A DNA stretch of 64,000 nt from Prosthecobacter debontii (GTDB lineage Bacteria; Verrucomicrobiota; Verrucomicrobiia; Verrucomicrobiales; Verrucomicrobiaceae), in contig NZ_FUYE01000015.1 of the NCBI RefSeq assembly GCF_900167535.1, positions 62,001 to 126,000 of the forward strand. Direction: 5' to 3'. Positions 1-64,000 of the stretch are shown piece after piece; positions within the stretch are counted from its first letter, which is position 1; the number at the start of each line of letters is the position of its first letter. The notes beneath the pieces were generated by a model that was given only the letters and a program-made list of their open reading frames with translations, made no database searches and was not told where the DNA came from. A program made the position numbers and the translations under genes.

Positions 1-279
1 GAAAGCCTTGCCGCCCTGACCAGTCTGAAGGGTCAGTTTCAGCTTCAGCTTCTTCAGTTTAGAAGCGGTCTTCTCAGCTTCCTGCAGTTCCTTAGCTTCA
101 CGCTCAGCGCGCACGGCTTTCAGGTGGTTCAGGTTGCGGAGGTTGCCTGCGGTAGCCTCATAAGCCTTGCCCTGTGGGACGAGGAAATTGCGCGCAAAGC
201 CGCGCTTCACTTGCACGACGTCCGCCTCGGCGCCGAGGTTTTTGATTTTCTCTTTCAGTATTACTTGAACGGTTGCCAT
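1..279 (-). CDS. rplI: 50S ribosomal protein L9 (3' end cut by window edge)
   Basis: The frame read leftward from the ATG at 279 gives 93 codons before the window ends. The product begins [20 protein letters not shown] and continues with the [13 protein letters not shown] segment typical of the L9 N-terminal domain, which binds 23S rRNA. The linker helix rich in Lys and Glu (residues about 50-80) is also visible, while the C-terminal domain lies outside the window. A good Shine-Dalgarno (GGGAGG) sits about 10 bases before the ATG. In many bacteria rplI follows rpsF, ssb and rpsR. Here the gene upstream on the same strand is a GntR-type regulator 76 bases away, so the classical cluster is not preserved on this side. 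Confidence 0.95.
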
Positions 280-311
280 AAAGTCGATCCTCCCAGGGAA
301 AGGGGGGCGAC

Positions 312-337
312 TGTATATGCATGTGTCCCGCTGTCAA
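312..337 (-). promoter_or_regulatory. possible promoter of rplI
   Basis: On the minus strand a perfect TTGACA (337-332) is followed by TATACA (317-312), which would lie about 35 bases before the rplI start. The spacer is only 14 bases, short of the usual 16-18, so this is a weak prediction. Confidence 0.25.
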
Positions 338-355
338 ACGGTGGCTCAGAGTTTT

Positions 356-1429
356 TCACAATGATTCTCGTTTGATGAACTCCGGCATCACTTTGGAGTC
401 CCCCTTCGTCCCGGGTTGGCGGACGAGGCGGAAGATGCGTTTGGCAAAGAGGCTGGCGCTCACACTGTAGCGTGCGATTTGCGGTGAGGTCTCGTCGAGA
501 AAGGAGTCTTCATCCCGGCAGACAAGGGCCATGTCTTGAGGAATCCTCAAGCCACGCTGAAGTAGAGCGGTGCAGACCGTCAGGATGCAGGATGAGCGCG
601 CAACCAGCAGTGCTTGCGGGCGCTGGCGAGAGTTGAGCAGGCGTTCCAGAGTTTTCATAAGTCCCTCCCGGCTGCCATCATGTCGCTGGATATAACCGCT
701 CACACCACGTGATGCGGCACTGCGCAGACCTTCTTCAAAGCCCGCTTCGCTCGCCAAATCGCCGGCATAGTGGGGCTCCTGGATCAGCATACACACGCGT
801 TGGTGGCCCCGGGCGGCCATCAGACCCACGGCGTGGCGGCACACCGCCCGGTAGTCACGGTCCACGGAGGGAAGATTCAGACTCGGGAAAACGGAGCCGA
901 CGACGACACACGGGATCTGTCTCTGCTCAAACCACTGCTGCATGGCCTCGGTGCTGCGATAGAGCACCCAAGCAGTGGCTGGAACAGTGGTCGTCAGTGT
1001 TTGCAGCGCTCGAGCCGGATTTTTCCCGCCCGACCACGCCCGGCCTACATGCACTTGCAGTAAATGTCCTTCACTGGCGAGCTGGCTGCGTAGCTCATCC
1101 ACCCACAGTAAGGCAAAGGGCGGCATGGCGTGCAGAGGTTCTGGGCTGAGCAGGCCTACGGTGAGGGACTGTGCAGTGCTTTTATTCTGCGGACCGGCCT
1201 CCGCAGGCGTGCAAACCCGGGTCGGTTTGCCCTGTGAGATGGCCACGACACCTTCTGCAGCCAGAGCATTGAGGGCCGCGCGTAGGGTGGGGCGGCTGAT
1301 GTGCCACTCTTCACAGAGCCGCCGTTCTCCAGGCAGCTCATCCTGCCAGCGCCCTGCCGCAATCGCCTCTCGCAAGGCTCGGATGGTCTCGGAGACGAGG
1401 GAGGAACGCTGAGGGATGCTGAATGGCAT
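356..1429 (-). CDS. GntR-type HTH regulator with LacI-like sensor domain
   Basis: The product (357 aa from the ATG at 1429) starts with a GntR-family winged helix over residues about 8-70, containing LPGERRLCEEW and SRPTLRAALNAL. From about residue 85 to the end it has a LacI/periplasmic-binding-protein-like effector domain. This AraR-type architecture binds DNA and releases it on binding a small sugar-like ligand. The frame stays open 14 codons further upstream (to 1471), but the conserved part begins after the 1429 ATG. It is divergent from the sulfatase pair starting at 1592, with a shared 162-bp intergenic region, so control of the sulfatases is a reasonable inference. The ligand is unknown. 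Confidence 0.85.
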   Translation of the reverse strand: MPFSIPQRSSLVSETIRALREAIAAGRWQDELPGERRLCEEWHISRPTLRAALNALAAEGVVAISQGKPTRVCTPAEAGPQNKSTAQSLTVGLLSPEPLHAMPPFALLWVDELRSQLASEGHLLQVHVGRAWSGGKNPARALQTLTTTVPATAWVLYRSTEAMQQWFEQRQIPCVVVGSVFPSLNLPSVDRDYRAVCRHAVGLMAARGHQRVCMLIQEPHYAGDLASEAGFEEGLRSAASRGVSGYIQRHDGSREGLMKTLERLLNSRQRPQALLVARSSCILTVCTALLQRGLRIPQDMALVCRDEDSFLDETSPQIARYSVSASLFAKRIFRLVRQPGTKGDSKVMPEFIKRESL

Positions 1430-1591
1430 GGCGGTAAGCGTATGTAACCAGTCCTGAGGCGCGGCGCGCAAGGTTTATCTCGGTAGACGGCATCCGGGTA
1501 TCTGTATTTTCCGGGGTCTCTAGATGAACTGACGATGCTTTTGATTGAAGGATCACTCGGCCGACTCCGTTCCCGATGGTCTGCCGACCTC

Positions 1592-3397
1592 ATGAAACTG
1601 TTTCTGACCCTTTTATTCTCGGGCTTGTTCTCCTTGGCCCTTCAGGCCGAGACGAAGCCGAATCTGGTGATCTTCCTCGCTGATGATGCGGGCTGGGGGG
1701 ACTACAGCCAAAATGGCAACACGATGGTTTCGACTCCGAACATCGATTCGATTGCTCAGGGCGGCGTGACTTTGGATCGCTTTTATGTCTGCCCCGTGTG
1801 CTCGCCGACTCGCGCGGAATTCCTCACAGGACGTTATCATCCACGGGGTGGGGTGCGTGGGGTTTCGACCGGCCAGGAGCGTCTGAACCTGGATGAAAAA
1901 ACCGTGGCCGATGCGTTCAAAGCTTCTGGTTATGCCACCGGAGCCTTTGGTAAATGGCACAATGGCAGCCAGTGGCCGTATCATCCCATGGCCCGTGGGT
2001 TTGATGAATACTTCGGGCATACCGCAGGCCACTGGGGTGAGTATTTTGATGCCCCCTTGGAGGAGAACGGCAAGATGGTGCGGACGAAGGGCTTCATTGT
2101 GGATGTCTGCACGGACAAGGCCTTGAACTTCATTGATCGGAATAAAGAGAAGCCCTTCCTCTGCTACATCCCTTTCACCACCCCGCACTCGCCCTGGGCG
2201 GCTCCAGAGAAAAACTGGAATGAGAATAAGGATAAGCCGATCACCCTCAAGGCTACCGAAGCGGATAAGGAAGTGGGTGATGAAACACGTTGTGTGATGG
2301 CGATGATCGAGAATCAGGACTGGAATGTGGGCCGCGTGCTCAACCGCCTGAAAGCGTATGGCCTAACCGATAACACCATCGTGCTCTACTTTTCTGACAA
2401 CGGCCCGAACAGTCATCGCTGGACGGGCGGCATGAAAGGGAAAAAGGGAATGACCGATGAAGGCGGTGTACGTTCCACGTTCTACATTTCCTGGCCTGCC
2501 AAGCTGCCGAAAGGCCAGATGGTAAAGGAGATCAGCGGGGCGATCGATCTGCTGCCCACCTTGACCTCTTTGGCAGGCGTCCCTCGTGTGGGCGGGAAGC
2601 CTCTGGATGGGCGGGATCTGACCCCTCTGCTGATGCAGCAAAAGACCGACTGGCCGGAGCGCATGATTTTCTCCACCTGGGCCAGCAACGTGAGTGTGCG
2701 CACGCAGCGCTATCGCCTCGATAATGCAGGGCAGCTGTATGACATGGTGGAGGATCCGGGGCAAACCACACCGGTGAATGAAAAGGAGCCGAAGCTGGCC
2801 CAGGAACTGAACCAAGCCGTCAAATCCTGGAAGATGGAAGTGCTGGGTATGAGCGCCAAGGATCTGGAACCCGGCAAGGGCAAAAAGAAAGCTAAGGGTC
2901 CTGGCAATGCGGTGGACCCACGTCCTGTCACGGTGGGTTACAAAGAGTTCCCCATCACCATGCTGCCTGCTCGGGATGGTGAACCACGCGGCGGCGTGAA
3001 GCGCAGCAGCGGCGCGCCTAACTGCTCCTATTTCGTGAATTGGACGGCGAAAGAGGACTCCATGGCCTGGCTTCTGGACGTTCATACCACGGGACGCTAT
3101 GAGGTGACCGTGGACTACACTTGCCCACTGGCCGATGCAGGATCTACGGTGGAGCTCAGCTTCAAAGACAGTCGCCTGACGGGCAAGGTGGGCCCAGGCT
3201 GGGACCCACCGCTCTATACGAATCAAGACACCTTGCCACGCCCAGATGGTGAATCGCAGATGAAGGAGTTTCACACTTTAAAACTCGGTGAAATGAACTT
3301 GGAAGCCGGGCAGGGGGAACTGATTCTGAAGGCTCTCGAAATCCCCGGTGCCAACGTCATGGATGTGCGTCGCGTCACGCTCACGCTGTTGGATTAA
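1592..3397 (+). CDS. secreted sulfatase (S1 family) with extra C-terminal domain
   Basis: The ATG at 1592 gives a 601-aa protein with a clear signal peptide (residues 1-20); the frame is open upstream but those residues look unrelated. The metal-binding DD pair is at residues 31-32. The sulfatase signature CSPTR has Cys70 as the residue converted to formylglycine, followed by LTGR. Further hallmarks are GKWH and SDNGPN. These enzymes hydrolyse sulfate esters, often on polysaccharides, in the periplasm or outside the cell. After about residue 450 there is an additional domain of about 150 residues, predicted beta-rich and possibly carbohydrate binding. A formylglycine-generating enzyme is not in the window. 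The second sulfatase follows after 31 bases, probably as one operon. Confidence 0.93.
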   Translation: MKLFLTLLFSGLFSLALQAETKPNLVIFLADDAGWGDYSQNGNTMVSTPNIDSIAQGGVTLDRFYVCPVCSPTRAEFLTGRYHPRGGVRGVSTGQERLNLDEKTVADAFKASGYATGAFGKWHNGSQWPYHPMARGFDEYFGHTAGHWGEYFDAPLEENGKMVRTKGFIVDVCTDKALNFIDRNKEKPFLCYIPFTTPHSPWAAPEKNWNENKDKPITLKATEADKEVGDETRCVMAMIENQDWNVGRVLNRLKAYGLTDNTIVLYFSDNGPNSHRWTGGMKGKKGMTDEGGVRSTFYISWPAKLPKGQMVKEISGAIDLLPTLTSLAGVPRVGGKPLDGRDLTPLLMQQKTDWPERMIFSTWASNVSVRTQRYRLDNAGQLYDMVEDPGQTTPVNEKEPKLAQELNQAVKSWKMEVLGMSAKDLEPGKGKKKAKGPGNAVDPRPVTVGYKEFPITMLPARDGEPRGGVKRSSGAPNCSYFVNWTAKEDSMAWLLDVHTTGRYEVTVDYTCPLADAGSTVELSFKDSRLTGKVGPGWDPPLYTNQDTLPRPDGESQMKEFHTLKLGEMNLEAGQGELILKALEIPGANVMDVRRVTLTLLD

Positions 3398-3428
3398 GTG
3401 CGGCGAGTGAGGTTTGAAGGGGCTTTTT

Positions 3429-4775
3429 ATGAAACGGATTGGATTGATCTTCTCGCTCTTGCTTTGGCCCTGTTTGGGGGCTGAGGCCAAGCAACCTAAC
3501 TTCATCATCATCTATGCGGACGATCATGGTTATGGCGATGTCTCGACCTACCATCCGTCGGACGTGCAGACGCCGAACATTGATCGCCTGGCTCAGCAGG
3601 GTATGCTCTTCACGAACATGCGGGCCAACTGCACCGTGTGTTCCCCGTCACGGGCAGCTTTGCTGACGGGACGCTATCCAGATCGTGTGGGGGTTCCGGG
3701 TGTCATTCGCACAAGGCCGGAGGATTCCTGGGGCTACTTCTCTCCCCAAGTGCCGACTCTGGCAGACGCCTTGAAGAAGTCTGGCTATCACACCGCCATC
3801 GTCGGAAAATGGCACCTCGGTTTGGAGTCGCCCAATACACCGAATGAGCGTGGCTTTGATTTCTTCCACGGTTTCTTGGGCGACATGATGGACAGTTACA
3901 CCACGCACCTGCGCCATGGGAATAACTACATGCGTCGCAATGCCGAGGTGGTGGACCCTCAGGGCCATGCCACGGATATCTTCACGGAGTGGGCTGAAGA
4001 TTACCTCAAAGAGCGTGCTGCACAGAAGGACAAGCCCTTCTTTCTCTATCTCGCCTACAACGCGCCGCATTTCCCCATCGAGCCACCCGCAGAATGGCTG
4101 GAAAAAGTGAAGAAGCGTTCGCCTCAGTTGGATGAAAAGCGTGCGCTGAACGTGGCTTTAGTGGAGCATCTGGATGATCGTATCGGTCAGGTGTTGGCGA
4201 CTCTGGATGAGGTGGGCTTGGCCGAGGACACGGTGGTGGTGTATTCCTCCGACAACGGCGGTTCTTTGCCCCATGCGCAGAACAACGATCCGTGGCGAGA
4301 TGGCAAGACCAGTCACTATGATGGCGGATTTCGGGTGCCCTTTATCATGCGCTGGCCCGGTCATATTCAGGCCGGTTCGAAGAGCGATTACTCCGGACAG
4401 AACTTCGATCTCTTCTCGACCTTTGTGGAGTTGGCCGGAGGTCAGCCGAGTGCGGTGCTGGATGCCGTCAGTCTAGTTCCCCTTTTGAAAGGCGAGGCCA
4501 TGCCTGAGGGGCGTGAGCTTTATTTCGTGCGTCGTGAAGGCGGTCCCGCTTATGGCGGACGCAGCTATGAGGCGATCATTCGCGGCGAGTGGAAGCTTTT
4601 GCAGAACGACCCCTATAGTCCCTTGGAGCTTTACAACCTGAAGAACGATCCGCAGGAGAAGAACAACGTCCGAGCCAAAGCCCCCAAGATCTTTAATGAG
4701 CTGAGCACGGCTCTGCGTCGTCATATTCAACGCGGTGGTGCGACTCCGTGGCAACCTCCTGAGCAGGGGCGTTAG
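3429..4775 (+). CDS. secreted sulfatase (S1 family)
   Basis: The ATG at 3429 is preceded by AAGGGG about 6 bases away. The TTG at 3414 would only add five residues, so I chose 3429 (448 aa). Residues 1-20 form a signal peptide. Metal-binding residues are Asp31 and Asp32 in ADDHGYGD. The formylglycine site is Cys71 in CSPSR. GKWHLG and SDNGG, also typical of the family, are present. The length is normal for a one-domain arylsulfatase or N-acetylgalactosamine-6-sulfatase-like enzyme. Substrate cannot be deduced from the sequence. The gene is 31 bases downstream of another sulfatase and is likely co-transcribed with it. Confidence 0.94.
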   Translation: MKRIGLIFSLLLWPCLGAEAKQPNFIIIYADDHGYGDVSTYHPSDVQTPNIDRLAQQGMLFTNMRANCTVCSPSRAALLTGRYPDRVGVPGVIRTRPEDSWGYFSPQVPTLADALKKSGYHTAIVGKWHLGLESPNTPNERGFDFFHGFLGDMMDSYTTHLRHGNNYMRRNAEVVDPQGHATDIFTEWAEDYLKERAAQKDKPFFLYLAYNAPHFPIEPPAEWLEKVKKRSPQLDEKRALNVALVEHLDDRIGQVLATLDEVGLAEDTVVVYSSDNGGSLPHAQNNDPWRDGKTSHYDGGFRVPFIMRWPGHIQAGSKSDYSGQNFDLFSTFVELAGGQPSAVLDAVSLVPLLKGEAMPEGRELYFVRREGGPAYGGRSYEAIIRGEWKLLQNDPYSPLELYNLKNDPQEKNNVRAKAPKIFNELSTALRRHIQRGGATPWQPPEQGR

Positions 4776-4822
4776 GCTTGTTGGGAATCTTTTGTTATGA
4801 TCCTGACCAGCATCTTGCGTGA

Positions 4823-5347
4823 TTAATGTGGTTCAGCATACGGTGGTGGCGATCCAAACTTCTTTGTTAAAAGATCGCGGAGATATCCCGTCGATTGATT
4901 CAATAGATCTCTGCAACATCCTTGATATCCTGTCCATGTTCCTAGCTCGGCAGGGGGGCGAAGGATCTCTTTCGTTCGTGTCAAATGAGATGAATCCTCA
5001 CCGGAGAAAATCTCCGGCCCGCCACAAATAAGTGCCCGAGCAAAGTTATCGATTTGCCCTCCGGGATTTTCGTTTAGGCCGTGAAGGCTCAAGCCTACCA
5101 ATAAGTGAAAGAGCGGATTGCCAACGACGATCCCTGAGTCTGCGTAGTGCTCGGGCAATGCCTCAAGCGCTCTCAAGGCTTCTTCATAATCGCCGCTGCG
5201 AACAGCCGCATTCGCGATGGAAAGAAGCAGCCAAACTTGTTGTGCTTCGCCAAGCTCTTCCTGCAATTGCGTCCATAAGGTCTGATATGCGGCGAGCGCA
5301 TCCTGAAACCTCTTGGCGTGCATGTGGTTGTCTGCAGCTTCAAACAT
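4823..5347 (-). CDS. TPR-like accessory protein, function unknown
   Basis: The ATG at 5347 yields 174 aa; a TTG two codons earlier is an alternative. The N-terminal 70 residues contain two helix-turn-helix repeats of the tetratricopeptide kind (HMHAKRFQDALAAYQTL and SGDYEEALRALEALPEHYAD). The rest is a conserved-looking domain with LFHLLVGLSLHGL, LICGGPEIF and LRPPAEL. No signal peptide or membrane segment is seen, so it is probably cytoplasmic. It is the last gene of a minus-strand run of small unrelated proteins (4823-7683). I do not recognise a precise function. Immunity-type or protein-interaction roles are guesses. Confidence 0.7.
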   Translation of the reverse strand: MFEAADNHMHAKRFQDALAAYQTLWTQLQEELGEAQQVWLLLSIANAAVRSGDYEEALRALEALPEHYADSGIVVGNPLFHLLVGLSLHGLNENPGGQIDNFARALICGGPEIFSGEDSSHLTRTKEILRPPAELGTWTGYQGCCRDLLNQSTGYLRDLLTKKFGSPPPYAEPH

Positions 5348-5517
5348 CAGCAAGTGAATTGATAAGGATACGGCCCTCCTTCATGATGGAAAGCGATTCT
5401 TACACGCTCAATGCGTGTGCTCTGGCCCTGATACGCGGATTCAAACAGCGTGTTTTGTCCTGTCGAGCGCTGAATGGTGCGGATTAGCCACTTGTTTGCT
5501 GTCAAGGACGCGCCGGT

Positions 5518-6060
5518 TCAATCAAGACCAATGTCATGGACGAAGTCGTCATCGTCGGAGAAGTCCTTGGCACCGCAAACCTCGGTGACCACCGTTCGGA
5601 CGACGGTGCGAATCTCGTGACGGGTCCACGGTTCGTGCGGGGATTTCAGGGCTTGAGGAGAGGTGCTCACCACGGAGCGAGCGAGATCGGCGACTGTCGT
5701 TGGCGCGAAGAGGAAGCCAAAGCCCCAGTCGAGCCGCGGCAGTGTGGGTAAGCCTGAGGCGGCTTGCACGGCTTGCCAACGGGCTCGGCGTTGAGGACGC
5801 GGGAGAAGATCGCGAATCTTGGCCTCGGGAGAGATGGCGGCGCGGTGGACTCCTGCTCCAGAAACCAACCCGTGGCGCACGCGATTGAATGCACGATGGG
5901 TGAGACAAGCACTACGGGCATCGTCAATCGCACCGAGCTTGGCCGCGAGGAGGTCGATGGCCATGCGCGGCGTGCGGATCACCGTCGCCTCGGCATCGGT
6001 GATGGTGACACCGAGAGCCGCCTCCCAGCTCATCACGATTTCAACTGAATCGAGTCCCAT
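5518..6060 (-). CDS. acyl-carrier-protein-like protein
   Basis: The 180-aa product begins MGLDSVEIVMSWE, which matches the GLDSVE helix of acyl carrier proteins around the phosphopantetheine serine (Ser5). Yet this motif stands at the extreme N-terminus with no preceding helix I. The C-terminal 40 residues (EIRTVVRTVVTEVCGAKDFS, then DDDDFVHDIGLD) look like the missing ACP helix I and loop. Read together the protein appears circularly arranged: the second half of an ACP fold first, a middle segment with DLLPRPQRRARW, and the first half last. This arrangement is my reading of the sequence and not a known assignment. It lies between two TPR-like genes on the same strand. Confidence 0.65.
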   Translation of the reverse strand: MGLDSVEIVMSWEAALGVTITDAEATVIRTPRMAIDLLAAKLGAIDDARSACLTHRAFNRVRHGLVSGAGVHRAAISPEAKIRDLLPRPQRRARWQAVQAASGLPTLPRLDWGFGFLFAPTTVADLARSVVSTSPQALKSPHEPWTRHEIRTVVRTVVTEVCGAKDFSDDDDFVHDIGLD

Positions 6061-6126
6061 AGAATTGGATGGTTAGTGTGAACGTAGGGCTAAGCGTTTT
6101 GTTCGATCTTGTTTCTGGATAGGTCT

Positions 6127-6807
6127 TTATTCGAGGCGTCTGGTAAGTTCATCGTCTGTGGTGGACTCGAGTCGAGATACTTTCGATGCAATATCTGAGT
6201 CTTCTGAGAATGCCTTGATGATCTGTGCGGCTAGCTCCCGTAGTTCGAGTCTGGCCTCATCCTGTTCACTGTTGTCTGAGCATCCTCGCTCTCGTAGAAA
6301 GATCGTCGATCTGAAATAGCTCTCTCTCTGTTGACGGTAGAAGCTCACCGGATCGCTGCAATGACGGCGGAACAGAGCAGGATCAGAGCGTAAGCAAAGA
6401 CGATCGATATAGGCGAAGGACTGTCGAGCTAGCTCCGGATGTGCTGTTTCCAGCCTACGGAACAAGGCGAGTGTGGCGTCAGTCTGCTCAAGGGCGTCGT
6501 TCATGGAATCAACATCGTGGAGGAGCTGAGGTGAGCCGTTGCCATCGAGCAATCGCTGAGTGTCTCGGTCTCGGATCGAGATCAACGAGTCCATCGCAGG
6601 TGGGTAAACATCGGCAAGCTCCTTCCAATGTCTCAAGGCATAAGAAAGCCGAACGCCGTAATAACTCGACTTGAACTCCAAAGCGTGTTCGTGAAACCAC
6701 TCGTGGCGCTCCAACGCCTCAGAATAGTGGCCGTCCTTGAATAGCCGCTTGGCATCATCAAAGGCCTTGCCTGCAACGTCAGTCCATGGGGAGGGTTCTT
6801 CAGGCAT
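6127..6807 (-). CDS. conserved helical (TPR-like) protein, function unknown
   Basis: The product is 226 aa, mostly alpha helical. Residues 12-45 (AFDDAKRLFKDGHYSEALER, then HEWFHEHALEFKSS) resemble a TPR unit, followed by YYGVRLSYALRHWKELADVY and a repeated-helix region. There is no signal peptide or transmembrane segment. Its start codon ATG at 6807 lies next to the 396-bp gene-free repeat region on its upstream side, so its promoter must lie within that region or transcription must pass through it. I do not recognise a function. The gene organisation suggests a lineage-specific accessory gene. Confidence 0.68.
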   Translation of the reverse strand: MPEEPSPWTDVAGKAFDDAKRLFKDGHYSEALERHEWFHEHALEFKSSYYGVRLSYALRHWKELADVYPPAMDSLISIRDRDTQRLLDGNGSPQLLHDVDSMNDALEQTDATLALFRRLETAHPELARQSFAYIDRLCLRSDPALFRRHCSDPVSFYRQQRESYFRSTIFLRERGCSDNSEQDEARLELRELAAQIIKAFSEDSDIASKVSRLESTTDDELTRRLE

Positions 6808-7203
6808 GGGGGTGGGACTTCGATTCTTGGTCGAACGTGTTCAGGAGACTTTGATGCTCCATGAGTATCGTTTTTAGCAGTGAATCGCGTGGATGTGCAA
6901 CCCTATTCCCGATGATGTCCCGGAGTGAAGAGCTATGCCTCTGTCGAAGGGCGCGGCAGGCCGAGGGACTGGAGCGCGAGTATGGCGGAGCCTACTCGCC
7001 TAACTTTCCTGGGAATGAGAAAACCGAGAAAGGCTGGGTGGTCGTGGATGTCGCAGGGGCCTTGGCCGCGCGGGATCGGAGGCGGGATAAGTGGCTCGTC
7101 GCGTTCGCTACGCTCAGCATACTCGCGCTCCGGTCGGGCGATTGGGCGAGTCGAGACAAGGGAGATGAGCCCAATGGCGAGAGCGCGTCTTAACGCTTAC
7201 CTT
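6808..7203. other. gene-free stretch holding a long inverted repeat
   Basis: No convincing gene is seen in these 396 bases. Two overlapping plus-strand frames are open (6861-7193 and 6925-7296), but their translations are rich in Arg, Ser and Gly, lack domains, and run over an inverted repeat, so I treat them as chance. The stretch splits the run of minus-strand accessory genes and may be an inserted or degraded dispersed element. Confidence 0.6.
6968..7134. repeat. inverted repeat (14-bp perfect arms)
   Basis: GGAGCGCGAGTATG at 6971-6984 is exactly inverted at 7118-7131. Allowing one mismatch, the arms extend to 17 bases (6968-6984 and 7118-7134). The spacer is 133 bases. No transposase is present. 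It could be a miniature element, a remnant insertion, or a dispersed genomic repeat. Confidence 0.7.
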
Positions 7204-7683
7204 TCAAGGCCCAGTGCCGCCTTGTTCGCTGCTGTTTGTTCTCAGGGCATCGCGCCATGTCTCGTAGTCGCTCGTGGAACCCCTCTCAAGTGCTGATAAA
7301 AGGCTCGGCAATCGGGAGAAGCCAAATTGAGCAGCAAGATCTGAGAGGACATCATCTCCAACTTCATCTTCCCAGAGGTCGATCAAGACATCTGCGACTA
7401 CACCGTCGAAGCCCTTGACTCGGAAGTGGGGGGCGCCGGGAGATTCGAGATCAATCTTGCAGAACATTCGGTCGGCAAGATCGAAGGCTGTAACAGAGGT
7501 CCCGCACTCCCACAGGGGAAGAAAGTGTTTCGGAAATCCCGATCCATCGGCCAATGATTTGTGTGGATTTTCGCATCGATAGGAGAGCTCTGGACGTGAT
7601 GTAGTGCCCTGGAATATCTGCGATACAATCGGCGGAAGACCTAGCGCTTCGATTTCTCTCTGAATGGACCGTTTATCGCGCAT
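7204..7683 (-). CDS. small protein, possibly SMI1/KNR4 (SUKH)-like
   Basis: The 159-aa product has LPPIVSQIF near the N-terminus, then a core with FLPLWECGTSVTAFDLADRM and a C-terminal acidic helix region (VLIDLWEDEVGDDVLSDLA). The pattern of a short helix followed by a LPLWECG strand and a later LLSAL helix resembles SUKH-superfamily immunity proteins, but this is by eye only. It starts 45 bases downstream of the rnhB stop on the same strand and could be co-transcribed with rnhB. No signal peptide is seen. Confidence 0.6.
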   Translation of the reverse strand: MRDKRSIQREIEALGLPPIVSQIFQGTTSRPELSYRCENPHKSLADGSGFPKHFLPLWECGTSVTAFDLADRMFCKIDLESPGAPHFRVKGFDGVVADVLIDLWEDEVGDDVLSDLAAQFGFSRLPSLLSALERGSTSDYETWRDALRTNSSEQGGTGP

Positions 7684-7728
7684 GCCTTGAGTTGATTCGA
7701 AACACTTCTGTGGAGTGCGCAGTGACCC

Positions 7729-8379
7729 TTACCCCCAAAGACTCAGCTCCATCTGGGCCACGGGGGCGAAGCTGCGGCGGTGCTCGGGGCAGGGGCCGAG
7801 GCGTTTGAGGGCGGCTTGGTGGGCGGGGGTGGGGTAGCCTTTGTGGACCTCGAATCCGTAACCGGGGTAGGTTTCGGCCAACTGGGTCATGAGGCGATCG
7901 CGGGTGACTTTGGCAATGATGCTGGCGGCGGCGATGGAGTAGCTGAGGCTGTCGCCTTTGACCAAAGCGACTTGGGGCAGGGGGAAGTCGCGGACGGGCT
8001 TGCCGTCGATCAGCACGGCGCATGGATTGGGAGTGAGGGCGAGGGCGCAGCGACGCATGCCCAGCCAAGTGGCCTGGAGGATATTGAGCCGGTCGATCTC
8101 GGCGACGCCGATGAGCTCGCAATGCCAGTGGATACGGGAGTCGTTGGTCAACTCCTCATACAAGAGCTCGCGGGTGGCGTGGGTGAGCTTTTTGGAGTCA
8201 TCAAGGACCTTGTGTCGGAAGCGCTGAGGCAGCACGACCGCTGCGACGGAGACTGGACCCGCCAGGGGGCCGCGCCCTGCTTCATCGATGCCAGCGATCC
8301 GGACATGACCGGCGGCGCGGAGTTTGTTTTCATGAACGAGGCTGGGCATGGCTGAACCCATATCGCCATCAGACATCAT
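7729..8379 (-). CDS. rnhB: ribonuclease HII
   Basis: This 216-aa protein degrades the RNA strand of RNA-DNA hybrids and removes single ribonucleotides from DNA. Residues about 30-38 give GIDEAGRGP with catalytic Asp32 and Glu33. The later acidic residues are in VLIDGKPV and in the KVTRDRLM region. GYGFEVHKGYPT, near-invariant in RNase HII, is also present. The start is chosen at the first of two adjacent ATGs (8379-8377). Met11 (8349) is another possibility because the conserved domain starts after residue 25. It is divergent from the ceramidase-like gene at 8445. Confidence 0.95.
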   Translation of the reverse strand: MMSDGDMGSAMPSLVHENKLRAAGHVRIAGIDEAGRGPLAGPVSVAAVVLPQRFRHKVLDDSKKLTHATRELLYEELTNDSRIHWHCELIGVAEIDRLNILQATWLGMRRCALALTPNPCAVLIDGKPVRDFPLPQVALVKGDSLSYSIAAASIIAKVTRDRLMTQLAETYPGYGFEVHKGYPTPAHQAALKRLGPCPEHRRSFAPVAQMELSLWG

Positions 8380-8444
8380 GAAAAGTCAAAATGTGGTGAG
8401 GAAGCGGTGTAAAGGCGGGCCTGTGGCGCAGTAGACTCTCGTGC

Positions 8445-9953
8445 ATGAAAAAACTCCTCCTCGCTCTGAGCTTCTATGCAGTCAGCCTGTGGGCTCAGAC
8501 TGCTGCCCCGACTTCCTCCATCAAGGCTGGTTTTGCGGAGCGAGACATCACCCCGGGCATCGGCATGGAGCAGCCGGGGGGCTATGGCAAGGCCTATCAC
8601 CTGAAGTTTCACGATGCCTGCAAGGTGCGCGTGGCGGTCTTTGACGATGGTAAGCAGAAGGTGGCTTTGATCGGTCTGGATACGCTGGTGGTGCCGCGTC
8701 AGGTGGTGCTGGATGCGCGGGCGCAGATCGAGAAGGAACTGGGCATCCCCGGCGAGTGTGTGATGATCGGCGCGTCTCATTCGCATTCCTCCGGGCCGGT
8801 GGGCATGGTCTTGCCGGGGGAGTATGATACGGCTTCGGATCTGGTGAAAAAGCTGGCCTATGAGGAGTCCTCATGTGCGGATGCGGGTTTCCTGCTGCGG
8901 GTCACGAATGAGATCGTGGCGGGGGTGCGGGCGGCCACGCTGGGGCGGGTGCCTGCGCAGATCAGCGTGGGTTTCGGCCATGAGGATAAGGTGGCCTTCA
9001 ATCGCCGTCTGCGCATGAAGAACGGCCAGAGCTGGAGTCACCCCGGAGCGGGCAATAAAGACATCATCGAGTATGCGGGGCCGATTGATCCGCAGGTGGG
9101 GGTGATCGGTGCCTGGGACATGCAGGGGGAGCTGCTCGGTGTGATGGTGAATTACTCCTGCCATGCTACGACCAACCCCGGCGGCATCTCGGCTAACTGG
9201 ATTTACTATCTGGAAAAGACCATTCAGGGCGCGATGGGATCGCGTGCGCCCGTGGTCTTCATGCAGGGGGCCTGTGGGGATGTGACGCAGGTGGATAACC
9301 TCAGCCAATACCGCCGTCCAGGTGCCGAACAATGGGCGCAACTCGTGGGTGGTCGTGTCGGTGCGGAGGCGGTGAAGGTGCTACTCTCCAGTCCCCGTGG
9401 CACGGAAGCACCGCTGGATCATCGCCAAAAAGTCCTCGCCATCTCACGCCGTAAGCCTGCGCCTGAGCGGGTGAAGAAATGCCTGGAAATCGTCGAGGCT
9501 GGCAAGCCCAAGGGCGATACCTCCGGCTGGATCTTTGCCAAAGAAATCCTCATGCTGGATCACCTCTGCCAAGTGACGCCGAAGGTGGATTGCGAAGTGC
9601 AGGTCATTCAGGTGGGCCCGGCGGCTTTTGTGAGCAATCCGGCGGAGTATTTCGTGCAGTTCGGTTTGGATATTAAAAAGGGCAGTCCGTTTCCCTTTAC
9701 CTTTCCGGTGGAACTGGCCAATGGCATCGTGGGTTATGTGCCCACCGAGGAGGCCTTTGGTCCGCACGGGGGCGGTTATGAAACCCGATTGACCTCCTAC
9801 AGCAATCTGGAGATCACGGCGGGTCGCCAAATGGCGGAGACGGGGATTGCTCTCAGCAAGGAGATGACGCCAGCACCTGCGCCTGAGTTTCCCAAGGCAC
9901 CTGTCTTCGGCGCACCGTGGACGTATGGCAATGTGCCGCCAGAGTTGGAGTAG
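8445..9953 (+). CDS. neutral/alkaline ceramidase-domain protein, secreted
   Basis: The 502-aa product has a signal peptide (MKKLLLALSFYAVSLWAQ). The body begins with AGFAERDITPG, the opening of neutral/alkaline non-lysosomal ceramidase N-terminal domains, and contains GASHSHSS (His residues for zinc binding) plus a second His motif in VNYSCHATT, and MQGACGDVTQV. Members in this phylum are usually annotated by this domain, but true ceramidase activity is unproven and the substrate could be another amide. The protein probably acts in the periplasm. The gene stands alone between a divergent rnhB and a Tat-signal isomerase 230 bases downstream. Confidence 0.88.
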   Translation: MKKLLLALSFYAVSLWAQTAAPTSSIKAGFAERDITPGIGMEQPGGYGKAYHLKFHDACKVRVAVFDDGKQKVALIGLDTLVVPRQVVLDARAQIEKELGIPGECVMIGASHSHSSGPVGMVLPGEYDTASDLVKKLAYEESSCADAGFLLRVTNEIVAGVRAATLGRVPAQISVGFGHEDKVAFNRRLRMKNGQSWSHPGAGNKDIIEYAGPIDPQVGVIGAWDMQGELLGVMVNYSCHATTNPGGISANWIYYLEKTIQGAMGSRAPVVFMQGACGDVTQVDNLSQYRRPGAEQWAQLVGGRVGAEAVKVLLSSPRGTEAPLDHRQKVLAISRRKPAPERVKKCLEIVEAGKPKGDTSGWIFAKEILMLDHLCQVTPKVDCEVQVIQVGPAAFVSNPAEYFVQFGLDIKKGSPFPFTFPVELANGIVGYVPTEEAFGPHGGGYETRLTSYSNLEITAGRQMAETGIALSKEMTPAPAPEFPKAPVFGAPWTYGNVPPELE

Positions 9954-9990
9954 GCTGTTCGATCAAGAAGGATGGCTGTAACAGGCAGGC

Positions 9991-10020
9991 TTGGAGCCCC
10001 GGCTTCAGCCGGAAGGGAGG
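9991..10020. repeat. hairpin within a probable dispersed repeat
   Basis: The 230-bp gap after the ceramidase-like gene contains CCGGCTTCAGCCGG (9999-10012), a perfect palindromic stem of six pairs around a two-base centre, embedded in TTGGAGCCCCGG. The lack of a T-run argues against a simple terminator. The phrase looks like those in dispersed non-coding repeats of this kind of genome, but only one copy is in the window. Confidence 0.4.
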
Positions 10021-10183
10021 AGTCGTGCATGTGAGCTTGAGGCGAAGAGCCGTTGATTCCGCCTAAAGGCAAGGCTCCGAACTTGGGAAAGCTGGGGACA
10101 ATGGTCCGGCCTGTTAACATACAACGTGGTGTAAACAACGTTTGTGGGGTTGACGGCATGGAGCTTGCAATAAACGGTGGCTT

Positions 10184-11221
10184 ATGGACCGCCGTAGCTT
10201 TCTCGCTTCGCTGTTAAGCACAGCGGCTTCATGGTCGGGTTCGGCGGCTTTAGGCAGGGCACGTTTGGGACTGACGACGGCGTCTTACACGCAGCGCTGG
10301 TTGGGTAAGTATTCGAGCTTCAAGGTGCCTCCTTTCGGGAACGTGCTGGATCTTATGGATCATGTGCGGGGGCTGGGTGTGGGAAGCGTGCAGGTGCCGA
10401 TCGATAGCTGGACACAGGATCTGGCCCGGCGGGTGCGTCAGACCTGCGAATCCTACGGCATGGAGGTGGAGGGGAGCGTGCGTCTGCCGATGGTCGATGC
10501 CGATCTAGGCCGCTTTGAGCGGGAGATGCGCACCGCCAAAGAAGCGGGGATCAGGATCCTGCGTTCAGCCTTAGGAGGACGTCGCTATGAGCAGTTTCGC
10601 CTGAGAGAGGACTATCTCGGGTGGAAGGACAGAGCACTACAAGCCATGCAGCGTGCGGAGCCTCTCACCCAACGCCTGCAGATGAAGATCGGCATTGAGA
10701 ATCATAAGGACTGGGAGGTGGAGGAACTGCTCGAAGCTTTGACGACAGTCTCCAGTGAGGCGATGGGGGCTTGCGTGGATTTTGGCAACAGTCTCGCTCT
10801 ATTGGAAGAACCTCTGAAGGTCGTCCAGGCTCTCGCCCCTTATGCTGTGACCGCGCATTTGAAGGATATGGCCGTAAATCTTTGTGAAGACGGTTTTGAA
10901 ATGACCGAGGTTCCGCTCGGCCAGGGGAGTCTCGATTTGGCGAGGATGATCGCCGGGTTGGTGAAAGGGCAACCGGACATCCGGCTGCATCTGGAGATGA
11001 TCACGCGTCATCCCTTAGAGATTCCCTGTCTGACGGAAGCTTATTGGGCGACCTTTGCAGCTAAGTCGGGTGTCGATCTGGCGCGGACGTTGACCTGGGT
11101 GCGGCAACAGTCCCAGAGGACCTTACCGAGAGTCAGTGGGATGAGTAAACTGGCTATACTCGAAAAGGAAGAAGCGAATATTGATTGGTCCATCCAGTAT
11201 GCGTTGAAGTGTTGTTTCTGA
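10184..11221 (+). CDS. sugar phosphate isomerase/epimerase-like TIM barrel, Tat-exported
   Basis: The 345-aa protein starts MDRRSFLASLLSTAASW, a twin-arginine (Tat) signal (RRSFL), so it is probably exported folded. The rest is a xylose-isomerase-like TIM barrel. GIENHKDWEVEELLE and ACVDFGNSLAL carry the metal-binding Glu and Asp typical of the AP-endonuclease-2/sugar isomerase superfamily, and TAHLKDMAV holds the His. Substrate is unknown. A second, unrelated-in-detail member of the superfamily lies at 15013. The C-terminal 40 residues (after TLTWVRQQ) have no obvious counterpart in the family. Confidence 0.85.
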   Translation: MDRRSFLASLLSTAASWSGSAALGRARLGLTTASYTQRWLGKYSSFKVPPFGNVLDLMDHVRGLGVGSVQVPIDSWTQDLARRVRQTCESYGMEVEGSVRLPMVDADLGRFEREMRTAKEAGIRILRSALGGRRYEQFRLREDYLGWKDRALQAMQRAEPLTQRLQMKIGIENHKDWEVEELLEALTTVSSEAMGACVDFGNSLALLEEPLKVVQALAPYAVTAHLKDMAVNLCEDGFEMTEVPLGQGSLDLARMIAGLVKGQPDIRLHLEMITRHPLEIPCLTEAYWATFAAKSGVDLARTLTWVRQQSQRTLPRVSGMSKLAILEKEEANIDWSIQYALKCCF

Positions 11222-11389
11222 TTAAAATAAAACACTAGAAATAAAAGATAAATTTTAATGCGGATTTATTTGATTGAATAAATAGACGTCACTTCAAAAT
11301 ACTGAATAAAAGTCTGGAGAGTCTGTAAGCTTATGTTTAAAAATATGAAAATTATGGCAAATTGACTTATTTCGATTTTAGATTGTGTC

Positions 11390-14300
11390 GTGAAATCGAC
11401 AATCCATCTTCCCGCATTGGAGTTCCTTTCTCACCTGACAACACGTGAGGTCTATCGAAATACACGCTGCCTACCTCGTCTGTTACGATGGTTAGTAACA
11501 GGGCTTATGGTCTTGGGTGGGTTTCTCACCGCCAGCGCGCAGTCGTCTTTTACCACCGTTGCGACCGATAGCTTCAATTACTCCGCAGGGACGCTCAATG
11601 GAGCGAGCGGCGGAAGTGGGTGGACCAACAACTGGACTTGGAGCTATGGCTCTGGATCTTCCCTCGTCGTCAATACGAGCGGTTTCGGCTACACTGGACT
11701 AAGCACTTCCGGAGGGAGGGCCGCCTGGACGAGCGGAGGTAATAATATTAGCCAATGCACACGCCAGGTGCCGTTGATGAATAGTGGGGTGGTCTATGTG
11801 AGGTTTTTGGCTCAGCTCGAGACGGGCAGTGGCGGTGGCACGCCTCAGTTTCGTCTGAGGAAAAGCGGTTCGCCAACGGGAGCCTTTGGTGGAAACGGCG
11901 GCACTTACGCCGCCAAAATGTCCATCCTAAACAGTGGGCTGGTGACATTGAGCGATGGGACAGCGAGCAGTAGCGCCAACCTGTCTGCGCTAAATCTGGT
12001 CGTCGCCCGGATCGATTACTCCGCTGCGAAGACCGAAATGTGGGTCAACCCTAATCTGAGCACTTTTGATTACGAGAGTCCGCCAACTGCTGATGCGACT
12101 TACGCAGGATTGGCGCCCGAATTCGATACCATTGAGATGATCACCCGAAGCGCGGGTAGTTTCGATGAGGTGACGATTCTCCAGAATCCGTATGCATTGC
12201 CGATTTCTGAAAACTTTGATTCCGGAACCCTACCGACCACTTTGGAGCAAAGTGGAACGACCATGAGTTTTTCGGGAGGGGCCGTGGTGTTTGATGGCAT
12301 CGAAGAAAACGAGCGCACGTATGTTCGGACCAAAGCAGGCGTTGGGAATTTGGTGGCCGAGAGCTTCGTTGCGGAAGTGACTATGATTCATACCGGAGAA
12401 TCGATTGTGTTCTTTGGGATGGGCTCTGGGGATCCTAACCCGTCGGGTTCTTATGAACCGACTGCACCGAGCCTTCACATTCGTGCGCATGGAGGCGGGT
12501 TGGATGGAGACAGCACGGGAGTGGTGGATGATGGATTAACCAACGTCGCAAATCTTGGTAATGGCACGCATCGATTGCGCTTGATCTGGAATGCGAATAC
12601 GCAAATGGCAGTTTTTCAGTTGGATGAAGATTATGCGGGCGGAGCGTTCCAAGCGGATGTCACTACGGGGGCATTTGATGGCTCTGACAATGGATTCTCG
12701 GACCCGGAAACCCGGATCTTCTTCGGCGGCAATGGAGTTAGCTTTGACGACTTGGAGATCTCAGTTCTCACGGGACCTGAGATAGCCGTTAGCGGAAATG
12801 GAACCGATATTGTCGACGGAGATAGCTCGCCGACAGAGAATGACCACACAGACTTCGGTCAAGCGGACGTTGTCGCGGGTTCAGTCGTGAGGACGTTTAC
12901 CCTTGAGAATACCGGACCTGACGGCCTTACGGTGGGAACTGTCTCTGTCGGGGGCACAAATGCAGGGGACTTTACCATAACCACACAGCCCGGCTCCAGT
13001 GTCGTCAGTGGAAACAGCACCACTTTTCAAGTGACATTCAATCCCAGCGCGGCGGGATTGCGCACGGCGACTCTCAGTTTCAGCAATGATGATGGGGACG
13101 AAAATCCTTTTAACTTTAGCATCCAGGGCTCAGGGACAACGGCGCCGACCGTGGTGACCGGTGGGGCGTCTGCGGTGACTGCCTACAGCGTTACATTGAG
13201 CGGGACTGTGAATCCTAATGGCTTAGCGACTACCGTGCAGGTTCAGTATTCTCGGGATCCCGCAATGGCTTCGGGGGTGACGACGACTGCGGTGCAGAAT
13301 CTGACGGCAGGATTTTCCGGGCAAGCAATATCCGCAGATCTCTCGGGTCTGCTTTCCGATGCCAGCTACTACTATCGTGTGATAGCTTCCAATACGGCGG
13401 GAGATGAGGCCGGAGACATCCAGACATTTCAAACCAATGCCCCGGTAGCTTCGGATGAAGCATTTGGCGCGGCCAGTGGAGTCGCTGGAGGAGGCCAATT
13501 GTATCGTCCCATGCCAGGTCTAATCAACAATGACGGCAGGATTCTTTTTGAAGCTGCTGGCCAAATTGGCATCGGGGATGTTACGGCTGCTAATGATGAA
13601 TGGTTGATGACAGACACGAGTGGCTCCATGAAGGTGATTGCACGGGAAGGCACGCTTGTCGCATCAGGGCAATCCTTAAGGGCTACTTTCCCTCAGACAT
13701 TGCTGACCGATGGAGGACGGTCCCTTGCGCTCGATAGCATTCTGGGGGCCTCCACCACCAATGACTATCTTTATGTGAGTTCTCCCGAGGACAGTTCTAC
13801 GACGGAGATCCTCAGTCGAGAGGGGGATGCTGCGCCGGTGAGTGGAGTGTTTCTTACCCACACCGGGAAGCCCTTGGCTGACCACCAGGAACGCGTCTAT
13901 TTCTCATGCGGTCTTAGCGGCGTAGCCTCCACGAAGAACTCTGGCATTTGGTATGACTCTGGCAGTGGTTTAACTAAACTGGTCCAAGAAGGTGAAAATG
14001 TCAGTGTTGCAGTTGGCGCTCCCGCATGGTTAGGCCAGATCTCAAATGTTCTGGCAGCAGGGGGAGACGGTTGTGCTTTTGTCGCCATTCTGCAAAACAA
14101 TCCAGATATCCGCACTCAGAAAACAGACAGTAAGTGCAATCAAGCTTTGTTCAGCGCCAAGCCCGGAGAAATCTCCATGATTGTACGCAAGGGAGATGCC
14201 GTGCCCGGAGTCAGCGGGGGGGTGTTGAACTCGCTGAATGGAGTGTCGCGATGCAGCAGTGAGGATCACGCCTATCTTGGATTGATGAAGACTGGAACGA

Positions 14301-14887
14301 GCATCACCACGGCGAATGACCAAGTCATGGTGGCCGTCATCGACGGTGTCAGTAGCCTGGTCGCTCGAGAGGGGGTAACGGAAATTACGGGTGGCCTGAC
14401 GTTGAAGAGCTTTGGTGGCTTTTACATCACGACCTCAGGAGCGGTTGTTTTTCAGGGGGTCCTCGGTGGGGCCACAACCACGACTGACGGAGTGCTTTGC
14501 CGATGGACTCAGCCAGGAGGGATCGAACTGATGGCACGTGAAGGTGATTTGGCCGCCGGAACCGGAGGCCTAAACGTCGGAACGATTCAAGCCCTGTCCG
14601 TGAGCGATGCTGGTGCCGTCGTTTTACAGTGTATCCTCAGCAACGGTAAAGTCGCCTTGTTAAGGGATATTGGCAGTGGACTCACTCAACTGGTACGGGC
14701 TGGCCCGGGGCAGACGGTCGTTTTTGGCGGCTTGCCTCGCACCATTCTCACGCTCTCGATCTACAACAAATTTGTCGGTCCTGGGGGCGGTGGCGGCGGC
14801 ATGGGGGCAGCGATTAACGATTCAGGCGAAGTGCTGACGGTATTATCACTGGGGAGCCGAGACTATGTAGCAAAAGTCTATCGCTGA
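11390..14887 (+). CDS. large secreted protein: ASH-type domain plus seven-fold repeat
   Basis: The frame begins with GTG at 11390 (1165 aa); no upstream ATG exists. After a long basic leader the hydrophobic signal segment is at about residues 34-50 (WLVTGLMVLGGFLTASAQ). Residues about 55-240 and 270-460 look like two beta-sandwich (lectin-type) domains. About 465-585 is a choice-of-anchor D (ASH/SPD-2-like) domain with FTLENTGPDGL, and about 590-685 is fibronectin-III-like. The C-terminal 480 residues hold seven repeats marked by (I/L/V)-x-R-x-G motifs such as VIAREG, ILSREG, LVQEG, IVRKG, LVAREG, LMAREG and LVRAG, suggesting a seven-bladed propeller. No PEP-CTERM or autotransporter barrel is seen. 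Confidence 0.8.
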   Translation: MKSTIHLPALEFLSHLTTREVYRNTRCLPRLLRWLVTGLMVLGGFLTASAQSSFTTVATDSFNYSAGTLNGASGGSGWTNNWTWSYGSGSSLVVNTSGFGYTGLSTSGGRAAWTSGGNNISQCTRQVPLMNSGVVYVRFLAQLETGSGGGTPQFRLRKSGSPTGAFGGNGGTYAAKMSILNSGLVTLSDGTASSSANLSALNLVVARIDYSAAKTEMWVNPNLSTFDYESPPTADATYAGLAPEFDTIEMITRSAGSFDEVTILQNPYALPISENFDSGTLPTTLEQSGTTMSFSGGAVVFDGIEENERTYVRTKAGVGNLVAESFVAEVTMIHTGESIVFFGMGSGDPNPSGSYEPTAPSLHIRAHGGGLDGDSTGVVDDGLTNVANLGNGTHRLRLIWNANTQMAVFQLDEDYAGGAFQADVTTGAFDGSDNGFSDPETRIFFGGNGVSFDDLEISVLTGPEIAVSGNGTDIVDGDSSPTENDHTDFGQADVVAGSVVRTFTLENTGPDGLTVGTVSVGGTNAGDFTITTQPGSSVVSGNSTTFQVTFNPSAAGLRTATLSFSNDDGDENPFNFSIQGSGTTAPTVVTGGASAVTAYSVTLSGTVNPNGLATTVQVQYSRDPAMASGVTTTAVQNLTAGFSGQAISADLSGLLSDASYYYRVIASNTAGDEAGDIQTFQTNAPVASDEAFGAASGVAGGGQLYRPMPGLINNDGRILFEAAGQIGIGDVTAANDEWLMTDTSGSMKVIAREGTLVASGQSLRATFPQTLLTDGGRSLALDSILGASTTNDYLYVSSPEDSSTTEILSREGDAAPVSGVFLTHTGKPLADHQERVYFSCGLSGVASTKNSGIWYDSGSGLTKLVQEGENVSVAVGAPAWLGQISNVLAAGGDGCAFVAILQNNPDIRTQKTDSKCNQALFSAKPGEISMIVRKGDAVPGVSGGVLNSLNGVSRCSSEDHAYLGLMKTGTSITTANDQVMVAVIDGVSSLVAREGVTEITGGLTLKSFGGFYITTSGAVVFQGVLGGATTTTDGVLCRWTQPGGIELMAREGDLAAGTGGLNVGTIQALSVSDAGAVVLQCILSNGKVALLRDIGSGLTQLVRAGPGQTVVFGGLPRTILTLSIYNKFVGPGGGGGGMGAAINDSGEVLTVLSLGSRDYVAKVYR

Positions 14888-14931
14888 CTTTGAGAAGGTC
14901 TTTTCATTCATAAGGACTTCATCCCAGAACA

Positions 14932-14962
14932 TCCTGCCTCATGACGTGGACATGAGGCAGGA
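14932..14962. repeat. 12-bp hairpin, possible dispersed element or terminator
   Basis: TCCTGCCTCATG (14932-14943) is perfectly inverted at 14951-14962 around a 7-base loop. It stands 45 bases after the stop of the large surface protein gene. There is no T-run after it on the plus strand, so it is an atypical terminator. Its composition suggests a REP-like repeat. Confidence 0.55.
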
Positions 14963-15012
14963 GCTACAAAGGGCATTCTGAAGGTTGACTCTGCCAAAGA
15001 GAGCTTCATGGG

Positions 15013-15966
15013 ATGTGTGTTCTCTTCACCGTGCCTGCGTCCCCCCACATCCTTGCGCTCTCGACTTGCTGGAATAGTCACCGTCATACCGAGGGGCGTG
15101 CCTTGGTGGCGGAGGTGATTGAGCTGGGGTTTGAGTGGATCGAAGTGAGCCACGGCACGAAGATATCGTTGTTACCTGATTTGTTAGGGGCGGCAGAGTC
15201 GGGGGAGATCAAGATCAGCAGTTTGCATAATTTTTGCCCACCTCCGGTGGAGATCATGATGGATGCACCGGACGCCTATGAATTCACTTCCGCCAAGGCG
15301 TGGGAGCGCCAGCGAGCCATAGCGCTCACGCAGAAGACGGTGCGTATGGCGCGCCGCTTTGGCACAGATCGTGTGGTCATTCATCTCGGCACGGCACGAG
15401 TGCGAGGTTATACTGCGAAACTGGAAGCGCTGGCGATGGCCGGTCAATTATACTCGCGTGAGTATTCGGATTTGAAGCTAAAGTTCGTGATGGAGCGTGA
15501 GAAGGCCTCGGCCAAAGCTTTGGATCAGGTGCGGGCTGCCTTGGATCAAGTTCTCCCGGTGTGTGAAGAGGAAAAAGTGAGGCTGGGAATCGAAACTCGC
15601 AGCCACTATGAGCAGGTACCCACTGAGCGAGAGATGGCAATCCTTTTGGAGCATTACAAGGATTGTCCGTGGATCGGTTCCTGGCATGATTTCGGACATG
15701 TGCAACGGCAGGCCAATCTGGCCTTGCTGGATCACGGCCTTTATCTCGATCAAATTGCGCCTCGGTTGATTGGCTGTCATGTCCATGATGTGAAGTGGCC
15801 GATGAGAGATCACCGAGCACCGCTTTCGACAGGCGGTGTGAACTTTGGCCAATTGCTGCCCAAGGTGCCGGAGGGTCTTCCGCTCATTTGGGAATTGAGC
15901 CCAGGCAACAAGAGGCAGGATGTGGAGGAAGCTCTCATCCAGTGGGCAGGAAAATCCATGGCCTAA
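15013..15966 (+). CDS. sugar phosphate isomerase/epimerase family protein
   Basis: The product is 317 aa without a signal peptide and is probably cytoplasmic. It is an AP-endonuclease-family-2 TIM barrel. It contains HNFCPPP, RVVIHLGTARV, GIETRSHYEQVPT with the metal-binding Glu, WIGSWHDFGHVQ with Asp/His ligands, and GCHVHDVKWPMRDH with the final His cluster. These enzymes isomerise or epimerise sugars or keto-acids using a divalent metal. A GTG six codons in (15031) could be the true start. It is followed after 58 bases by the DUF1549 protein gene. The substrate cannot be told from sequence. Confidence 0.87.
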   Translation: MCVLFTVPASPHILALSTCWNSHRHTEGRALVAEVIELGFEWIEVSHGTKISLLPDLLGAAESGEIKISSLHNFCPPPVEIMMDAPDAYEFTSAKAWERQRAIALTQKTVRMARRFGTDRVVIHLGTARVRGYTAKLEALAMAGQLYSREYSDLKLKFVMEREKASAKALDQVRAALDQVLPVCEEEKVRLGIETRSHYEQVPTEREMAILLEHYKDCPWIGSWHDFGHVQRQANLALLDHGLYLDQIAPRLIGCHVHDVKWPMRDHRAPLSTGGVNFGQLLPKVPEGLPLIWELSPGNKRQDVEEALIQWAGKSMA

Positions 15967-16024
15967 CTAGAATGATTTAGCAGCGATTGTGAAAAAGTGG
16001 GCCGGGGTTGTCGTTGGTTTTACT

Positions 16025-18382
16025 ATGAGACGCTTGCTCCCCATTGCCTTGATCGCTCTTTCCACTTTCGGTGCATCGGCCGAAATGGCAACGGAGACCC
16101 GCTCTGCGGCCCGTGAGATTGACGCTATCTTGGCCAAAGATTGGAAAACACACAATCTCCAAGGAAATCCTGAGGTGGACGACAACACGTTCGTGCGTCG
16201 TATTTATCTGGATATCGCGGGACGCATCCCCACCACGCGGGAAGCCGATGCTTTTCTGGCCTCTCAAGCACCCGATAAACGGGCGAAATTGATCGATGAG
16301 TTGCTGAACTCGGAAGGATATGTTCAGCAGTCGTTCAATTACTGGGCGGACGTCCTGCGTGCTCAGTCTAACGGCAACCAAGCGGGCACCATCACGGGGG
16401 CCGCCTACTCGAAGTTTATCAAGGACAGCCTGCGAACTAACAAATCGTATGATCAATTTGTGCGGGAGATGGTTGCCGCTCAAGGCAAGGCCTGGGACAA
16501 CGGAGCCATTGGCTACTACATGCGAGACCGGGGTATGCCGCTGGATAACATGGCCAATACGGCGCGGGTGTTCTTAGGCACACGTGTGGAATGTGCCCAA
16601 TGCCACAACCATCCCTTCGATAAATGGACGCAGATGCAATTCTATCAGATGGCGGCCTTCACTTATCCGGTAGAGACCAACGATTATTACGGGGAGACTC
16701 TCACCGAGGCACGTGGCCTGCTGCGGCAGCGTGAGCTGGCTGCCCGTGATAAGTTTAAGGTGGATATGGACAAGTACAAGGGCCGCAAGTTGACCGCCGA
16801 AGACAAGAAGAAGCTGCGCGAAGAGCAGGAGGTGATGAATAAAAAAGCGCGCGAGGCAGGCGAGGTCGTGCGGAAGGAAAATCGCTTCACGGAGGAGGCG
16901 ATCACGGACATCCGGGATAACATGCGTTACACAAACGTGAACTTCCGGGACAACCGAGTTCTTCGTTTGCCTCATGACTATCAATACAGTGATGCAAAAC
17001 CTAAAGCCACGGTGCAGCCTGGCGTGATGTTTGGTCATGGGGCTGAGGCGCGTGTTGGTGAAACGCAACTGGAGGCCTATGCCCGGTGGATGACCTCGCC
17101 CAGCAATGAGCGGTTTAACAAAGTGATTGTGAATCGTCTTTGGAAACGGACTTTTGGGTTGGCATTGATCGAGCCGCTCGATGAATTGATGGACAGCACG
17201 GTGCCGATGAATCCGGAGCTACAGGCACACTTGGAGAAGCTGATGGTGGCCCTCAAGTATGACGTCAAGGCTTTCCAAAAAGTGCTCTACAACACGAGTG
17301 CGTATCAGCGTCAGGTAACTCGCGAAGAGGTGGCACCCGGCATCACTTATCATTTCACAGGCCCACTCTTACGCCGGATGACCGCTGAGCAGATGTGGGA
17401 CTCCTTTGTGACTCTCATCAATCCGAATCCGGATATGCCCAATGAGCCACTGCGGGAGAACTTTGAAAATCGGGTTTTGGCGGCGAAGAAGATCAGCGAC
17501 GCGGTGGATGCTCTGACACCTGAGGAAGTTTTGGCGGGAGTCGAAAAATCAGGGAAGAAATACAAAGCTCAGGCTGACCGTGTCAAAGAGCTGCAAACGA
17601 AGATCGCCGATGCTCGTGCGAAGGAAGATAAAGATACCATGAGCACGCTACGGTCGGAGTTAAATCAACTCCAGCGTGATACTCGCACCTCAGTGAATCA
17701 AAACGTCATTGTGCCAGGCATGATGAAGCTGGCGGAAAGCGCGGGCGTCGTGCCGACCGTTTTCCAACCCGGGAAGGGCGAGGAGAAGCTGGTAGCTGCC
17801 CAGAGCATGGACATGATGATGTCTGCGATGGGCACGGCGGATGTGAAGGATAAGATTTTCATCCCGGGCTATGACAAACCGAAGCGCACGCGTGACGAGG
17901 AGAAGGCATATCAAGAAGCCCGTGAAGCGGTCTGGAACGAGGAAGCCCAATTCTATGGCATCCCCCAAAAGGAGCAGCGTTATTATCTGCGTGCTCGTGC
18001 GGATCAGGTGCGTAATTGGGTGCGTGCGGCTGAGTTAGAGAGCCCCGCTCCACGAGGGCACTATTTGCGTGAGTTTGGCCAAAGTGATCGTGAGACCATC
18101 GAGAACGCCAATCACGAGGCTAGTGTCCCCCAGGCCTTGGCCATGATGAATGGTCAGCTCATGCCACAGATTCTGAACCGCTACAGCCAGCTCATGCTCA
18201 CGGTGAGTAAGGCCCCGTATCCCGAGGACAAAATCGAGGCCATCTACAAAACGCTGCTCTCCCGGAAGCCTACGGCTAAGGAAAAAGAAACCTGGCTCAA
18301 TGCCCAAGATGAAGGCCTGACGGATCTCCAAGATCTCATCTACGCCCTCCTGAACACTCAGCAGTTCATTTTCATTCAGTGA
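16025..18382 (+). CDS. DUF1549/DUF1553 domain protein
   Basis: The ATG at 16025 gives 785 aa with a signal peptide (MRRLLPIALIALSTFGASA). Residues 25-220 are DUF1549 (RRIYLDIAGRIPTTREADAF). They include ECAQCHNHPFDKW at about residue 190, a CxxCH that could bind c-type heme. DUF1553 occupies the C-terminal part (RWMTSPSNERFNKVIVNRLW). A charged coiled-coil insertion lies near 235-310. Unlike the 46032 protein this one lacks the N-terminal planctomycete cytochrome C domain and any LamG domain. Such proteins always pair with a DUF1501 gene, as here at 18420. The biochemical role is not established; redox or polysaccharide-degradation roles are inferred. Confidence 0.9.
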   Translation: MRRLLPIALIALSTFGASAEMATETRSAAREIDAILAKDWKTHNLQGNPEVDDNTFVRRIYLDIAGRIPTTREADAFLASQAPDKRAKLIDELLNSEGYVQQSFNYWADVLRAQSNGNQAGTITGAAYSKFIKDSLRTNKSYDQFVREMVAAQGKAWDNGAIGYYMRDRGMPLDNMANTARVFLGTRVECAQCHNHPFDKWTQMQFYQMAAFTYPVETNDYYGETLTEARGLLRQRELAARDKFKVDMDKYKGRKLTAEDKKKLREEQEVMNKKAREAGEVVRKENRFTEEAITDIRDNMRYTNVNFRDNRVLRLPHDYQYSDAKPKATVQPGVMFGHGAEARVGETQLEAYARWMTSPSNERFNKVIVNRLWKRTFGLALIEPLDELMDSTVPMNPELQAHLEKLMVALKYDVKAFQKVLYNTSAYQRQVTREEVAPGITYHFTGPLLRRMTAEQMWDSFVTLINPNPDMPNEPLRENFENRVLAAKKISDAVDALTPEEVLAGVEKSGKKYKAQADRVKELQTKIADARAKEDKDTMSTLRSELNQLQRDTRTSVNQNVIVPGMMKLAESAGVVPTVFQPGKGEEKLVAAQSMDMMMSAMGTADVKDKIFIPGYDKPKRTRDEEKAYQEAREAVWNEEAQFYGIPQKEQRYYLRARADQVRNWVRAAELESPAPRGHYLREFGQSDRETIENANHEASVPQALAMMNGQLMPQILNRYSQLMLTVSKAPYPEDKIEAIYKTLLSRKPTAKEKETWLNAQDEGLTDLQDLIYALLNTQQFIFIQ

Positions 18383-18419
18383 TACGCCTCGTCGGCAATC
18401 CTTAACGCTCTCCATTGTT

Positions 18420-19733
18420 ATGCGCCAAGAACTCACCCAACAACTCCTCCAATCCGGTGAAATTAGCCGCCGTGAATTCGCCGCCAAGACTGCCTCTTCG
18501 CTACTCGGAGTGGGGCTATTGGGCAGTTCTTTGCAAAACAAGGCGTTCGCCGCCTTTGAAAACTCTTCCAAACTGAAGCAGGTAGCCACGGCCAAGAACG
18601 TGATCTACCTCTACATGAGCGGCGGTCAGAGTCACATGGATACCTGGGATCCCAAGGAAGGGGTGGAGACTGCCGGGCCCACTAAGCCGATCAAAACGAG
18701 TGCCGACGGGGTCCGCATTTCTGAATACTTGCCTCTGACAGCCCAGCAGATGCATCACGCTTGTGTCATCAATAGCCTCACCTCCACGCAAGGGGCTCAC
18801 GAGCAGGGCAATTACATGATGCACACGAGCTATGACATGCGTGGCACCATCCGTCACCCCGCCATGGGCGCTTGGTTAAATGTGTTTCAAGGGGGAGGAA
18901 ACAGCACCCTGCCTAATTTCGTATTTATTGGCAATGACAGCCGCCATCCAGGGGCGGGCTTTTTCCCTGCTCAATACAGCCCGCTCTACGTGAGTAACCC
19001 GGAGAATGGCTTGAAGAATGTCAAAATGCAGCCGGGCTTGACCGAAGATCGGTTCATGAAACGAATGAATTTGGCCGATCAGCTTGACCAAGACTTCCGC
19101 TCTACCTTCCCGCAGCGCAACGTCAAAGCCTACAGCGACATGTATGATGATGCGATGGCGATGATGAAGTCGGAAGACCTCAAAGCCTTTGATCTGACCG
19201 AAGAATCCGAAGACCTACGAAAAGCCTATGGCAAAGAAGCCTTTGGCCAGGGATGCCTTCTCGCACGTCGCTTGGTGGAACGCGGGGTGCGTTTTGTCGA
19301 GGTCAGTCTGGGCGGTTGGGACACCCACAATGCGAACTTTGTTCGGGTACCGGAGCTTTGTGCGACACTGGACCGCGGTCTGGGCACCTTACTCCAGGAC
19401 CTGAATGCTCGCGGATTGCTTGAGGAGACTCTGGTGGTGGTGACATCTGAGTTTGGCCGCACCCCGGATATCAATCAGAACGTCGGACGCGATCACTATC
19501 CGAAAGCGTTTTCAGCCATGATGGCGGGTGGCGGGATCTCCGGCGGTATGACCTATGGCAAGACGGATAATGAAGGCCGGGAAGTGGTGGAGGATAAGGT
19601 CCAGATCGCGGATATGAATGCCACCATCGCCTATGCACTGGGGTTGCCGTTGGATCAGGTGATCTACAGCCCGAGCAAACGTCCGTTCACCATCGCCGAT
19701 AAAGGGAAACCTCTGGTGGGAATTTTTGCTTAA
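18420..19733 (+). CDS. DUF1501 domain protein, Tat-exported
   Basis: The 437-aa product has a twin-arginine signal (ISRREFAAKTASSLL, residues 14-28). It shows the DUF1501 hallmarks: [44 protein letters not shown], and TSEFGRTPDIN with GRDHYP. The fold is related to alkaline phosphatase/sulfatase-like enzymes, but the activity is unknown. It lies 37 bases after the DUF1549/DUF1553 gene as the standard pair, and a strong terminator follows 21 bases after its stop. Both products should reach the periplasm, by Sec and Tat respectively. Confidence 0.93.
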   Translation: MRQELTQQLLQSGEISRREFAAKTASSLLGVGLLGSSLQNKAFAAFENSSKLKQVATAKNVIYLYMSGGQSHMDTWDPKEGVETAGPTKPIKTSADGVRISEYLPLTAQQMHHACVINSLTSTQGAHEQGNYMMHTSYDMRGTIRHPAMGAWLNVFQGGGNSTLPNFVFIGNDSRHPGAGFFPAQYSPLYVSNPENGLKNVKMQPGLTEDRFMKRMNLADQLDQDFRSTFPQRNVKAYSDMYDDAMAMMKSEDLKAFDLTEESEDLRKAYGKEAFGQGCLLARRLVERGVRFVEVSLGGWDTHNANFVRVPELCATLDRGLGTLLQDLNARGLLEETLVVVTSEFGRTPDINQNVGRDHYPKAFSAMMAGGGISGGMTYGKTDNEGREVVEDKVQIADMNATIAYALGLPLDQVIYSPSKRPFTIADKGKPLVGIFA

Positions 19734-19754
19734 GTCGATATCTAGTCGAATCTG

Positions 19755-19792
19755 ATAAAGCCAGTCCATAGTGGACTGGCTTTATGTTTTTT
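19755..19792 (+). terminator. rho-independent terminator
   Basis: A perfect 14-bp stem (ATAAAGCCAGTCCA paired with its complement at 19772-19785) with a three-base loop is followed by TTTTTT at 19787-19792. It ends the DUF1549-DUF1501 operon. Confidence 0.93.
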
Positions 19793-20318
19793 CACCGTTT
19801 CACTTTGTAGGATATTGTGAAGAAGCGAGAAAGTCGCGCGAGTTTGTGTGGGTAAGATGTGAAAAAATTACCAAATGATAATGTAACTAAACTGCTGGGA
19901 AGGGGTGTCGTGCAATTTGCCAATAGGACGAAAAAATCGTTTACAAATAGAGTCATCAGACAGGGGGAATAGCGGTGAAATCATTTTTGAGAAGTTAATT
20001 GTTTTTCGTTGAATGTATTCAGGTCGTTGATTGTGAGGGTGTTGTGTTGGATTGAGGTGATGTTTTCTCAAAAATGATCGATGGGTTAGTTGTTACGTCC
20101 TCGTCACGTTCCCCGATGATTCCATACCTGTTCCACGTTCAAAAAAGTGAGGAATTATTGGTTAGGCAGCGACTGACCCTGCTCGAAAGAGAGGCGGTTT
20201 GCTTGATTTTACGCATTGTGAATAACTTGTGAATTGATGTGCTTAACTGCACCGCTTGAGGGAATGAAACCTGCGATTAATCTTGCTGCGCAGCGTCTCA
20301 GATTGTTGAAATAGAGGC
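19793..20318. other. AT-rich gene-free stretch with inverted repeat
   Basis: No gene is supported in this stretch; the longest minus-strand frame (19868-20071, 67 codons) has no domain or good start. It is visibly richer in A and T than its surroundings and has several TTGTGA words and one sequence (TTGTGAATAA near 20216) whose complement fits a DnaA-box-like consensus. A long inverted repeat is listed separately. It probably carries the promoter of the oxidoreductase gene at 20319. Confidence 0.6.
19980..20078. repeat. 14-bp perfect inverted repeat with 71-base spacer
   Basis: ATCATTTTTGAGAA at 19980-19993 is perfectly complementary to TTCTCAAAAATGAT at 20065-20078. The intervening 71 bases are GT-rich and have no coding potential. 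It could form a long-looped RNA structure or be a binding or recombination site. Confidence 0.75.
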
Positions 20319-21389
20319 ATGAAGCGCTGGCGCATCGCAGGAATTAATTTTGAACATTTTCACATGGGGGACCTGCTCCGGCAGACCTTCGAGCACCCTG
20401 CCGCGGAGATCGTGGGTATCTGCGATGAGCGACTCGAGAGGATGGCGGGGGCCGTGAGAAACTTCGGCTTGAAAGATGAACAGGTATTTACAGATGCAGA
20501 TAGCTGTCTCGAAAAGACTCAGCCGGACATTGTGATTCTCTGTCCTGCCGCTTCAAAGCATGGGGAGTGGGTGGAGCGAGTCGCCCCTTACGGCACACAC
20601 ATTTTGATGGAGAAACCTTTTGCGGCGTCTTTAGCCGAGGCAGATGCGATGGTAACGACCATGAAACCGAGTGGCAAGGTTTTGGCCATCAATTGGCCTC
20701 TGGTCTGGGATGCAGCGCAGCAGACGGCTCATCGATTGATTCAGGAAGGGGTCATCGGTGAGGTGCTGGAGTTTCATCACCATGGTGGGAATCGGGGCCC
20801 TCTGTATCATGGCGCTGACAAGGTGGAACATGAGCCTACCGCTGAGGCTAAAGCAGCCAGTTGGTTTTACAGTCGAGACCAAGGGGGCGGGGCACTGCTG
20901 GACTACATGGGCTATGGAGCCACGCTTGGCACCTGGCATCTAGGAGCGAAGGTGCCTCTAGAGGTCACTTGCACGTGGAATCAACCCGCCGGTCTGGAAG
21001 TGGACGAGCATAGTGTGGCCGTCATCCGCTATGAGTCAGGTCTGAGTAAAACGGAGACTCGGTGGGGGACCTTTACCGACCCATGGACGCATCAGCCGCA
21101 GCCGAAGTGCGGATTCGTCCTGCGTGGCACGGGCGGGACGATCTCCTGCTACGACTATGAGAAATCGCTGCGCGTGCAGACCCGCTCCAGGCCAGAAGGC
21201 TTTGAGGTGCCCGCAGATGTGATCGCGGCTCCGAATCGCAATCCCATCGAGCATTTGATTCACTCCCTGGAGACAGGCGCTCCTTTGATTGGACCTTTGA
21301 CCCTGGAGATTAGCCGAATCGGACAGCGGATTGTGGATACAGCGTATCGCAGCGCCAGTGAAAAAAGAACTCTGCCTCTGCTGGGTTGA
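20319..21389 (+). CDS. Gfo/Idh/MocA family oxidoreductase
   Basis: The 356-aa product has an N-terminal Rossmann domain, although the classical GxGxxG is replaced by AGINFEHFHMG near residues 7-17. EIVGICDERLERM and HILMEKPFAASLAEAD follow, the latter with the conserved catalytic-type Lys of EKP. Its C-terminal half has the alpha/beta dimerisation fold with a His/Asp-rich substrate region. These NAD(P)-dependent enzymes oxidise or reduce sugars and sugar derivatives. The weakened glycine motif makes cofactor use less certain. lpxA starts 34 bases after its stop, which may indicate co-transcription, but the substrate is unknown. Confidence 0.87.
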   Translation: MKRWRIAGINFEHFHMGDLLRQTFEHPAAEIVGICDERLERMAGAVRNFGLKDEQVFTDADSCLEKTQPDIVILCPAASKHGEWVERVAPYGTHILMEKPFAASLAEADAMVTTMKPSGKVLAINWPLVWDAAQQTAHRLIQEGVIGEVLEFHHHGGNRGPLYHGADKVEHEPTAEAKAASWFYSRDQGGGALLDYMGYGATLGTWHLGAKVPLEVTCTWNQPAGLEVDEHSVAVIRYESGLSKTETRWGTFTDPWTHQPQPKCGFVLRGTGGTISCYDYEKSLRVQTRSRPEGFEVPADVIAAPNRNPIEHLIHSLETGAPLIGPLTLEISRIGQRIVDTAYRSASEKRTLPLLG

Positions 21390-21423
21390 TTCACGCTTGG
21401 AGTTCTGCCATTGCTTAGGCTGC

Positions 21424-22218
21424 ATGATTCACCCCACCGCGCTGATCCATCCTTCCGCCACTCTTGATCCGACTGTCGAGGTGGGGCCCTATGCCATTAT
21501 CGAAGGGCCTGCTGTGATTGAGGCGGGCTGCCGGGTCGAAGCTCATGCTCAGGTGATTGGCGAGGTGAAGGTGGGGGCTGGCACCGTGATTGGCCGGGCA
21601 GCGATCATCGGCGCAGATCCTCAGGATCTGGGTTTCAAACCTGAAACATCGAGCGGCGTCATTTTAGGAGCAGGGAACACCATTCGTGAGCAGGTAACGA
21701 TTCACCGCGGGAGTAAACCTGGCAGCTACACCCGGATGGGCGATGGCAACTTCCTCATGGCCGGGGCGCACTTGGCGCACGATGTCACCCTAGGGGACAG
21801 GAACATCTTGGCGAATGCTTGTCTTCTGGCAGGACACATCACGGTGGGAAACAATACTTTTATCGGCGGCGGGGCCGTGTTTCATCAATTTCTCCGCATC
21901 GGAGACTACTGCGTGGTGCAGGGAAATGGCAGTTTCGGCAAAGATATCCCTCACTTTTGTGCGGCCTACCGCACCAACCGTCTCGCGGGGCTGAATGTCA
22001 TCGGCTTACGCAGACAGGGCTTCAACTCGGAGCAACGGGCGGCCATCAAGAAAATGTTTCAATTGCTGTTCTGCTCAGGCCAAAATGTATCCCAAGCGGT
22101 GAGTGCCGCTAAAGCCGAGGAATGGCCTGAACATGCCCTCAGGCTGCTCGACTTTGTGGCCGCGCCGAGCAAGCGAGGCGTCTGTGCCTGGCAAGGGGGA
22201 CGGGAGGCCGAGGACTGA
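21424..22218 (+). CDS. lpxA: acyl-ACP--UDP-N-acetylglucosamine O-acyltransferase
   Basis: The ATG at 21424 gives 264 aa, the usual LpxA length; the frame is open further upstream but overlaps the preceding gene. Hexapeptide-repeat signals run through residues 1-190 (MIHPTALIHPSATLDPTVEV). GADPQDLGFK, EQVTIHRGSK and AHLAHDVTLGDRNIL, with catalytic His, and the FGKDIPHFCAAYRTNRL segment are all typical. The enzyme performs the first step of lipid A synthesis in the cytoplasm. The LptD-like outer-membrane gene follows 142 bases later, matching an LPS-containing envelope. Confidence 0.95.
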   Translation: MIHPTALIHPSATLDPTVEVGPYAIIEGPAVIEAGCRVEAHAQVIGEVKVGAGTVIGRAAIIGADPQDLGFKPETSSGVILGAGNTIREQVTIHRGSKPGSYTRMGDGNFLMAGAHLAHDVTLGDRNILANACLLAGHITVGNNTFIGGGAVFHQFLRIGDYCVVQGNGSFGKDIPHFCAAYRTNRLAGLNVIGLRRQGFNSEQRAAIKKMFQLLFCSGQNVSQAVSAAKAEEWPEHALRLLDFVAAPSKRGVCAWQGGREAED

Positions 22219-22360
22219 GACTGAGCTCCGGGTTAGATTTTTTCCCCTGCTTTTTCTTGTCACCCTTGAGGCGGTGGCCTATTGAATGCTCTTGCTGGGT
22301 TCAGCTTTCCCGTTTTCTCTTGGCTGGTTCCAGTTTCGTTTTCCAATCTCTTTAGGTATC

Positions 22361-24784
22361 ATGACATTCTCCCGACTGTGTGTCGCTCTCAGCTTTGCAG
22401 CGTTGATGGCCGTCCCTGGCGTGCAGGCCCAGACCTTGCTGGACTCTTTGACCAGTAATCTTAACATCGAAGGTCTGGAAACAACCTACGATCCTGAAAC
22501 TGGACTTGCCACCGCCAAGGGAGATGTCCGGATCAGCTATACGGATGTGGAAATCCGCTGCGGCACCGCTAGTTACAATGCCACGACAGGGGAGGTCATT
22601 GCTCGGGATGGTGTGATTATCTGGAAGGCGGGGGCCATCTATCGCGGCGAGAACATCACTTACAATGCCAATACCGGCGAGTTGAGCGGTGATGGGGTGC
22701 GCAGCGGTATCCCGACGGAAACGGGCTCTCTGTTCTACGAGACGGACAACTTCGATACAGAGACAAAGCTGATTCAAAAGATCGAAGGTGGGGAGACCTA
22801 CCTGACTTCCCACGATGTGCAGAATCCGAATTTCCGGATCCGCGCTCGGCAAATGACCATTTATCCTGGGGATCGGGTGGTCATGAAAAACATGACTCTC
22901 TTTGCAGGGAATACGCCCATTTTTTATTTTCCATACCTCTCTCAGCCGCTGGAGGAAGATGTCGGACTTCGTTTTACTCCGGGTTACCAGAGCCGCTGGG
23001 GCGCTTTCCTGCTCACTCAGTATGGAGTGATTCACGGAGATCACACCTTGGCCAAATATCACCTCGACTTGCGTTCCTCACGTGGTGTCGGGGTTGGAGC
23101 TGATTTCCTTTCGCTTCGTCATCGGGATAACCGTAAAAACTTTGGGAATCTGAAGCTGTATTACCTGCGGGATTCGGACCCAGAGAATAATCGCTCTGGC
23201 GAAGCCCGTGGTCCAGTGGGGGAAGATCGTTACAGGGTCAATTTCCAGCATCGGATTTACCTGCCAGGTCCGGAAAAGAGCACTTGGTATCTCGACTTTG
23301 ATATCAACAAAGTTTCGGACGCCCATTTCTATGAAGATTTCTTCTTCAATGATTTCCGCGAAACTCCTGAACCCGAGAATCAAATTTCACTGGTCCACAC
23401 AGATCCCTCCTATGTAGCTACTCTGATGGCTCGTTTCCAAGCGAATGATTTCTACACCGTAGGCACAAAGTTACCCGAATTCGCCATCGATTGGACCCGT
23501 CGCCAGCTCTGGAACACTGGCATCTTTCACCAAGGAACATTCAGTGCTGGAATTTTGAAGGATGAATCAGGAGATGAGGAGGAACGGGAGTTTGCTGATT
23601 TGGTTCGTGCTGGTCTTACCAACAATGTGGTGGATGATTCCTTGACAAGTTATCAGAATATCCTGGGAAAAAAGTCTGGAGACGCGTTGTCGCCTGCTGA
23701 CATTCAGCGTGGGATTGATCTGTTCTCTGCCCGGTTGGAAGGAGCAGGTTTTGCACGCGTTCACACCTATCAGGAACTTTTGCTGCCTAAAACATTGTTC
23801 GGCTGGTTGAATATCACCCCTCGAATTGGTGGCGGTGTGACCCACTATTCAAATATCGATGGATCAGTCTCTGATCTGTCGGACGAGATTAAAACCATTT
23901 TCCACGCGGGTTTGGATATGTCTTTCAAAGTGTCGAAAACTTGGAACGATTTTTACAAGCCTAGCTGGGGATTGGACGGGCTTCGCCATGTGCTTCAACC
24001 TTATCTGAATTTGTCCTACCTGGATGCTTCTCAGCCTGAGGACTTCCCGTCGATTGATCGCCTCTCTCCGACGACTCGCCCACGTTCTATTGATGTCCCG
24101 CTCTTCACGGCCGTCGATGACCTTCGCTCTTGGAATATCGCTCGAGTCGGGATGCAGAACTTGCTGCAAACTCGTCGTGACTATTCCACCACGAATCGCG
24201 GATATTTCTACTCGGCTGCGACGGGTGAAACCCAAACATACACATGGGCCGGCCTGAATACTTATGTGGATGTGTTCATGAACGATCCTGAGTTTGATCG
24301 CAGCCTGTCCAACCTCTACAACGAGTTTTTCTGGCGTCCTGTGCCCTGGGTGTCCCTATGGTTTGACGCGCAGATTCCGCTCGAAAGTGGTGTGGGTAGT
24401 TTTACCGAGCTTAACCAAGGCGTCACCTTCATGCCTGCCAAGAATGTTCAACTGACCCTCGGTCATCAATATGTGAGTGACAGTCCCTACTTCGCTGACT
24501 CCAGCTTGGTCTTCTCAAAGGTCTATGCACGCCTCTCTGACAATTGGGGCTTCTCCATGAATCACATCTTTGAAATGGATGATGGCACCATGGAGTTCCA
24601 GAGTTACTCGGTCACGCGTGACTTGACGAGCTGGATGGCTTCTGTTGGGGCCATGGTCCGAGATAACCGTGGGGGACTGAGTGACTTTGGTATCTTGTTC
24701 TCCATGACACTCAAGGATTTCCCCCAGTTGAGTGTGCCTCTGGATATCGATCCGAATCCTTCGGGACGTGGCGGAAACCAATAA
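22361..24784 (+). CDS. lptD: LPS-assembly protein LptD-like outer-membrane protein
   Basis: Start chosen at the ATG at 22361 (AGG a few bases upstream; the preceding residues are not conserved), giving 807 aa. A signal peptide ends near VQA. Residues about 45-170 form an OstA/LptA-like beta-jellyroll (GLATAKGDVRISYTDVEIRC) that carries LPS across the periplasm. The rest is a beta-barrel rich in aromatic residues, with FYFPYLSQPLE and GLRFTPGYQSRWGAFLL typical of LptD. LptE is not seen here. The protein inserts LPS into the outer leaflet. It sits downstream of lpxA and upstream of ugd. Confidence 0.88.
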   Translation: MTFSRLCVALSFAALMAVPGVQAQTLLDSLTSNLNIEGLETTYDPETGLATAKGDVRISYTDVEIRCGTASYNATTGEVIARDGVIIWKAGAIYRGENITYNANTGELSGDGVRSGIPTETGSLFYETDNFDTETKLIQKIEGGETYLTSHDVQNPNFRIRARQMTIYPGDRVVMKNMTLFAGNTPIFYFPYLSQPLEEDVGLRFTPGYQSRWGAFLLTQYGVIHGDHTLAKYHLDLRSSRGVGVGADFLSLRHRDNRKNFGNLKLYYLRDSDPENNRSGEARGPVGEDRYRVNFQHRIYLPGPEKSTWYLDFDINKVSDAHFYEDFFFNDFRETPEPENQISLVHTDPSYVATLMARFQANDFYTVGTKLPEFAIDWTRRQLWNTGIFHQGTFSAGILKDESGDEEEREFADLVRAGLTNNVVDDSLTSYQNILGKKSGDALSPADIQRGIDLFSARLEGAGFARVHTYQELLLPKTLFGWLNITPRIGGGVTHYSNIDGSVSDLSDEIKTIFHAGLDMSFKVSKTWNDFYKPSWGLDGLRHVLQPYLNLSYLDASQPEDFPSIDRLSPTTRPRSIDVPLFTAVDDLRSWNIARVGMQNLLQTRRDYSTTNRGYFYSAATGETQTYTWAGLNTYVDVFMNDPEFDRSLSNLYNEFFWRPVPWVSLWFDAQIPLESGVGSFTELNQGVTFMPAKNVQLTLGHQYVSDSPYFADSSLVFSKVYARLSDNWGFSMNHIFEMDDGTMEFQSYSVTRDLTSWMASVGAMVRDNRGGLSDFGILFSMTLKDFPQLSVPLDIDPNPSGRGGNQ

Positions 24785-24897
24785 TGGGGGGGCATTTTAG
24801 CGTTGAGAGCGGCACCTTCCCGGCGCACTGTGTCACCTGTGTGCTCGCCTGACGTATTCAACGCTCAGGTCTTTGAACACGTTTTTTCCGCACGTTC

Positions 24898-26214
24898 ATG
24901 AAGCTAACCATCATCGGTTCAGGTTATGTGGGGCTGACCACGGGTGCTTGCTTTGCCGAAGTGGGGCATCAGGTCGTATGCGTGGATAGCGATCCAGATC
25001 GTGTTCAGTCTCTTGTGACAGGAACAGTTCCTTTTTTCGAGCCTGGTCTCGAAGCTCTCGTGAAAAAGAACGTGGCTGCCAAGAGGCTACGTTTCACGGG
25101 CTCGACCGAGGAAGGGGTGAATCACGGAGAAGTGCTCTTCATCACAGTTCCGACGCCTCCTTTGGCGGATGGAAGTGTGGATCTGACCTTCATGGAAAAG
25201 GTTGCTCGGGAGATCGCGCAGTATCTGGACAGTTATCGGGTGATCGTGGATAAAAGCACGGTTCCTGTCAAAACGGGTGAGCGTGTGGCTCAAACGATCC
25301 GCAAGTATGCCAAGCCGGGCGTAGAGTTTGATGTCGTGAGCAATCCTGAGTTTTTGAGGGAAGGAGCGGCCGTCATGGACTTGATGAAGCCAGATCGCAT
25401 AGTCATTGGCGGCAACAGCGACCGTGCACTTGCCTTGATGCAAAAGATTTATGAGCCGTTCGTAGCTCCGGTGCTGGTGACTGATATCAATAGTGCCGAG
25501 CTCATCAAGCATGCTGCTAACAGCTTTCTAGCACTCAAGATCAGCTACATCAATGCCTTGGCCGAGTTGTGTGAACTGAGTGGGGCTGATGTTCTGAAAG
25601 TGGCTGAAGGCATTGGAGCGGATAAGCGGATCGGGCGCGGATTTCTCAATGCAGGGCTGGGCTATGGCGGTTCCTGTTTTCCTAAAGATGTTGCGGCTTT
25701 TATCGCGATCAGTGAGCAGCTTGGACAGCCCTTCAATTTGCTGAAGGAGGTCCAGGCGATCAATAACCGACAGAGCGTTCGATTCTTGGATAGCGTCCGT
25801 GAAGCACTTTGGGTTCTGAAGGATAAAAAAATCGCCGTCTGGGGTTTGAGCTTCAAGCCCAATACCGATGACATTCGCAGTTCAGTGGCTGTAAGTTTGG
25901 TGGAGAAGTTAGTCGCCGAAGGAGCTGAAGTAAGTGCCTATGACCCGAAAGCGATGGCTAAAGTGCGTGAGACTTCCTTGGCAAGCCAGATCCGTCTAGC
26001 GGATAGCGCTCTTGACGCGGCTGCTGATGCCGAAGCCTTGATCATCGCGACCGAGTGGGCTGAATTTGGCTTGGTCGATTTAGCGGCGCTTCGTGATGCC
26101 ATGCAAACACCGCTCATCTTTGATGGGCGCAATCTCTTGGATCCCGTGGCAGTCCGGGATTTTGGATTCCAATATCGCGGCGTTGGCCGGGGTATAACCA
26201 CCGAGCGCCATTAA
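24898..26214 (+). CDS. ugd: UDP-glucose 6-dehydrogenase
   Basis: The 438-aa protein oxidises UDP-glucose to UDP-glucuronate with NAD+. The N-terminus MKLTIIGSGYVGLTTGACFA holds the GxGxxG Rossmann motif. DKSTVPVKTG and SNPEFLREGAAV are family signatures, and GYGGSCFPKDVAAF carries the catalytic Cys. The C-terminal UDP-binding domain has GLSFKPNTDDIRSS. Length is normal. UDP-glucuronate feeds capsule, exopolysaccharide or LPS sugar pathways; the neighbouring lptD suits an envelope role. Confidence 0.95.
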   Translation: MKLTIIGSGYVGLTTGACFAEVGHQVVCVDSDPDRVQSLVTGTVPFFEPGLEALVKKNVAAKRLRFTGSTEEGVNHGEVLFITVPTPPLADGSVDLTFMEKVAREIAQYLDSYRVIVDKSTVPVKTGERVAQTIRKYAKPGVEFDVVSNPEFLREGAAVMDLMKPDRIVIGGNSDRALALMQKIYEPFVAPVLVTDINSAELIKHAANSFLALKISYINALAELCELSGADVLKVAEGIGADKRIGRGFLNAGLGYGGSCFPKDVAAFIAISEQLGQPFNLLKEVQAINNRQSVRFLDSVREALWVLKDKKIAVWGLSFKPNTDDIRSSVAVSLVEKLVAEGAEVSAYDPKAMAKVRETSLASQIRLADSALDAAADAEALIIATEWAEFGLVDLAALRDAMQTPLIFDGRNLLDPVAVRDFGFQYRGVGRGITTERH

Positions 26215-26323
26215 GATTAATCCATGTTGTGCCGTTGACGGCTCTGTCACATAGTCTCCGATTCCGCTGAAAACGATTCATTCATCCTCTCCTGCTTCCA
26301 GTGTCCGCAGCCATGCGCTTGAC

Positions 26324-27529
26324 GTGTTAACGGACTGGCAAAAATCAGGGCGATTTGCTGCTGAGCTTTTGGACGAGCGCGTCCGTATGGCGGCGCTGTC
26401 TCCGCCCAATGCTGCCTTTCTGCACGACATCGTGCTGACGACGCTGCGCAACGTCACATTGCTTGATTTTTGGGCCGATCACCTCACTGGAGGAAAGCAT
26501 CTGGACCACCGCACACGGTGGCTGCTGAGGATTGGCTTGTGTCAGCTTTTTCTGTTGGGCGTGCCTTCTCATGCCGCAGTGAATGAGACTGTGGCAGCTG
26601 CTGGGCGCTCGGGGGCATTGGTCAATGCGGTGCTACGTCGTGCGGGCCGTGAGGAAGCTGCTCTGCGCTCCATGAGCGAGGAGCAGCCTTTGTCCGTCCG
26701 TTATTCGCATCCAGAGTTTTTGGTTCGCCGTTGGATCAAGATTATGGGGAAGGCGAAAACGGAGGCTCTGTGCCAATGGAATCAGGAGCCCCCCAGCACC
26801 TACGTCCGACTGAATGGTCTGCATGAAGAAGCCAGCACCCGTCTGGCTCAGATGCCCGAGTTGGAGGATCTTGGAGATGGTTTTTATCGCTGTGAAGCGG
26901 CTCCGAGAGAAGCCCTGAAACAAGGTCTTTGTTACGCGCAGGACCCGAGCACCGCGCATGCTCCACGGATGCTGGCACCCAAGCCGGGGGAAATGGTGCT
27001 GGATGCCTGCGCTGCTCCTGGTGGAAAGACGACTTTACTGGCTGAGTTGATGTGCAACGAGGGACGCATCTATGCTTGTGACGCTTCTTCGGTTCGTTTG
27101 GCCCGCTTGCGGGACAATCTCACACGACTGAAAGTACGTATCGCTCAGGTGAATGCCTTTGATTTGTTGAGTGATGCTACGCCACCCTTTGGAGATCTCC
27201 AGTTTGACCGGATCTTGCTTGATGTGCCTTGCTCGAACAGTGGCGTGATGCGTCGTCGCATCGATGTGCGCTGGCGTTTACAGGAGGCTGAGTTTGCAAG
27301 TTTGGCGGAAACACAAAAGAGTATTGTGGAATCGGCTCTGCGATTTTTGAAACCCGGCGGCTCGCTGGTTTACAGCACATGCAGCATCGATCCTGAAGAA
27401 AATCAGGGGGTGGTGAAGGCCGTCTTAGCATCCCATCCTGAGATGGAAATGCTGGAGAGCCGCTTGGTCTTCCCTCCGAAGGATGAGACAGATGGGGCGT
27501 TTGCGGCACGATTGGTGAAACATGCATGA
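26324..27529 (+). CDS. rsmB: 16S rRNA m5C967 methyltransferase RsmB
   Basis: The product contains a NusB-like N-terminal domain (residues 1-130) followed by a SAM-dependent methyltransferase. VLDACAAPGGKTTLLAELM binds SAM, and DVPCSNSGVMRRR and YSTCSIDPEENQ carry the two catalytic cysteines. It methylates C967 of 16S rRNA. The GTG at 26324 gives 401 aa. However, the same frame stays open upstream to 26255 and reads SVRSHALDVLTDWQ just before and over this point, like the family N-terminus. No ATG, GTG or TTG lies there, so the real start may be a rare ATT or CTG. Its stop overlaps the next gene's start (ATGA). Confidence 0.9.
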   Translation: MLTDWQKSGRFAAELLDERVRMAALSPPNAAFLHDIVLTTLRNVTLLDFWADHLTGGKHLDHRTRWLLRIGLCQLFLLGVPSHAAVNETVAAAGRSGALVNAVLRRAGREEAALRSMSEEQPLSVRYSHPEFLVRRWIKIMGKAKTEALCQWNQEPPSTYVRLNGLHEEASTRLAQMPELEDLGDGFYRCEAAPREALKQGLCYAQDPSTAHAPRMLAPKPGEMVLDACAAPGGKTTLLAELMCNEGRIYACDASSVRLARLRDNLTRLKVRIAQVNAFDLLSDATPPFGDLQFDRILLDVPCSNSGVMRRRIDVRWRLQEAEFASLAETQKSIVESALRFLKPGGSLVYSTCSIDPEENQGVVKAVLASHPEMEMLESRLVFPPKDETDGAFAARLVKHA

Positions 27530-27933
27530 GTGAGCCCCTACAGACTCTGCGGGCAGATAAGTGGTTGCATCATGTGCGTCTCTTTAAAACGCGGAGTCTG
27601 GCCACACAGGCCTGTGCCAAAGGAAATGTGATCTTGGATGAACAGGTGATCAAACCTTCCCGAGACCTCCGTCCGAACGACATTTTGGAAGTGGTCAGGG
27701 GAGATCTGCGCCTCCGTGTGAAGGTCCTGAACTTTCCTGCGCGAAGACTGAGTGCACCGCAAGTTTCTGATTTTTATGAAAATCTAACGCCAATTGAGTG
27801 GATTCAAAAGGCCGCCGAACTACGCAGGCAAAAGGAATTGGAGCGCCCGTCCGAGCATGAAATGCAGACGAAGCCCAATAAACAGCAACTCCGCCTGCTC
27901 CGGGAATGGCATGAACAGAATCATTCTCGCTGA
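27526..27933 (+). CDS. S4-domain RNA-binding protein (Hsp15-like)
   Basis: This 135-aa protein has an N-terminal S4 domain (LRADKWLHHVRLFKTRSLAT, then GNVILDEQVIKPSRDLRPND), the arrangement found in Hsp15/HslR and related ribosome-binding proteins. The C-terminal third is basic. In other bacteria Hsp15 binds 50S subunits carrying stalled nascent chains; that role here is by analogy. Its ATG overlaps the rsmB stop by 4 bases, so the two are translated from one message. Both gene products act on ribosomal RNA, which makes the coupling sensible. Confidence 0.88.
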   Translation: MSEPLQTLRADKWLHHVRLFKTRSLATQACAKGNVILDEQVIKPSRDLRPNDILEVVRGDLRLRVKVLNFPARRLSAPQVSDFYENLTPIEWIQKAAELRRQKELERPSEHEMQTKPNKQQLRLLREWHEQNHSR

Positions 27934-27980
27934 AACGGCGGCGTTCTGAAATCGAATCCGAGTTGCCCCGGGGCAATGAG

Positions 27981-28979
27981 ATGCTAAGAAGGCTTAGCCT
28001 TATGCTGCGTTTCCCCCCTTTTGTTACGATTCTGAAATGCGTCTCCTCCTCATTGCTGGTGGGGGGCATGTTGACGGCTCTCGTTCCACAGAGCGCTGAT
28101 GCCCAGGCAGCCGTGCTGGCTGCGGATAGTTTCAACCGCAAGGTTCATGTGGCTTCTCAGGCGAATGAAAAACGTCCGGTTGGCGGTTTGGCGAAAGTTG
28201 CTACGGCGATGGTGACTCTCGACTGGGCGGCGGCTTCGAAGGCGGGGGTCAATATTTTAGCCACAGTGCCTGCCTATGCACCGCAGATCGCCGGAAACAA
28301 TGTTCTCGGTCTCCAGCCTGGCGACCGGCTCACGCTCCGTGATTTGATCTATGCAACCATGATGACGTCCGACGATTTGGCGGCCATCACTCTGGGTGAC
28401 TTTGTCGGGCGTGATCATTTGCAAAGGCTCCAGCGCACAGGAGACCCTTTGGTGGAATTCGTGCGGCAGATGAATCAGCTTGCCGCACGTGAGGGAGCCA
28501 CCCATACCAAATTTACAAATCCTCACGGTTACGAGAATACCCGCGCGGTGCCTTATTCCACCGCTGCGGATATGGCGCGCTTAGGCTTGTATGCTATCTC
28601 CCGTCCGGCGCTGCGTTTTTACACCAATCAGCGCACCCGTGACATCACGGTTTACCGTGGGGATTCTCAGATGAATCTCCCGCTCAATAACACGAATCAG
28701 TTGCTCGGCGTGTCGAACATTGATGGTCTCAAATACACGTCCACACCGCGCTCGGGGGGGTGCATCGTCGTGACCGCAGAGCGTCCCTCCTCCGTGACCA
28801 AGCAGGCCGATGGGTCTAGCCTCATCTACCGCCACCGCATGGTGGTGGTGGTCATCGGCTCGGCTAATCCTGCGGCTGAAGCTCATGCCCTTCTTCAGCA
28901 GAGTTGGGCGGCTTATGATCGATGGCTGGCAGCCGGTCGTCCTATCACGGACGAGCGTCAGTTGTTGAACCATTTCTAA
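27981..28979 (+). CDS. S11 (DD-carboxypeptidase) family homologue with altered catalytic motifs
   Basis: The 332-aa protein (ATG at 27981; an upstream TTG is possible) has an N-terminal hydrophobic signal (residues 16-42). It aligns with the S11 D-alanyl-D-alanine carboxypeptidase fold: RPVGGLAKVATAMV, LQPGDRLTLRDLIYATMMTS, FTNPHGYENT and NIDGLKYTSTPRSG. All three catalytic motifs differ. SxxK reads G69-LA-K72, SxN reads S130-D-D132, and KTG reads K251-Y-T253. Without the Ser nucleophile, ordinary serine-type peptidase or beta-lactam binding is not expected. It may be a peptidoglycan-binding or regulatory pseudoenzyme, or use another mechanism. It is probably periplasmic. Confidence 0.85.
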   Translation: MLRRLSLMLRFPPFVTILKCVSSSLLVGGMLTALVPQSADAQAAVLAADSFNRKVHVASQANEKRPVGGLAKVATAMVTLDWAAASKAGVNILATVPAYAPQIAGNNVLGLQPGDRLTLRDLIYATMMTSDDLAAITLGDFVGRDHLQRLQRTGDPLVEFVRQMNQLAAREGATHTKFTNPHGYENTRAVPYSTAADMARLGLYAISRPALRFYTNQRTRDITVYRGDSQMNLPLNNTNQLLGVSNIDGLKYTSTPRSGGCIVVTAERPSSVTKQADGSSLIYRHRMVVVVIGSANPAAEAHALLQQSWAAYDRWLAAGRPITDERQLLNHF

Positions 28980-29035
28980 ACTGGCCCTGAATCGACGGCC
29001 CTTTTCCCTTACATCAACCCTATCCCTAACGAACC

Positions 29036-30130
29036 ATGCGAATCGGTATCCTGAATAGTGGCGGCGATTGCCCCGGCCTCAATGCAGTCATTCACGGCGT
29101 CGTCGGCGCTGCTCACACGCTCGGGTGGGAAGTGGTCGGCTTTCGGGATGGATTCGAAGGCCTGCTGCCACCAGGAGATTACATGATGCTGGACCCGAGC
29201 CGCACGGTAGGCATCATGAAGCTGGGGGGCACCATCCTGGGCACGACGAATAAAGGTCACTTCGTCGCCAAGGTGGGGGAAGGGAACGTGGCTGAAGTGC
29301 CACGCGAGATCGTCGAGAAAGCCAAGAACACGTTACGCCACCTCGAGATCGGTGCGCTGATCGTGGTGGGTGGTGACGGGTCTCTAACCACGGCGCTGCA
29401 GCTTTACGGCATGGGGGTACCCGTCATCGGCGTGCCGAAGACGATCGACAACGACATTCAGGCGACCGCCATGACCTTTGGTTTTGACTCGGCCTGCCAT
29501 TCTGTGGTGGATGCTTTGGATCGATTGCACACAACTGCAGAAAGTCACAAGCGTGTCATCGTATTGGAAGTCATGGGCCGTCACGCGGGCTGGATTGCTC
29601 TCTACGGCGGTATGGCCGGTGGTGCAGATGTGATTCTGCTCCCCGAAATTCCTTTTCACATGGAGCATGTGGCCGATGCGATCCGTCAGCGCGATGCCCG
29701 AGGTTTGCACAGCACCCTGGTGGTCGTGGCGGAAGGGGCACGCATCGAGAGTGGCGAGCTGCTGAAGAAAGAAAATGTAGGCGGTAAGGGCGAAGACCGC
29801 TTGGGGGGCATCGGTGATTATGTGGCCAAGAAGATTGAGTCCCTCACCGGTAAAGAGACCCGTGCGTGCACCCTGGGGCACCTCCAGCGTGGTGGGGCTC
29901 CCACCGCCCTAGACCGTATCCTGGGCGTCCGATTCGGTGCCAAGGCTGTCCACTTGATCGAAGAAGGTAAGTTTGGCCGCATGGTGAGCTATCAGCATTA
30001 CCAGGTGGGGGATGTGAGCATCGAAGAGGCTGTGAATCAGCTTCGCCTCGTGCAACCTGACAGTGAGATCATCCGCGCGGGCCGTAGCATCGGGATCTGC
30101 TTTGGAGATCGCGCCGTCGGTGTCGAGTGA
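29036..30130 (+). CDS. pfkA: 6-phosphofructokinase
   Basis: The 364-aa enzyme phosphorylates fructose 6-phosphate in glycolysis. SGGDCPGLNAVI at the N-terminus binds nucleotide. Residues 112-116 read GGDGS, the ATP-type form (PPi enzymes have Asp at the fourth position). Residues 134-140 read PKTIDND, with Lys135 that is typical of PPi-type and mixed clades rather than the Gly of E. coli PfkA. EVMGRHAGWIAL binds substrate, and LGHLQRGGAPTALDR is present near the C-terminus. I predict ATP use, but the mixed signature deserves an assay. The gene stands 56 bases downstream of the S11 homologue. Confidence 0.93.
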   Translation: MRIGILNSGGDCPGLNAVIHGVVGAAHTLGWEVVGFRDGFEGLLPPGDYMMLDPSRTVGIMKLGGTILGTTNKGHFVAKVGEGNVAEVPREIVEKAKNTLRHLEIGALIVVGGDGSLTTALQLYGMGVPVIGVPKTIDNDIQATAMTFGFDSACHSVVDALDRLHTTAESHKRVIVLEVMGRHAGWIALYGGMAGGADVILLPEIPFHMEHVADAIRQRDARGLHSTLVVVAEGARIESGELLKKENVGGKGEDRLGGIGDYVAKKIESLTGKETRACTLGHLQRGGAPTALDRILGVRFGAKAVHLIEEGKFGRMVSYQHYQVGDVSIEEAVNQLRLVQPDSEIIRAGRSIGICFGDRAVGVE

Positions 30131-30169
30131 TGGCAAAGTGGGGCAACACATCCGGGCGGCGGCGATAGC

Positions 30170-30664
30170 TTAGAGCGATCGGCGCCGTTCAAGGCCCAAT
30201 TGATTACGCCGGTCCCTGCGTAGCCGAATTTCTTCTTTGTGAAGCACTTTCGGCATTCCGCTGATGCCGTATTCGACGATGACGGCCACCGTCTGGGGGG
30301 CGGCCTCTAAGGATGCGATGCGGAAAACAGGCTCCTTGTGGCTGCGGAAAAAAGCATGGAGTGGGATATGCGGGTGACCTGCATTCCAGAGCCAACGTCC
30401 AGGCGGGAAATCTGAGAGATCCGATAACGCCAACAAGACCTCACGGATGAGGGTTTCATCGTGCTTCTTGAGCAATTTAGAAGCGGCTCGGCGCGACATC
30501 ATTTGCTCAATGAAGGCCATGGCCGGATTTAGATGGTCCTCTTCCATCTCGACAATGACCTCACGGGCGTGCTGAGCCATGGCCTCACGAAATTGCTCTT
30601 GGGTCAACCGCCCGCTGTCGAGCATGTGAAAAAGCTGGCGTGGGCTGGGAAGGGATTCGGACAC
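30170..30664 (-). CDS. conserved protein of unknown function
   Basis: The frame is open to an ATG at 30763, but the conserved-looking part begins SESLPSPRQLFHMLDSGRLT, so I start at the GTG at 30664 (164 aa). The product is soluble with helical N-terminal two-thirds and GRWLWNAGHPHIPLHAFFRS followed by two beta strands (PVFRIASLEAAPQTVAVIVE). No catalytic motif is recognised and no signal or membrane segment is present. It is divergent from the lipoprotein gene at 30815. Confidence 0.6.
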   Translation of the reverse strand: MSESLPSPRQLFHMLDSGRLTQEQFREAMAQHAREVIVEMEEDHLNPAMAFIEQMMSRRAASKLLKKHDETLIREVLLALSDLSDFPPGRWLWNAGHPHIPLHAFFRSHKEPVFRIASLEAAPQTVAVIVEYGISGMPKVLHKEEIRLRRDRRNQLGLERRRSL

Positions 30665-30814
30665 GGTGATGATTGAAATGAACGCGGCTCGAGCCTGCAA
30701 GGATGTTTTCGAATTTCTCGGCGGAATTCTCCCAGGCAGTCTTCGCTTGCTAAAGCCGGACATCTTAGGGCATTGTACATGAGTGGACGCTCATTGCCGC
30801 ATCCATCTCCCGTT

Positions 30815-31480
30815 ATGAAAAGAACCCTTTCGCCCAGTTTAAGTTCCATCATGCGCGCGAGCACGCTGGTTGCCTTATGCTTTTTAACCGGTTGCGAGCT
30901 ACCGCCTCGCGAGTCTTGGAACATTATTCAGCGCGACGGATTGCTCACCTACTGGAGTCGTGCGTACAATCCCGTATTCGCTCCCAGCCGTTACCTGAGT
31001 GGTGACTCTCGCCCCTTTGTGCCGAGTTCGTCGGCGCACGTGCCGTATCGTCCTCGCACTGAACAGAGCCGTTATCTGGCCGCAGCATCGGGGGGCACTT
31101 CAAGCCCAAGCCCCCCCAAACGAATCGTTAAGCCGGAGACCAGCCCTGAGGATAGGGTTCAAGAGGTTCCCAAAATTCCGCTGGAGCCAGCACGCCCACT
31201 GAACGAGCTCAAGCCAAAACCTGAAGCTCCCTCTCCAAAACCTTCCATGGCTGATCTCCCCTATGGCACGCCAGTGCCGGGGCGACCTGGCATGGTCAAC
31301 AGTCCGTTTGCGGAGAAGCAGCAGTTGGTGGATGTGACGGGCATGGCCCCAGGAGAGGCGGTGAAAGATCCCTATACAGGCAAGCTTTTCCGAGTGCCGC
31401 CGACGGAACAAGCGGCCGCATCGACGACGGAACCTGCCTCGGCACCAGCCTCAGCAGAAGACAGTAAACCCCAGCCTTAA
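30815..31480 (+). CDS. predicted lipoprotein of unknown function
   Basis: The ATG at 30815 gives 221 aa, with hydrophobic ALCFLTGC at residues 20-27, where the Cys after LTG fits a lipobox. The mature part is proline- and serine-rich, with a short region YNPVFAPSRYLSG and a C-terminal segment DPYTGKLFRVPP that looks structured. The middle (about residues 85-150) is low complexity and likely disordered. No enzymatic motif is seen. It is likely anchored in the outer or inner membrane, but the partner is unknown. Confidence 0.65.
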   Translation: MKRTLSPSLSSIMRASTLVALCFLTGCELPPRESWNIIQRDGLLTYWSRAYNPVFAPSRYLSGDSRPFVPSSSAHVPYRPRTEQSRYLAAASGGTSSPSPPKRIVKPETSPEDRVQEVPKIPLEPARPLNELKPKPEAPSPKPSMADLPYGTPVPGRPGMVNSPFAEKQQLVDVTGMAPGEAVKDPYTGKLFRVPPTEQAAASTTEPASAPASAEDSKPQP

Positions 31481-31564
31481 ATCGCTGAGAGAAGATTCGC
31501 GCTTGATTACCCCGGTGAAGGTGTCAATCTGCGCGCCGCTTTAATCATTTCAATACCAGCCACC

Positions 31565-31786
31565 ATGGGCCAGCAACTCAATAAAACCATCAAACGTCGT
31601 CGTCGTAAACTCTACATCGCTCGCAAGAAAGCTCTTGCGAAGGCTGGCCTCAGCCGCAAATCCGCTGTGCGTTTGCCCAAAGCCGCTAAGAAGAGTGCCA
31701 AGAAGGCTCCGGTGAAAAAGGCTCCTGCCAAGGCCAAGGCCGAAGAAGCGGTGGTCGCCGCTGTGGAGACCCCTGCTGCTGAGTAA
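31565..31786 (+). CDS. small lysine/arginine-rich basic protein
   Basis: The 73-aa protein starts MGQQLNKTIKRRRRKLYIAR and continues with an AKKSAKKAPVKKAPAKAKA histone-H1-like tail, then a short acidic end. I associate the MGQQxNKxIKRRRR start with small proteins seen across Verrucomicrobiota, but this is memory and not a search. The N-terminal arginine cluster suggests nucleic-acid or ribosome binding, and the Lys/Ala/Pro tail resembles bacterial histone-like tails. A strong terminator follows, so it is probably transcribed alone at a high level. Confidence 0.78.
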   Translation: MGQQLNKTIKRRRRKLYIARKKALAKAGLSRKSAVRLPKAAKKSAKKAPVKKAPAKAKAEEAVVAAVETPAAE

Positions 31787-31819
31787 ACTCAGTCCCGGGA
31801 TCACCCTCGTTTTCCAAGA

Positions 31820-31853
31820 CCCTGCGCTCAAAAAGCGCGGGGTTTTTTATTTT
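31820..31853 (+). terminator. rho-independent terminator of the small basic protein gene
   Basis: A nine-pair stem (31820-31828 with 31834-31842, one T-G pair) and a five-base loop are followed by TTTTTT at 31843-31848 and then ATTTT. Confidence 0.9.
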
Positions 31854-31893
31854 GTTTGTGGGAGATTTGACGATCCTCACGCATGGATAGTGA

Positions 31894-32571
31894 ATGTCAC
31901 GACCTCTCATTTCTTTCGATGCCGCAGGGACACTGATCCAAGTGAGCCAGCCGGTTGGCCGCACCTATGCCGAGTTTGCGGCGAGACATGGTATCCAGGT
32001 GGACGAGACGGCATTGAAACGAGCCTTCAAATCTCTTTGGGGACAGATACCGCCGCCGCATCGCCCTGAAGGCGTGAAAGCGGATGATGATGAAAGGTCA
32101 TGGTGGCAACAGCTGGCCGCGAGAGTCTTTGAAACGGCATTGGGCACGGCTATCCCCAGAGAGGTTTTTGAGCCATTGTTTGACGGATTGTATCGTCATT
32201 TCGCTCAGCCTGAAGCGTGGATTGTTTTCGACGATGTGAAGCCAGTCTTGGATGACCTTGCCCAGGATCATGCCCTCTGTGTGTTGTCGAACTTTGATCG
32301 CCGCCTGCTGCAGATCCTAGAAGGGCATGAGATGACATCGTATTTTTCACATGTCATTCTCTCGAGTGAGGTGGGAGCAGCTAAACCGCATCCACGGATG
32401 TTTGACACTGCACTGCGGTTGATGGAGGCCACTCCAGAAGAAAGCTGGCATGTGGGGGATGATGATCACTGTGATATTCAGGGAGCTCGTGTCTTAGGCT
32501 GGAAAGCCTTCGCTGTTTCGCGTCCAGAACAGAGTCTGTGGCACTTGCTTGAAAAAGTCCGTGAAAAATGA
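31894..32571 (+). CDS. HAD-superfamily hydrolase with variant motif I
   Basis: The 225-aa protein has the HAD core with helical cap. Motif I reads ISFDAAGTLIQ: the nucleophile Asp9 is kept but the residue two positions later, normally the acid/base Asp, is Ala11. Motif II is LSNFD and motif III with IV is GAAKPHPRMF and HVGDDDHCDIQGA. Loss of the second Asp is a known feature of phosphonatase- and dehalogenase-like branches and of HDHD3-like proteins, so a phosphomonoesterase label is not secure. It lies between the small basic protein terminator and two tRNA genes. Substrate is unknown. Confidence 0.85.
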   Translation: MSRPLISFDAAGTLIQVSQPVGRTYAEFAARHGIQVDETALKRAFKSLWGQIPPPHRPEGVKADDDERSWWQQLAARVFETALGTAIPREVFEPLFDGLYRHFAQPEAWIVFDDVKPVLDDLAQDHALCVLSNFDRRLLQILEGHEMTSYFSHVILSSEVGAAKPHPRMFDTALRLMEATPEESWHVGDDDHCDIQGARVLGWKAFAVSRPEQSLWHLLEKVREK

Positions 32572-32621
32572 AAATCCGACTTGCGCACAGTAGCATCGCG
32601 GGTATGTAAAACGCCCCATCC

Positions 32622-32696
32622 GCGCAGGTAGCTCAGCGGTAGAGCAGTTGGCTTTTAACCAATTGGTCGAGGGTTCGATCCCCTCCCTGCGTACCA
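32622..32696 (+). tRNA. tRNA-Lys (anticodon TTT)
   Basis: The 75-base sequence folds as a tRNA. The acceptor stem closes with a G1-T72 wobble, the D stem is GCTC/GAGC, the anticodon arm is GTTGG-CTTTTAA-CCAAT, and the T arm is GAGGG-TTCGATC-CCCTC. Discriminator A and encoded CCA are present. Confidence 0.97.
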
Positions 32697-32718
32697 CTTC
32701 AAAAGGATGAGTTTTTTT

Positions 32719-32793
32719 GCCCAGGTAGCTCAGTGGTAGAGCAGTTGGCTCTTAACCAATTGGTCGTGGGTTCGAATCCCTCCCTGGGCACCA
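32719..32793 (+). tRNA. tRNA-Lys (anticodon CTT)
   Basis: The 75-base tRNA has acceptor GCCCAGG/CCTGGGC, anticodon loop CTCTTAA giving CTT for lysine, and encoded CCA. The T stem GTGGG/CCCTC has one T-T mismatch (50:64), unlike the neighbouring tRNA-Lys(TTT). It lies 22 bases after that gene. Confidence 0.97.
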
Positions 32794-33009
32794 CTTTTCT
32801 CCCACAGAAAGTGAGTGCTTTGTTTCCAACGACTCTGTCAGAGACGAGTTCTGAATCTTTGTTTGTTAGGTGCTTTGTGATGAGATGAGAGCAACTGCGT
32901 GGCTAGTCATGGTGGTTTAAGATGCTCGGAGTCAGGCTTTGGTGAGCATGTGGCATACGACCACCTGAGGGAAGGGTATCGAAGGCTTTTAGAAACCAAC
33001 CCTTTTCTT

Positions 33010-33510
33010 ATGAAACCTTTGATCTCCATGACAATGACCCTGCTGTTGAGTCTGAGCCTTCAGGCACAACAGCCGCCTGTGAGTGAAAACGCTGATACCA
33101 ACCGTGTGAATTCGACAGGCCGAGAACAACGCCAAACGAATGCCCGTGCTTCTTTGAATCAGGTCATGAATGAACTCCAGAATGATCCTGAGACACTCTT
33201 TGATCGCCTGGACCGAAATAGCGATGGGCAGTTATCGAAAGAAGAATTTGGCCGCATCACCAACTCGGGTGTGGAGGGTGCCGCCACGACTCAAGGAACC
33301 GGTGGCACGACCGCAGGCGGGGCGGAGGCCTCTCCGGGCACGACAGGGCAGTCGGCGGTGCAAGGCAATACAACCTCACCAGCCCAGCCTGACAGTGCCC
33401 AGCCGCAGGAGCAAGGGCAGGGGAATCCCGTCGCACCCCAAGGCTCGACCGGGAATGCGCCCACTCCTCCACCAGCATCTCCGTCTGGGGCAGTCCCGGA
33501 TAAAAAGTGA
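33010..33510 (+). CDS. secreted EF-hand-type protein with low-complexity tail
   Basis: The ATG at 33010 gives 166 aa; the frame is open further upstream but without a signal. Residues 1-20 form a signal peptide (ISMTMTLLLSLSLQAQ). One EF-hand-like calcium-binding loop is seen: LFDRLDRNSDGQLSKEEF (about residues 60-77), with Asp, Asn, Asp and Glu at ligand positions. The last 85 residues are rich in Gly, Thr, Pro, Ser and Gln and probably disordered. The role is unknown. Such one-EF-hand secreted proteins are common in this type of bacterium. Confidence 0.72.
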   Translation: MKPLISMTMTLLLSLSLQAQQPPVSENADTNRVNSTGREQRQTNARASLNQVMNELQNDPETLFDRLDRNSDGQLSKEEFGRITNSGVEGAATTQGTGGTTAGGAEASPGTTGQSAVQGNTTSPAQPDSAQPQEQGQGNPVAPQGSTGNAPTPPPASPSGAVPDKK

Positions 33511-33657
33511 AGGGCATATGTCCACTGAGAGGAGGCCGATCTTTTTTCATTCTCGGGGAACTCGGTAGGCGCAGTGATTCACAGGCATCCGATGCCTTAT
33601 CAGTTCTCCGCTTTTCGGGTCAGAACTGCCTAACTTTTAATGTGACTTTCTCCTCTC

Positions 33658-34572
33658 ATGAAAGACCTTCGAGACATAATCAAAGCCTTTTCGGCTGCGA
33701 CTTCAGATATGGCCCTCGCCACCGTAGTGGATACTCTGGGCACAAGCTTTCGGAAACCGGGGACGCGAATGTTGGTGCTGGGAGATGGCCAAGCTGTGGG
33801 CAGTCTCAGTGAAGGATGTTTAGAGGAAGAGGTGGTGCATCGGGCTCAGAGCGTGATTGAGACAGGCGTTCCCACTTGTTTCTGGATGGATACCCAAAAG
33901 CGTTCGGGTTGTCATGGTTCCGTTCAGATCTTTATCGAGTGGATCAGACCCGGGAATGCATTCCTGCAATATTTGGCTCAGTGTATGGCAGAACGTCAGC
34001 CGGCCTTGGCGGTCGTTTGTATGGAACCCGATTCGCCATGCGCAGGATCGTCCTCACGCCACTTGGCAGGAAAGGGGAGGCCAGGGTTCGAACAGATCTT
34101 ATTGCCTCCGGTGCGCCTGATTCTGGTCGGTGATACTCCTGGCAACGAAGGTCTCCTCAGCTTCGCACATGCTTTAGGCTGGAGCGCCATCGTATCGGCA
34201 CCCGCTGAAGTGGCCGATTTTGACGCCGATGAGCGGACGGCCATCGTCATCAAGAACCATCACGAGGAAAAGGACTTTGTGGCCCTCAAATGGGCGTTGT
34301 CTCAGACCTTCGGTTATGTGGGACTGCTAGGCCCTCGGCCGCGGAAAGAAAGGCTGCTGGAACGGTTGCTGGAGGAAGGCTGGGAGCCTGACAATGCCAT
34401 GAAGTGGGATGTGTATGGCCCCGCCGGATTGGATCTCGGAGCCACAGAGCCGGAGGAAACGGCACTCTCGATCATTGCCGAGATTCAAGCGGTGATGACA
34501 CGCAGCGATGGTGGGTTCCTTCGTGATTGCGAAAGATCAGCAGCCTCAAAGCCCACACCTGTGGTGTCTTGA
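33658..34572 (+). CDS. XdhC/CoxI family protein
   Basis: This 304-aa protein has an XdhC N-terminal domain (ALATVVDTLGTSFRKPGTRM, then SLSEGCLEEEVV) and a C-terminal Rossmann-like domain with LILVGDTPGNEGLLSFAHAL and the YVGLLGPRPRKERLLERLL motif. XdhC-type proteins prepare or insert sulfurated molybdenum cofactor into xanthine dehydrogenase-like enzymes. No such enzyme is in the window, though moeA (39211) is 4.6 kb away. The Cys in SGCHGSVQIFIE corresponds to the conserved CGG-type Cys of the family. The protein is cytoplasmic. Confidence 0.85.
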   Translation: MKDLRDIIKAFSAATSDMALATVVDTLGTSFRKPGTRMLVLGDGQAVGSLSEGCLEEEVVHRAQSVIETGVPTCFWMDTQKRSGCHGSVQIFIEWIRPGNAFLQYLAQCMAERQPALAVVCMEPDSPCAGSSSRHLAGKGRPGFEQILLPPVRLILVGDTPGNEGLLSFAHALGWSAIVSAPAEVADFDADERTAIVIKNHHEEKDFVALKWALSQTFGYVGLLGPRPRKERLLERLLEEGWEPDNAMKWDVYGPAGLDLGATEPEETALSIIAEIQAVMTRSDGGFLRDCERSAASKPTPVVS

Positions 34573-34669
34573 GAAAAGAGTTTTGAGCAGGCCTCTAACC
34601 CGATGAGTCATCTCTTGGAGCTTGGTGTTTTAGGCCACGTGATTGGGATCGTCCCTGCGATTTCATGGC

Positions 34670-35974
34670 ATGAAACGATGCATTGATAGCGCTTGTGTGA
34701 CTTGGGCCATCGCGGTCGGGATGATGGTCTCGATGGCTGCACGCGCGGATGAAAAACTTCTGCTGACGGGCCAAGATGCCATGGGTGATTGGACCTCAGA
34801 CGCACCTGGAGTGCGTCGAAAGATTCGCGTCGAGGATTTACCCGCACCTGCAGAAAAGGAATCGGCCATGAATCGGCCAAAGGAGGTGAAGCCACCCGAC
34901 AAAGCTTGGCCGCAAGTCCCACCGGGTTTTGAAGTCACCTTGTATCAAAGCGATTTGAAGAAACCTCGACGTCTGATGACGGCTCCTAACGGTGACATCT
35001 TGGTCGCTGAGAGTAAATCAGATCAGATCACGCTCCTTCGGGATGCTGATGGCGATGGAAAACCGGAGCTGCGAAAGGTGTTTGCCAAGGGTTTGAACCA
35101 ACCATTCGGTTTGGCCTTTTATCCGCCAGGTGCGGAACCGACACATCTCTACATTGGCAACACGGATGCTGTGGTGAGGCTGCCGTATCAAAACGGCGAT
35201 ACAGAGGCCCGAGCAAAGCCAGAGGAGGTCTTGTCGCTCTCGGCGGGCGGTCAGCTTACGGGAGGAGGACACTGGACTCGGGATATTGTTTTCTCTCTGG
35301 ATGGGAAGCGTTTGTTTACCTCCATTGGTTCGAAATCCAATGTGGACTGGAATCAAGCTGAAGAGGACCGGGCTCGAATCTTTGAATCTGATCCGCACGG
35401 TAGAAACAAACAAGTCTATGCCTGGGGCATCCGTAACCCTGTAGGGCTGGCGATTCATCCGAAGACAGGAGAGCTATGGACTTCAGTCAATGAGCGGGAT
35501 GAACTCGGAGATAACCTTGTGCCGGATTACATCACTCGCGTGAAGGAGGCAGGCTTTTACGGGTGGCCTTGGTATTACATGGGAGGGCATCAAGACCCGC
35601 GCCATGATGGAGCCCGACCTGACTTGAAGAATAAAGTCGTCACACCGGATGTGATCCTCCAGGCGCATTCCGCGTCTCTGTGTCTGACCTTTTACGAGGG
35701 AACTCAATTTCCTCAGCAATATCACCAGTGGATCTTTGCGGCTGAGCACGGTTCTTGGAACCGCACTCGCAGGACCGGTTATAAGGTCATCGCCGTGCCA
35801 GTCAACGGTGGGAAGGCCACGGGAGAGTATGTGGATTTCATGACCGGTTTTGTAACGCCTGAGGGCGATGTCTGGGGCAGACCGGTCGGTGTGACCGTGG
35901 CCAAAGACGGTGCGTTGCTAGTCAGCGATGACACCGGGAATTGCATCTGGCGAGTGGCCTGGAAGGGCGAGTAA
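34670..35974 (+). CDS. PQQ-type sugar (sorbosone) dehydrogenase, secreted
   Basis: The ATG at 34670 gives 434 aa with a signal segment (residues 9-24). From about residue 85 the beta-propeller of the sGDH/L-sorbosone dehydrogenase family is clear: PNGDILVAESKSDQITLLRD, then DGDGKPELRKVFAKGLNQPF, GLAFYPPG and GHWTRDIVFSLDGKRLF. It continues with WGIRNPVGLAIHPKTGELW, and ends with the GVTVAKDGALLVSDDTGN blade. Enzymes of this type oxidise sugars in the periplasm with PQQ and pass electrons to the respiratory chain. PQQ synthesis genes are not in the window. Loss of individual PQQ-binding residues was not checked. Confidence 0.87.
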   Translation: MKRCIDSACVTWAIAVGMMVSMAARADEKLLLTGQDAMGDWTSDAPGVRRKIRVEDLPAPAEKESAMNRPKEVKPPDKAWPQVPPGFEVTLYQSDLKKPRRLMTAPNGDILVAESKSDQITLLRDADGDGKPELRKVFAKGLNQPFGLAFYPPGAEPTHLYIGNTDAVVRLPYQNGDTEARAKPEEVLSLSAGGQLTGGGHWTRDIVFSLDGKRLFTSIGSKSNVDWNQAEEDRARIFESDPHGRNKQVYAWGIRNPVGLAIHPKTGELWTSVNERDELGDNLVPDYITRVKEAGFYGWPWYYMGGHQDPRHDGARPDLKNKVVTPDVILQAHSASLCLTFYEGTQFPQQYHQWIFAAEHGSWNRTRRTGYKVIAVPVNGGKATGEYVDFMTGFVTPEGDVWGRPVGVTVAKDGALLVSDDTGNCIWRVAWKGE

Positions 35975-36078
35975 GCTCACCCCTTGCCTCGGAGGGTATG
36001 TTTGGGGCCCCTCGCATTGTCCCTCGACGGACTACACCAGGGGGATTGGCTCTGGTGCAGTCGAAAACGAGATTGGTT

Positions 36079-36393
36079 TTAGAAGCCGAGACCGGGAGGC
36101 AAGCCCAAGCCACCGGTCATTTTGTTCACTTCGGCAGCTTGGCTTTCTTTCACCTTGGCCTGCACCTGTTGGACTGCGGAAAGCACGAGGTCTTGGAGCA
36201 TGTCCACGTCCTCGGGATCGACGATTTCTTTGGCGATCTTGATGCTCTGAACATCCCCGTGACCATTGGCGGTCACAGTCACTTTGCCAGCGGCGACCGA
36301 GACTTCGAAGCTTTTGGTGCCGAGAGCCGCCTGAGACTTTTGCATCTGGGCCTGCATCTCCTGCACCTGTTTCATCATCTTCTGGATATTCAT
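36079..36393 (-). CDS. ybaB: YbaB/EbfC family nucleoid-associated protein
   Basis: The ATG at 36393 gives 104 aa, as usual for the family; the longer upstream frame overlaps dnaX and is not conserved. The protein has a long helix (MNIQKMMKQVQEMQAQMQKS), a central beta region (VTANGHGDVQSIKIAKEIVD) and a glycine-rich C-terminus (GGLGLPPGLGF). It binds DNA as a dimer. It is 37 bases downstream of dnaX, the order seen in many bacteria, where recR normally follows; recR is not found here. Confidence 0.95.
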   Translation of the reverse strand: MNIQKMMKQVQEMQAQMQKSQAALGTKSFEVSVAAGKVTVTANGHGDVQSIKIAKEIVDPEDVDMLQDLVLSAVQQVQAKVKESQAAEVNKMTGGLGLPPGLGF

Positions 36394-36430
36394 AAAAAGA
36401 AAAACTTGGGAAAGGGATTCGGATGTCGGG

Positions 36431-38530
36431 TTAAGATTGAGGGGTTGAAGCGGCGAGCTTGAGCTTGAATTTTTCAATGGCGCTCTTGATGAGCGGGTCA
36501 TTTTGGAACTCCGCTGTCACATCGATGGGGGATGCTGAGGATTCAGCCTGTGGAACTGCCGCCGGGACTGGGGCAGGTGCGAGTTCAGCGACCTCTTGTG
36601 CCACCGGCAAGGGGGCTGTAGCGGGTTTAGGCGGAGCTGACAGAGCAGGTGCCGACGTCGCTGCGGGAAGGTCAAACGCAAACAGTTCCGCCGCCGGTGG
36701 GGGCTTGAGGCTGGGATCCACGAGCATCTGGAACTTCATGGATTTGCCCAGAATCTCTTGAGCGAGCCCTTCGAGGAAGGTCCGTTGATTGTCACGATCC
36801 AGGCTTTCTTTGGCGTGGCTTTCTGAAGTCGGGAAGCCGAGCTTAATGATGCCGCGATCCATGCTCAGCACCGTGGTTGGCTCCAGCCATGCGGTGGCTA
36901 GGGGACGCTTGGCTCGGACGAGATTGAGCAGTTCCAGACGGAATTCCTCGTTGGTGAATGACGGTGGCGCGGCCTCTGGAGCGGATACAGGTGCGGAAAC
37001 CGGTGTCAAAGGGGCAGGTGGGGATGCGGATGTCGGGGCATCATCATCAAACCAAGGCTGCTCGTCTTGGTTTTCATATGGCTGAGGCTCGTCTTGCAGC
37101 AGCGAAGGCTCATCATCCAAGCTGGATTCCGGTTCAGGCTCGGGTTCAGATTCGGATTCAATGGGGGCCTCCGTTTTAGGTGACGGGGATGAAGCGCGCT
37201 GTGGTTCGGCAGGGACCGAAGAACGTGCTTCCGGCACTCCGCTGGAAGCAGGTGGTGACGGCTCCCGAACGGGGGCTACTGCGGCCGGGCTCGGTGCGGA
37301 AATAGGCGCGGTTACGCGGGGCTCCAAGGCAGGGGCGGAGGCCCGGCGTGCAATGACCGGAGCTGGCTGCGGACGAGCTGTTGGGCGCGGCAGAGCCTCT
37401 GCACCGCCATCGAGGGCCTGGATGATGTCGCTAATGCTCACCTCATTGTAGTGCTGCACCGCCTGGATGACACCCAGCTCAAAATGCAGACGCTTGTTAG
37501 TGGCCCAGCGCATGCGTGCATCCACTTCGGCCAAACCGTCGACGATCCGAAGGAGTTGCTCCGTGGTTGCCATCTGAGACTGTTCATTGACACGATCTGC
37601 AATCTCGGGTTCCAGATCTTCAGCTGCGGCATCGGTATCGGCTTGGCTGACGAGGAGGGTGCGGAAATACTGAATGAGATCCGCCAGCATACGCCCCAGA
37701 TCTTTGCCAGCTTCGCTGGTTTCATGGACTAGGCGTAGAGCCCCGACCGTGTCGCTTTCCAGAATGTGCTGCACGAGTTGGCTCACCGCCTGAGCGGCCG
37801 TGAATCCAAAGATCTCCAGCACATCGTTTTCACGGATTTGATTGCCGCAGAAAGCCACCAACTGGTCCAGCATGGATTGCGCATCGCGCATGCCCCCATC
37901 GGCACCTTTGGCAATGGCAAACGCGGCTTTTTCATCGAGATCCACGTTCTCTTGTGAAGCAATGTGGAGCAGGTGTTTGGCAATGATCGTGTTCGGGATG
38001 CGACGCAGGTCGAAACGCTGGCAGCGGCTGATGATGGTCGGAAGGATCTTATTGGCCTCGGTGGTCGCGAAGATGAACTTCACGTGCTCGGGGGGTTCTT
38101 CCAGAGTCTTCAGCAGGGCATTGAAGGCCGCTGTGGAGAGCATGTGCACCTCATCAATGTAATAGATCTTATACCGGCAACGCGAGGGAGCGTATTTGAC
38201 GCTTTCTCGGAGGTCTCGTACCTGATCCACGCCGTTGTTACTGGCACCGTCAATTTCGAGCACATCCAGACTACGGCCCTCGGCAATTTCGCGGCAGATT
38301 TCGTCTTCGGGATCGAAGTCCACATTGGGGCCATCCGGACAGTTCAGGGCTTTGGCAAAGATACGCGCCGTGGAGGTTTTCCCAGTCCCTCTCGGGCCGA
38401 CAAAGAGATAGGCATGGGCCAGACGATTCTGGGCGATGGCATTGCGAAGGGTGCGCACCACATGCTCTTGGCCGAGCACATCTGCGAAAGTCTTGGGACG
38501 GTATTTGCGGGCGAAAACCTGGTAACTCAC
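36431..38530 (-). CDS. dnaX: DNA polymerase III subunit gamma/tau
   Basis: Started at the GTG at 38530 (699 aa; reads SYQVFARKYRPKTF at the N-terminus). Residues 45-52 are the Walker A motif GPRGTGKT, Asp126-Glu127 the Walker B (YYIDEVHML), and ISRCQRF the SRC sensor motif. It is the clamp-loader ATPase of the replisome. The usual four-cysteine zinc module after the first helices is reduced: LNC keeps Cys64 and EICRE keeps Cys79, but the two middle cysteines are replaced by an acidic stretch (DFDPED). The C-terminal region holds a long Pro/Ala/Glu-rich linker (about 390-540) and then a tau-type domain. No slippery site for frameshifting was identified. Confidence 0.95.
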   Translation of the reverse strand: MSYQVFARKYRPKTFADVLGQEHVVRTLRNAIAQNRLAHAYLFVGPRGTGKTSTARIFAKALNCPDGPNVDFDPEDEICREIAEGRSLDVLEIDGASNNGVDQVRDLRESVKYAPSRCRYKIYYIDEVHMLSTAAFNALLKTLEEPPEHVKFIFATTEANKILPTIISRCQRFDLRRIPNTIIAKHLLHIASQENVDLDEKAAFAIAKGADGGMRDAQSMLDQLVAFCGNQIRENDVLEIFGFTAAQAVSQLVQHILESDTVGALRLVHETSEAGKDLGRMLADLIQYFRTLLVSQADTDAAAEDLEPEIADRVNEQSQMATTEQLLRIVDGLAEVDARMRWATNKRLHFELGVIQAVQHYNEVSISDIIQALDGGAEALPRPTARPQPAPVIARRASAPALEPRVTAPISAPSPAAVAPVREPSPPASSGVPEARSSVPAEPQRASSPSPKTEAPIESESEPEPEPESSLDDEPSLLQDEPQPYENQDEQPWFDDDAPTSASPPAPLTPVSAPVSAPEAAPPSFTNEEFRLELLNLVRAKRPLATAWLEPTTVLSMDRGIIKLGFPTSESHAKESLDRDNQRTFLEGLAQEILGKSMKFQMLVDPSLKPPPAAELFAFDLPAATSAPALSAPPKPATAPLPVAQEVAELAPAPVPAAVPQAESSASPIDVTAEFQNDPLIKSAIEKFKLKLAASTPQS

Positions 38531-38629
38531 AAGACAGATGCTAGCGTGCCACACTGGCGTGGCGAGAGGATTTTGGCGAAAGTCTCTCCCTGTTCTGGCT
38601 TTCTGGTCGGGGATGATTAGGATTCACCC

Positions 38630-39214
38630 ATGCGGAAATTTGTAACCACCGTTCTCTGCCTTCTTCTCATGCTGGTTCAGCCTGGGTGCGGCTTGTTTAA
38701 AAAGAAAAAAAAGCCCGAAGAAGCGCCTAAAACGGTCCTGGTTGGCATTGTCGAAATGGTCAGCCCGGAGCAAAACTATGTGTTGATCCGTTGCGATCGA
38801 CTCCCTGATCTACCTGCTGCGGCAGAATTGATCGCTTTGGATGCCACGGGCGTCGAGTCGAAACTCAAACTCACGCCCGAACGTAAGGGGCGCTATTTGA
38901 CTGCAGATATCACTCAAGGCCAGCCCCGTGTGGCGAATCTAGTCATCTTTAAGCGTTCAGGATCAGCCCCTCCCGTCACCCCAACGGTGCCACCCGCTGG
39001 GCCAAGCTCAACCCCTGCCTTTTCACCAGACATGCCCATGCCTTTATTACCTGTCACAGGGCTGCCGGATACAAGCGCTGTGCCAGCTGGGGCGCTTCCT
39101 TCGACCGCACCTTCATCGGTTCCTGGCCAGGCTCCAGGATTGCCTCCCCCCATGTCGCCAGCTCCTTTGGGCGGACAATCCCCGGTGATGGATCTCGAAC
39201 CTCCTGTGCAATGA
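38630..39214 (+). CDS. predicted lipoprotein or secreted protein, Pro-rich
   Basis: The 194-aa product has a hydrophobic leader with VQPGC at the end (Cys20), a possible but atypical lipobox. It is followed by a five-lysine run (KKKKK). A compact domain of about 75 residues (VGIVEMVSPEQNYVLIRCDR, then LTPERKGRYLTADI) precedes a 90-residue tail rich in Pro, Ala, Gly and Ser. The function is unknown. Its stop overlaps the moeA start by four bases (ATGA), implying translational coupling, though a functional tie to molybdenum metabolism is not obvious. Confidence 0.68.
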   Translation: MRKFVTTVLCLLLMLVQPGCGLFKKKKKPEEAPKTVLVGIVEMVSPEQNYVLIRCDRLPDLPAAAELIALDATGVESKLKLTPERKGRYLTADITQGQPRVANLVIFKRSGSAPPVTPTVPPAGPSSTPAFSPDMPMPLLPVTGLPDTSAVPAGALPSTAPSSVPGQAPGLPPPMSPAPLGGQSPVMDLEPPVQ

Positions 39215-40374
39215 TTTCCGAGCAAGAAGCACGCGAGCGAGTTTTGGCAGCGATCTCCTGTTCGAAAGAAGAGTCTCTGCCGCTATTGAAAAGTCTCGGA
39301 CGTTTTGCTGCGGCAGATGTGCTCGCCACCGTGCCGCTGCCCGGTTTCGACAATTCAATGATGGATGGCTATGCCGTGCAGAGCCGTGCTCTTGGTTTTG
39401 CGAAGGTGGTGGGAGAACAGCCCGCCGGGGCTCAGCTTGATCTGGTCTGTGGGGAAGGGGAAGCCATCCGGATCTTCACGGGTGCGCCGCTGCCAGCGGG
39501 TGCGGATGCCGTGGTGATGCAGGAGGATGTGGAGCGCACAGGGGACTCCATCCGCTGGCAGGAGTCTTTGCAGGCTGGCGAAAATGTGCGCCACCGGGGT
39601 GCAGACCTCTGTGAGGGCCAGATGATTTTGAAAGTGGGGGATAAACTGACCGCCGGCAGGATCGGCGTGCTTGCTTCCCAAGGATTCACCTCGATTCGGG
39701 TGATTAAGCCGCCGAGAGTGGCGGTTTTGAGCACGGGCAATGAATTGATTGCACCCGGATTACCCCTTTCGGCAGGGCAGATTTACAATAGCAATGGTTT
39801 CATGCTGCAAGCGCTCTTGATGGCGCAGGGGATCGAGGACATTTCCTCAAGTCATTGCCAGGATGATTTCGACCAGACCGTGCAGACACTGAAGCAACTG
39901 CTGGCCACGCATGATGTGGTGTTGCTCAGTGGTGGTGTCTCCGTTGGCGATCACGACCAGATCAAACCTGCTCTCCAGGCGCTTGGGATCAAACCCGATC
40001 TCTGGCGGGTCAATGTGAAGCCTGGGAAGCCCTTTTTATTCGCACAGCATGAGGGGAAACTGATCTTCGGACTGCCGGGAAATCCGGTCTCGAGCTACGT
40101 CACTTATCAGATCTTTGTGAAACCTGCCTTGATGAAGAGGATGGGGGCTAGACAGGTTGAGCCCACTCGTTTGCGGGTCGTTTCGGCCCAGTCCCTTCAC
40201 AATGATGGAAACCGTCCGCATTATCTTCGTGGGATTTTGAAGGAGGGTGCTTTTCGTGTTCAAGGTCTTCAAGAAAGCCATGCCCTTTTTGCTCTTAGTC
40301 AGGCGGATGCTCTCCTGCGTTTGGAGGCGGGAGCGACCGTGGCAGCAGGGGAGCCCGTGGAGGTCTTGATTTAG
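39211..40374 (+). CDS. moeA: molybdopterin molybdotransferase
   Basis: The 387-aa enzyme inserts molybdate into adenylated molybdopterin. It shows PGFDNSMMDGYAV near the N-terminus, FTGAPLPAGADAVVMQEDVE, the MoaB/MoeA signature VAVLSTGNELIAPG, SGGVSVGDHDQIKPAL, and FGLPGNPVSSYVTYQIFVKP. Length is normal. Its ATG overlaps the stop of the upstream Pro-rich lipoprotein gene by four bases. The xdhC-like gene (33658) is the only other molybdenum-related gene in the window. Confidence 0.95.
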   Translation: MISEQEARERVLAAISCSKEESLPLLKSLGRFAAADVLATVPLPGFDNSMMDGYAVQSRALGFAKVVGEQPAGAQLDLVCGEGEAIRIFTGAPLPAGADAVVMQEDVERTGDSIRWQESLQAGENVRHRGADLCEGQMILKVGDKLTAGRIGVLASQGFTSIRVIKPPRVAVLSTGNELIAPGLPLSAGQIYNSNGFMLQALLMAQGIEDISSSHCQDDFDQTVQTLKQLLATHDVVLLSGGVSVGDHDQIKPALQALGIKPDLWRVNVKPGKPFLFAQHEGKLIFGLPGNPVSSYVTYQIFVKPALMKRMGARQVEPTRLRVVSAQSLHNDGNRPHYLRGILKEGAFRVQGLQESHALFALSQADALLRLEAGATVAAGEPVEVLI

Positions 40375-40505
40375 GCGTAAAACCAGAGGCGCTTTTTCGC
40401 GGATGCTTTCGAATGTTTAGGGAGCCCATGCTGGCTTTCTCACCAGAGTCGGCCTGTGGTTTGACACTTGGCACCCCTCATGCGAGGGAAAACGGTTTTT
40501 TCGAA

Positions 40506-41084
40506 ATGAAGTATCTCACGGTTATCCGACATGCCAAATCCAGTTGGGCTCTGGCCGGCTTGGCAGACCATGATCGTCCATTGAACGAAAGGGGGCTCAA
40601 AGCCGCACCGGCTGTGGCGTCCTTTCTCCACCGGACTTATTTTGGAGGTGGAAATTCATCGCCACTCCTCCCTCTGCCGGATCGCTTGGTCTCCAGCACG
40701 GCAGCTCGGGCGCTAGCGACGGCTAAAATTACCTTGGAAACGCTGGGGATGCCTTTGGAGACGCTGCTCCTGGATTCCCGCCTTTATTTGGCCGAGGCCG
40801 GACGCATTCTCAAAGTGGTGCAGCAGTTCGACGAGAACTGGGCTCACGCCATGATCTTTGGACACAATCCCGGGCTTCAGGAATTTGCTGATCAGATGCT
40901 GATGCGTGCTCAGGTTCCGCGGATGCCGACCTGCACTGCCGTCCTGATGGCGATCCCCCAGGCTTATTGGGGGCTGGCCGATTGGGGACAAGCGCAATTG
41001 ATCGGCTACATCACGCCGAAAACATTGGAACGCCGCTTTCCTCAGCTTTACGCAGGGATCTCAGTCGCCGAGGGCGACGACTGA
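40506..41084 (+). CDS. SixA-like phosphohistidine phosphatase
   Basis: Starting at the ATG at 40506 (192 aa); the frame is open upstream without conservation. The protein is a histidine phosphatase with the RHG-type motif LTVIRHAKSSWA (catalytic His), DRPLNERG, the VSSTAARALATA segment (Arg), and the second His in IFGHNPGLQEFAD. The RHAKS form is typical of SixA and relatives that dephosphorylate phospho-His residues or small phosphates. The gene is 131 bases after moeA. The C-terminal 35 residues are extra relative to a minimal SixA. Confidence 0.88.
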   Translation: MKYLTVIRHAKSSWALAGLADHDRPLNERGLKAAPAVASFLHRTYFGGGNSSPLLPLPDRLVSSTAARALATAKITLETLGMPLETLLLDSRLYLAEAGRILKVVQQFDENWAHAMIFGHNPGLQEFADQMLMRAQVPRMPTCTAVLMAIPQAYWGLADWGQAQLIGYITPKTLERRFPQLYAGISVAEGDD

Positions 41085-41102
41085 AGAAAAAAGGGCAGGG
41101 GA

Positions 41103-41180
41103 TTAGGCCTTCTGCAGGTAGGTGAAAACGATCACTCCCAAGAGAAGAAAAGAACCAGCGATGAGCATTCCAAGGATCAT
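41103..41180 (-). CDS. possible 25-residue single-span membrane protein
   Basis: An ATG at 41180 opens a 25-codon frame reading MILGMLIAGSFLLLGVIVFT and ending LQKA before a stop. The product is essentially one transmembrane helix with a basic C-terminal end. It lies alone between the sixA-like gene and rpsN. No Shine-Dalgarno is obvious upstream. A chance hydrophobic frame is possible. Confidence 0.35.
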   Translation of the reverse strand: MILGMLIAGSFLLLGVIVFTYLQKA

Positions 41181-41268
41181 AGTAAGGGTAGCTTGCCAGA
41201 TTCCTGAGTTCTGACAAATGAAATTTCTTCTTGCTAAGCAGCTTACTTGAGGCATTTTCGCCGCCCCT

Positions 41269-41538
41269 ATGGCAAAAACAGCTTGGCTTGAACGCGAAAA
41301 GCGCAAACAAAAGACCGTCAATAAATACGCAAAGCTCCGTGCAGAGCTGAAAGCGAATGGTGATTACGTGGGATTGTCCCTTCTGCCACGCGATTCCAGC
41401 CCCACTCGCTTGACCAACCGCTGCCGTGTGTCCGGCCGTCGTCGCGCTTACATGCGCCGCTTCCAGATGTCCCGTCTCACCTTCCGTGAAATGGCACTGG
41501 CTGGCCTGATCCCCGGGGTGACCAAGTCGAGCTGGTAA
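41269..41538 (+). CDS. rpsN: 30S ribosomal protein S14 (zinc-free type)
   Basis: The 89-aa protein begins [20 protein letters not shown] and ends with [20 protein letters not shown], as in S14. The CxxC pairs of the zinc-binding short form are absent; the relevant segment reads [19 protein letters not shown]. It helps assemble the 30S subunit head. It stands away from the usual spc ribosomal operon; whether a second S14 is encoded elsewhere cannot be told from this window. Confidence 0.97.
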
Positions 41539-41604
41539 GAGCCAGATTCAGGTCCAGGGAAAGTCTCTCTGGACCTCTTCCAGGGAGACGTGGAAAGTAT
41601 CATC

Positions 41605-41856
41605 ATGCCCACGTATTCCTACATTGCCGAAAATCCAGAAGAGGGATGTCCCTCTTGCAAGCGCGGTTTTGATCTTCGCCGCCCGATGGATCGTGCACCT
41701 TTAACCCACTGCCCGCTTTGCCGTAAACCGGTGAAAAAGCTCGTCAGTGGATTTTCTACCCCGAAGATCACCAAGCCCCTGTCCATCTCGGATGCCAAGA
41801 AAGCGGGCTTTACCATTTTAGAAAAGCGCTGCGATGGCAACTACGAGCGGCTTTAA
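41605..41856 (+). CDS. FmdB-type zinc-ribbon protein
   Basis: The ATG at 41605 (MPTYSYIAENPEEGC) gives 83 aa. The two CxxC pairs, GCPSC and HCPLC, form a zinc ribbon as in FmdB/CxxC_CXXC_SSSS regulators. KKLVSGFSTPKITKPL follows, and the C-terminal part is shorter than in many members. The upstream frame (to 41590) adds five residues only. It lies 66 bases after rpsN. Proteins of this type are small, cytoplasmic and of unclear function. Confidence 0.85.
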   Translation: MPTYSYIAENPEEGCPSCKRGFDLRRPMDRAPLTHCPLCRKPVKKLVSGFSTPKITKPLSISDAKKAGFTILEKRCDGNYERL

Positions 41857-41890
41857 TCTTGCTGCATCGCTCCTTCGTTAGCGCGAAATC

Positions 41891-43321
41891 ATGAATACCT
41901 CTCTTTCGATCTCTCACCTGCTCGCCCTGGGCTCGGGTTCTCATGAGGTATTACATGAGTGGAATCTCACACCTGGAGAGATTGGCTGGTCCGCCTTCCT
42001 GGTTTTGTTCTTTGTCCTGCTTAATGCCTTCTTCGTGGCGGCTGAGTTTGCCATCGTGAAGGTCCGGAGCACCCAGCTTGATGCACTGGTTGAGGAGGGA
42101 CATGCAGGTGCGAAAGTGGCTCGAAATGCGCTGAAAAACCTCGATGGTTATCTCTCCGCAACTCAGTTAGGAATTACTCTGGCCAGCATCGCCCTGGGGA
42201 TGATTGGTGAGCCCTACGTGGCACGTGTGATTCAGCCGCTGATGTGGAAAATGGGGGTGACCAGCGATGCGATCATCTCATCCGTCTCTATCGGTATCGG
42301 CTTTGGGGTGGTGACTTTCCTACATGTGGTTCTGGGGGAATTGACGCCGAAGTCTTTGGCGATTCGCAAATCCCTAGCGACGACGCTGGTTATCTGTGCG
42401 CCACTGCATTTCTTTTACATCCTGTTCAAGCCAGCCATCTGGATTCTCAATGGGACGGCCAACTGGTTGTTGAAAACGCTGTTCAGGCTAGAACCTGCCT
42501 CTGAGAGTGAACTGGCTCATTCGGAAGAAGAGTTGCGCCATATCGTGGCGGAAAGTCAGAAGTCCAAAGAGGTGACGGAAACTGAAAAGGACATTCTGCT
42601 AAATGCGCTGGCCCTGAATGACCGCTGCGTGCGCGATGTCATGACCCCCCGTAACCAAGTGATCTCCCTGGATGCGGATGACTCCTTTGAGGCCAACCTC
42701 AAGGTCGCTGTGGATACCAAGCACACCCGTTATCCCCTGGTCGAAGGCCATTTGGATCATAGCATTGGCTTGATCCACATCAAAGACTTGCTTACCCTGG
42801 TCAACAAACCCTCGCCCGACCTGCGCAAGATCAAACGTGATCTGCCAATGGTGCCGGAGATGATGCCGATTGATAAGCTGCTGAGGTTTTTCCTGGACAA
42901 GCATGTGCATATCGCTCTCGCCGTGGACGAGTATGGCGGCACGGTCGGTGTGGTGACGTTGGATAACGTCATGGAAGAGATTGTTGGAGACATCCAAGAT
43001 GAATTTGATCAGGAGAACAGTGAGTTTCGTCGGGTGAACGATGCGGAGTTTGTCGTCGAGGGGACGCTGAATCTCTATGAGTTGGCTGAAAAGGTTGGTC
43101 TGGAGATTGAAAGTGAAGAGGTGACCACCATCGGTGGATACGTGACCCACCTGCTGGGGCATCTGCCCAAAGTGGGAGAACAGGTGATCATTGAAGATTA
43201 CGAAGTGACCACCTCGAAGGCCAGTCCTCGCCGAGTGGAGCAACTCCACTTCAAAAAGCGTCCTCAAGAAGAAGCATCGAGTGACGAAAGCTCGACATCG
43301 GATGAAGAAGGTGACGAATAG
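41891..43321 (+). CDS. CNNM/CorC-HlyC family membrane protein
   Basis: The 476-aa protein has a DUF21 (CNNM) membrane domain with about four transmembrane segments (residues 30-200; LFFVLLNAFFVAAEFAIVKV is typical). Two CBS domains follow at about 235-360 (VMTPRNQVISLDADDSFEAN and HVHIALAVDEYGGTVGVVTL), then a C-terminal CorC_HlyC domain (EFVVEGTLNLYELAEKVGLE). The family is linked to magnesium or cobalt efflux and was historically called hemolysin-like. The acidic C-terminal tail is rich in Glu, Asp and Ser. Gene gmk follows after 44 bases. Confidence 0.92.
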   Translation: MNTSLSISHLLALGSGSHEVLHEWNLTPGEIGWSAFLVLFFVLLNAFFVAAEFAIVKVRSTQLDALVEEGHAGAKVARNALKNLDGYLSATQLGITLASIALGMIGEPYVARVIQPLMWKMGVTSDAIISSVSIGIGFGVVTFLHVVLGELTPKSLAIRKSLATTLVICAPLHFFYILFKPAIWILNGTANWLLKTLFRLEPASESELAHSEEELRHIVAESQKSKEVTETEKDILLNALALNDRCVRDVMTPRNQVISLDADDSFEANLKVAVDTKHTRYPLVEGHLDHSIGLIHIKDLLTLVNKPSPDLRKIKRDLPMVPEMMPIDKLLRFFLDKHVHIALAVDEYGGTVGVVTLDNVMEEIVGDIQDEFDQENSEFRRVNDAEFVVEGTLNLYELAEKVGLEIESEEVTTIGGYVTHLLGHLPKVGEQVIIEDYEVTTSKASPRRVEQLHFKKRPQEEASSDESSTSDEEGDE

Positions 43322-43365
43322 CGCTTTCAGTTGCGGTCTCCGTTAGTCTCGGTTTAAACGCTGGC

Positions 43366-43971
43366 ATGAATTTAGATTCTCCACGTCTCGGCATCCTGGC
43401 AGTTGTTTCCGGCCCTTCTGGCACGGGAAAAACGACGCTGTGCCGCAAGGTCTGTGATGGTGTGCATGCGGTCTTTTCGGTCTCCTGCACCACCCGCCCA
43501 CCACGGCCTGGAGAAGAACATGGGAAGGACTATTTCTTTCTCACGGAGGAGGATTTTCTCGCCCGCGTAGATCGTGGGGAGTTCTTTGAATATGCGCGGG
43601 TGCACAACCGCTGGTATGGCACGCTGAAAAGCTACGTCTATGACTACCTCCGTCGTGGTGTGGACGTGTTCATGGACATTGATGTGCAAGGAGCCGCTCA
43701 GGTGCGTGGTTGTGAAGATGAGCTGGTTATCCGCTGCATGACGGACATCTTTGTCATGCCGCCGAGCTTGCAGGAGTTGCGGCAACGTTTGTTAGGTCGG
43801 AATACGGAAAGTGAGGAGGTCTTTGAATTGCGCATGCGCAATGCTGAGGCGGAGCTCCAGCATTGGCGTGACTACCGCTACTGCCTCGTCAGTGATACTC
43901 GCGAGAGTGACGAGGCTCGTTTTAAAGCCATGATCCAGACCGAACGCCTGCGTTCGAGTCTGGTGATCTGA
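43366..43971 (+). CDS. gmk: guanylate kinase
   Basis: The 201-aa enzyme phosphorylates GMP to GDP. The P-loop is GPSGTGKTTL (residues about 16-25), followed by SCTTRPPRPGEEHGKDYFFL, which binds GMP, and GEFFEYARVHNRWYGT. DIDVQGAAQVRG and RLLGRNTESEEVFELRM with the lid arginines complete the pattern. Length and motifs are normal. It is convergent with the alcohol dehydrogenase gene; two overlapping hairpins lie between them. Confidence 0.96.
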   Translation: MNLDSPRLGILAVVSGPSGTGKTTLCRKVCDGVHAVFSVSCTTRPPRPGEEHGKDYFFLTEEDFLARVDRGEFFEYARVHNRWYGTLKSYVYDYLRRGVDVFMDIDVQGAAQVRGCEDELVIRCMTDIFVMPPSLQELRQRLLGRNTESEEVFELRMRNAEAELQHWRDYRYCLVSDTRESDEARFKAMIQTERLRSSLVI

Positions 43972-43991
43972 GATCGTCGACAGCAAATCTG

Positions 43992-44026
43992 CCAACCACC
44001 TGGTTGGCTGACCACTTCCGTCAGCC
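43992..44026. terminator. overlapping hairpins between convergent genes
   Basis: CCAACC-acct-GGTTGG (43992-44007) and GGCTGAC-cacttcc-GTCAGCC (44006-44026) share two G residues and so cannot both form fully. They lie between the converging gmk and dehydrogenase genes. No T-run follows on either side, so termination is likely but not certain. Confidence 0.4.
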
Positions 44027-44029
44027 ACG

Positions 44030-45058
44030 TCATGCAGCATATTCGACGAGGGCTTTGATCACCTTGCGGCGAGCCACTTCGTCAAAGGCTTCCGCGATTT
44101 GGTCGAGCGGAAAGCGGTGGGTGATGAACTCCGCCGAAGTGAGCCGTCCTTCTCGTATCCATCGGCAGAGTTGGGGCTGGCTTTCTTTTTCATACTTCCG
44201 GGTCGGCCACTGATGGACGAACAGGTTGAAATTGAAGTCAGCCTTGGACTTATCGATGTGCAGGACCTGATGCGTGAGCACTCCATAGATGCAGTGGGAG
44301 CCGCCTCGGCGGAGAAGGGGGAGCCCCTGCTGAAGAATGTCGGGGTGACCGACGGCATCGATGACCGCATCAAGCTTCTTGGCTCGTTCGATTTTATCCC
44401 CAGGAGCAAAAGCTGCATCGGCTCCAAAAGCCAAAGCCTTGGCTTGTTTATCGGCGTGACGATCCACGATGCCGATCCAACCCAAACCAAATAACCGACC
44501 GAGTTTGACAAAGCTCAAGCCTACGGGGCCTGCTCCGTAGATGATCACATCATCCCCCGGCTGGAGATGAAAGTCGCGGAAAGCTCCCAACACTTCTCGC
44601 CAAGTGCATAGAAGCACGGCCTCCTCTGGTGGAATGTCGGCATCCACGCGGGTTTGGATTTCATAACACTCGAACCACCCGTGCGCTTCATCCGCCACGC
44701 CGTCAGCGACCATTGCATCATGGTCATTGGCCAAGGTGTATTCACCAAAACCGCCCCAGCCAGAGTCCACCCCTTCCATTTGCAGATCGAAGGAAAGGCC
44801 GCCGACGGCGCGATCTCCGACGGCGAAGTTTTTCACCTTGTCCCCCACGGCAACAACGATGCCGACGCTTTCATGGCCGAGTGCGAAGGGAAACTTGTCT
44901 TCCATGCCGGGGAAGTTGCCATGCAGGAGCTCGCTATCGGTGCGGTTGCAGAGGCAGGCACACTCGGTTTTGACCAAGGCTTGATAAGGCCCGGGTTTCG
45001 GGACAGGAGTCTCAAGGATTTCAATCTGGCCGGGGTGGATGGCGATAACGGATTTCAT
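44030..45058 (-). CDS. zinc-type (MDR) alcohol dehydrogenase family protein
   Basis: The 342-aa protein is a medium-chain dehydrogenase/reductase. CLCNRTDSE and LGHESVGIV carry the catalytic Zn ligands (Cys and His-Glu). The four-cysteine structural zinc lobe is absent. The NAD(P)-binding motif is GAGPVGLSFVKL near residue 175. Such enzymes often oxidise sugar alcohols, threonine-like or polyol substrates; the substrate is unknown. It is divergent from an IclR regulator, with operator-like repeats just upstream of its start. The IclR gene is followed by a PSD1 protein, which suggests a carbohydrate or sugar-acid role. Confidence 0.88.
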   Translation of the reverse strand: MKSVIAIHPGQIEILETPVPKPGPYQALVKTECACLCNRTDSELLHGNFPGMEDKFPFALGHESVGIVVAVGDKVKNFAVGDRAVGGLSFDLQMEGVDSGWGGFGEYTLANDHDAMVADGVADEAHGWFECYEIQTRVDADIPPEEAVLLCTWREVLGAFRDFHLQPGDDVIIYGAGPVGLSFVKLGRLFGLGWIGIVDRHADKQAKALAFGADAAFAPGDKIERAKKLDAVIDAVGHPDILQQGLPLLRRGGSHCIYGVLTHQVLHIDKSKADFNFNLFVHQWPTRKYEKESQPQLCRWIREGRLTSAEFITHRFPLDQIAEAFDEVARRKVIKALVEYAA

Positions 45059-45072
45059 GAAAAGGAGTTCTG

Positions 45073-45094
45073 CATTTAGAAACCATTCTAAATG
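45073..45094. promoter_or_regulatory. operator-like inverted repeat upstream of the dehydrogenase
   Basis: CATTTAGAA at 45073-45081 is perfectly inverted as TTCTAAATG at 45086-45094 with a 4-base centre. It lies 14-36 bases upstream of the dehydrogenase start codon, where it would cover or touch the promoter. Its second arm shares TTCTAAAT with the repeats at 45205-45237, so all are likely recognised by one regulator, most simply the IclR protein encoded next door. Confidence 0.6.
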
Positions 45095-45204
45095 TGGAAA
45101 AGGGCTAGCCTGTCGGAGGTTTGGAATGAGGCCAAGTTTTTTGTGAGAGAATTTGCCCGGCTTAAAACGGGCTTGGAATTAAAACGGATTGGGCTTGTGA
45201 TAGA

Positions 45205-45237
45205 TTTCTAAATTTGGAATCGTTTCTAAATTTGGAA
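45205..45237 (+). promoter_or_regulatory. two direct operator-like repeats ahead of the IclR gene
   Basis: TTTCTAAATTTGGAA occurs at 45205-45219 and again at 45223-45237 (18-base period), the second touching the IclR start codon ATG at 45238. Each copy is an imperfect palindrome (TTCTAAATTTGGAA against its complement TTCCAAATTTAGAA). A degenerate relative, TTCTAAATGTGGAA, is at 45086-45099. Autoregulation by IclR is inferred. Confidence 0.75.
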
Positions 45238-46035
45238 ATGAAAAAGCCTTCTGACGATCTTGCTGCCATCTCTCTGGATGATAATTCCACAGCTCCGGGG
45301 ACGGAGCGCACCTTGGCCATCCTGGAATTGCTGGGAAGGCATCGGGCGGGGTTAAGTCTCACGGAAATCGCGCGAGACTTGAACCTCCCGGTGAACTCTG
45401 TGTTCCGCATTGCAGGCACTCTGCATGCGCGAGGCTATTTGCAGCGGCGGGAGGATGATAAGCGCTTCGTGCTGACCAATAAACTGTTTGATCTTTCCCG
45501 ACCTCAAGTGCGTGAGAAGAGCCTCGTCGTCTGCGCCATGGAGTCGCTGAAATGGCTGCGGGATGAGACTGGGGAGACGGTGCAGCTTTTGTGCTCGGTC
45601 AATCACAAGATGACGCTGCTGGAGCAGTGCATTTCCACTCAGCCGATCAAGGTCAGCAGCACGGTTGGGCTGCAAGTGCCCATGTATTCCTGTGCGCCTG
45701 GGAAAGCGGTGCTGGCGCATCTACCCGACGCTGAGTTGGAGAGCTTCTTCAACCAAGTCACGCTGAAGCAATTTACATCGACGACCCAAGCCACACGGAA
45801 GGCTCTGGAAGAGGATCTTGGGAAGATCCGCAAGCGAGGTTACTCCGTGGATTTGGCGGAAGGGCTGGAGGGGATTCACTGTGTCGGCGCGGCCATTGTG
45901 GATGAATACCGTTATCCCGTGGCGGCTATCACCGTGATGGCACCGGCTTTTCGTCTGAAACGGGATGGTTTTGAACAAGCGGGCCGTAAGTGTCTGCAAG
46001 CGGCTGAAAACATCACCCGGAGGCTTTTGGCATGA
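45238..46035 (+). CDS. IclR-family transcriptional regulator
   Basis: The ATG at 45238 gives 265 aa; an in-frame TTG at 45214 would place the start inside the operator repeats. A winged helix at residues 20-80 (GTERTLAILELLGRHRAGLS, then EIARDLNLPVNSVFRIAGTL) precedes the IclR effector domain (about 95-260), including AAIVDEYRYPVAAITVMAPA. These regulators sense small acids or sugars. It is divergent from the dehydrogenase and its stop overlaps the following PSCyt/PSD1 gene (ATGA), so regulator and degradation gene are one transcript. The Cys- and Met-poor effector pocket gives no clue to the ligand. Confidence 0.93.
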   Translation: MKKPSDDLAAISLDDNSTAPGTERTLAILELLGRHRAGLSLTEIARDLNLPVNSVFRIAGTLHARGYLQRREDDKRFVLTNKLFDLSRPQVREKSLVVCAMESLKWLRDETGETVQLLCSVNHKMTLLEQCISTQPIKVSSTVGLQVPMYSCAPGKAVLAHLPDAELESFFNQVTLKQFTSTTQATRKALEEDLGKIRKRGYSVDLAEGLEGIHCVGAAIVDEYRYPVAAITVMAPAFRLKRDGFEQAGRKCLQAAENITRRLLA

Positions 46036-49000
46036 ATAAACTCATTCCACTTTTCTTGAGTGTCGGTGGTATGGTCATAGCGGCCCCATCGGCTCAGCAG
46101 TTAGAGTTCTTTGAGTCGCGCATTCGTCCTGTCCTGGCTCAGGAGTGCTATGAGTGTCATAGCGAGTCCGGGAAGCAGAAAGGAGGGCTTCTGCTGGATT
46201 CCCGACCTGGATGGCAGGCGGGTGGGGATACCGGTGAAGCCATCCTTCCTGGAAATCCCTCGGCGTCCCTGTTGCTGCAATCCATCCGCCAGACGCATGA
46301 GGATCTGAAGATGCCGAAGAATGGAGCGAAGCTGGATGACTCCGTGATTGCCGACTTCGAGAAATGGATTGCTGAAGGGGCTTACGATCCGCGTGAGCAG
46401 GCTCCCAACGCTGAACAACTGGCCAAAGAGACGGATTGGAGTGCGGTGCTTCAGCGCCGCAAGCAGTGGTGGTGTTTCCAGCCGATTCAGCCCGGTGCCT
46501 TGAAAGCCGATGCCTCTGCTCCAGCGGTGGCGACTGAGGTGGATCGTCAGCTTTTAGTGAAGCTGAAGGAGCAGGGGATCGGTCCCGCAGGGCCAGCTTC
46601 TGCCAGCACTTTGATCCGCCGTGCCAGTTACATTTTGACCGGACTCCCACCGAAGCCTGAAGAGGTGGAAGCCTTTGTCCTTGAAGCGGAGAAGTCGCCA
46701 CAGGCTTATGAGCAACTCGTGGATCGCCTGTTGGCCAGCCCTCACTATGGCGAGCGCTGGGCACGGCATTGGCTGGATTGGGTGCGTTACGCAGAGAGTT
46801 ACGGCAGTGAGGGTGATGCGCGCATTCCTTATGCCTGGCGCTATCGTGACTATGTGATCCGGGCCTTCAATCAAGATGTGCCTTATCCTCAGATGCTGCG
46901 GGAAGCGATTGCCGGAGATCTTTTACCCCAACCACGTTTGCAAAATGGGATCAATGAAAGTGCTTTGGGCATCGGCCAACTGCGCATGGTGTTGCATGGC
47001 TTTTCGCCCACGGATTCGCTGGATGAACTGGTGACCTTCACGGATAACCAGATCGATACGGTGACCAAGAGCTTCCAAGCACTGACGGTGTCCTGCGCAC
47101 GTTGCCATAACCACAAGTTTGATGCGATCAGCCAGACTGATTTCTACGCCCTCTACGGCATCTTTACGAGTGCACGCCCCGCCGTGGTGGATGTGAATGC
47201 GCCAGGAACAGGGGATGCGGAGCGCGCTGAACTGGGCAACATCAAGACGCAGATCAAGCAGGTGATGGCGGAGGCTTGGCTGAAAGCAGCCGCTAAGCTG
47301 CCGGCCAAACCCGATGCGGTGCAGCCGCCGAAGCCTGTAGCGACATGCGCCTGGGATCTTCAAACCGAGGCGTGGTTTACCAGTGGCAATGGGGTGAAGC
47401 AAGGACGCACGGAGGCGGGGGAATTCAGCGTGCAGCTCAAAGGCGACAACGTCATCGCGAGGGTGTATCCTGGTGGAATCTTCAGTGACTTGATCTCGCC
47501 CAAAGATCGTGGGGTCATCATGAGCAAACGCTTCAAGTGTGAAGGAGGTACCTTGTGGTTTCGTGCGTCCGGCTCAGGTGGCGTGAAGGCCAAGTATGTG
47601 GTGCAGAACTATCCTCGCACAGGCACCATTCATCGCGCCAAAGAGTTTCGTGAAGAGAAGGATGAGACACTCGGCTGGCATAAGCTGGACCTCAACTACT
47701 GGAAGGGGGATGATCTCTTCCTTCAGCTCGCGACAGTGGCGGATATGCCCGCTGAAGCGAATGAGAATGCAAGTTCCTGGTTTGGCATCACCGAGGCTTT
47801 TGTGACGGCGGGGGATGAGTCGCCTCCTTCGGTGGTCGTGGGAGGGAATCCTCTGGATGCGGTCACCGCGTGGAAGGCGGGCAAGCTGACGGATGCTCAA
47901 GCGGAATTGCTGGGATCTCTGCTGCGCCAGGGCAAGCTACCCAATGATGTGAAAGCGGTGCCTGAGGCGGCTGCTCTGTTGGCGAAGTATCGGGAGGTCG
48001 AAGCCACCCTGCCTCAACCGACTCGTGCGCCGGGTGCCCTGGATGCGGATGGCTATGATGCACCGCTGTTTGCTCGTGGCGACCACAAGCAGCCGATGGA
48101 ACCGGTAGCACGTCGTTTCTTGGATGGCATCAATCCCACGCCGTACCATCCCCAGGGCAGTGGTCGCTTGGAATTGGCAGAAAGTCTGACGGCAGCCGAT
48201 AACCCGCTGACTTCACGGGTGATTGTGAATCGCCTCTGGCATCATGTCTTTGGCCGTGGACTTGTCGGAACACCGGATAACTTCGGTCGGTTAGGCGAAA
48301 CTCCTTCGCATCCTGAACTGCTGGATACCCTGGCCGCCTATTTCCAATCCAGTGGTGGAAGCATGAAACAACTCATCAAGGCCCTGCTCTTGACTGAGGC
48401 TTTTCAACGCCGTGATGAATCCTCTTCGCCACTCGTGGTCGAAAAAGACCCGGAAAACAAACTTCTCAGCCACTGGAGTGTGAGACGTCTTGAGGCGGAA
48501 GCCATTCGTGACAGCATCCTCACCCTGTCCGGCAAGATGGATGAGAAGCTGTATGGCGAGCCTGTGTATGGCAAAGATGGACGCCGCAGTCTTTACGTCG
48601 GGGTCATCCGCAATAGCCTGGAGCCATTCCTGACAGCCTTTGATATGCCGGTGCCTTCCAGCACTCGCGGGCGCCGTGATGTGACCAATGTGCCTGCGCA
48701 GTCTCTCGCCTTATTGAATGATCCCGTGATCATCAACTGGAGCGCCGAATGGGCGCGTCGAGTTCTGGCTCATTCTGGAGATGAGGCGCGTGTGCAGACG
48801 TTGTTCATGCAAAGCCTGGGACGCTCTGCGACACCACGTGAATTGGCGGGAAGCTTGGCGTTTGTGAAAAAGTCCGCCGAGTTTGCCCAAGCTCAACAAG
48901 ATCACTTGGTGGCCTTGGATCAACGGCGGCATGCCCTCCAGGATGAGGTGCAAGGCATTCTGGAGCCGGTGCGTGCCAAGCTCAATGCCCAACAAAAAAT

Positions 49001-49841
49001 GCCGGAAGCAACCGATGCTCCCGTGCCCTTTGCGGAATGGACCTTTGATCAGGATGGAAGGGATGCTCAGGGACATCTGCCGCTGAAGCTCGAAGGCTCA
49101 GCACGAGTCGTTGATGGCGCGTTAGTCTTGGATGGACGCACCGCCTTGGCCCGCAGTGAGCGGCTACCTAAACATGTGCAGGCTAAAACTCTGGAGGCCT
49201 GGGTGATGCTGGACACCCTGGATCAAAAAGGCGGCGGTGTCATGACCTTGCAAGATCGGCGCGGCATGGTCTTCGATGCCATCGTGTATGCCGAGCGGGC
49301 TCCTCAAGAGTGGCTGTCGGGGAGTAACAATCATCGCCGGACTCAAGAATTCGGCGGACCCGCCGATACAGAGGTGGATAAACGGCCCGTGCACCTGGCC
49401 ATCACCTACGATCAAGGCAAGGTTATCGGTTATCGCGACGGCGTGCGTTATGGGGAACCCTACACCACGGCAGAAGTGGCGGAGTTCGAAGCTGGGGATG
49501 CAGAAATTTTGCTAGGATGCCGTCACGGCGCTGTGGGTGGCAATCGAATGCTGCGTGGTCGTATCCTGCGGGCTCGTTTGTATGACCGGGCCTTGACGGA
49601 GCAGGAAGTGGCTTTGTCTCGCCACGTGGAAGCTACAGCGGTGACAGAACTGGATGTGATGAAAGCCCTCACAGAGGCTCAACGCGAGCAGGTGGACAAC
49701 GCCCGCCATGAGCTGAATCAAATCATGGGACAGCTTACCACGCAGGAGGAAGCGGCGGCCAAACTCAACCCCGAAACCGCTGGTTGGGAGAGTCTGGGCT
49801 TATCCCTGATCAACCTGAAAGAGTTCATCTACCTTCGCTGA
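46032..49841 (+). CDS. PSCyt1-PSCyt2-PSD1 (DUF1549/DUF1553) protein with LamG domain
   Basis: The 1269-aa product has a signal peptide (residues 1-18). An N-terminal planctomycete cytochrome C domain has CYECH at residues 39-43, able to bind c-type heme, with KMPKNGAKL as a possible Met ligand region. DUF1549 follows (LIRRASYILTGLPPKPEEVE), with a second CxxCH in SCARCHNHKFD near residue 354. A carbohydrate-binding-like insert spans about 430-620. DUF1553 spans about 705-990 (NPLTSRVIVNRLWHHVFGRG). A LamG-type domain (about 1010-1200) is near the C-terminus. It is coupled to IclR by a 4-base overlap and paired with DUF1501 at 49883. The activity is unproven. Confidence 0.92.
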   Translation: MNKLIPLFLSVGGMVIAAPSAQQLEFFESRIRPVLAQECYECHSESGKQKGGLLLDSRPGWQAGGDTGEAILPGNPSASLLLQSIRQTHEDLKMPKNGAKLDDSVIADFEKWIAEGAYDPREQAPNAEQLAKETDWSAVLQRRKQWWCFQPIQPGALKADASAPAVATEVDRQLLVKLKEQGIGPAGPASASTLIRRASYILTGLPPKPEEVEAFVLEAEKSPQAYEQLVDRLLASPHYGERWARHWLDWVRYAESYGSEGDARIPYAWRYRDYVIRAFNQDVPYPQMLREAIAGDLLPQPRLQNGINESALGIGQLRMVLHGFSPTDSLDELVTFTDNQIDTVTKSFQALTVSCARCHNHKFDAISQTDFYALYGIFTSARPAVVDVNAPGTGDAERAELGNIKTQIKQVMAEAWLKAAAKLPAKPDAVQPPKPVATCAWDLQTEAWFTSGNGVKQGRTEAGEFSVQLKGDNVIARVYPGGIFSDLISPKDRGVIMSKRFKCEGGTLWFRASGSGGVKAKYVVQNYPRTGTIHRAKEFREEKDETLGWHKLDLNYWKGDDLFLQLATVADMPAEANENASSWFGITEAFVTAGDESPPSVVVGGNPLDAVTAWKAGKLTDAQAELLGSLLRQGKLPNDVKAVPEAAALLAKYREVEATLPQPTRAPGALDADGYDAPLFARGDHKQPMEPVARRFLDGINPTPYHPQGSGRLELAESLTAADNPLTSRVIVNRLWHHVFGRGLVGTPDNFGRLGETPSHPELLDTLAAYFQSSGGSMKQLIKALLLTEAFQRRDESSSPLVVEKDPENKLLSHWSVRRLEAEAIRDSILTLSGKMDEKLYGEPVYGKDGRRSLYVGVIRNSLEPFLTAFDMPVPSSTRGRRDVTNVPAQSLALLNDPVIINWSAEWARRVLAHSGDEARVQTLFMQSLGRSATPRELAGSLAFVKKSAEFAQAQQDHLVALDQRRHALQDEVQGILEPVRAKLNAQQKMPEATDAPVPFAEWTFDQDGRDAQGHLPLKLEGSARVVDGALVLDGRTALARSERLPKHVQAKTLEAWVMLDTLDQKGGGVMTLQDRRGMVFDAIVYAERAPQEWLSGSNNHRRTQEFGGPADTEVDKRPVHLAITYDQGKVIGYRDGVRYGEPYTTAEVAEFEAGDAEILLGCRHGAVGGNRMLRGRILRARLYDRALTEQEVALSRHVEATAVTELDVMKALTEAQREQVDNARHELNQIMGQLTTQEEAAAKLNPETAGWESLGLSLINLKEFIYLR

Positions 49842-49882
49842 AGCGACTCTTCTTTTTTCAACTTTTACCCTCAGACTGATTT

Positions 49883-51298
49883 ATGAATTCATGCTTTACG
49901 CGGCGTCATCTTCTGACCCATGCCTCGACAGGGTTTGGGCTCGCGGCCTTATCGGGTCTCATGCAGCAGCAGAGCCATGCAGAGATCATCACGCATCGTG
50001 CCAAGCGCTTCGCACCTCGGGCGCGCAGCGTGATTTTTTGTTATATGAGCGGGGGAGTCTCTCATGTGGATTCGTTTGATCCCAAACCTACGCTGGAAAA
50101 GTATGCGGGTAAGCCGCCGCCCTTCGCGACGGCACGCACGCAGTTTAACAACGATGGCGTCATTCAGCCCTCACACTGGGGTTTTAAAAACTATGGCCAG
50201 AGTGGCCTGCCCGTGAGTGATCTGTTCCCTAACATGGCCAGTGTAGCGGATGAGCTGTGTGTGGTGCGCAGCATGACGGCGAAGTTCAGCGAGCATGCCC
50301 AGGGCAATTTTTTCATGCACACGGGCTTCCCATTCGTCGGGTATCCCAGTGCAGGGGCTTGGACAAGCTATGGGTTAGGCACGGAGTCCAGTGATTTGCC
50401 TGGTTATGTGGTGCTCCAGAGTGGCAGTGCCACAGCCCCCCACGGCGGTGTCGGTTTGTTTGGAAACGGCTTCTTGCCTGCGCAGCATCAGGCCTCGATC
50501 ATCAAGGCGGATAGCAGCGAACCTGTGAGGAATATCCAGCCACGTGAGGTCGCTGCACTTCAGCGGCAGCGGCTGAATTTCATCGAGGGCATGGATCAAA
50601 ACTTCCTCGGTGAACTCGGGGCCAACAGTCAGGTTGAGGCGGCGATTCAAAACTATGAGATGGCCTGGCGCATGCAGGCGGCTGTGCCGGAGCTCTGTGA
50701 CATCCGGGGAGAGTCGGAGGCGACGAAGAAAATGTATGGCCTGGATGGGCCTGAAAGTTCACGGACCGCTTACGCGCGGCAGTGCCTGCTGGCACGTCGA
50801 TTGGTGGAGCGTGGCGTGCGTTTTGTCGAGTTGAGTTGCTTGGCGCAAAACATTGGCGGCGGACAAGCGGCCAACCCGTGGGATCAGCATGGGGCTTTGA
50901 AAAAGGGCCATGGCAAAATGGCCGAGCAGGTGGATCAACCTATTGCGGCCTTGATCAAGGATCTAAAGTCACGTGGATTGCTGGACAGCACCCTGGTGAT
51001 CTGGGCCGGTGAGTTTGGCCGCACCCCGTTCGCTCAAGGCAGTGATGGACGCGATCATAACCCCTACGGTTTCAGCATTTGGATGGCCGGTGGCGGTGTG
51101 AAAGGCGGTATGACCTTGGGCGAGACCGATGAGTTTGGCTACAAGGCCGTGGATAAGGTGCAGACCGTCTATGACCTCTGGGCCACAGTTCTCTACCTCA
51201 TGGGGGTGGATCACGAGCACCTGACGTATCTGTTCAGTGGTCGCAATGTGCGCCTGACAGACGTGCATGGGCACGTGATGAAGGAGATCTTGGCCTAA
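49883..51298 (+). CDS. DUF1501 domain protein, Tat-exported
   Basis: The 471-aa product has a Tat signal ([20 protein letters not shown]). DUF1501 motifs are [69 protein letters not shown] and [15 protein letters not shown]. It follows the 1269-residue PSCyt/PSD1 gene by 41 bases as the standard partner. A hairpin lies just after its stop. This is the longer, GRDHNPYGF variant and differs from the 18420 protein, so the two pairs are paralogues and not a recent tandem duplication. Confidence 0.93.
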
Positions 51299-51305
51299 CA
51301 AAAAA

Positions 51306-51330
51306 CGGCTCCAGAGGTGATCTGGAGCCG
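51306..51330 (-). terminator. hairpin with T-run reading minus
   Basis: CGGCTCCAGA (51306-51315) pairs perfectly with 51321-51330 around a five-base loop. On the minus strand it is followed by TTTTTT, so it best ends the ferritin gene. On the plus strand it may also help stop the DUF1501 transcript. Confidence 0.8.
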
Positions 51331-51360
51331 CCCGGTTTAATTGAAAGGGGCGAGTGCGTC

Positions 51361-51891
51361 TCAGTGGCCGTGGCCACCCTTGCCGCCACTGCCTTCGGCG
51401 CTCTGGCGTTGCGCGGCTTCGCGGTCGAGGACCAGGAGGCTCGCGGGGTCGGTGCCAGCCAGCTTGAGGCGGTCCAGCATGTCACGCACAGTTTTCTCTT
51501 CTTCGATCTGCTCGTTGAGGAACCACAACAGCAGATTCTTGGAGGAGTGATCTTTCACCTGCTCGGCCAGATCATAAAGATCATTGATCTGTTGAGTGAC
51601 GGCCTGCTCCTGCTTGAGGCTGTGCTCAAAGACATCAATCGGAGATTCAAAGCTGGCTTTCGGCTGAGCAATGGGCTTCAGCGAAACCACAGCGTCGCGG
51701 TCCACGAGATACTGATAGAACTTCAGCGCATGCATGGTTTCCTCACGGCTCTGGTTAAACATCCAGCTCGCAAAGCCAGCATAGGGGGTTTGTTCAAACC
51801 ATGCCGCCATCGCAAGGTAGATGTAGCTGGAGGACATCTCGTTGTTGATCTGCTCATTGAGCAGCTCCGTCAATTTGGGGTTCAGTGTCAT
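51361..51891 (-). CDS. ftn: ferritin (non-heme)
   Basis: The 176-aa protein is a four-helix ferritin. LNEQINNEMSSSYIYLAMAA gives the first Glu, and SREETMHALKFYQYLVDRD the E-x-x-H pair of the ferroxidase centre. LLLWFLNEQIEEEKTVRDML holds the later Glu residues. The C-terminal tail is Gly-His-rich and ends HGH, an unusual metal-binding-looking end beyond the common ferritin length. It stores iron as a shell of 24 subunits. It lies between the hairpin terminator and the amine-oxidase-like gene, 108 bases upstream. Confidence 0.95.
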   Translation of the reverse strand: MTLNPKLTELLNEQINNEMSSSYIYLAMAAWFEQTPYAGFASWMFNQSREETMHALKFYQYLVDRDAVVSLKPIAQPKASFESPIDVFEHSLKQEQAVTQQINDLYDLAEQVKDHSSKNLLLWFLNEQIEEEKTVRDMLDRLKLAGTDPASLLVLDREAAQRQSAEGSGGKGGHGH

Positions 51892-51999
51892 AAGGATGAT
51901 CGGGGTTGCGGGTGGTGAAAGGATTCAAAGGCATAACGAATGCAAAGCAAGCTTTGGATGGCTTTGCCCCCTAGATGTTGATGGGAATCAATCGCAGCA

Positions 52000-53568
52000 T
52001 TAACCTAAGTGCGCGTGAATCGCATCGGCCACCTGCACCCCGCGCGTGTAAGCTTCTTCAAATAAGGACATGCCGCTCATGTCGGAGTGGGCGAAGAAGA
52101 TCGGGGGTTGAGCTTGCTGCATTTGCTCGCGAGCGTTGCCCCAGATGAACCCTGGCTCGGGGCGGATCATGCCATGCCCCCAGAGCCAGACATCCACCTG
52201 CTGCACATGCTCCCTGAGATCTGGATGCGCCATGTGGAGGGAGTGAAGGCTGCGCTCAGCCCAGTCACGATGGGTTTGTGTCTGCATCCACTGGCGGGTT
52301 TGAGCGGGCAGACCGGTATCCAGAGAGTCGTAGTGAGTGATGACCGTTTCACGGGGCACCGCCATCAGGTTCTGGTGGGTGGCGTTCACATACCCCAAAC
52401 CATCGCTGTGATAAATGACATTGTCCCAAGCGGGGAGCACGCCTGGAGAGGGCGGGAGTTCATCCAGGGTGAGGTTGGTGACCACCCAGGGTGAATACGG
52501 AAGTGCCAACGCATGAAGACCCGCGACGATGTGCTGCGCGATGAAGCGGGGCATGGCACATAAGGCGGTGCGGCTCTGATAGCGGATGATTTCGCCCGTG
52601 CTGGCATCCATCACATCGGTGATGACTTGGCTACTGCGCACTTCCATACGCATGACGATGCTGCCGGTGCGTAAACGCTCCTTCAGACCTTCGGAGAGCT
52701 TGTTCACCAGATAGCCATTCCCCTCGGGCCAAGTCAGCACGGTGCCTGCGGTGGCATTGGCGGCATCGCCATTGCGACTGGCGAAGTAGTGGATGCCAGC
52801 CCAGGCGGAGACTTGGTGAAGGCTGCCGCCGAAGTCATCTCGGCAGGCATAGTTGACATACCAGTGGAGCGGTTGACTGGTCCAACCCTGACGAGCCATC
52901 CATTCCGCCATGGAAAGCTGATCCAACTCCATGAGATCCGCATCTCGTGGACTGCGATCAACGGGTAGGACGAAGGCTCGTCGTTCCTGATAGTTGCGAA
53001 TCGTGGCCTCGAAGGCCGCCCATTCTTCACGATCCCGTGGCGTCATGCCTGCCAATGGGGCTATGCCTGCTTCCCATTGCCCGTGAATGAAGAGTCGCTC
53101 ATGAGGCTCCTGACAGAGCGCCACCTCGTCATAGAGAGGTCTGCCAGCGGCATCCCAGCCCTGGATTAGGCCCAGTTCCTCGAACAAGGCACGCACTTCA
53201 TGCAGTTCAGGGCCCGGCAGTGGCACATAGTGAGCGCCCCAGGGATACGCGGAGATGGTATTGTGCCCTGAGATGGAGTTCCCTCCGGCTTTAGGCTCCA
53301 GTTCGAGCAGTGTGAAGTCCTCCACGCCGTTTTTCCTCAGTTGATGGGCCGCCGCTAACCCCGAGATGCCTCCCCCAGCGATGAGCACATCCGTCTGGAT
53401 CACTCGAGAGGGGGAGAGGGGGTGCGCAGGGGAAAAATCGCGCAGCCGATGACCCACACTGGCCGAGGCTCCCAGAATGCGTCCCGGGAGCTCTTGATCA
53501 CGGGAGCAGGAGCCTGTCAGCAAGGCAGGCACCGCAGCCGTGGCTTGGAGAAAACGGCGGCGTTTCAT
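52000..53568 (-). CDS. FAD-dependent amine-oxidase-like oxidoreductase, Tat-exported
   Basis: The 522-aa product begins with a Tat signal (KRRRFLQATAAVPALLTGSC), and Cys21 could be lipidated. The FAD-binding Rossmann motif is DVLIAGGGISGLAAAHQL (about residue 60), and the following Glu-rich LELEPKAGGNSISG binds the ribose. The C-terminal FAD segment includes FFAHSDMSGMSLFEEAYTRG. It belongs to the NAD(P)-binding/amine oxidase superfamily. Being last in the operon with a spermidine-synthase-like gene (ATGA overlap at 53565-53568), it may oxidise a polyamine-type product outside the cytoplasmic membrane. That role is inferred. Confidence 0.85.
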   Translation of the reverse strand: MKRRRFLQATAAVPALLTGSCSRDQELPGRILGASASVGHRLRDFSPAHPLSPSRVIQTDVLIAGGGISGLAAAHQLRKNGVEDFTLLELEPKAGGNSISGHNTISAYPWGAHYVPLPGPELHEVRALFEELGLIQGWDAAGRPLYDEVALCQEPHERLFIHGQWEAGIAPLAGMTPRDREEWAAFEATIRNYQERRAFVLPVDRSPRDADLMELDQLSMAEWMARQGWTSQPLHWYVNYACRDDFGGSLHQVSAWAGIHYFASRNGDAANATAGTVLTWPEGNGYLVNKLSEGLKERLRTGSIVMRMEVRSSQVITDVMDASTGEIIRYQSRTALCAMPRFIAQHIVAGLHALALPYSPWVVTNLTLDELPPSPGVLPAWDNVIYHSDGLGYVNATHQNLMAVPRETVITHYDSLDTGLPAQTRQWMQTQTHRDWAERSLHSLHMAHPDLREHVQQVDVWLWGHGMIRPEPGFIWGNAREQMQQAQPPIFFAHSDMSGMSLFEEAYTRGVQVADAIHAHLG

Positions 53569-55061
53569 CGGCTCCAGTCGTCGTCAAAGTAATGCACCAA
53601 GGCCTGATTATTCAGGCGATTGATCTCGGTCTCCACGCGACCCATGTCAGGGGGGAAGAAGCGGAGCTGAGTCAGGACTTCTTCGGTAACGAAGCGCAGT
53701 CCCTCTGGGAGATAAACCGGACCACTGAGGGGCTGGCGGGAGGCAAGAATAAAACCCCATTCACCAAAGCTGGGCACCAAGGCATGATAGGGTTCAGTCT
53801 GCAAACCACACGCGCGCAGCGTGGCATCCACACACCAGAAAGAATGCCGGGCCACAAAGGGGGAGGTGCTTTGAACGACCAAGGCCGCCTGGGGTGTCAT
53901 GACCTTCAAGAGGCGTTGATAAAAAGTGGTGGTGTAGAGCTTGCCTAACGAAAAGTTAGAGGGATCGGGGAAGTCAATGATGACAAAATCAAAGAGCTCG
54001 TGGTTTCCCGCCAGCCAGGCGAAGGCATCGGCGTTTTCCACATGCACACGCAGGGATTTCAATGCGTCTGCATTTTGCGCGAGCAGCATGGGATTGGTGG
54101 AGAAAAGCTGCGTCATGGCTGGGTCCAGATCCACCAGGGTGATGCTTTCGACCCGGGGATACCGCAGCACTTCACGTGCGGCCAGGCCATCTCCACCGCC
54201 GAGAATGAGGACGCGGCGAGCCTCGGGCAGGCGCGAGAGCCCGGGATGCACCAGCGCCTCATGATAACGGTATTCGTCTCGGCTGCTGAACTGAAGATTA
54301 CTGTTCAGATACAGTCGCAGCTCGTCTTTTTTACGCGTGAGCACGATCCGCTGGTAAGGGGTGGAGGTGGCGTAGATGACGGGATCTGGAAAAGCCGCAT
54401 ACTCACCCCAGCGGGTGATTTCCGTGCCGTGCATGAACCCGGCGATGAGCAGCACCGTTACCGTGAGTCCTTGAACCCAAAGGGAGCGTAGACGGGGGAT
54501 CTCGGCTCTGAGCATGACGAGCGCCAGCAGCCCCACCCCGGCATTGATCAAGCCGAAGAGGAAGGCCGAGCGCACCAGGCCGAGATGTGGCACCAGCACC
54601 AGAGGGAAGAGCAGGGAAGCCAGCAGGGCACCGATGTAGTCGAAGCTAAATACATTGGAGACCAGATCTTTGAAGGCAAAGCGTCCCTCCAGGATGCGCA
54701 GGAGAAGCGGAATCTCCAGGCCCACAAACGAGCCGATGAGAAAGACGATGCTGTAGAGCGGGATGCGGAAGGACACGGTCCAACCAAAAATCAGAAACAG
54801 TAGCGAGGCTGAGCAGCCCCCCAGGAGGGCGATGAGAAACTCCACCCGGATGAATGTTCCGACGAGATTGCCAGTCACAAAACGAGACAGATAAGACCCC
54901 ACCCCCATGGCGAAGAGATAGACGCCAATGATGGTGGAGAATTGCGTGACGGAATCCCCCAAGAGATAAGAAGCCAGCGTGCCTGCAATCAACTCATACA
55001 CCAGGCCGCAGGTGGCGATGGCGAACACTGAGAGCAGCAGGAGCCAGGGGCGGGTATTCAT
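53565..55061 (-). CDS. membrane-anchored spermidine-synthase-like protein
   Basis: I start at the ATG at 55061 (MNTRPWLLLLSVFAIATCGL, 498 aa), because the longer frame would overlap the DUF350 gene. Residues 1-220 contain about seven transmembrane segments. The C-terminal half is a Rossmann methyltransferase-like domain of polyamine aminopropyltransferases, with ILGGGDGLAAREVLRYP and LVDLDPAMTQLF. FVIIDFPDPSNFSLGKLYTT carries the conserved Asp of the DxxDP-type catalytic motif. Substrates would be decarboxylated SAM and a polyamine or other amine. No speD gene is in the window. It is translationally coupled to the FAD enzyme downstream. Confidence 0.88.
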   Translation of the reverse strand: MNTRPWLLLLSVFAIATCGLVYELIAGTLASYLLGDSVTQFSTIIGVYLFAMGVGSYLSRFVTGNLVGTFIRVEFLIALLGGCSASLLFLIFGWTVSFRIPLYSIVFLIGSFVGLEIPLLLRILEGRFAFKDLVSNVFSFDYIGALLASLLFPLVLVPHLGLVRSAFLFGLINAGVGLLALVMLRAEIPRLRSLWVQGLTVTVLLIAGFMHGTEITRWGEYAAFPDPVIYATSTPYQRIVLTRKKDELRLYLNSNLQFSSRDEYRYHEALVHPGLSRLPEARRVLILGGGDGLAAREVLRYPRVESITLVDLDPAMTQLFSTNPMLLAQNADALKSLRVHVENADAFAWLAGNHELFDFVIIDFPDPSNFSLGKLYTTTFYQRLLKVMTPQAALVVQSTSPFVARHSFWCVDATLRACGLQTEPYHALVPSFGEWGFILASRQPLSGPVYLPEGLRFVTEEVLTQLRFFPPDMGRVETEINRLNNQALVHYFDDDWSR

Positions 55062-55128
55062 GAAACGATGCGTGCCTAGCCAGCGCAGGCTTGCGAGCCT
55101 CTCGATGCCAAACCGACGAGCGTGGAGA

Positions 55129-55332
55129 TCAATGAATCGCCGCTGCAATGATCAAGCAAATGCCGAGTGCCGCAGCACCGACTACAATCGCCAGGGCAAG
55201 GTTCTTTTCTTCGACGAGCTGCTTCCACAGGTCATACGGCGTGAGTTTATCCACGATGATGAAACCGGCGATGAAGATCACGATGCCGAGCACGGCATAG
55301 ATCATGGAGTTGAGGAGGATGGTAAAGTCCAT
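55129..55332 (-). CDS. DUF350 membrane protein
   Basis: The 67-aa product has two transmembrane segments (about residues 8-28 and 45-65) separated by VDKLTPYDLWKQLVEEKN, as in the DUF350 (YjfL-like) family. It lies between the small secreted protein and the spermidine-synthase-like gene, the usual neighbourhood of DUF350 in polyamine-type and PspA-linked envelope clusters. Its function is unknown. Confidence 0.85.
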   Translation of the reverse strand: MDFTILLNSMIYAVLGIVIFIAGFIIVDKLTPYDLWKQLVEEKNLALAIVVGAAALGICLIIAAAIH

Positions 55333-55397
55333 GGTGGCGAAGTGAAGGATGAGGGTGAAGTGATGTGATGAAGACGAATGATGTGGTGCCTAACAAG

Positions 55398-55595
55398 TTA
55401 TTTGTGAGAGCCGCCGAAGGACCAGCCGCCACTGCTGCTGCCACTGGTAAAGACTGAGGGACGATAACGATAAGCGGTGCTGGTGAGCGCCCGGCGATTG
55501 GCCGTGTCTGGGAACATCGTCCAGCCACGCATGTTGGCCGTGACGAGGTAGGCGCAGGCCAGAAGGCTGATGGAGGAGTAAAAAGGATGTTTCAT
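55398..55595 (-). CDS. small secreted protein with Gly/Ser-rich, C-terminal HK tail
   Basis: The ATG at 55593-55595 shares its A with the TGA stop of the upstream DUF4178 gene. The 65-aa product has a hydrophobic leader (residues 8-20, YSSISLLACAYLVTA) and ends SGSSSGGWSFGGSHK. The mature part is short and likely flexible. Small size, export signal and a defined C-terminal tail make it a candidate substrate of the operon's enzymes. No homologue is recognised from the sequence alone. Confidence 0.7.
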   Translation of the reverse strand: MKHPFYSSISLLACAYLVTANMRGWTMFPDTANRRALTSTAYRYRPSVFTSGSSSGGWSFGGSHK

Positions 55596-57505
55596 CAGTC
55601 GCTCGAATACGGGTTAAAGTCGCTCTCCATCCAGCGGCGTTTTTCAAAGCTGATGCTGCGCAGGATGAGCCACCCGGGCCATAGGGCGATGAGGCCGAGA
55701 CCGATCCAGAAATTGGACCAGAACAATCCTCCGCGCTCAATGGTGAAGGTGACATTCGCTTGGGTCAGATCGCTGGAGGCATCCGGGGTCACGCGCAGAT
55801 AATAGTCACCGCTGGGAATGGAGGCCAGGGTCACACGCTGGCGGCTGCCATCCGGTGCGGTGGTGTAATTGGCCAGCGGGAACGCCACGGGATAGGTTTG
55901 TTGGCTCTCGGCGGCCACGAGGCTGCCTTTGAGGCCCAGGTATTTGTCGCTGGGGAGTAAGCCGGTGGCGGTGATGTGAACGGGCGCTGAGCTTCCCTCC
56001 AGCTTGAAGGTCTCCGTCACCATCGCATCTCCTGGAGTGGCCCCCTGATAGGTGGCACCGACATGGCTCACTTCTTTGACCGTGCCCCAGCCCATGAAAA
56101 GGATCTGGATGACGATGTAAGCGATGACGGTGAAGACGGCGGGCGTGCGGATCTCCGACAGACGTTGGCGATGGGGATTCGGTTCGTTGAGGTAGGGACC
56201 ATCTGGCGACGGGAAAGTGCGACCGGCTTTGGCAAAAGCCGCCTGCACCTCGGTGTGGGGGAGATATTCTCCACCGGACCAAGTGATCTCATTGAGTCCA
56301 TCCATCTCTTCCTTGGAGAGGATATAAGGCGGTGCGATGAAATCGGTGAGCAGGGCACGTTCACCGTTTTTTACCCGCCAGTAAAACTCACCCAGCACGT
56401 CGGAGGTGATGGCTTCTTCACGGGCAAAGAGCTTGAAGGGACGGCCCTGCCATTCGGAGTCAGTTACATGTCCGGGAAGGAGGCGCACCAGACTCCAGTG
56501 GCCTTTGAACGTGACCAGAAAACGAAAGCCTAACCAAGGATTGAATAGGAGATATTCATCCCAGGAACTCCAGCGATCTTTCCGCCGCATAAAGCCGACG
56601 ATTTCCCACAGCTCACCTTTCAACAGACCGCGCGTGCCGATCTCCAGGAGGGGCTGAAGGCGCAGCGTCGTTTGCGCCACCTTACCGATCTCTTTGAGAC
56701 GCGGGGTGGAGGCATCTAGGATGCTCGCGCAACTTCCACACACTGCACTCATGCTCTGGCCCTCGGCACGCAGATGGACCGGCGCGGCGCACCTCGGGCA
56801 GTTCAGCGCCTCACTCTGGCGGCGGGTGATTTCGGCCTCTTTGTCCCAGCCGGGCACCTTGCGCAGTTCCGTGAAGTTCAGGTCAGCAAACTCCGCGTAT
56901 TCGCCCTGATAAAACTCCACATCTCCCGAGGAGACTTCGATACTGCCGAATTGACCTTGAGGCCCGTTGAGGTCGATGCTGGTGCGCTTCCATCCCGGTG
57001 GCGGCACCATGGGCAGTTCACCCTCGGCGGCGATACATCGCCCTTCTTTCACATCGGTGATCAGCCAGTCTTCTTGATGGATCTTGATCCGCTGTCCGGC
57101 CTTGCTCGTGTCATCCACAAACGGCGGGAGCTTCACGCTGTGCGGAAAGCTCACCATGAAAAAGCCCATCACCTCAGCGATCCAGCCCGTCGTACCTTGG
57201 CCAAAGTCGGCGCACCATTCCGTCCAGGAGCCATCCCCATAGTGAAGACGCATGCGACCGATCAGCGTGAAGGCGCGGCCTTGCCAATGGCCCCGAGTGC
57301 CGATCTGGAGCGGGGAGAGGTCGGGCGGCAGCTCCGCCACTTGACCGTAGTTCTCCACCTGGAAATCCCGCCGGACCACCACCGTGCGGCAGTGGGCACA
57401 GATGGAAGAGATGCTGATGGAGGAGCGGAACTCGACCGGAGCACCGCATTGCGGGCATTCATAGCGGCGGCTGGCAGGGGCTGGGGCAGTCGTCGATGTT
57501 TCCAC
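55595..57505 (-). CDS. DUF4178 protein with duplicated zinc-ribbon/DUF4178 units
   Basis: The 636-aa protein contains two repeated units. Each has a zinc ribbon (CPQCGAPVEF with ICAHC at about residues 18-41; CPRCAAPVHL with VCGSC near 240-265) and then a DUF4178 domain (GTRGHWQGRAFTLIGRMRLH and GTRGLLKGELWEIVGFMRRK). A transmembrane segment follows near 480 (FTVIAYIVIQILFMG), then a beta-rich domain (about 500-590) and a C-terminal hydrophobic segment (FWIGLGLIALWPGWLIL). The zinc-ribbon part probably faces the cytoplasm. It follows the Bpt-like gene by 37 bases and overlaps the small secreted protein gene. Confidence 0.87.
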   Translation of the reverse strand: METSTTAPAPASRRYECPQCGAPVEFRSSISISSICAHCRTVVVRRDFQVENYGQVAELPPDLSPLQIGTRGHWQGRAFTLIGRMRLHYGDGSWTEWCADFGQGTTGWIAEVMGFFMVSFPHSVKLPPFVDDTSKAGQRIKIHQEDWLITDVKEGRCIAAEGELPMVPPPGWKRTSIDLNGPQGQFGSIEVSSGDVEFYQGEYAEFADLNFTELRKVPGWDKEAEITRRQSEALNCPRCAAPVHLRAEGQSMSAVCGSCASILDASTPRLKEIGKVAQTTLRLQPLLEIGTRGLLKGELWEIVGFMRRKDRWSSWDEYLLFNPWLGFRFLVTFKGHWSLVRLLPGHVTDSEWQGRPFKLFAREEAITSDVLGEFYWRVKNGERALLTDFIAPPYILSKEEMDGLNEITWSGGEYLPHTEVQAAFAKAGRTFPSPDGPYLNEPNPHRQRLSEIRTPAVFTVIAYIVIQILFMGWGTVKEVSHVGATYQGATPGDAMVTETFKLEGSSAPVHITATGLLPSDKYLGLKGSLVAAESQQTYPVAFPLANYTTAPDGSRQRVTLASIPSGDYYLRVTPDASSDLTQANVTFTIERGGLFWSNFWIGLGLIALWPGWLILRSISFEKRRWMESDFNPYSSD

Positions 57506-57542
57506 GGGTCTTATTCAAGCGGTAGGAAGGCCGAATGACAAA

Positions 57543-58220
57543 TTACAATTGCGGCTTGGGAATGGATCGGGGCAGCCGCCGCCAGTCACCACTGTCCCAG
57601 TCCAGTGTCTCCAGTCCATGGAGTTGCTTTTTATAGTCATACGGGCTCGGCTCCAGTGTGGCATAGCCCGGGTAATAATAGCGGAGCCCGCGCTCACGAC
57701 TATACTCCAGCTCCCTGAGCATGGTGTAGATGCCTAGGCTGCGCCAATCATGGTCAGGCTCAAACAAACCATAGACGGCAGAGCAGCTCTCCGCTCCGAT
57801 GTCCAGGTAGCTGAGGGCGATGAGTTCCCGGCCCTCATACACCCGGCATTCCACACACTCACAGGGCACCGTGGCCGGATGAGGTGAAAGGAACATGTCC
57901 AGATCATCCGGCACGTTGTCTTTGAAGCGGTTTTTATGGCGCTGAAACATCAACCGCGCCTGCATGCTCAGCGTGGCGGGCGCGAATTCATGCCGGAGAT
58001 CCTCGTTCTTACGCAAGACCCGGCGCTGGCTTTTGCTCAGCTCGAAGCGTGGTAAATCCACCCGCAAGGGGGTGATGGAGCGCACGTGATTTTCGTCAAT
58101 GCTGAGACTGTAGCGGAAAAAAGTGCTGCCAAAATGACGCCAACCGGTGGCCCAGAGACGATCCATAATCTCCGGCGGGACGGAATCGCACAGGAAAGTC
58201 TGATTGATGATCTCGGGCAC
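57543..58220 (-). CDS. Bpt/ATE-like aminoacyl-tRNA-protein transferase (GNAT fold)
   Basis: The frame is open to 58373 (276 aa), but the family-like part begins near VPEIINQTFLCDSVPPEIMD, so I start at the GTG at 58220 (225 aa). SITPLRVDLPRFELSKSQRR matches the pattern of bacterial leucyl/arginyl-tRNA-protein transferases. The C-terminal EYSRERGLRYYYPGYATLEP and YDYKKQLHGLETLDW match their GNAT catalytic region. Such enzymes attach Leu or Arg to the N-terminus of target proteins. A free-standing role in proteolysis is possible, but being first gene in the polyamine-type operon suggests a dedicated substrate. Confidence 0.75.
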   Translation of the reverse strand: MPEIINQTFLCDSVPPEIMDRLWATGWRHFGSTFFRYSLSIDENHVRSITPLRVDLPRFELSKSQRRVLRKNEDLRHEFAPATLSMQARLMFQRHKNRFKDNVPDDLDMFLSPHPATVPCECVECRVYEGRELIALSYLDIGAESCSAVYGLFEPDHDWRSLGIYTMLRELEYSRERGLRYYYPGYATLEPSPYDYKKQLHGLETLDWDSGDWRRLPRSIPKPQL

Positions 58221-58345
58221 GCGCCAGAGTTTTGCTGATCTCCGCGAGGTGTCCAGCGATTCATTAAGAAATGAGCTGCTTTTCGGCGGAGCTGATCGAG
58301 GTCTAGAATGTGTCGAAATAATGCGGTCAGATAGCGAATTGTTTG

Positions 58346-58360
58346 GCAGACAAAGTCTGC
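58346..58360. promoter_or_regulatory. palindrome in the divergent promoter region
   Basis: GCAGAC-aaa-GTCTGC is a perfect 6-bp inverted repeat centred in the 279-bp region between the Bpt-like operon and the sensor kinase. Its place fits an operator for either direction. It might also fall within the coding part of the Bpt-like gene if the longest frame were used. Confidence 0.45.
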
Positions 58361-58499
58361 TTTCAATTATCACCTCGTGGGTGGTTTTTTCTGGGGTTCA
58401 AATTTTGTAGTCGGAAGACTTTGTGTTGGTGATATTCTTAAGTTGGAAGATAATCATGTTTCGCGATCCCCTGCTTTATTTTTATGGTATAGTCATGCC

Positions 58500-59639
58500 A
58501 TGCTACACTGTTTTTTAGCCGTGCATCGAGATGAGCTCATTGAAAGATGCCGAAGTAAGGCTTCTAACAGCGTGGGTGTGGTGGCAAGAGCGACCGACGA
58601 GATTGATCATGGGGTTCCTTTTTTTCTCGATCAGCTCATCAAGACCTTGAAGGTCGAGCAAAGTGCCCATCCCATAGATGGCTTGAAAGTCTCAGGAGGT
58701 TCTGGAGGCACTACGTTAGGTCTTTCCGAGTTAGGGGACATTGCTGCGCAGCACGGGAGAGATCTGATGCACCGGGGCTTTACTGTCGAACAAGTGGTGC
58801 ATGGTTATGGAGATTTGTGTCAGTCAATCACAGATCTGGCTTTTGAACGTCACGAGCCTGTCAAGGTAGAGGAGTTTAGAACTCTCAACCGATGTCTGGA
58901 CAATGCCATCGCGATGGCCGTAGCTGAGTTCAATCATCAGCGAGATTCTTTGGCAGCGGAGACACACGCAAAGATGCATTTGATGGAGATCGGTTTTTTC
59001 GCTCATGAGCTGCGTAATTTCCTCAATACGGCAACCCTGGCCCTCGTTGTGATTACCGAAGAAAACTTGAGTCTGAGCGGAGCTACCTGTGCGGTTCTCA
59101 ATCGTGCCCTTATCGGCATGCGTGCTCTTATTGACCGCTCTTTGACGGATGTCCGCATGAGTGCCGGACTTCCGATTCAGCATCAGCTTTTTGACATGGC
59201 TGATTTTATTGATGAGTTGAAGCTTTCCTCGATGCTGGAAGCACACGTTAAGAAGTGCCGTTTTATCGTTCAGGCGGTGGAGTGCGGTCTGATGATTGAA
59301 GCTGATCGGGACCTGCTGCTGTCAGCTGCGGGGAACCTTCTGCAAAATGCCTTCAAATTTACTCTTCCTGGCACCGAAGTGATTTTAAGCTGTTTTGCTC
59401 GAGGAAACCGCATTCTTATCGAAGTGGAGGATCATGGCAAAGGTTTGCTACCGGCAGAGATCGAGAAGATATTTCACCCTTTCGCTCAAACAGGAAGCGA
59501 CAGAAGCGGTCTCGGCTTGGGGTTGGCCATCGCACGCCGCTGTGTCGAAGCGAATAAAGGCGTTTTGAGCGTTCGCACCAAAGCGACATCCGGCTGCGTG
59601 TTTACCATTGATCTGCCCAGGCAGATTTCATCAAATTGA
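58500..59639 (+). CDS. sensor histidine kinase with RsbR-like N-terminal domain
   Basis: The ATG at 58500 gives 379 aa; the open frame upstream is not conserved and AT-rich. The N-terminal domain (LAVHRDELIERCRSKASNSV, then GVPFFLDQLIKTLKVEQ) resembles RsbT co-antagonist (RsbRD) N-termini. Next come the phosphoacceptor region FFAHELRNFLNTATLAL with His followed by ELRN, and an HATPase_c domain with NLLQNAFKFT, EVEDHGKGLLP and GSDRSGLGLGLAIARRCVEA. No transmembrane segment is seen, so it is soluble. No response regulator gene is adjacent. It is divergent from the Bpt-like operon. Confidence 0.85.
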   Translation: MLHCFLAVHRDELIERCRSKASNSVGVVARATDEIDHGVPFFLDQLIKTLKVEQSAHPIDGLKVSGGSGGTTLGLSELGDIAAQHGRDLMHRGFTVEQVVHGYGDLCQSITDLAFERHEPVKVEEFRTLNRCLDNAIAMAVAEFNHQRDSLAAETHAKMHLMEIGFFAHELRNFLNTATLALVVITEENLSLSGATCAVLNRALIGMRALIDRSLTDVRMSAGLPIQHQLFDMADFIDELKLSSMLEAHVKKCRFIVQAVECGLMIEADRDLLLSAAGNLLQNAFKFTLPGTEVILSCFARGNRILIEVEDHGKGLLPAEIEKIFHPFAQTGSDRSGLGLGLAIARRCVEANKGVLSVRTKATSGCVFTIDLPRQISSN

Positions 59640-59980
59640 TTGGCACGAGCGATTTCCCAAGGCTCCGTCTTATGGCATAACCAATTATTGCTTTGCGGTC
59701 TGTGGTGTGAACACTCGCAGACCTTTGTCTCGGAACTTTGATGCCCCGCTCCATGATCGCATTCGTGCAGGCTACAGGTTCATCGGTTTTCCAATGCGCA
59801 GCCCTGAGTTTAGAATCAAATGCTCTGCTTGTAGCGTATAACCCGCTTCTGAAGTGTGCGATGTGGTGAGGGACAGAGAGACTAGGTGATCGGTTTTATC
59901 GGTCCTTACTCAGATAAACACCCGCATGGCCGGTGAGTGCGACGAATGATGGCGTAACAAAACCGCTAACATCAAATCAT
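59640..59980. other. gene-free stretch before the GlsB-type gene
   Basis: No coding frame is convincing here; the longest (59608-59841) has many rare-looking residues and no domain. It probably carries the promoter for the GlsB/YeaQ gene, but no strong -35/-10 pair or hairpin stood out. Confidence 0.55.
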
Positions 59981-60235
59981 ATGGAAATTCTCTGGATGCT
60001 TATCATCGGCCTCATCGTTGGGGCATTAGCCAAATTCTTGACGCCGGGTAGAGACCCGGGCGGCTTCTTCATCACCATGATCCTGGGCATTGTCGGTTCG
60101 ATGGTAGCTGGGTTTCTTGGCCGGACTCTTGGCTGGTATTCGGATGGTGAAACGGCGGGACTGATCGCGTCAATTCTTGGAGCGATTCTGGTCCTGTCTG
60201 TTTACCGTCTGATCTCAAGTCGTCGCAGATATTAA
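59981..60235 (+). CDS. GlsB/YeaQ/YmgE family stress-response membrane protein
   Basis: The ATG at 59981 (MEILWMLIIGLIVGALAKFL) gives 84 aa with three hydrophobic segments typical of the transglycosylase-associated/GlsB family. GRDPGGFFITMILGIVGSMV and GLIASILGAILVLSVYRL are characteristic. Members are induced under stress in several bacteria; the mechanism is unknown. It stands alone between the sensor kinase and pstB. Confidence 0.9.
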   Translation: MEILWMLIIGLIVGALAKFLTPGRDPGGFFITMILGIVGSMVAGFLGRTLGWYSDGETAGLIASILGAILVLSVYRLISSRRRY

Positions 60236-60385
60236 AGGAGGATGCTGACCCAGTTCGCCTGCTCGCATCGATCCAGCGCTTATGCTCAGGCAGCTTGGTC
60301 AGGATGAACTCTCTGAAAGTCACTCATCTTGTGAACTGGGGACCTCACGGAAGCAGATACCGGCTCTCATCTTTTTTCTCTGGAT

Positions 60386-61174
60386 TCAACTGAACTTACC
60401 ACGCACGTAGGCCTCGGTTTGAGGATCACGCGGGGTGTTGAAGAGGTCCATGGTGGGGCGGAACTCGATGAGTTTGCCCAGATAGAAGAAGGCGGTGTTG
60501 TCGGCACAGCGGCGGGCCTGCTCCATGTTGTGAGTGACGATGACGATGGTGAACTCTTCTTTGAGGCCATGCATCAGTTCCTCGATCTTGAGGGTCGCTA
60601 CAGGGTCGAGCGCAGCGCAGGGCTCGTCCATGAGCAGGATCTGTGGGCGATTGGCAATCGCGCGGGCAATGCACAGACGCTGCTGCTGACCGCCGGACAG
60701 ACCAAAGGCGCTGTCGTGCAGCTTGTCCTTCACTTCATCCCAGAGTGCGGCACCGCGCAGGCTTTTTTCCACCACTTCATCCAGCTCGCTCTTGCCGTTG
60801 CGACCGGCGACGCGGAGCGGGAAAATGACGTTCTCGTAGATGCTCTTGGGGAAGGGATTGTATTTCTGGAAGACCATGCCCACGCGCTTGCGCAGGGAGA
60901 TGACCTCGACATCGGGGTCATAGAGACTCTGGCCATCAATGTAAATGTCCCCCTGATGCTGGATGCCATCCACGAGGTCATTCATGCGGTTGATGTTCCG
61001 CAGCAGAGTCGTTTTTCCGCAGCCGGACGGGCCGATGAAGGCGGTGATTTCTTTCTCGGGGATGTCCAGGGAGATGCTGTGCAGCACCTGCTTCGGCCCA
61101 TACCAGAAAGAGAAATCATCCACCTTGATGAAGGCGGGATCGCACGGGTAGGAATCGGACGGGAGATCGGACAT
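60386..61174 (-). CDS. pstB: phosphate ABC transporter ATP-binding protein
   Basis: The 262-aa ATPase has Walker [20 protein letters not shown] (about residues 42-60), Q-loop [16 protein letters not shown], signature [17 protein letters not shown], Walker [13 protein letters not shown], and the His switch VTHNMEQA. This is the PstB pattern. It powers high-affinity phosphate uptake with PstC and PstA, encoded immediately upstream. It is last in the pstCAB order; no phoU follows in the 150 bases before the GlsB gene. Confidence 0.96.
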
Positions 61175-61177
61175 GGA

Positions 61178-62998
61178 TTAAAACGCACTGGCCTGATACT
61201 TTTTCCGCAGCCGCGCACGGATCTGGATGGCGGCTAGGTTCAAAGCGACGACGAGAAGAATGAGCAGCAGGGTGGTGGCAAAGACCATCGGTTTCGCCCC
61301 TTCGGAATCGGGAGATTGGAATCCGAGGTCGTAGATGTGAAAGCCCAGGTGCATGAACTTGCGCTCGGCATGGATGAAAGGCCAGGAGAGGTCCAGCGGC
61401 AGGGATGGGGCCAGCTTAACCACACCGGTGATCATGAGCGGTGCGACCTCGCCCGCACCACGAGCCATGGCCAGGATAACGCCGGTCATCACACCCGGAA
61501 GGGCGCTGGGCAGGACAATACGTTGGATCATCTGCCACTTGGAAGCTCCGCAGGCCAGGGCTGCCTCGCGCACGCCACGCGGCACGGCGACCAAGGCCTC
61601 CTCAGTCGCCACGATGACCACGGGCAGGGTCATGAGGGCCAAGGTCAAGGAAGCCCAGAGAATGCCGCCCGTGCCAAAGGTAGGCGCGGGCAATTGATCG
61701 CTGAAGAAACCGTGGAAGTAGGGGCAGCGCGCGATCGTGATGATGACCAGGAACACGCTGGTGATCCAGAGGGTGCCTTCGACCTTGTGCAAAAATTTCT
61801 GCCGCTTCTGCTGAGTCGGAATGGCGGTGCGGTTATGCGTGGAGAGATAAACGGCGACGCCGATGCAGGTAAGCGCTCCCAAACCAGCGGCAAACCACCA
61901 CGCCGGGGGCAGGGGATATTTCACACCGCCATCGATGAAACCTCCGACGCCGTAAACGAAGAAACCCAGGCCAAACACGCCGAACACGATGGACGGCACG
62001 CCAGCGAGGTTATTGACGCAGATGCGCACGATCTGAACGACGATGCCCTGCCGAGCATACTCACGCAGATAAATGGCGGCGATGATGCCGAACGGCGTGA
62101 CCATGACCGCCATCAGCACCGTCATGACGAAGGTGCCAAAGATGGCGGGAAAGATGCCGCCCTCGGTATTGGCTTCACGAGGTTCTGTGAACAGGAATTC
62201 AAAGACGCTGTGGATGAAGACCCCGAGCTTGCCGAAGAAGCTCAGGTCATTCGGCTGATAAAAGTAGAGGATGTCGCCGACGTTCTGGGTGCGCTCCTCA
62301 CCTGAGGCGAGTTTGTAGATGAGCTTATCGGCGGTCTGCTGGGCACGTAGTTTCTGGGCTTCATCCGCCAGCGTTTGATAGAGCTTCTGTTCTTCAGCAA
62401 TCTCGTCCTTGAGATCCTCTTTACGGGAACGGATCTCCAGCTTCTTCATCCGCGCATTGATCTCGCCGATTTCGTTTTTCTCGATGTGCAGGATCTTTGC
62501 ACGGCGCTCATTGGCCTCATCCACGAGCTGATGAAAGCGGGCGGAGAAGCTGGCGTCGTCCGCATTCAGGCGGCTGCCGTCTGCGAACTGAAGCGCAACG
62601 GGGGTGAAGATGGAGTCGCCATACTCCATGCGCTCCGCCACGTAGATGCCCTTGGTATCGGCCTGGGCGACAATGTCCGCGTCATTGATGAAACGGAAGC
62701 CGAGGTTATAGGCATCTTTGTTCCCGGTGTAGATCTGATGCTCGGTAGCGAAGCTGCCATCCGGCTTTCTCCGCTGCTGTGTTTTGACGAGGCTACCGGC
62801 GATCTGGGTTTCCTGACCGTTCTCCTTGATCGTGAAAACGGCGACCTGATCCGGCCAGAAGACAGAGAGACCATTGGCCGCAATGAGCAGGAGCAGGCCG
62901 CTGATCATGAGCAGACCCACGGTGAGTCCGGCGGCAGTGAGCCACACTTTGACCTCGCCTTTGGTGCGTGCTGGCGTTTGAGAGGGCGATTGAGACAT
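61178..62998 (-). CDS. pstA: phosphate ABC transporter permease PstA (long form)
   Basis: The 606-aa protein is longer than the typical 280-300-aa PstA. After the first transmembrane segment (residues 20-42) there is a large extra-cytoplasmic region (about 45-270), including a charged coiled coil at about 150-215 (EIGEINARMKKLEIRSRKED). The permease domain from about 275 has several transmembrane segments, with the EAA-like loop in EEALVAVPRGVREAALACGA and GASKWQMIQRIVLPSALPGV. Its start overlaps the pstC stop (TGATG), and pstB follows three bases after its stop. Confidence 0.93.
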   Translation of the reverse strand: MSQSPSQTPARTKGEVKVWLTAAGLTVGLLMISGLLLLIAANGLSVFWPDQVAVFTIKENGQETQIAGSLVKTQQRRKPDGSFATEHQIYTGNKDAYNLGFRFINDADIVAQADTKGIYVAERMEYGDSIFTPVALQFADGSRLNADDASFSARFHQLVDEANERRAKILHIEKNEIGEINARMKKLEIRSRKEDLKDEIAEEQKLYQTLADEAQKLRAQQTADKLIYKLASGEERTQNVGDILYFYQPNDLSFFGKLGVFIHSVFEFLFTEPREANTEGGIFPAIFGTFVMTVLMAVMVTPFGIIAAIYLREYARQGIVVQIVRICVNNLAGVPSIVFGVFGLGFFVYGVGGFIDGGVKYPLPPAWWFAAGLGALTCIGVAVYLSTHNRTAIPTQQKRQKFLHKVEGTLWITSVFLVIITIARCPYFHGFFSDQLPAPTFGTGGILWASLTLALMTLPVVIVATEEALVAVPRGVREAALACGASKWQMIQRIVLPSALPGVMTGVILAMARGAGEVAPLMITGVVKLAPSLPLDLSWPFIHAERKFMHLGFHIYDLGFQSPDSEGAKPMVFATTLLLILLVVALNLAAIQIRARLRKKYQASAF

Positions 62999-64000
62999 CA
63001 GACGATTTTGAATTTATCCCGCAGTTTCTGGCGCAGCACTTCGGCCAGGGTATTCAGGATGAAGGTCATGCCAAAGAGCACCAGCGCACCGAGGAAGAGC
63101 GTGCGGTAGTGGGTGGAGCCTTGGGCTGCTTCCGGCAGTTCCACGGCGATGTTGGCGGACAGGGTGCGCATGCCATTGAAAATGTTCCAGTGATCCGCCA
63201 GGGGGAATTGACCGCCACCCAGGCCAAAGTCGCCAAAGATCAAGCGGCCGGCTTCATCCATGACAGGGGTGTTACCCGTGGCCATCACTACGATCATCGT
63301 CTCACCCACAGCACGGCCAAAGCCGATCATCAGTGCAGAGAAAATACCAGCGGAAGCGATGGGCAGCACCACGGTGCGCACCACCTGCCAGCGTGACGCC
63401 CCGAGAGCCTCCGAGGCGGAGGTGAGGGATGGCGGCACGTTGGAGAGAGCATCTTCAGCGATGGTGAAGACCACGGGAATGACGGCAAAGCCCATCATGA
63501 AACCCACCACCATGCAGTTGCGCTGATCATAAGGCATGCCGGTGAACTGAGGCCACCACATGCGGAAATCTGCCACCTGTGAGCCATCTGGCATGGTGGC
63601 GACGAAGAGGGCTTTTTCCAAAACTGGGCCGAGCTCCCAGCCCAACCACGCGAAGAACACCATGACCGGGGCGATCAAGAGATACTCCGTGCCTTTGGGG
63701 AGTTTGTTACGATACAGAATCGGCAAGCGCCCCCAGATGATCCCCAGCAGGCTGGCCGAGAGGGGGATTGAGATAATGACCAATAAAATGGACGGCACAC
63801 GGCTTTCGATGAGCGGTGCCAGCCAGAGCGCTGCCAGGAAACCGAGCACGACGGAGGGCAGGGAAGCCATGATTTCCATGGCCGGCTTGACGATCCGTTT
63901 CATGCCTGGGGCCAGGAACTGAGAGGTGTAAATGGCGGCCATCAGGGCGATCGGCACCGCGAAGAGCATGGCATACAGGGTGCCTTTGAGTGAACCGATG
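62998..64000 (-). CDS. pstC: phosphate ABC transporter permease PstC (5' end cut by window)
   Basis: The frame is open to the right edge of the window, so the N-terminus is missing. The visible part has transmembrane segments and the inner-membrane permease signature (ALGASRWQVVRTVVLPIASA, EAA loop), with FVAALFAVP-like segments upstream. The edge-side frame continues past the ATG at 63969 as IGSLKGTLYAMLFAVP, which is PstC-like, so this ATG is internal. It works with PstA and PstB in phosphate import and is the first visible gene of the minus-strand operon. Confidence 0.92.
   Translation of the reverse strand, partial: IGSLKGTLYAMLFAVPIALMAAIYTSQFLAPGMKRIVKPAMEIMASLPSVVLGFLAALWLAPLIESRVPSILLVIISIPLSASLLGIIWGRLPILYRNKLPKGTEYLLIAPVMVFFAWLGWELGPVLEKALFVATMPDGSQVADFRMWWPQFTGMPYDQRNCMVVGFMMGFAVIPVVFTIAEDALSNVPPSLTSASEALGASRWQVVRTVVLPIASAGIFSALMIGFGRAVGETMIVVMATGNTPVMDEAGRLIFGDFGLGGGQFPLADHWNIFNGMRTLSANIAVELPEAAQGSTHYRTLFLGALVLFGMTFILNTLAEVLRQKLRDKFKIV

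Follow-up and report, generated by a model that had tools for sequence, protein, structure and literature searches.

Within a 64,000-nucleotide stretch of the Prosthecobacter debontii genome (hereafter, the window), the genes encoding a DUF4178 protein, a small Ser/Gly-rich protein, a DUF350 protein, a 7-TM spermidine-synthase-like enzyme and a Tat-type flavin oxidase constitute one conserved unit, and at the loci examined the small protein of this cassette ends in lysine. The core of the unit is largely described in PMC11237479; what is new here is the small lysine-ended protein, which forms an unannotated family. Its position beside the synthase suggests that the target of the enzyme may be a protein tail. 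We tentatively propose, with a confidence that approaches an even chance without reaching it, that the cassette is an inner-membrane machine that would place an aminopropyl group on the C-terminal lysine of an envelope-tethered protein tail.

As the initial annotation had it, six minus-strand ORFs lie between positions 52000 and ~58220, with TGATG and ATGA overlaps at two junctions (Table 1). The DUF4178 and small-protein ORFs share one base (TGATG at 55595), and the synthase and FAD oxidase ORFs overlap as ATGA at 53565-53568. The gaps measure 37 nt between the Bpt-like and DUF4178 genes, 65 nt between the small protein and DUF350, and 67 nt between DUF350 and the synthase (counting the ATG start of the latter). 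The FAD oxidase gene is followed, at a distance of 108 nt and on its own strand, by a ferritin gene. In comparisons with G033, G045 and G018 (NG86, stop-to-stop frames), dN/dS was well below 1 for all six genes, the values being approximate because dS mostly exceeded 1.

Table 1. Features of the locus, in coordinates of the window.
Feature	Position	Strand	Remarks
ATE_C/Bpt-like transferase	57543..58220	-	GTG start uncertain, upstream starts up to 58373; PF04377 (ATE_C) 70.4 bits (cut-off 25); positional neighbour
DUF4178 protein, 636 aa	55595..57505	-	GTG start; PF13785 91.8 bits, above cut-off
Small Ser/Gly-rich protein, 65 aa	55398..55595	-	One N-terminal hydrophobic segment; ends ...SGSSSGGWSFGGSHK-stop; proposed acceptor
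C-terminal His-Lys codons (CAC AAA) of small protein	55401..55406	-	Directly before TAA at 55398-55400
DUF350 (YjfL family), half-length, 67 aa	55129..55332	-	PF03994 57.9 bits (cut-off 26), model positions 4-65 of 133 only
7-TM + spermidine-synthase-like aminopropyltransferase fusion	53565..55061 (ATG)	-	Alternative TTG start 55148; Spermine_synth 117.5 bits, above cut-off; NF002956/PRK03612 (7TM polyamine aminopropyltransferase) 669.6 bits (cut-off 472)
Tat-type exported flavin amine-oxidase-like protein, 522 aa	52000..53568	-	PF01593 (Amino_oxidase) 30.4 bits (cut-off 19.8)
Ferritin	51361..51891	-	PF00210 140.3 bits; other flank of the site holding the cassette

Orthologues of the DUF4178 protein, the synthase and the FAD oxidase were found in an identical set of 19 out of 115 related genomes, and this co-occurrence holds where the genes sit on separate loci (G028, G040 and G043); in G044, the FAD oxidase gene lies apart from the rest of the cassette. 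The orthologue counts leave out the other-type synthases present in G072 and G074 (37% identical), as well as weak oxidase or methyltransferase matches. DUF350 is present in all 19 cassette genomes. Furthermore, the gene order of the cassette recurs across many phyla. The loci elsewhere are the best 80 matches of one scan, and hence number at least 80; they are not independent, because they are related by descent. Among the matches listed, an FAD oxidase (>550 bits) lies within 62 of 79 loci of other genomes, a SpeD gene within 49 of 79, and a Band_7/SHOCT-type gene upstream in 35 of 80.

The initial annotation had extended the unit to the Bpt-like transferase, reading all six genes as a single pathway by which an amine or amino acid is attached to a target in the envelope, and had named neighbourhood comparison as a means of refuting it. 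That comparison upholds five of the six families as a unit and contradicts the membership of the sixth. The Bpt-like gene occurs in 77 of the 115 related genomes and the cassette in 19 only; the two are linked in five of the 115, all of one clade, and, among the matches listed, at one of 80 loci elsewhere (L136, identical with G045). In G038, G041 and G042, three genomes without the cassette, the Bpt-like gene directly adjoins ferritin, and in two of these the pair precedes the pst genes that are also found in the window. The shared strand and the 37-nt gap make co-transcription of the cassette with the Bpt-like gene possible in this clade and speak for a six-gene pathway, which the linkage counts and the cassette-free pairs nonetheless render highly improbable. 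We conclude that the Bpt-like gene is a positional neighbour outside the cassette. Its product passes the cut-off for ATE_C, falls below that for ATE_N (24.6 against 27 bits) and reaches no NCBIfam equivalog cut-off (best score 109.7 against 170). No CxxC pair was seen by eye in its N-terminal stretch across 30 aligned relatives; an N-terminal Cys cluster is a motif of ATE/Bpt transferases.

Operons with DUF4178, DUF350 and 7TM-spermidine-synthase genes are already present in PMC11237479, at odds with the earlier suggestion that the combination may be undescribed, and the main text of that paper presents variants with AdoMet decarboxylase, polyamine oxidase and band-7 proteins. The window shares with these PSP-paper operons, as given there, the adjacency of DUF4178, DUF350 and 7TM-SpdSyn, whereas its operon lacks the PspA-CesT dyad, the band-7 gene and AdoMetDC and is flanked by the Bpt-like and ferritin genes, its genome has no SpeD match and its DUF350 is of half length. 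The main text of PMC11237479 does not describe a lysine-ended small protein and contains the word 'lysine' 0 times. PMC12803844 reports that the membrane-SpdSyn fusion makes neither spermidine nor spermine. The fusion is widespread and often encoded beside an AdoMet decarboxylase, and its target has long been sought.

The small protein, taken initially for a Gly-rich secreted one, looks single-TM anchored rather than simply secreted; what makes it informative is its C-terminus, ...GGSHK. It matches no Pfam or NCBIfam family, and the K+R charges on the two sides of its hydrophobic segment (1.42 versus 1.35) do not fix its orientation. An HK or GGK C-terminus is found in 88 of 88 cassettes, comprising the intact loci among the matches listed together with the window and its relatives; the window and 17 further relatives all end in HK. 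Among the matches listed, all 70 intact cassette loci carry an HK or GGK end (65 by script, 5 by eye), compared to none of 146 ORFs in an antisense control, and 1275 large background ORFs yielded 0 HK, 4 [GSR]GK and 106 K ends. Plasmid loci fetched after the motif had been fixed contained a lysine-ended protein in 8 of 8 cases; 6 of them match the motif (HK or [GSR]GK), while the other 2 were identified by eye. The HK/GGK motif has exceptions: among held-out loci, L324 ends in VK, L320 in HGK and both L325 and L326 in SGK, and the tail of the window-type locus L316 ends in TGK. At L312, no separate HK- or GK-ended ORF stands beside the DUF4178 protein, which itself ends ...GGSHK.

Across the 70 loci among the matches listed, the lysine is encoded by AAA in 50 and AAG in 20, and the histidine by CAC in 39 and CAT in 16; four Gly codons and three stops are in use, and the distance to the next gene varies. 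Since the Lys, His, Gly and stop codons and the downstream distance vary, the C-terminal lysine is, judging from these sequences, kept at the protein level, in a family with a mean column identity of 20%.

Lysine tails also occur at synthase loci of another type, defined as those without a match to the window-type DUF4178 profile. Thirteen of 17 such loci encode a same-strand protein ending in [GSR]GK, an end present in 13 of 499 same-strand ORFs versus 0 of 562 on the opposite strand. These 13 proteins form three groups that are not alike by BLAST at E 0.001, and most of the scaffolds bear, by eye, a lipobox-type signal. In the four other loci (L304, L306, L305 and L308) the fetched stretch contained no K-tailed protein, the stretches of L305 and L308 ending at contig ends. 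L318, one of the 17, is a biased entry because it was found via the body of a tail protein. A weak homologue of the L318-type tail body, at L319, has no synthase nearby and ends ...SRDR, a single case that fits the idea.

The E. coli operons yjfIJKLMC and ygiBC share with the cassette a polyamine enzyme, a tail protein with a Gly/Ser-rich end and, in yjf, a DUF350 neighbour; they differ in that an ATP-grasp ligase replaces the aminopropyltransferase and in that the tails end in GG, not K. RefSeq names their products in E. coli as DUF350 YjfL, DUF1190 YjfM/YgiB and peptide-spermidine ligase YjfC/YgiC. Seven of 8 DUF1190 proteins from operons with a peptide-spermidine ligase terminate in GG (the exception is L261), and a ligase-like ORF adjoins 7 of 8 DUF1190 genes (named in K-12, otherwise assigned by eye); the L264 stretch of this set is cut. 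DUF350-type genes stand beside -GG tails (L262 and L264-L266, by eye; yjfL in K-12) as well as beside -K tails, and the terminal residue follows the enzyme class, K with the synthase and GG with the ligase.

A conserved C-terminal residue could also be a recognition or charge signal. Under such an explanation, the lysine and its Gly/Ser/His tail would stay chemically unmodified and serve recognition, charge or turnover, for example through DUF350, DUF4178 or a protease that reads the C-terminus. This accords with C-terminal residues being common recognition sites and with tails of low complexity on an anchored body; we nevertheless consider it unlikely, given that DUF350-type genes accompany both kinds of tail and that the terminal residue tracks the enzyme. 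The lysine tails in every intact cassette examined among the matches listed and on unrelated exported proteins in most other operons of this enzyme, together with GG under the ligase, suggest a specific, testable acceptor.

In the aminopropylation model, the 7-TM enzyme would use the usual chemistry of spermidine synthases to place an aminopropyl group on the side-chain amine of the lysine that ends the adjoining small tail protein; its substrates in other operons would be unrelated exported proteins that likewise terminate in lysine. The resulting side chain, -(CH2)4-NH-(CH2)3-NH2, would have the C4-N-C3-N skeleton of spermidine, so that the tail would end in a polyamine; E. coli-type operons may arrive at a similar product through ligation of spermidine to a -GG tail. 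The wider evidence favours an amine modification of some envelope target, as first put forward from the six genes, with five genes as the conserved unit. Protein lysine side chains take polyamine-derived propylamine or aminobutyl groups in diatom silaffin polyamination and in eIF5A hypusine, although these modifications differ from the proposed tail in affecting internal lysines, in eukaryotes, through other enzymes. We would wager somewhat against, yet regard as possible, the generalization that across many bacterial phyla a dedicated membrane system related to SpdSyn gives the C-terminal lysine of Gly/Ser-rich envelope tails a spermidine-like end, that peptide-spermidine ligases act comparably on -GG, and that the genus of the window, without AdoMet decarboxylase, uses another donor or source.

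Li et al. 2019 reportedly described a fusion of a membrane protein with a SpdSyn-like domain. Residues Y295, D320, D392, D395 and Q426, the equivalents of the catalytic residues of human SpdSyn, are invariant among 12 of 12 members of the genus and 73 of 73 SpeD-positive relatives, and they correspond to the set of aminopropyltransferases (Tyr, GGGDG Asp, catalytic Asp pair and Gln). Spermidine synthases act on small amines, and this set is of the small-molecule aminopropyltransferase type; the enzyme might aminopropylate a membrane small molecule or lipid (an amine other than putrescine), which the 7-TM domain could present, with the Lys-tailed protein as a C-terminally docking partner. We judge this somewhat unlikely, as it leaves unexplained the lysine on several unrelated scaffolds versus the Gly-Gly on the DUF1190 proteins of ligase operons. 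The K+R contents per loop of the seven TM segments (0.77/0/2.73/1.04/3.68/0.97/2.26) follow a positive-inside pattern that, provided TM7 crosses the membrane, would place the transferase domain outside. Such a periplasmic domain would require an extracytoplasmic donor, and none is known there.

The absence of speD, first noticed at the locus, extends to the whole 6.29-Mb genome (99.6% complete), in which no match was found. None of the 48 genomes of the genus, a few of which may lack sequence because they are incomplete, gave a SpeD (PF02675) match, with controls positive in 8 of 14; 13 of the 48 carry the cassette. It was positive in 7 of 115 relatives, adjoins the FAD oxidase gene in four of the six cassette-bearing relatives that lie outside the genus, and is present, among the matches listed, in 69 of 79 cassette genomes elsewhere, where it would supply the donor. 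Class-2 AdoMetDC (PF01536) gave no match in 19 genomes, but neither did its controls. Lacking SpeD, the genus would either obtain decarboxylated AdoMet by a different route or use a different donor, for which AdoMet itself is the candidate. Direct use of AdoMet on the same acceptor (3-amino-3-carboxypropyl or methyl transfer) would suit the distribution of SpeD and has precedents for the 3-amino-3-carboxypropyl group in BtaA and MccD; no other cassette protein is, moreover, as conserved as the synthase (dN/dS about 0.05-0.06). Against it, the catalytic positions are unchanged, none of nine genus-specific substitutions (by our own rule) is catalytic, and a non-homologous decarboxylase could be at work, so that we find direct use quite unlikely. 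The genus offers a natural test of donor identity.

Export of the amine-oxidase-like enzyme by the Tat route, as initially annotated, agrees with the twin-Arg pattern that 67 of 81 orthologues show, the TAT_signal match of the window protein being weak (E 0.084). Its AF2 model (pLDDT 91.7) superposes on putrescine oxidase 2yg7 (Z 28.3, 418 aligned, 3.6 A) and on spermidine dehydrogenase SpdH 7d9i (Z 26.8, 455 aligned, 4.1 A), so that the protein is predicted to have the putrescine oxidase/MAO fold, at 15-17% identity to these two enzymes. SpdH is periplasmic. The exported oxidase might trim or reverse the amine mark, and DUF350 and the DUF4178 protein might keep the complex in the membrane or sense it there. 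The DUF4178 protein is built of two Zn-ribbon/DUF4178 units, a TM helix, a beta-sandwich, a second TM helix and a short tail. In its AF2 model (pLDDT 87.3), helices 444-473 and 596-626 flank strands 477-591, and the segment 474-594 of the model is matched by beta-sandwich structures from many families (best Z 9.8).

All six ORFs of the run proposed in the initial annotation were recovered, with overlaps at two junctions, and five of them were named by Pfam and NCBIfam searches as ATE_C (the Bpt-like transferase), DUF4178, DUF350, Spermine_synth and Amino_oxidase, the synthase being assigned to the seven-transmembrane family NF002956 (669.6 bits, NCBIfam). The sixth ORF, encoding a small protein of 65 aa, matched no family in Pfam or NCBIfam.

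Coordinates of features in the window and in comparison loci (positions relative to the window or to the named locus)
Feature	Position	Strand and setting	Basis
Bpt-like transferase gene	57543-58220	flanks cassette	
Ferritin gene	51361-51891	minus, same strand as cassette, downstream	ORF reading, Pfam
HATPase-type kinase gene	upstream of six-gene run	divergent	ORF reading, Pfam
Top terminator-like site (13 pairs)	51303-51333	minus, directly 3' of ferritin	consensus match only
Membrane-like protein, ~376 aa, no Pfam match	L161:6181-7302	downstream of cassette, same strand	
DUF4178 protein ending ...GGSHK after a TM segment	L312:2467-3993		
Lipoprotein-like protein, 510 aa, ending ...SSGK	L326:9195-10727	Alteromonas plasmid, synthase operon	

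Five of these genes form a cassette (DUF4178, small protein, DUF350, synthase and FAD, the Tat-type flavin amine oxidase) that behaves as a unit. Among 115 related genomes (the window's own, 47 of the same genus, and others from its family and order), strong-match orthologues of DUF4178, synthase and FAD occur in an identical set of 19 (G000, 005, 018, 023, 028, 033, 034, 037, 039, 040, 043, 044, 045, 052, 053, 057, 061, 063 and 112), including a partial synthase in G043 and a partial FAD in G112; amine oxidases of other kinds and methyltransferases that matched only weakly were not taken as orthologues, nor were the other-type synthases found in G072 and G074 (37-38% identity). Since the genomes are related, these 19 are not independent events. 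The co-occurrence holds despite the scattering of the genes in G028, G040 and G043 (loci L246-L253), where the dispersed cassette genes are all retained and those for DUF4178, the small protein and DUF350 are still together. DUF350 is present in all 19 cassette genomes and in 23 others (42/115), in which it accompanies no window-type cassette (e.g. L112, L116, L119) and is mostly half-length, G072 and G074 having full-length copies.

The Bpt-like gene, initially placed in the same pathway, is present in 77 of the 115 genomes and adjoins the cassette in only five (G000, G018, G033, G045 and G034, where it is fragmentary and lies at a contig end), which group in a single clade of the synthase tree (support 98). 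The cassette-free genomes G041 and G042 carry contiguous ferritin, Bpt, pstB, pstA and pstC genes, and ferritin adjoins Bpt in G038, also cassette-free; Bpt and ferritin flank the cassette in G000, G018, G033 and G045. Directly after the cassette of G057, which belongs to another genus, stands a 72%-identical relative of the gene found beyond ferritin in the window, both of which we take to be DUF1501. The Bpt-ferritin pair without cassette and the G057 arrangement (loci L216, L217, L218, L226-L228 and L234) thus indicate that two neighbourhoods were joined in the window's clade, by insertion or loss, and on the genome neighbourhoods we reject a six-gene pathway that includes Bpt. The Bpt-like protein also falls below the ATE_N and arginyltransferase cut-offs (Pfam, NCBIfam), and no N-terminal Cys pair was seen by eye in 30 aligned relatives.

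Cassettes in other organisms were taken from one scan of named genomes, and among the best 80 loci listed, which span many phyla, the gene order DUF4178, small ORF, DUF350, synthase, FAD recurs. Setting aside L136, which is G045, strong FAD matches lie within 62 of 79 loci, some loci ending at contig ends, and SpeD, the AdoMet decarboxylase presumed to supply the aminopropyl donor, stands before or after the cassette in 49. A further 20 of the 30 loci without nearby SpeD have it elsewhere in the genome, making 69 of 79 cassette genomes, the other 10 being of unstated completeness. Upstream, 35 of the 80 loci have a Band_7/SHOCT-type gene, and downstream 12 have the ~376-aa membrane-like protein; the conserved neighbours also include generic families such as response regulators. 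One annotated plasmid carries SPFH, DUF4178, DUF4178, hypothetical, DUF350, aminopropyltransferase, FAD oxidoreductase and speD. As the passages of PMC11237479 covered here already describe most of this operon type, crediting Li et al. 2019 with the AdoMetDC link, the suggestion that the gene combination may be undescribed does not stand; the type is known, and the window is a variant whose operon lacks SpeD, PspA and band-7 genes. According to the passages covered of PMC12803844, spermidine and spermine synthesis do not involve the bacterial homologues of the membrane-APT fusion.

The small protein ends in lysine in every one of these loci with an intact interval. After exclusion of 10 of the best 80 loci listed, which had no DUF4178 or no intact interval, a short ORF was found between DUF4178 and DUF350 in 70 of 70, usually with a single hydrophobic segment near the N terminus and a tail rich in Gly/Ser/His; 65 passed the script's TM threshold and those of L137, L144, L145, L156 and L159 were read by eye. 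The C-terminal end was HK in 55 and GGK in 15, against 0 of 146 antisense ORFs, and the HK end was also present in the window and in 17 further relatives, for a total of 88 cassettes in which L136 (G045) is counted once and L143 is the G052 contig by synthase identity. In a background of 1275 large ORFs from these loci and related ones, HK ended none, [GSR]GK four and any lysine 106. The family is otherwise variable (mean column identity 20%). Over all 70 loci the codons chosen for the HK end, the stop codon and the spacing to the next gene vary, indicating that the constraint acts on the protein; a nucleotide-level cause, such as the ribosome-binding site of DUF350, is ruled out by the variable codons and distances.

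Eight plasmid loci, obtained after the motif had been fixed, all encode a lysine-ended cassette protein (THK, SHK, SHK, SHK, HGK, VK, SGK and SGK), six ends fitting the motif and two (L320, L324) read by eye. These eight, three of them from one genus, were retained from 13 matches, H6, H7, H9, H12 and H13 being left out because they come from the genus or species of a retained locus or match only in part. The script's motif rule returned one same-strand ORF each in L321, L322, L325, L326 and L327, and its three opposite-strand matches comprise the genuine proteins of L323, encoded with a divergent DUF4178 unit, and of L328 (the gene of L326), together with a 50-aa ORF. In L326 the lysine-ended protein is the 510-aa lipoprotein-like one, and its synthase operon also holds SpeD, a toxic-anion-resistance gene, DUF4178 and DUF350. 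Three more window-type loci are all lysine-ended: L316 (TGK), L315, from the already counted genome of L164, and L312, where no separate HK- or GK-ended ORF was found beside the DUF4178 protein and the lysine tail sits on DUF4178 itself.

Lysine ends also occur on unrelated scaffolds. The comparison covered 17 other-type synthase loci from Gammaproteobacteria and Verrucomicrobiota relatives, defined as having no window-type DUF4178 profile match. In 13 of them a single protein encoded on the same strand, 190-370 aa long, ends in [GSR]GK (13/499 same-strand vs 0/562 opposite-strand ORFs), mostly with a lipobox-type signal as judged by eye. Without their last 40 residues, these 13 proteins fall into three mutually unlike groups (BLAST, E 0.001). 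The stretches of L304, L306, L305 and L308 hold no K-tailed protein, the last two ending at contig ends; two further stretches without a synthase, L317 (GGK end) and L319 (end not K), were kept outside the 17. In contrast to the lysine of the synthase operons, GG is the end of E. coli YjfM and YgiB, whose genes adjoin those of the peptide-spermidine ligases YjfC and YgiC. This ligase identity follows RefSeq names, a reference title and the passages covered of PMC12568646, which call YgiC and YjfC peptidylpolyamine synthetases. The GG end recurs in five of six further DUF1190 proteins, and rests on eight proteins because DUF1190 was matched in only 6 of 274 genomes of the class of G121. The exception, L261, lies beside a YgiC-like ORF and is either real or a sequence error. 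With lysine ends accompanying the synthase and GG ends the ligase, the identity of the final residue tracks the enzyme class in these sets.

SpeD (PF02675) was matched in 7 of the 115 genomes, directly beside FAD in G052, G053, G061 and G063 and also in G072, G074 and G083. The 48 genomes of the window's genus, including 13 with the cassette, gave no match, bearing out the earlier remark that no speD is present. A search of the 19 cassette genomes for the class-2 enzyme (PF01536) also returned no match, a weak result as the controls gave none either. In the synthase tree the genus, G057 and G063 form one clade (support 100) of unresolved inner order, within which G063 retains SpeD and G057 is without it. 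The synthase is the best-conserved cassette protein, with 88-89% identity to those of G033, G045 and G018 and a dN/dS of about 0.05-0.06, which is approximate given dS >1. Its catalytic positions, compared in 12 genus members (the G043 fragment left out), are the same as in 73 SpeD-positive relatives; this intact set and the low dN/dS rule out a synthase degenerate after SpeD loss. A search for donor-switch positions found nine genus-specific substitutions, with 0 at catalytic positions.

The C4 diamine putrescine is the normal aminopropyl acceptor of spermidine synthase, and the side chain of lysine presents the same butylamine. We propose, tentatively and at slightly under even confidence, that the synthase may transfer an aminopropyl group to the epsilon-amine of the lysine that ends the tail protein, that the modified lysine would be a spermidine-like side chain, and that the exported oxidase would act on this aminopropyl mark. 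The data establish the five-gene unit, the tail rule within the loci compared and the lack of SpeD; the acceptor, the membrane side and what the oxidase does are inferred. Seven TM segments are predicted in the synthase, with Lys and Arg concentrated in loops 2, 4 and 6, which would place the N terminus inside and, provided TM7 spans, the transferase domain outside, on the side where lipoprotein-type tails would be. Alternatively, a transferase domain located inside would modify the tail before export; the loop charges point to an outside domain, which leaves the route of the donor unexplained. The FAD protein is the putative exported oxidase: a twin-Arg pattern is present in 67 of 81 orthologues (TAT_signal in the window protein only E 0.084), and its model (pLDDT 91.7) has an amine-oxidase fold nearest to renalase, putrescine oxidase and monoamine oxidase, with SpdH close behind.

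Titles and abstract openings among the papers listed mention no C-terminal lysine tail or aminopropylated tail, and neither the lysine tail nor the Gly-Gly counterpart of ligase operons appears in the passages covered of PMC11237479, PMC11107197, PMC12803844, PMC10948618, PMC12568646, PMC12270671 and PMC9992855. Within this scope both features appear to be new; an earlier mention in Li 2019, Pederick 2023, other subscription papers or supplements is possible.

In the model of the DUF4178 protein (pLDDT 87.3) two long helices flank a beta-sandwich. Fold matches in the list obtained (Z up to 9.8), which bears hardly at all on the DUF4178 units, are confined to this membrane-flanked beta-sandwich (474-594) and spread over many unrelated families, and no function was inferred from them.

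A consensus scan of the window region gave promoter-like sites near expectation (4 vs 2.9 by chance) and 14 terminator-like sites against 5.3 expected. As the strongest of the latter comes directly after ferritin, this gene and the cassette may be transcribed together.
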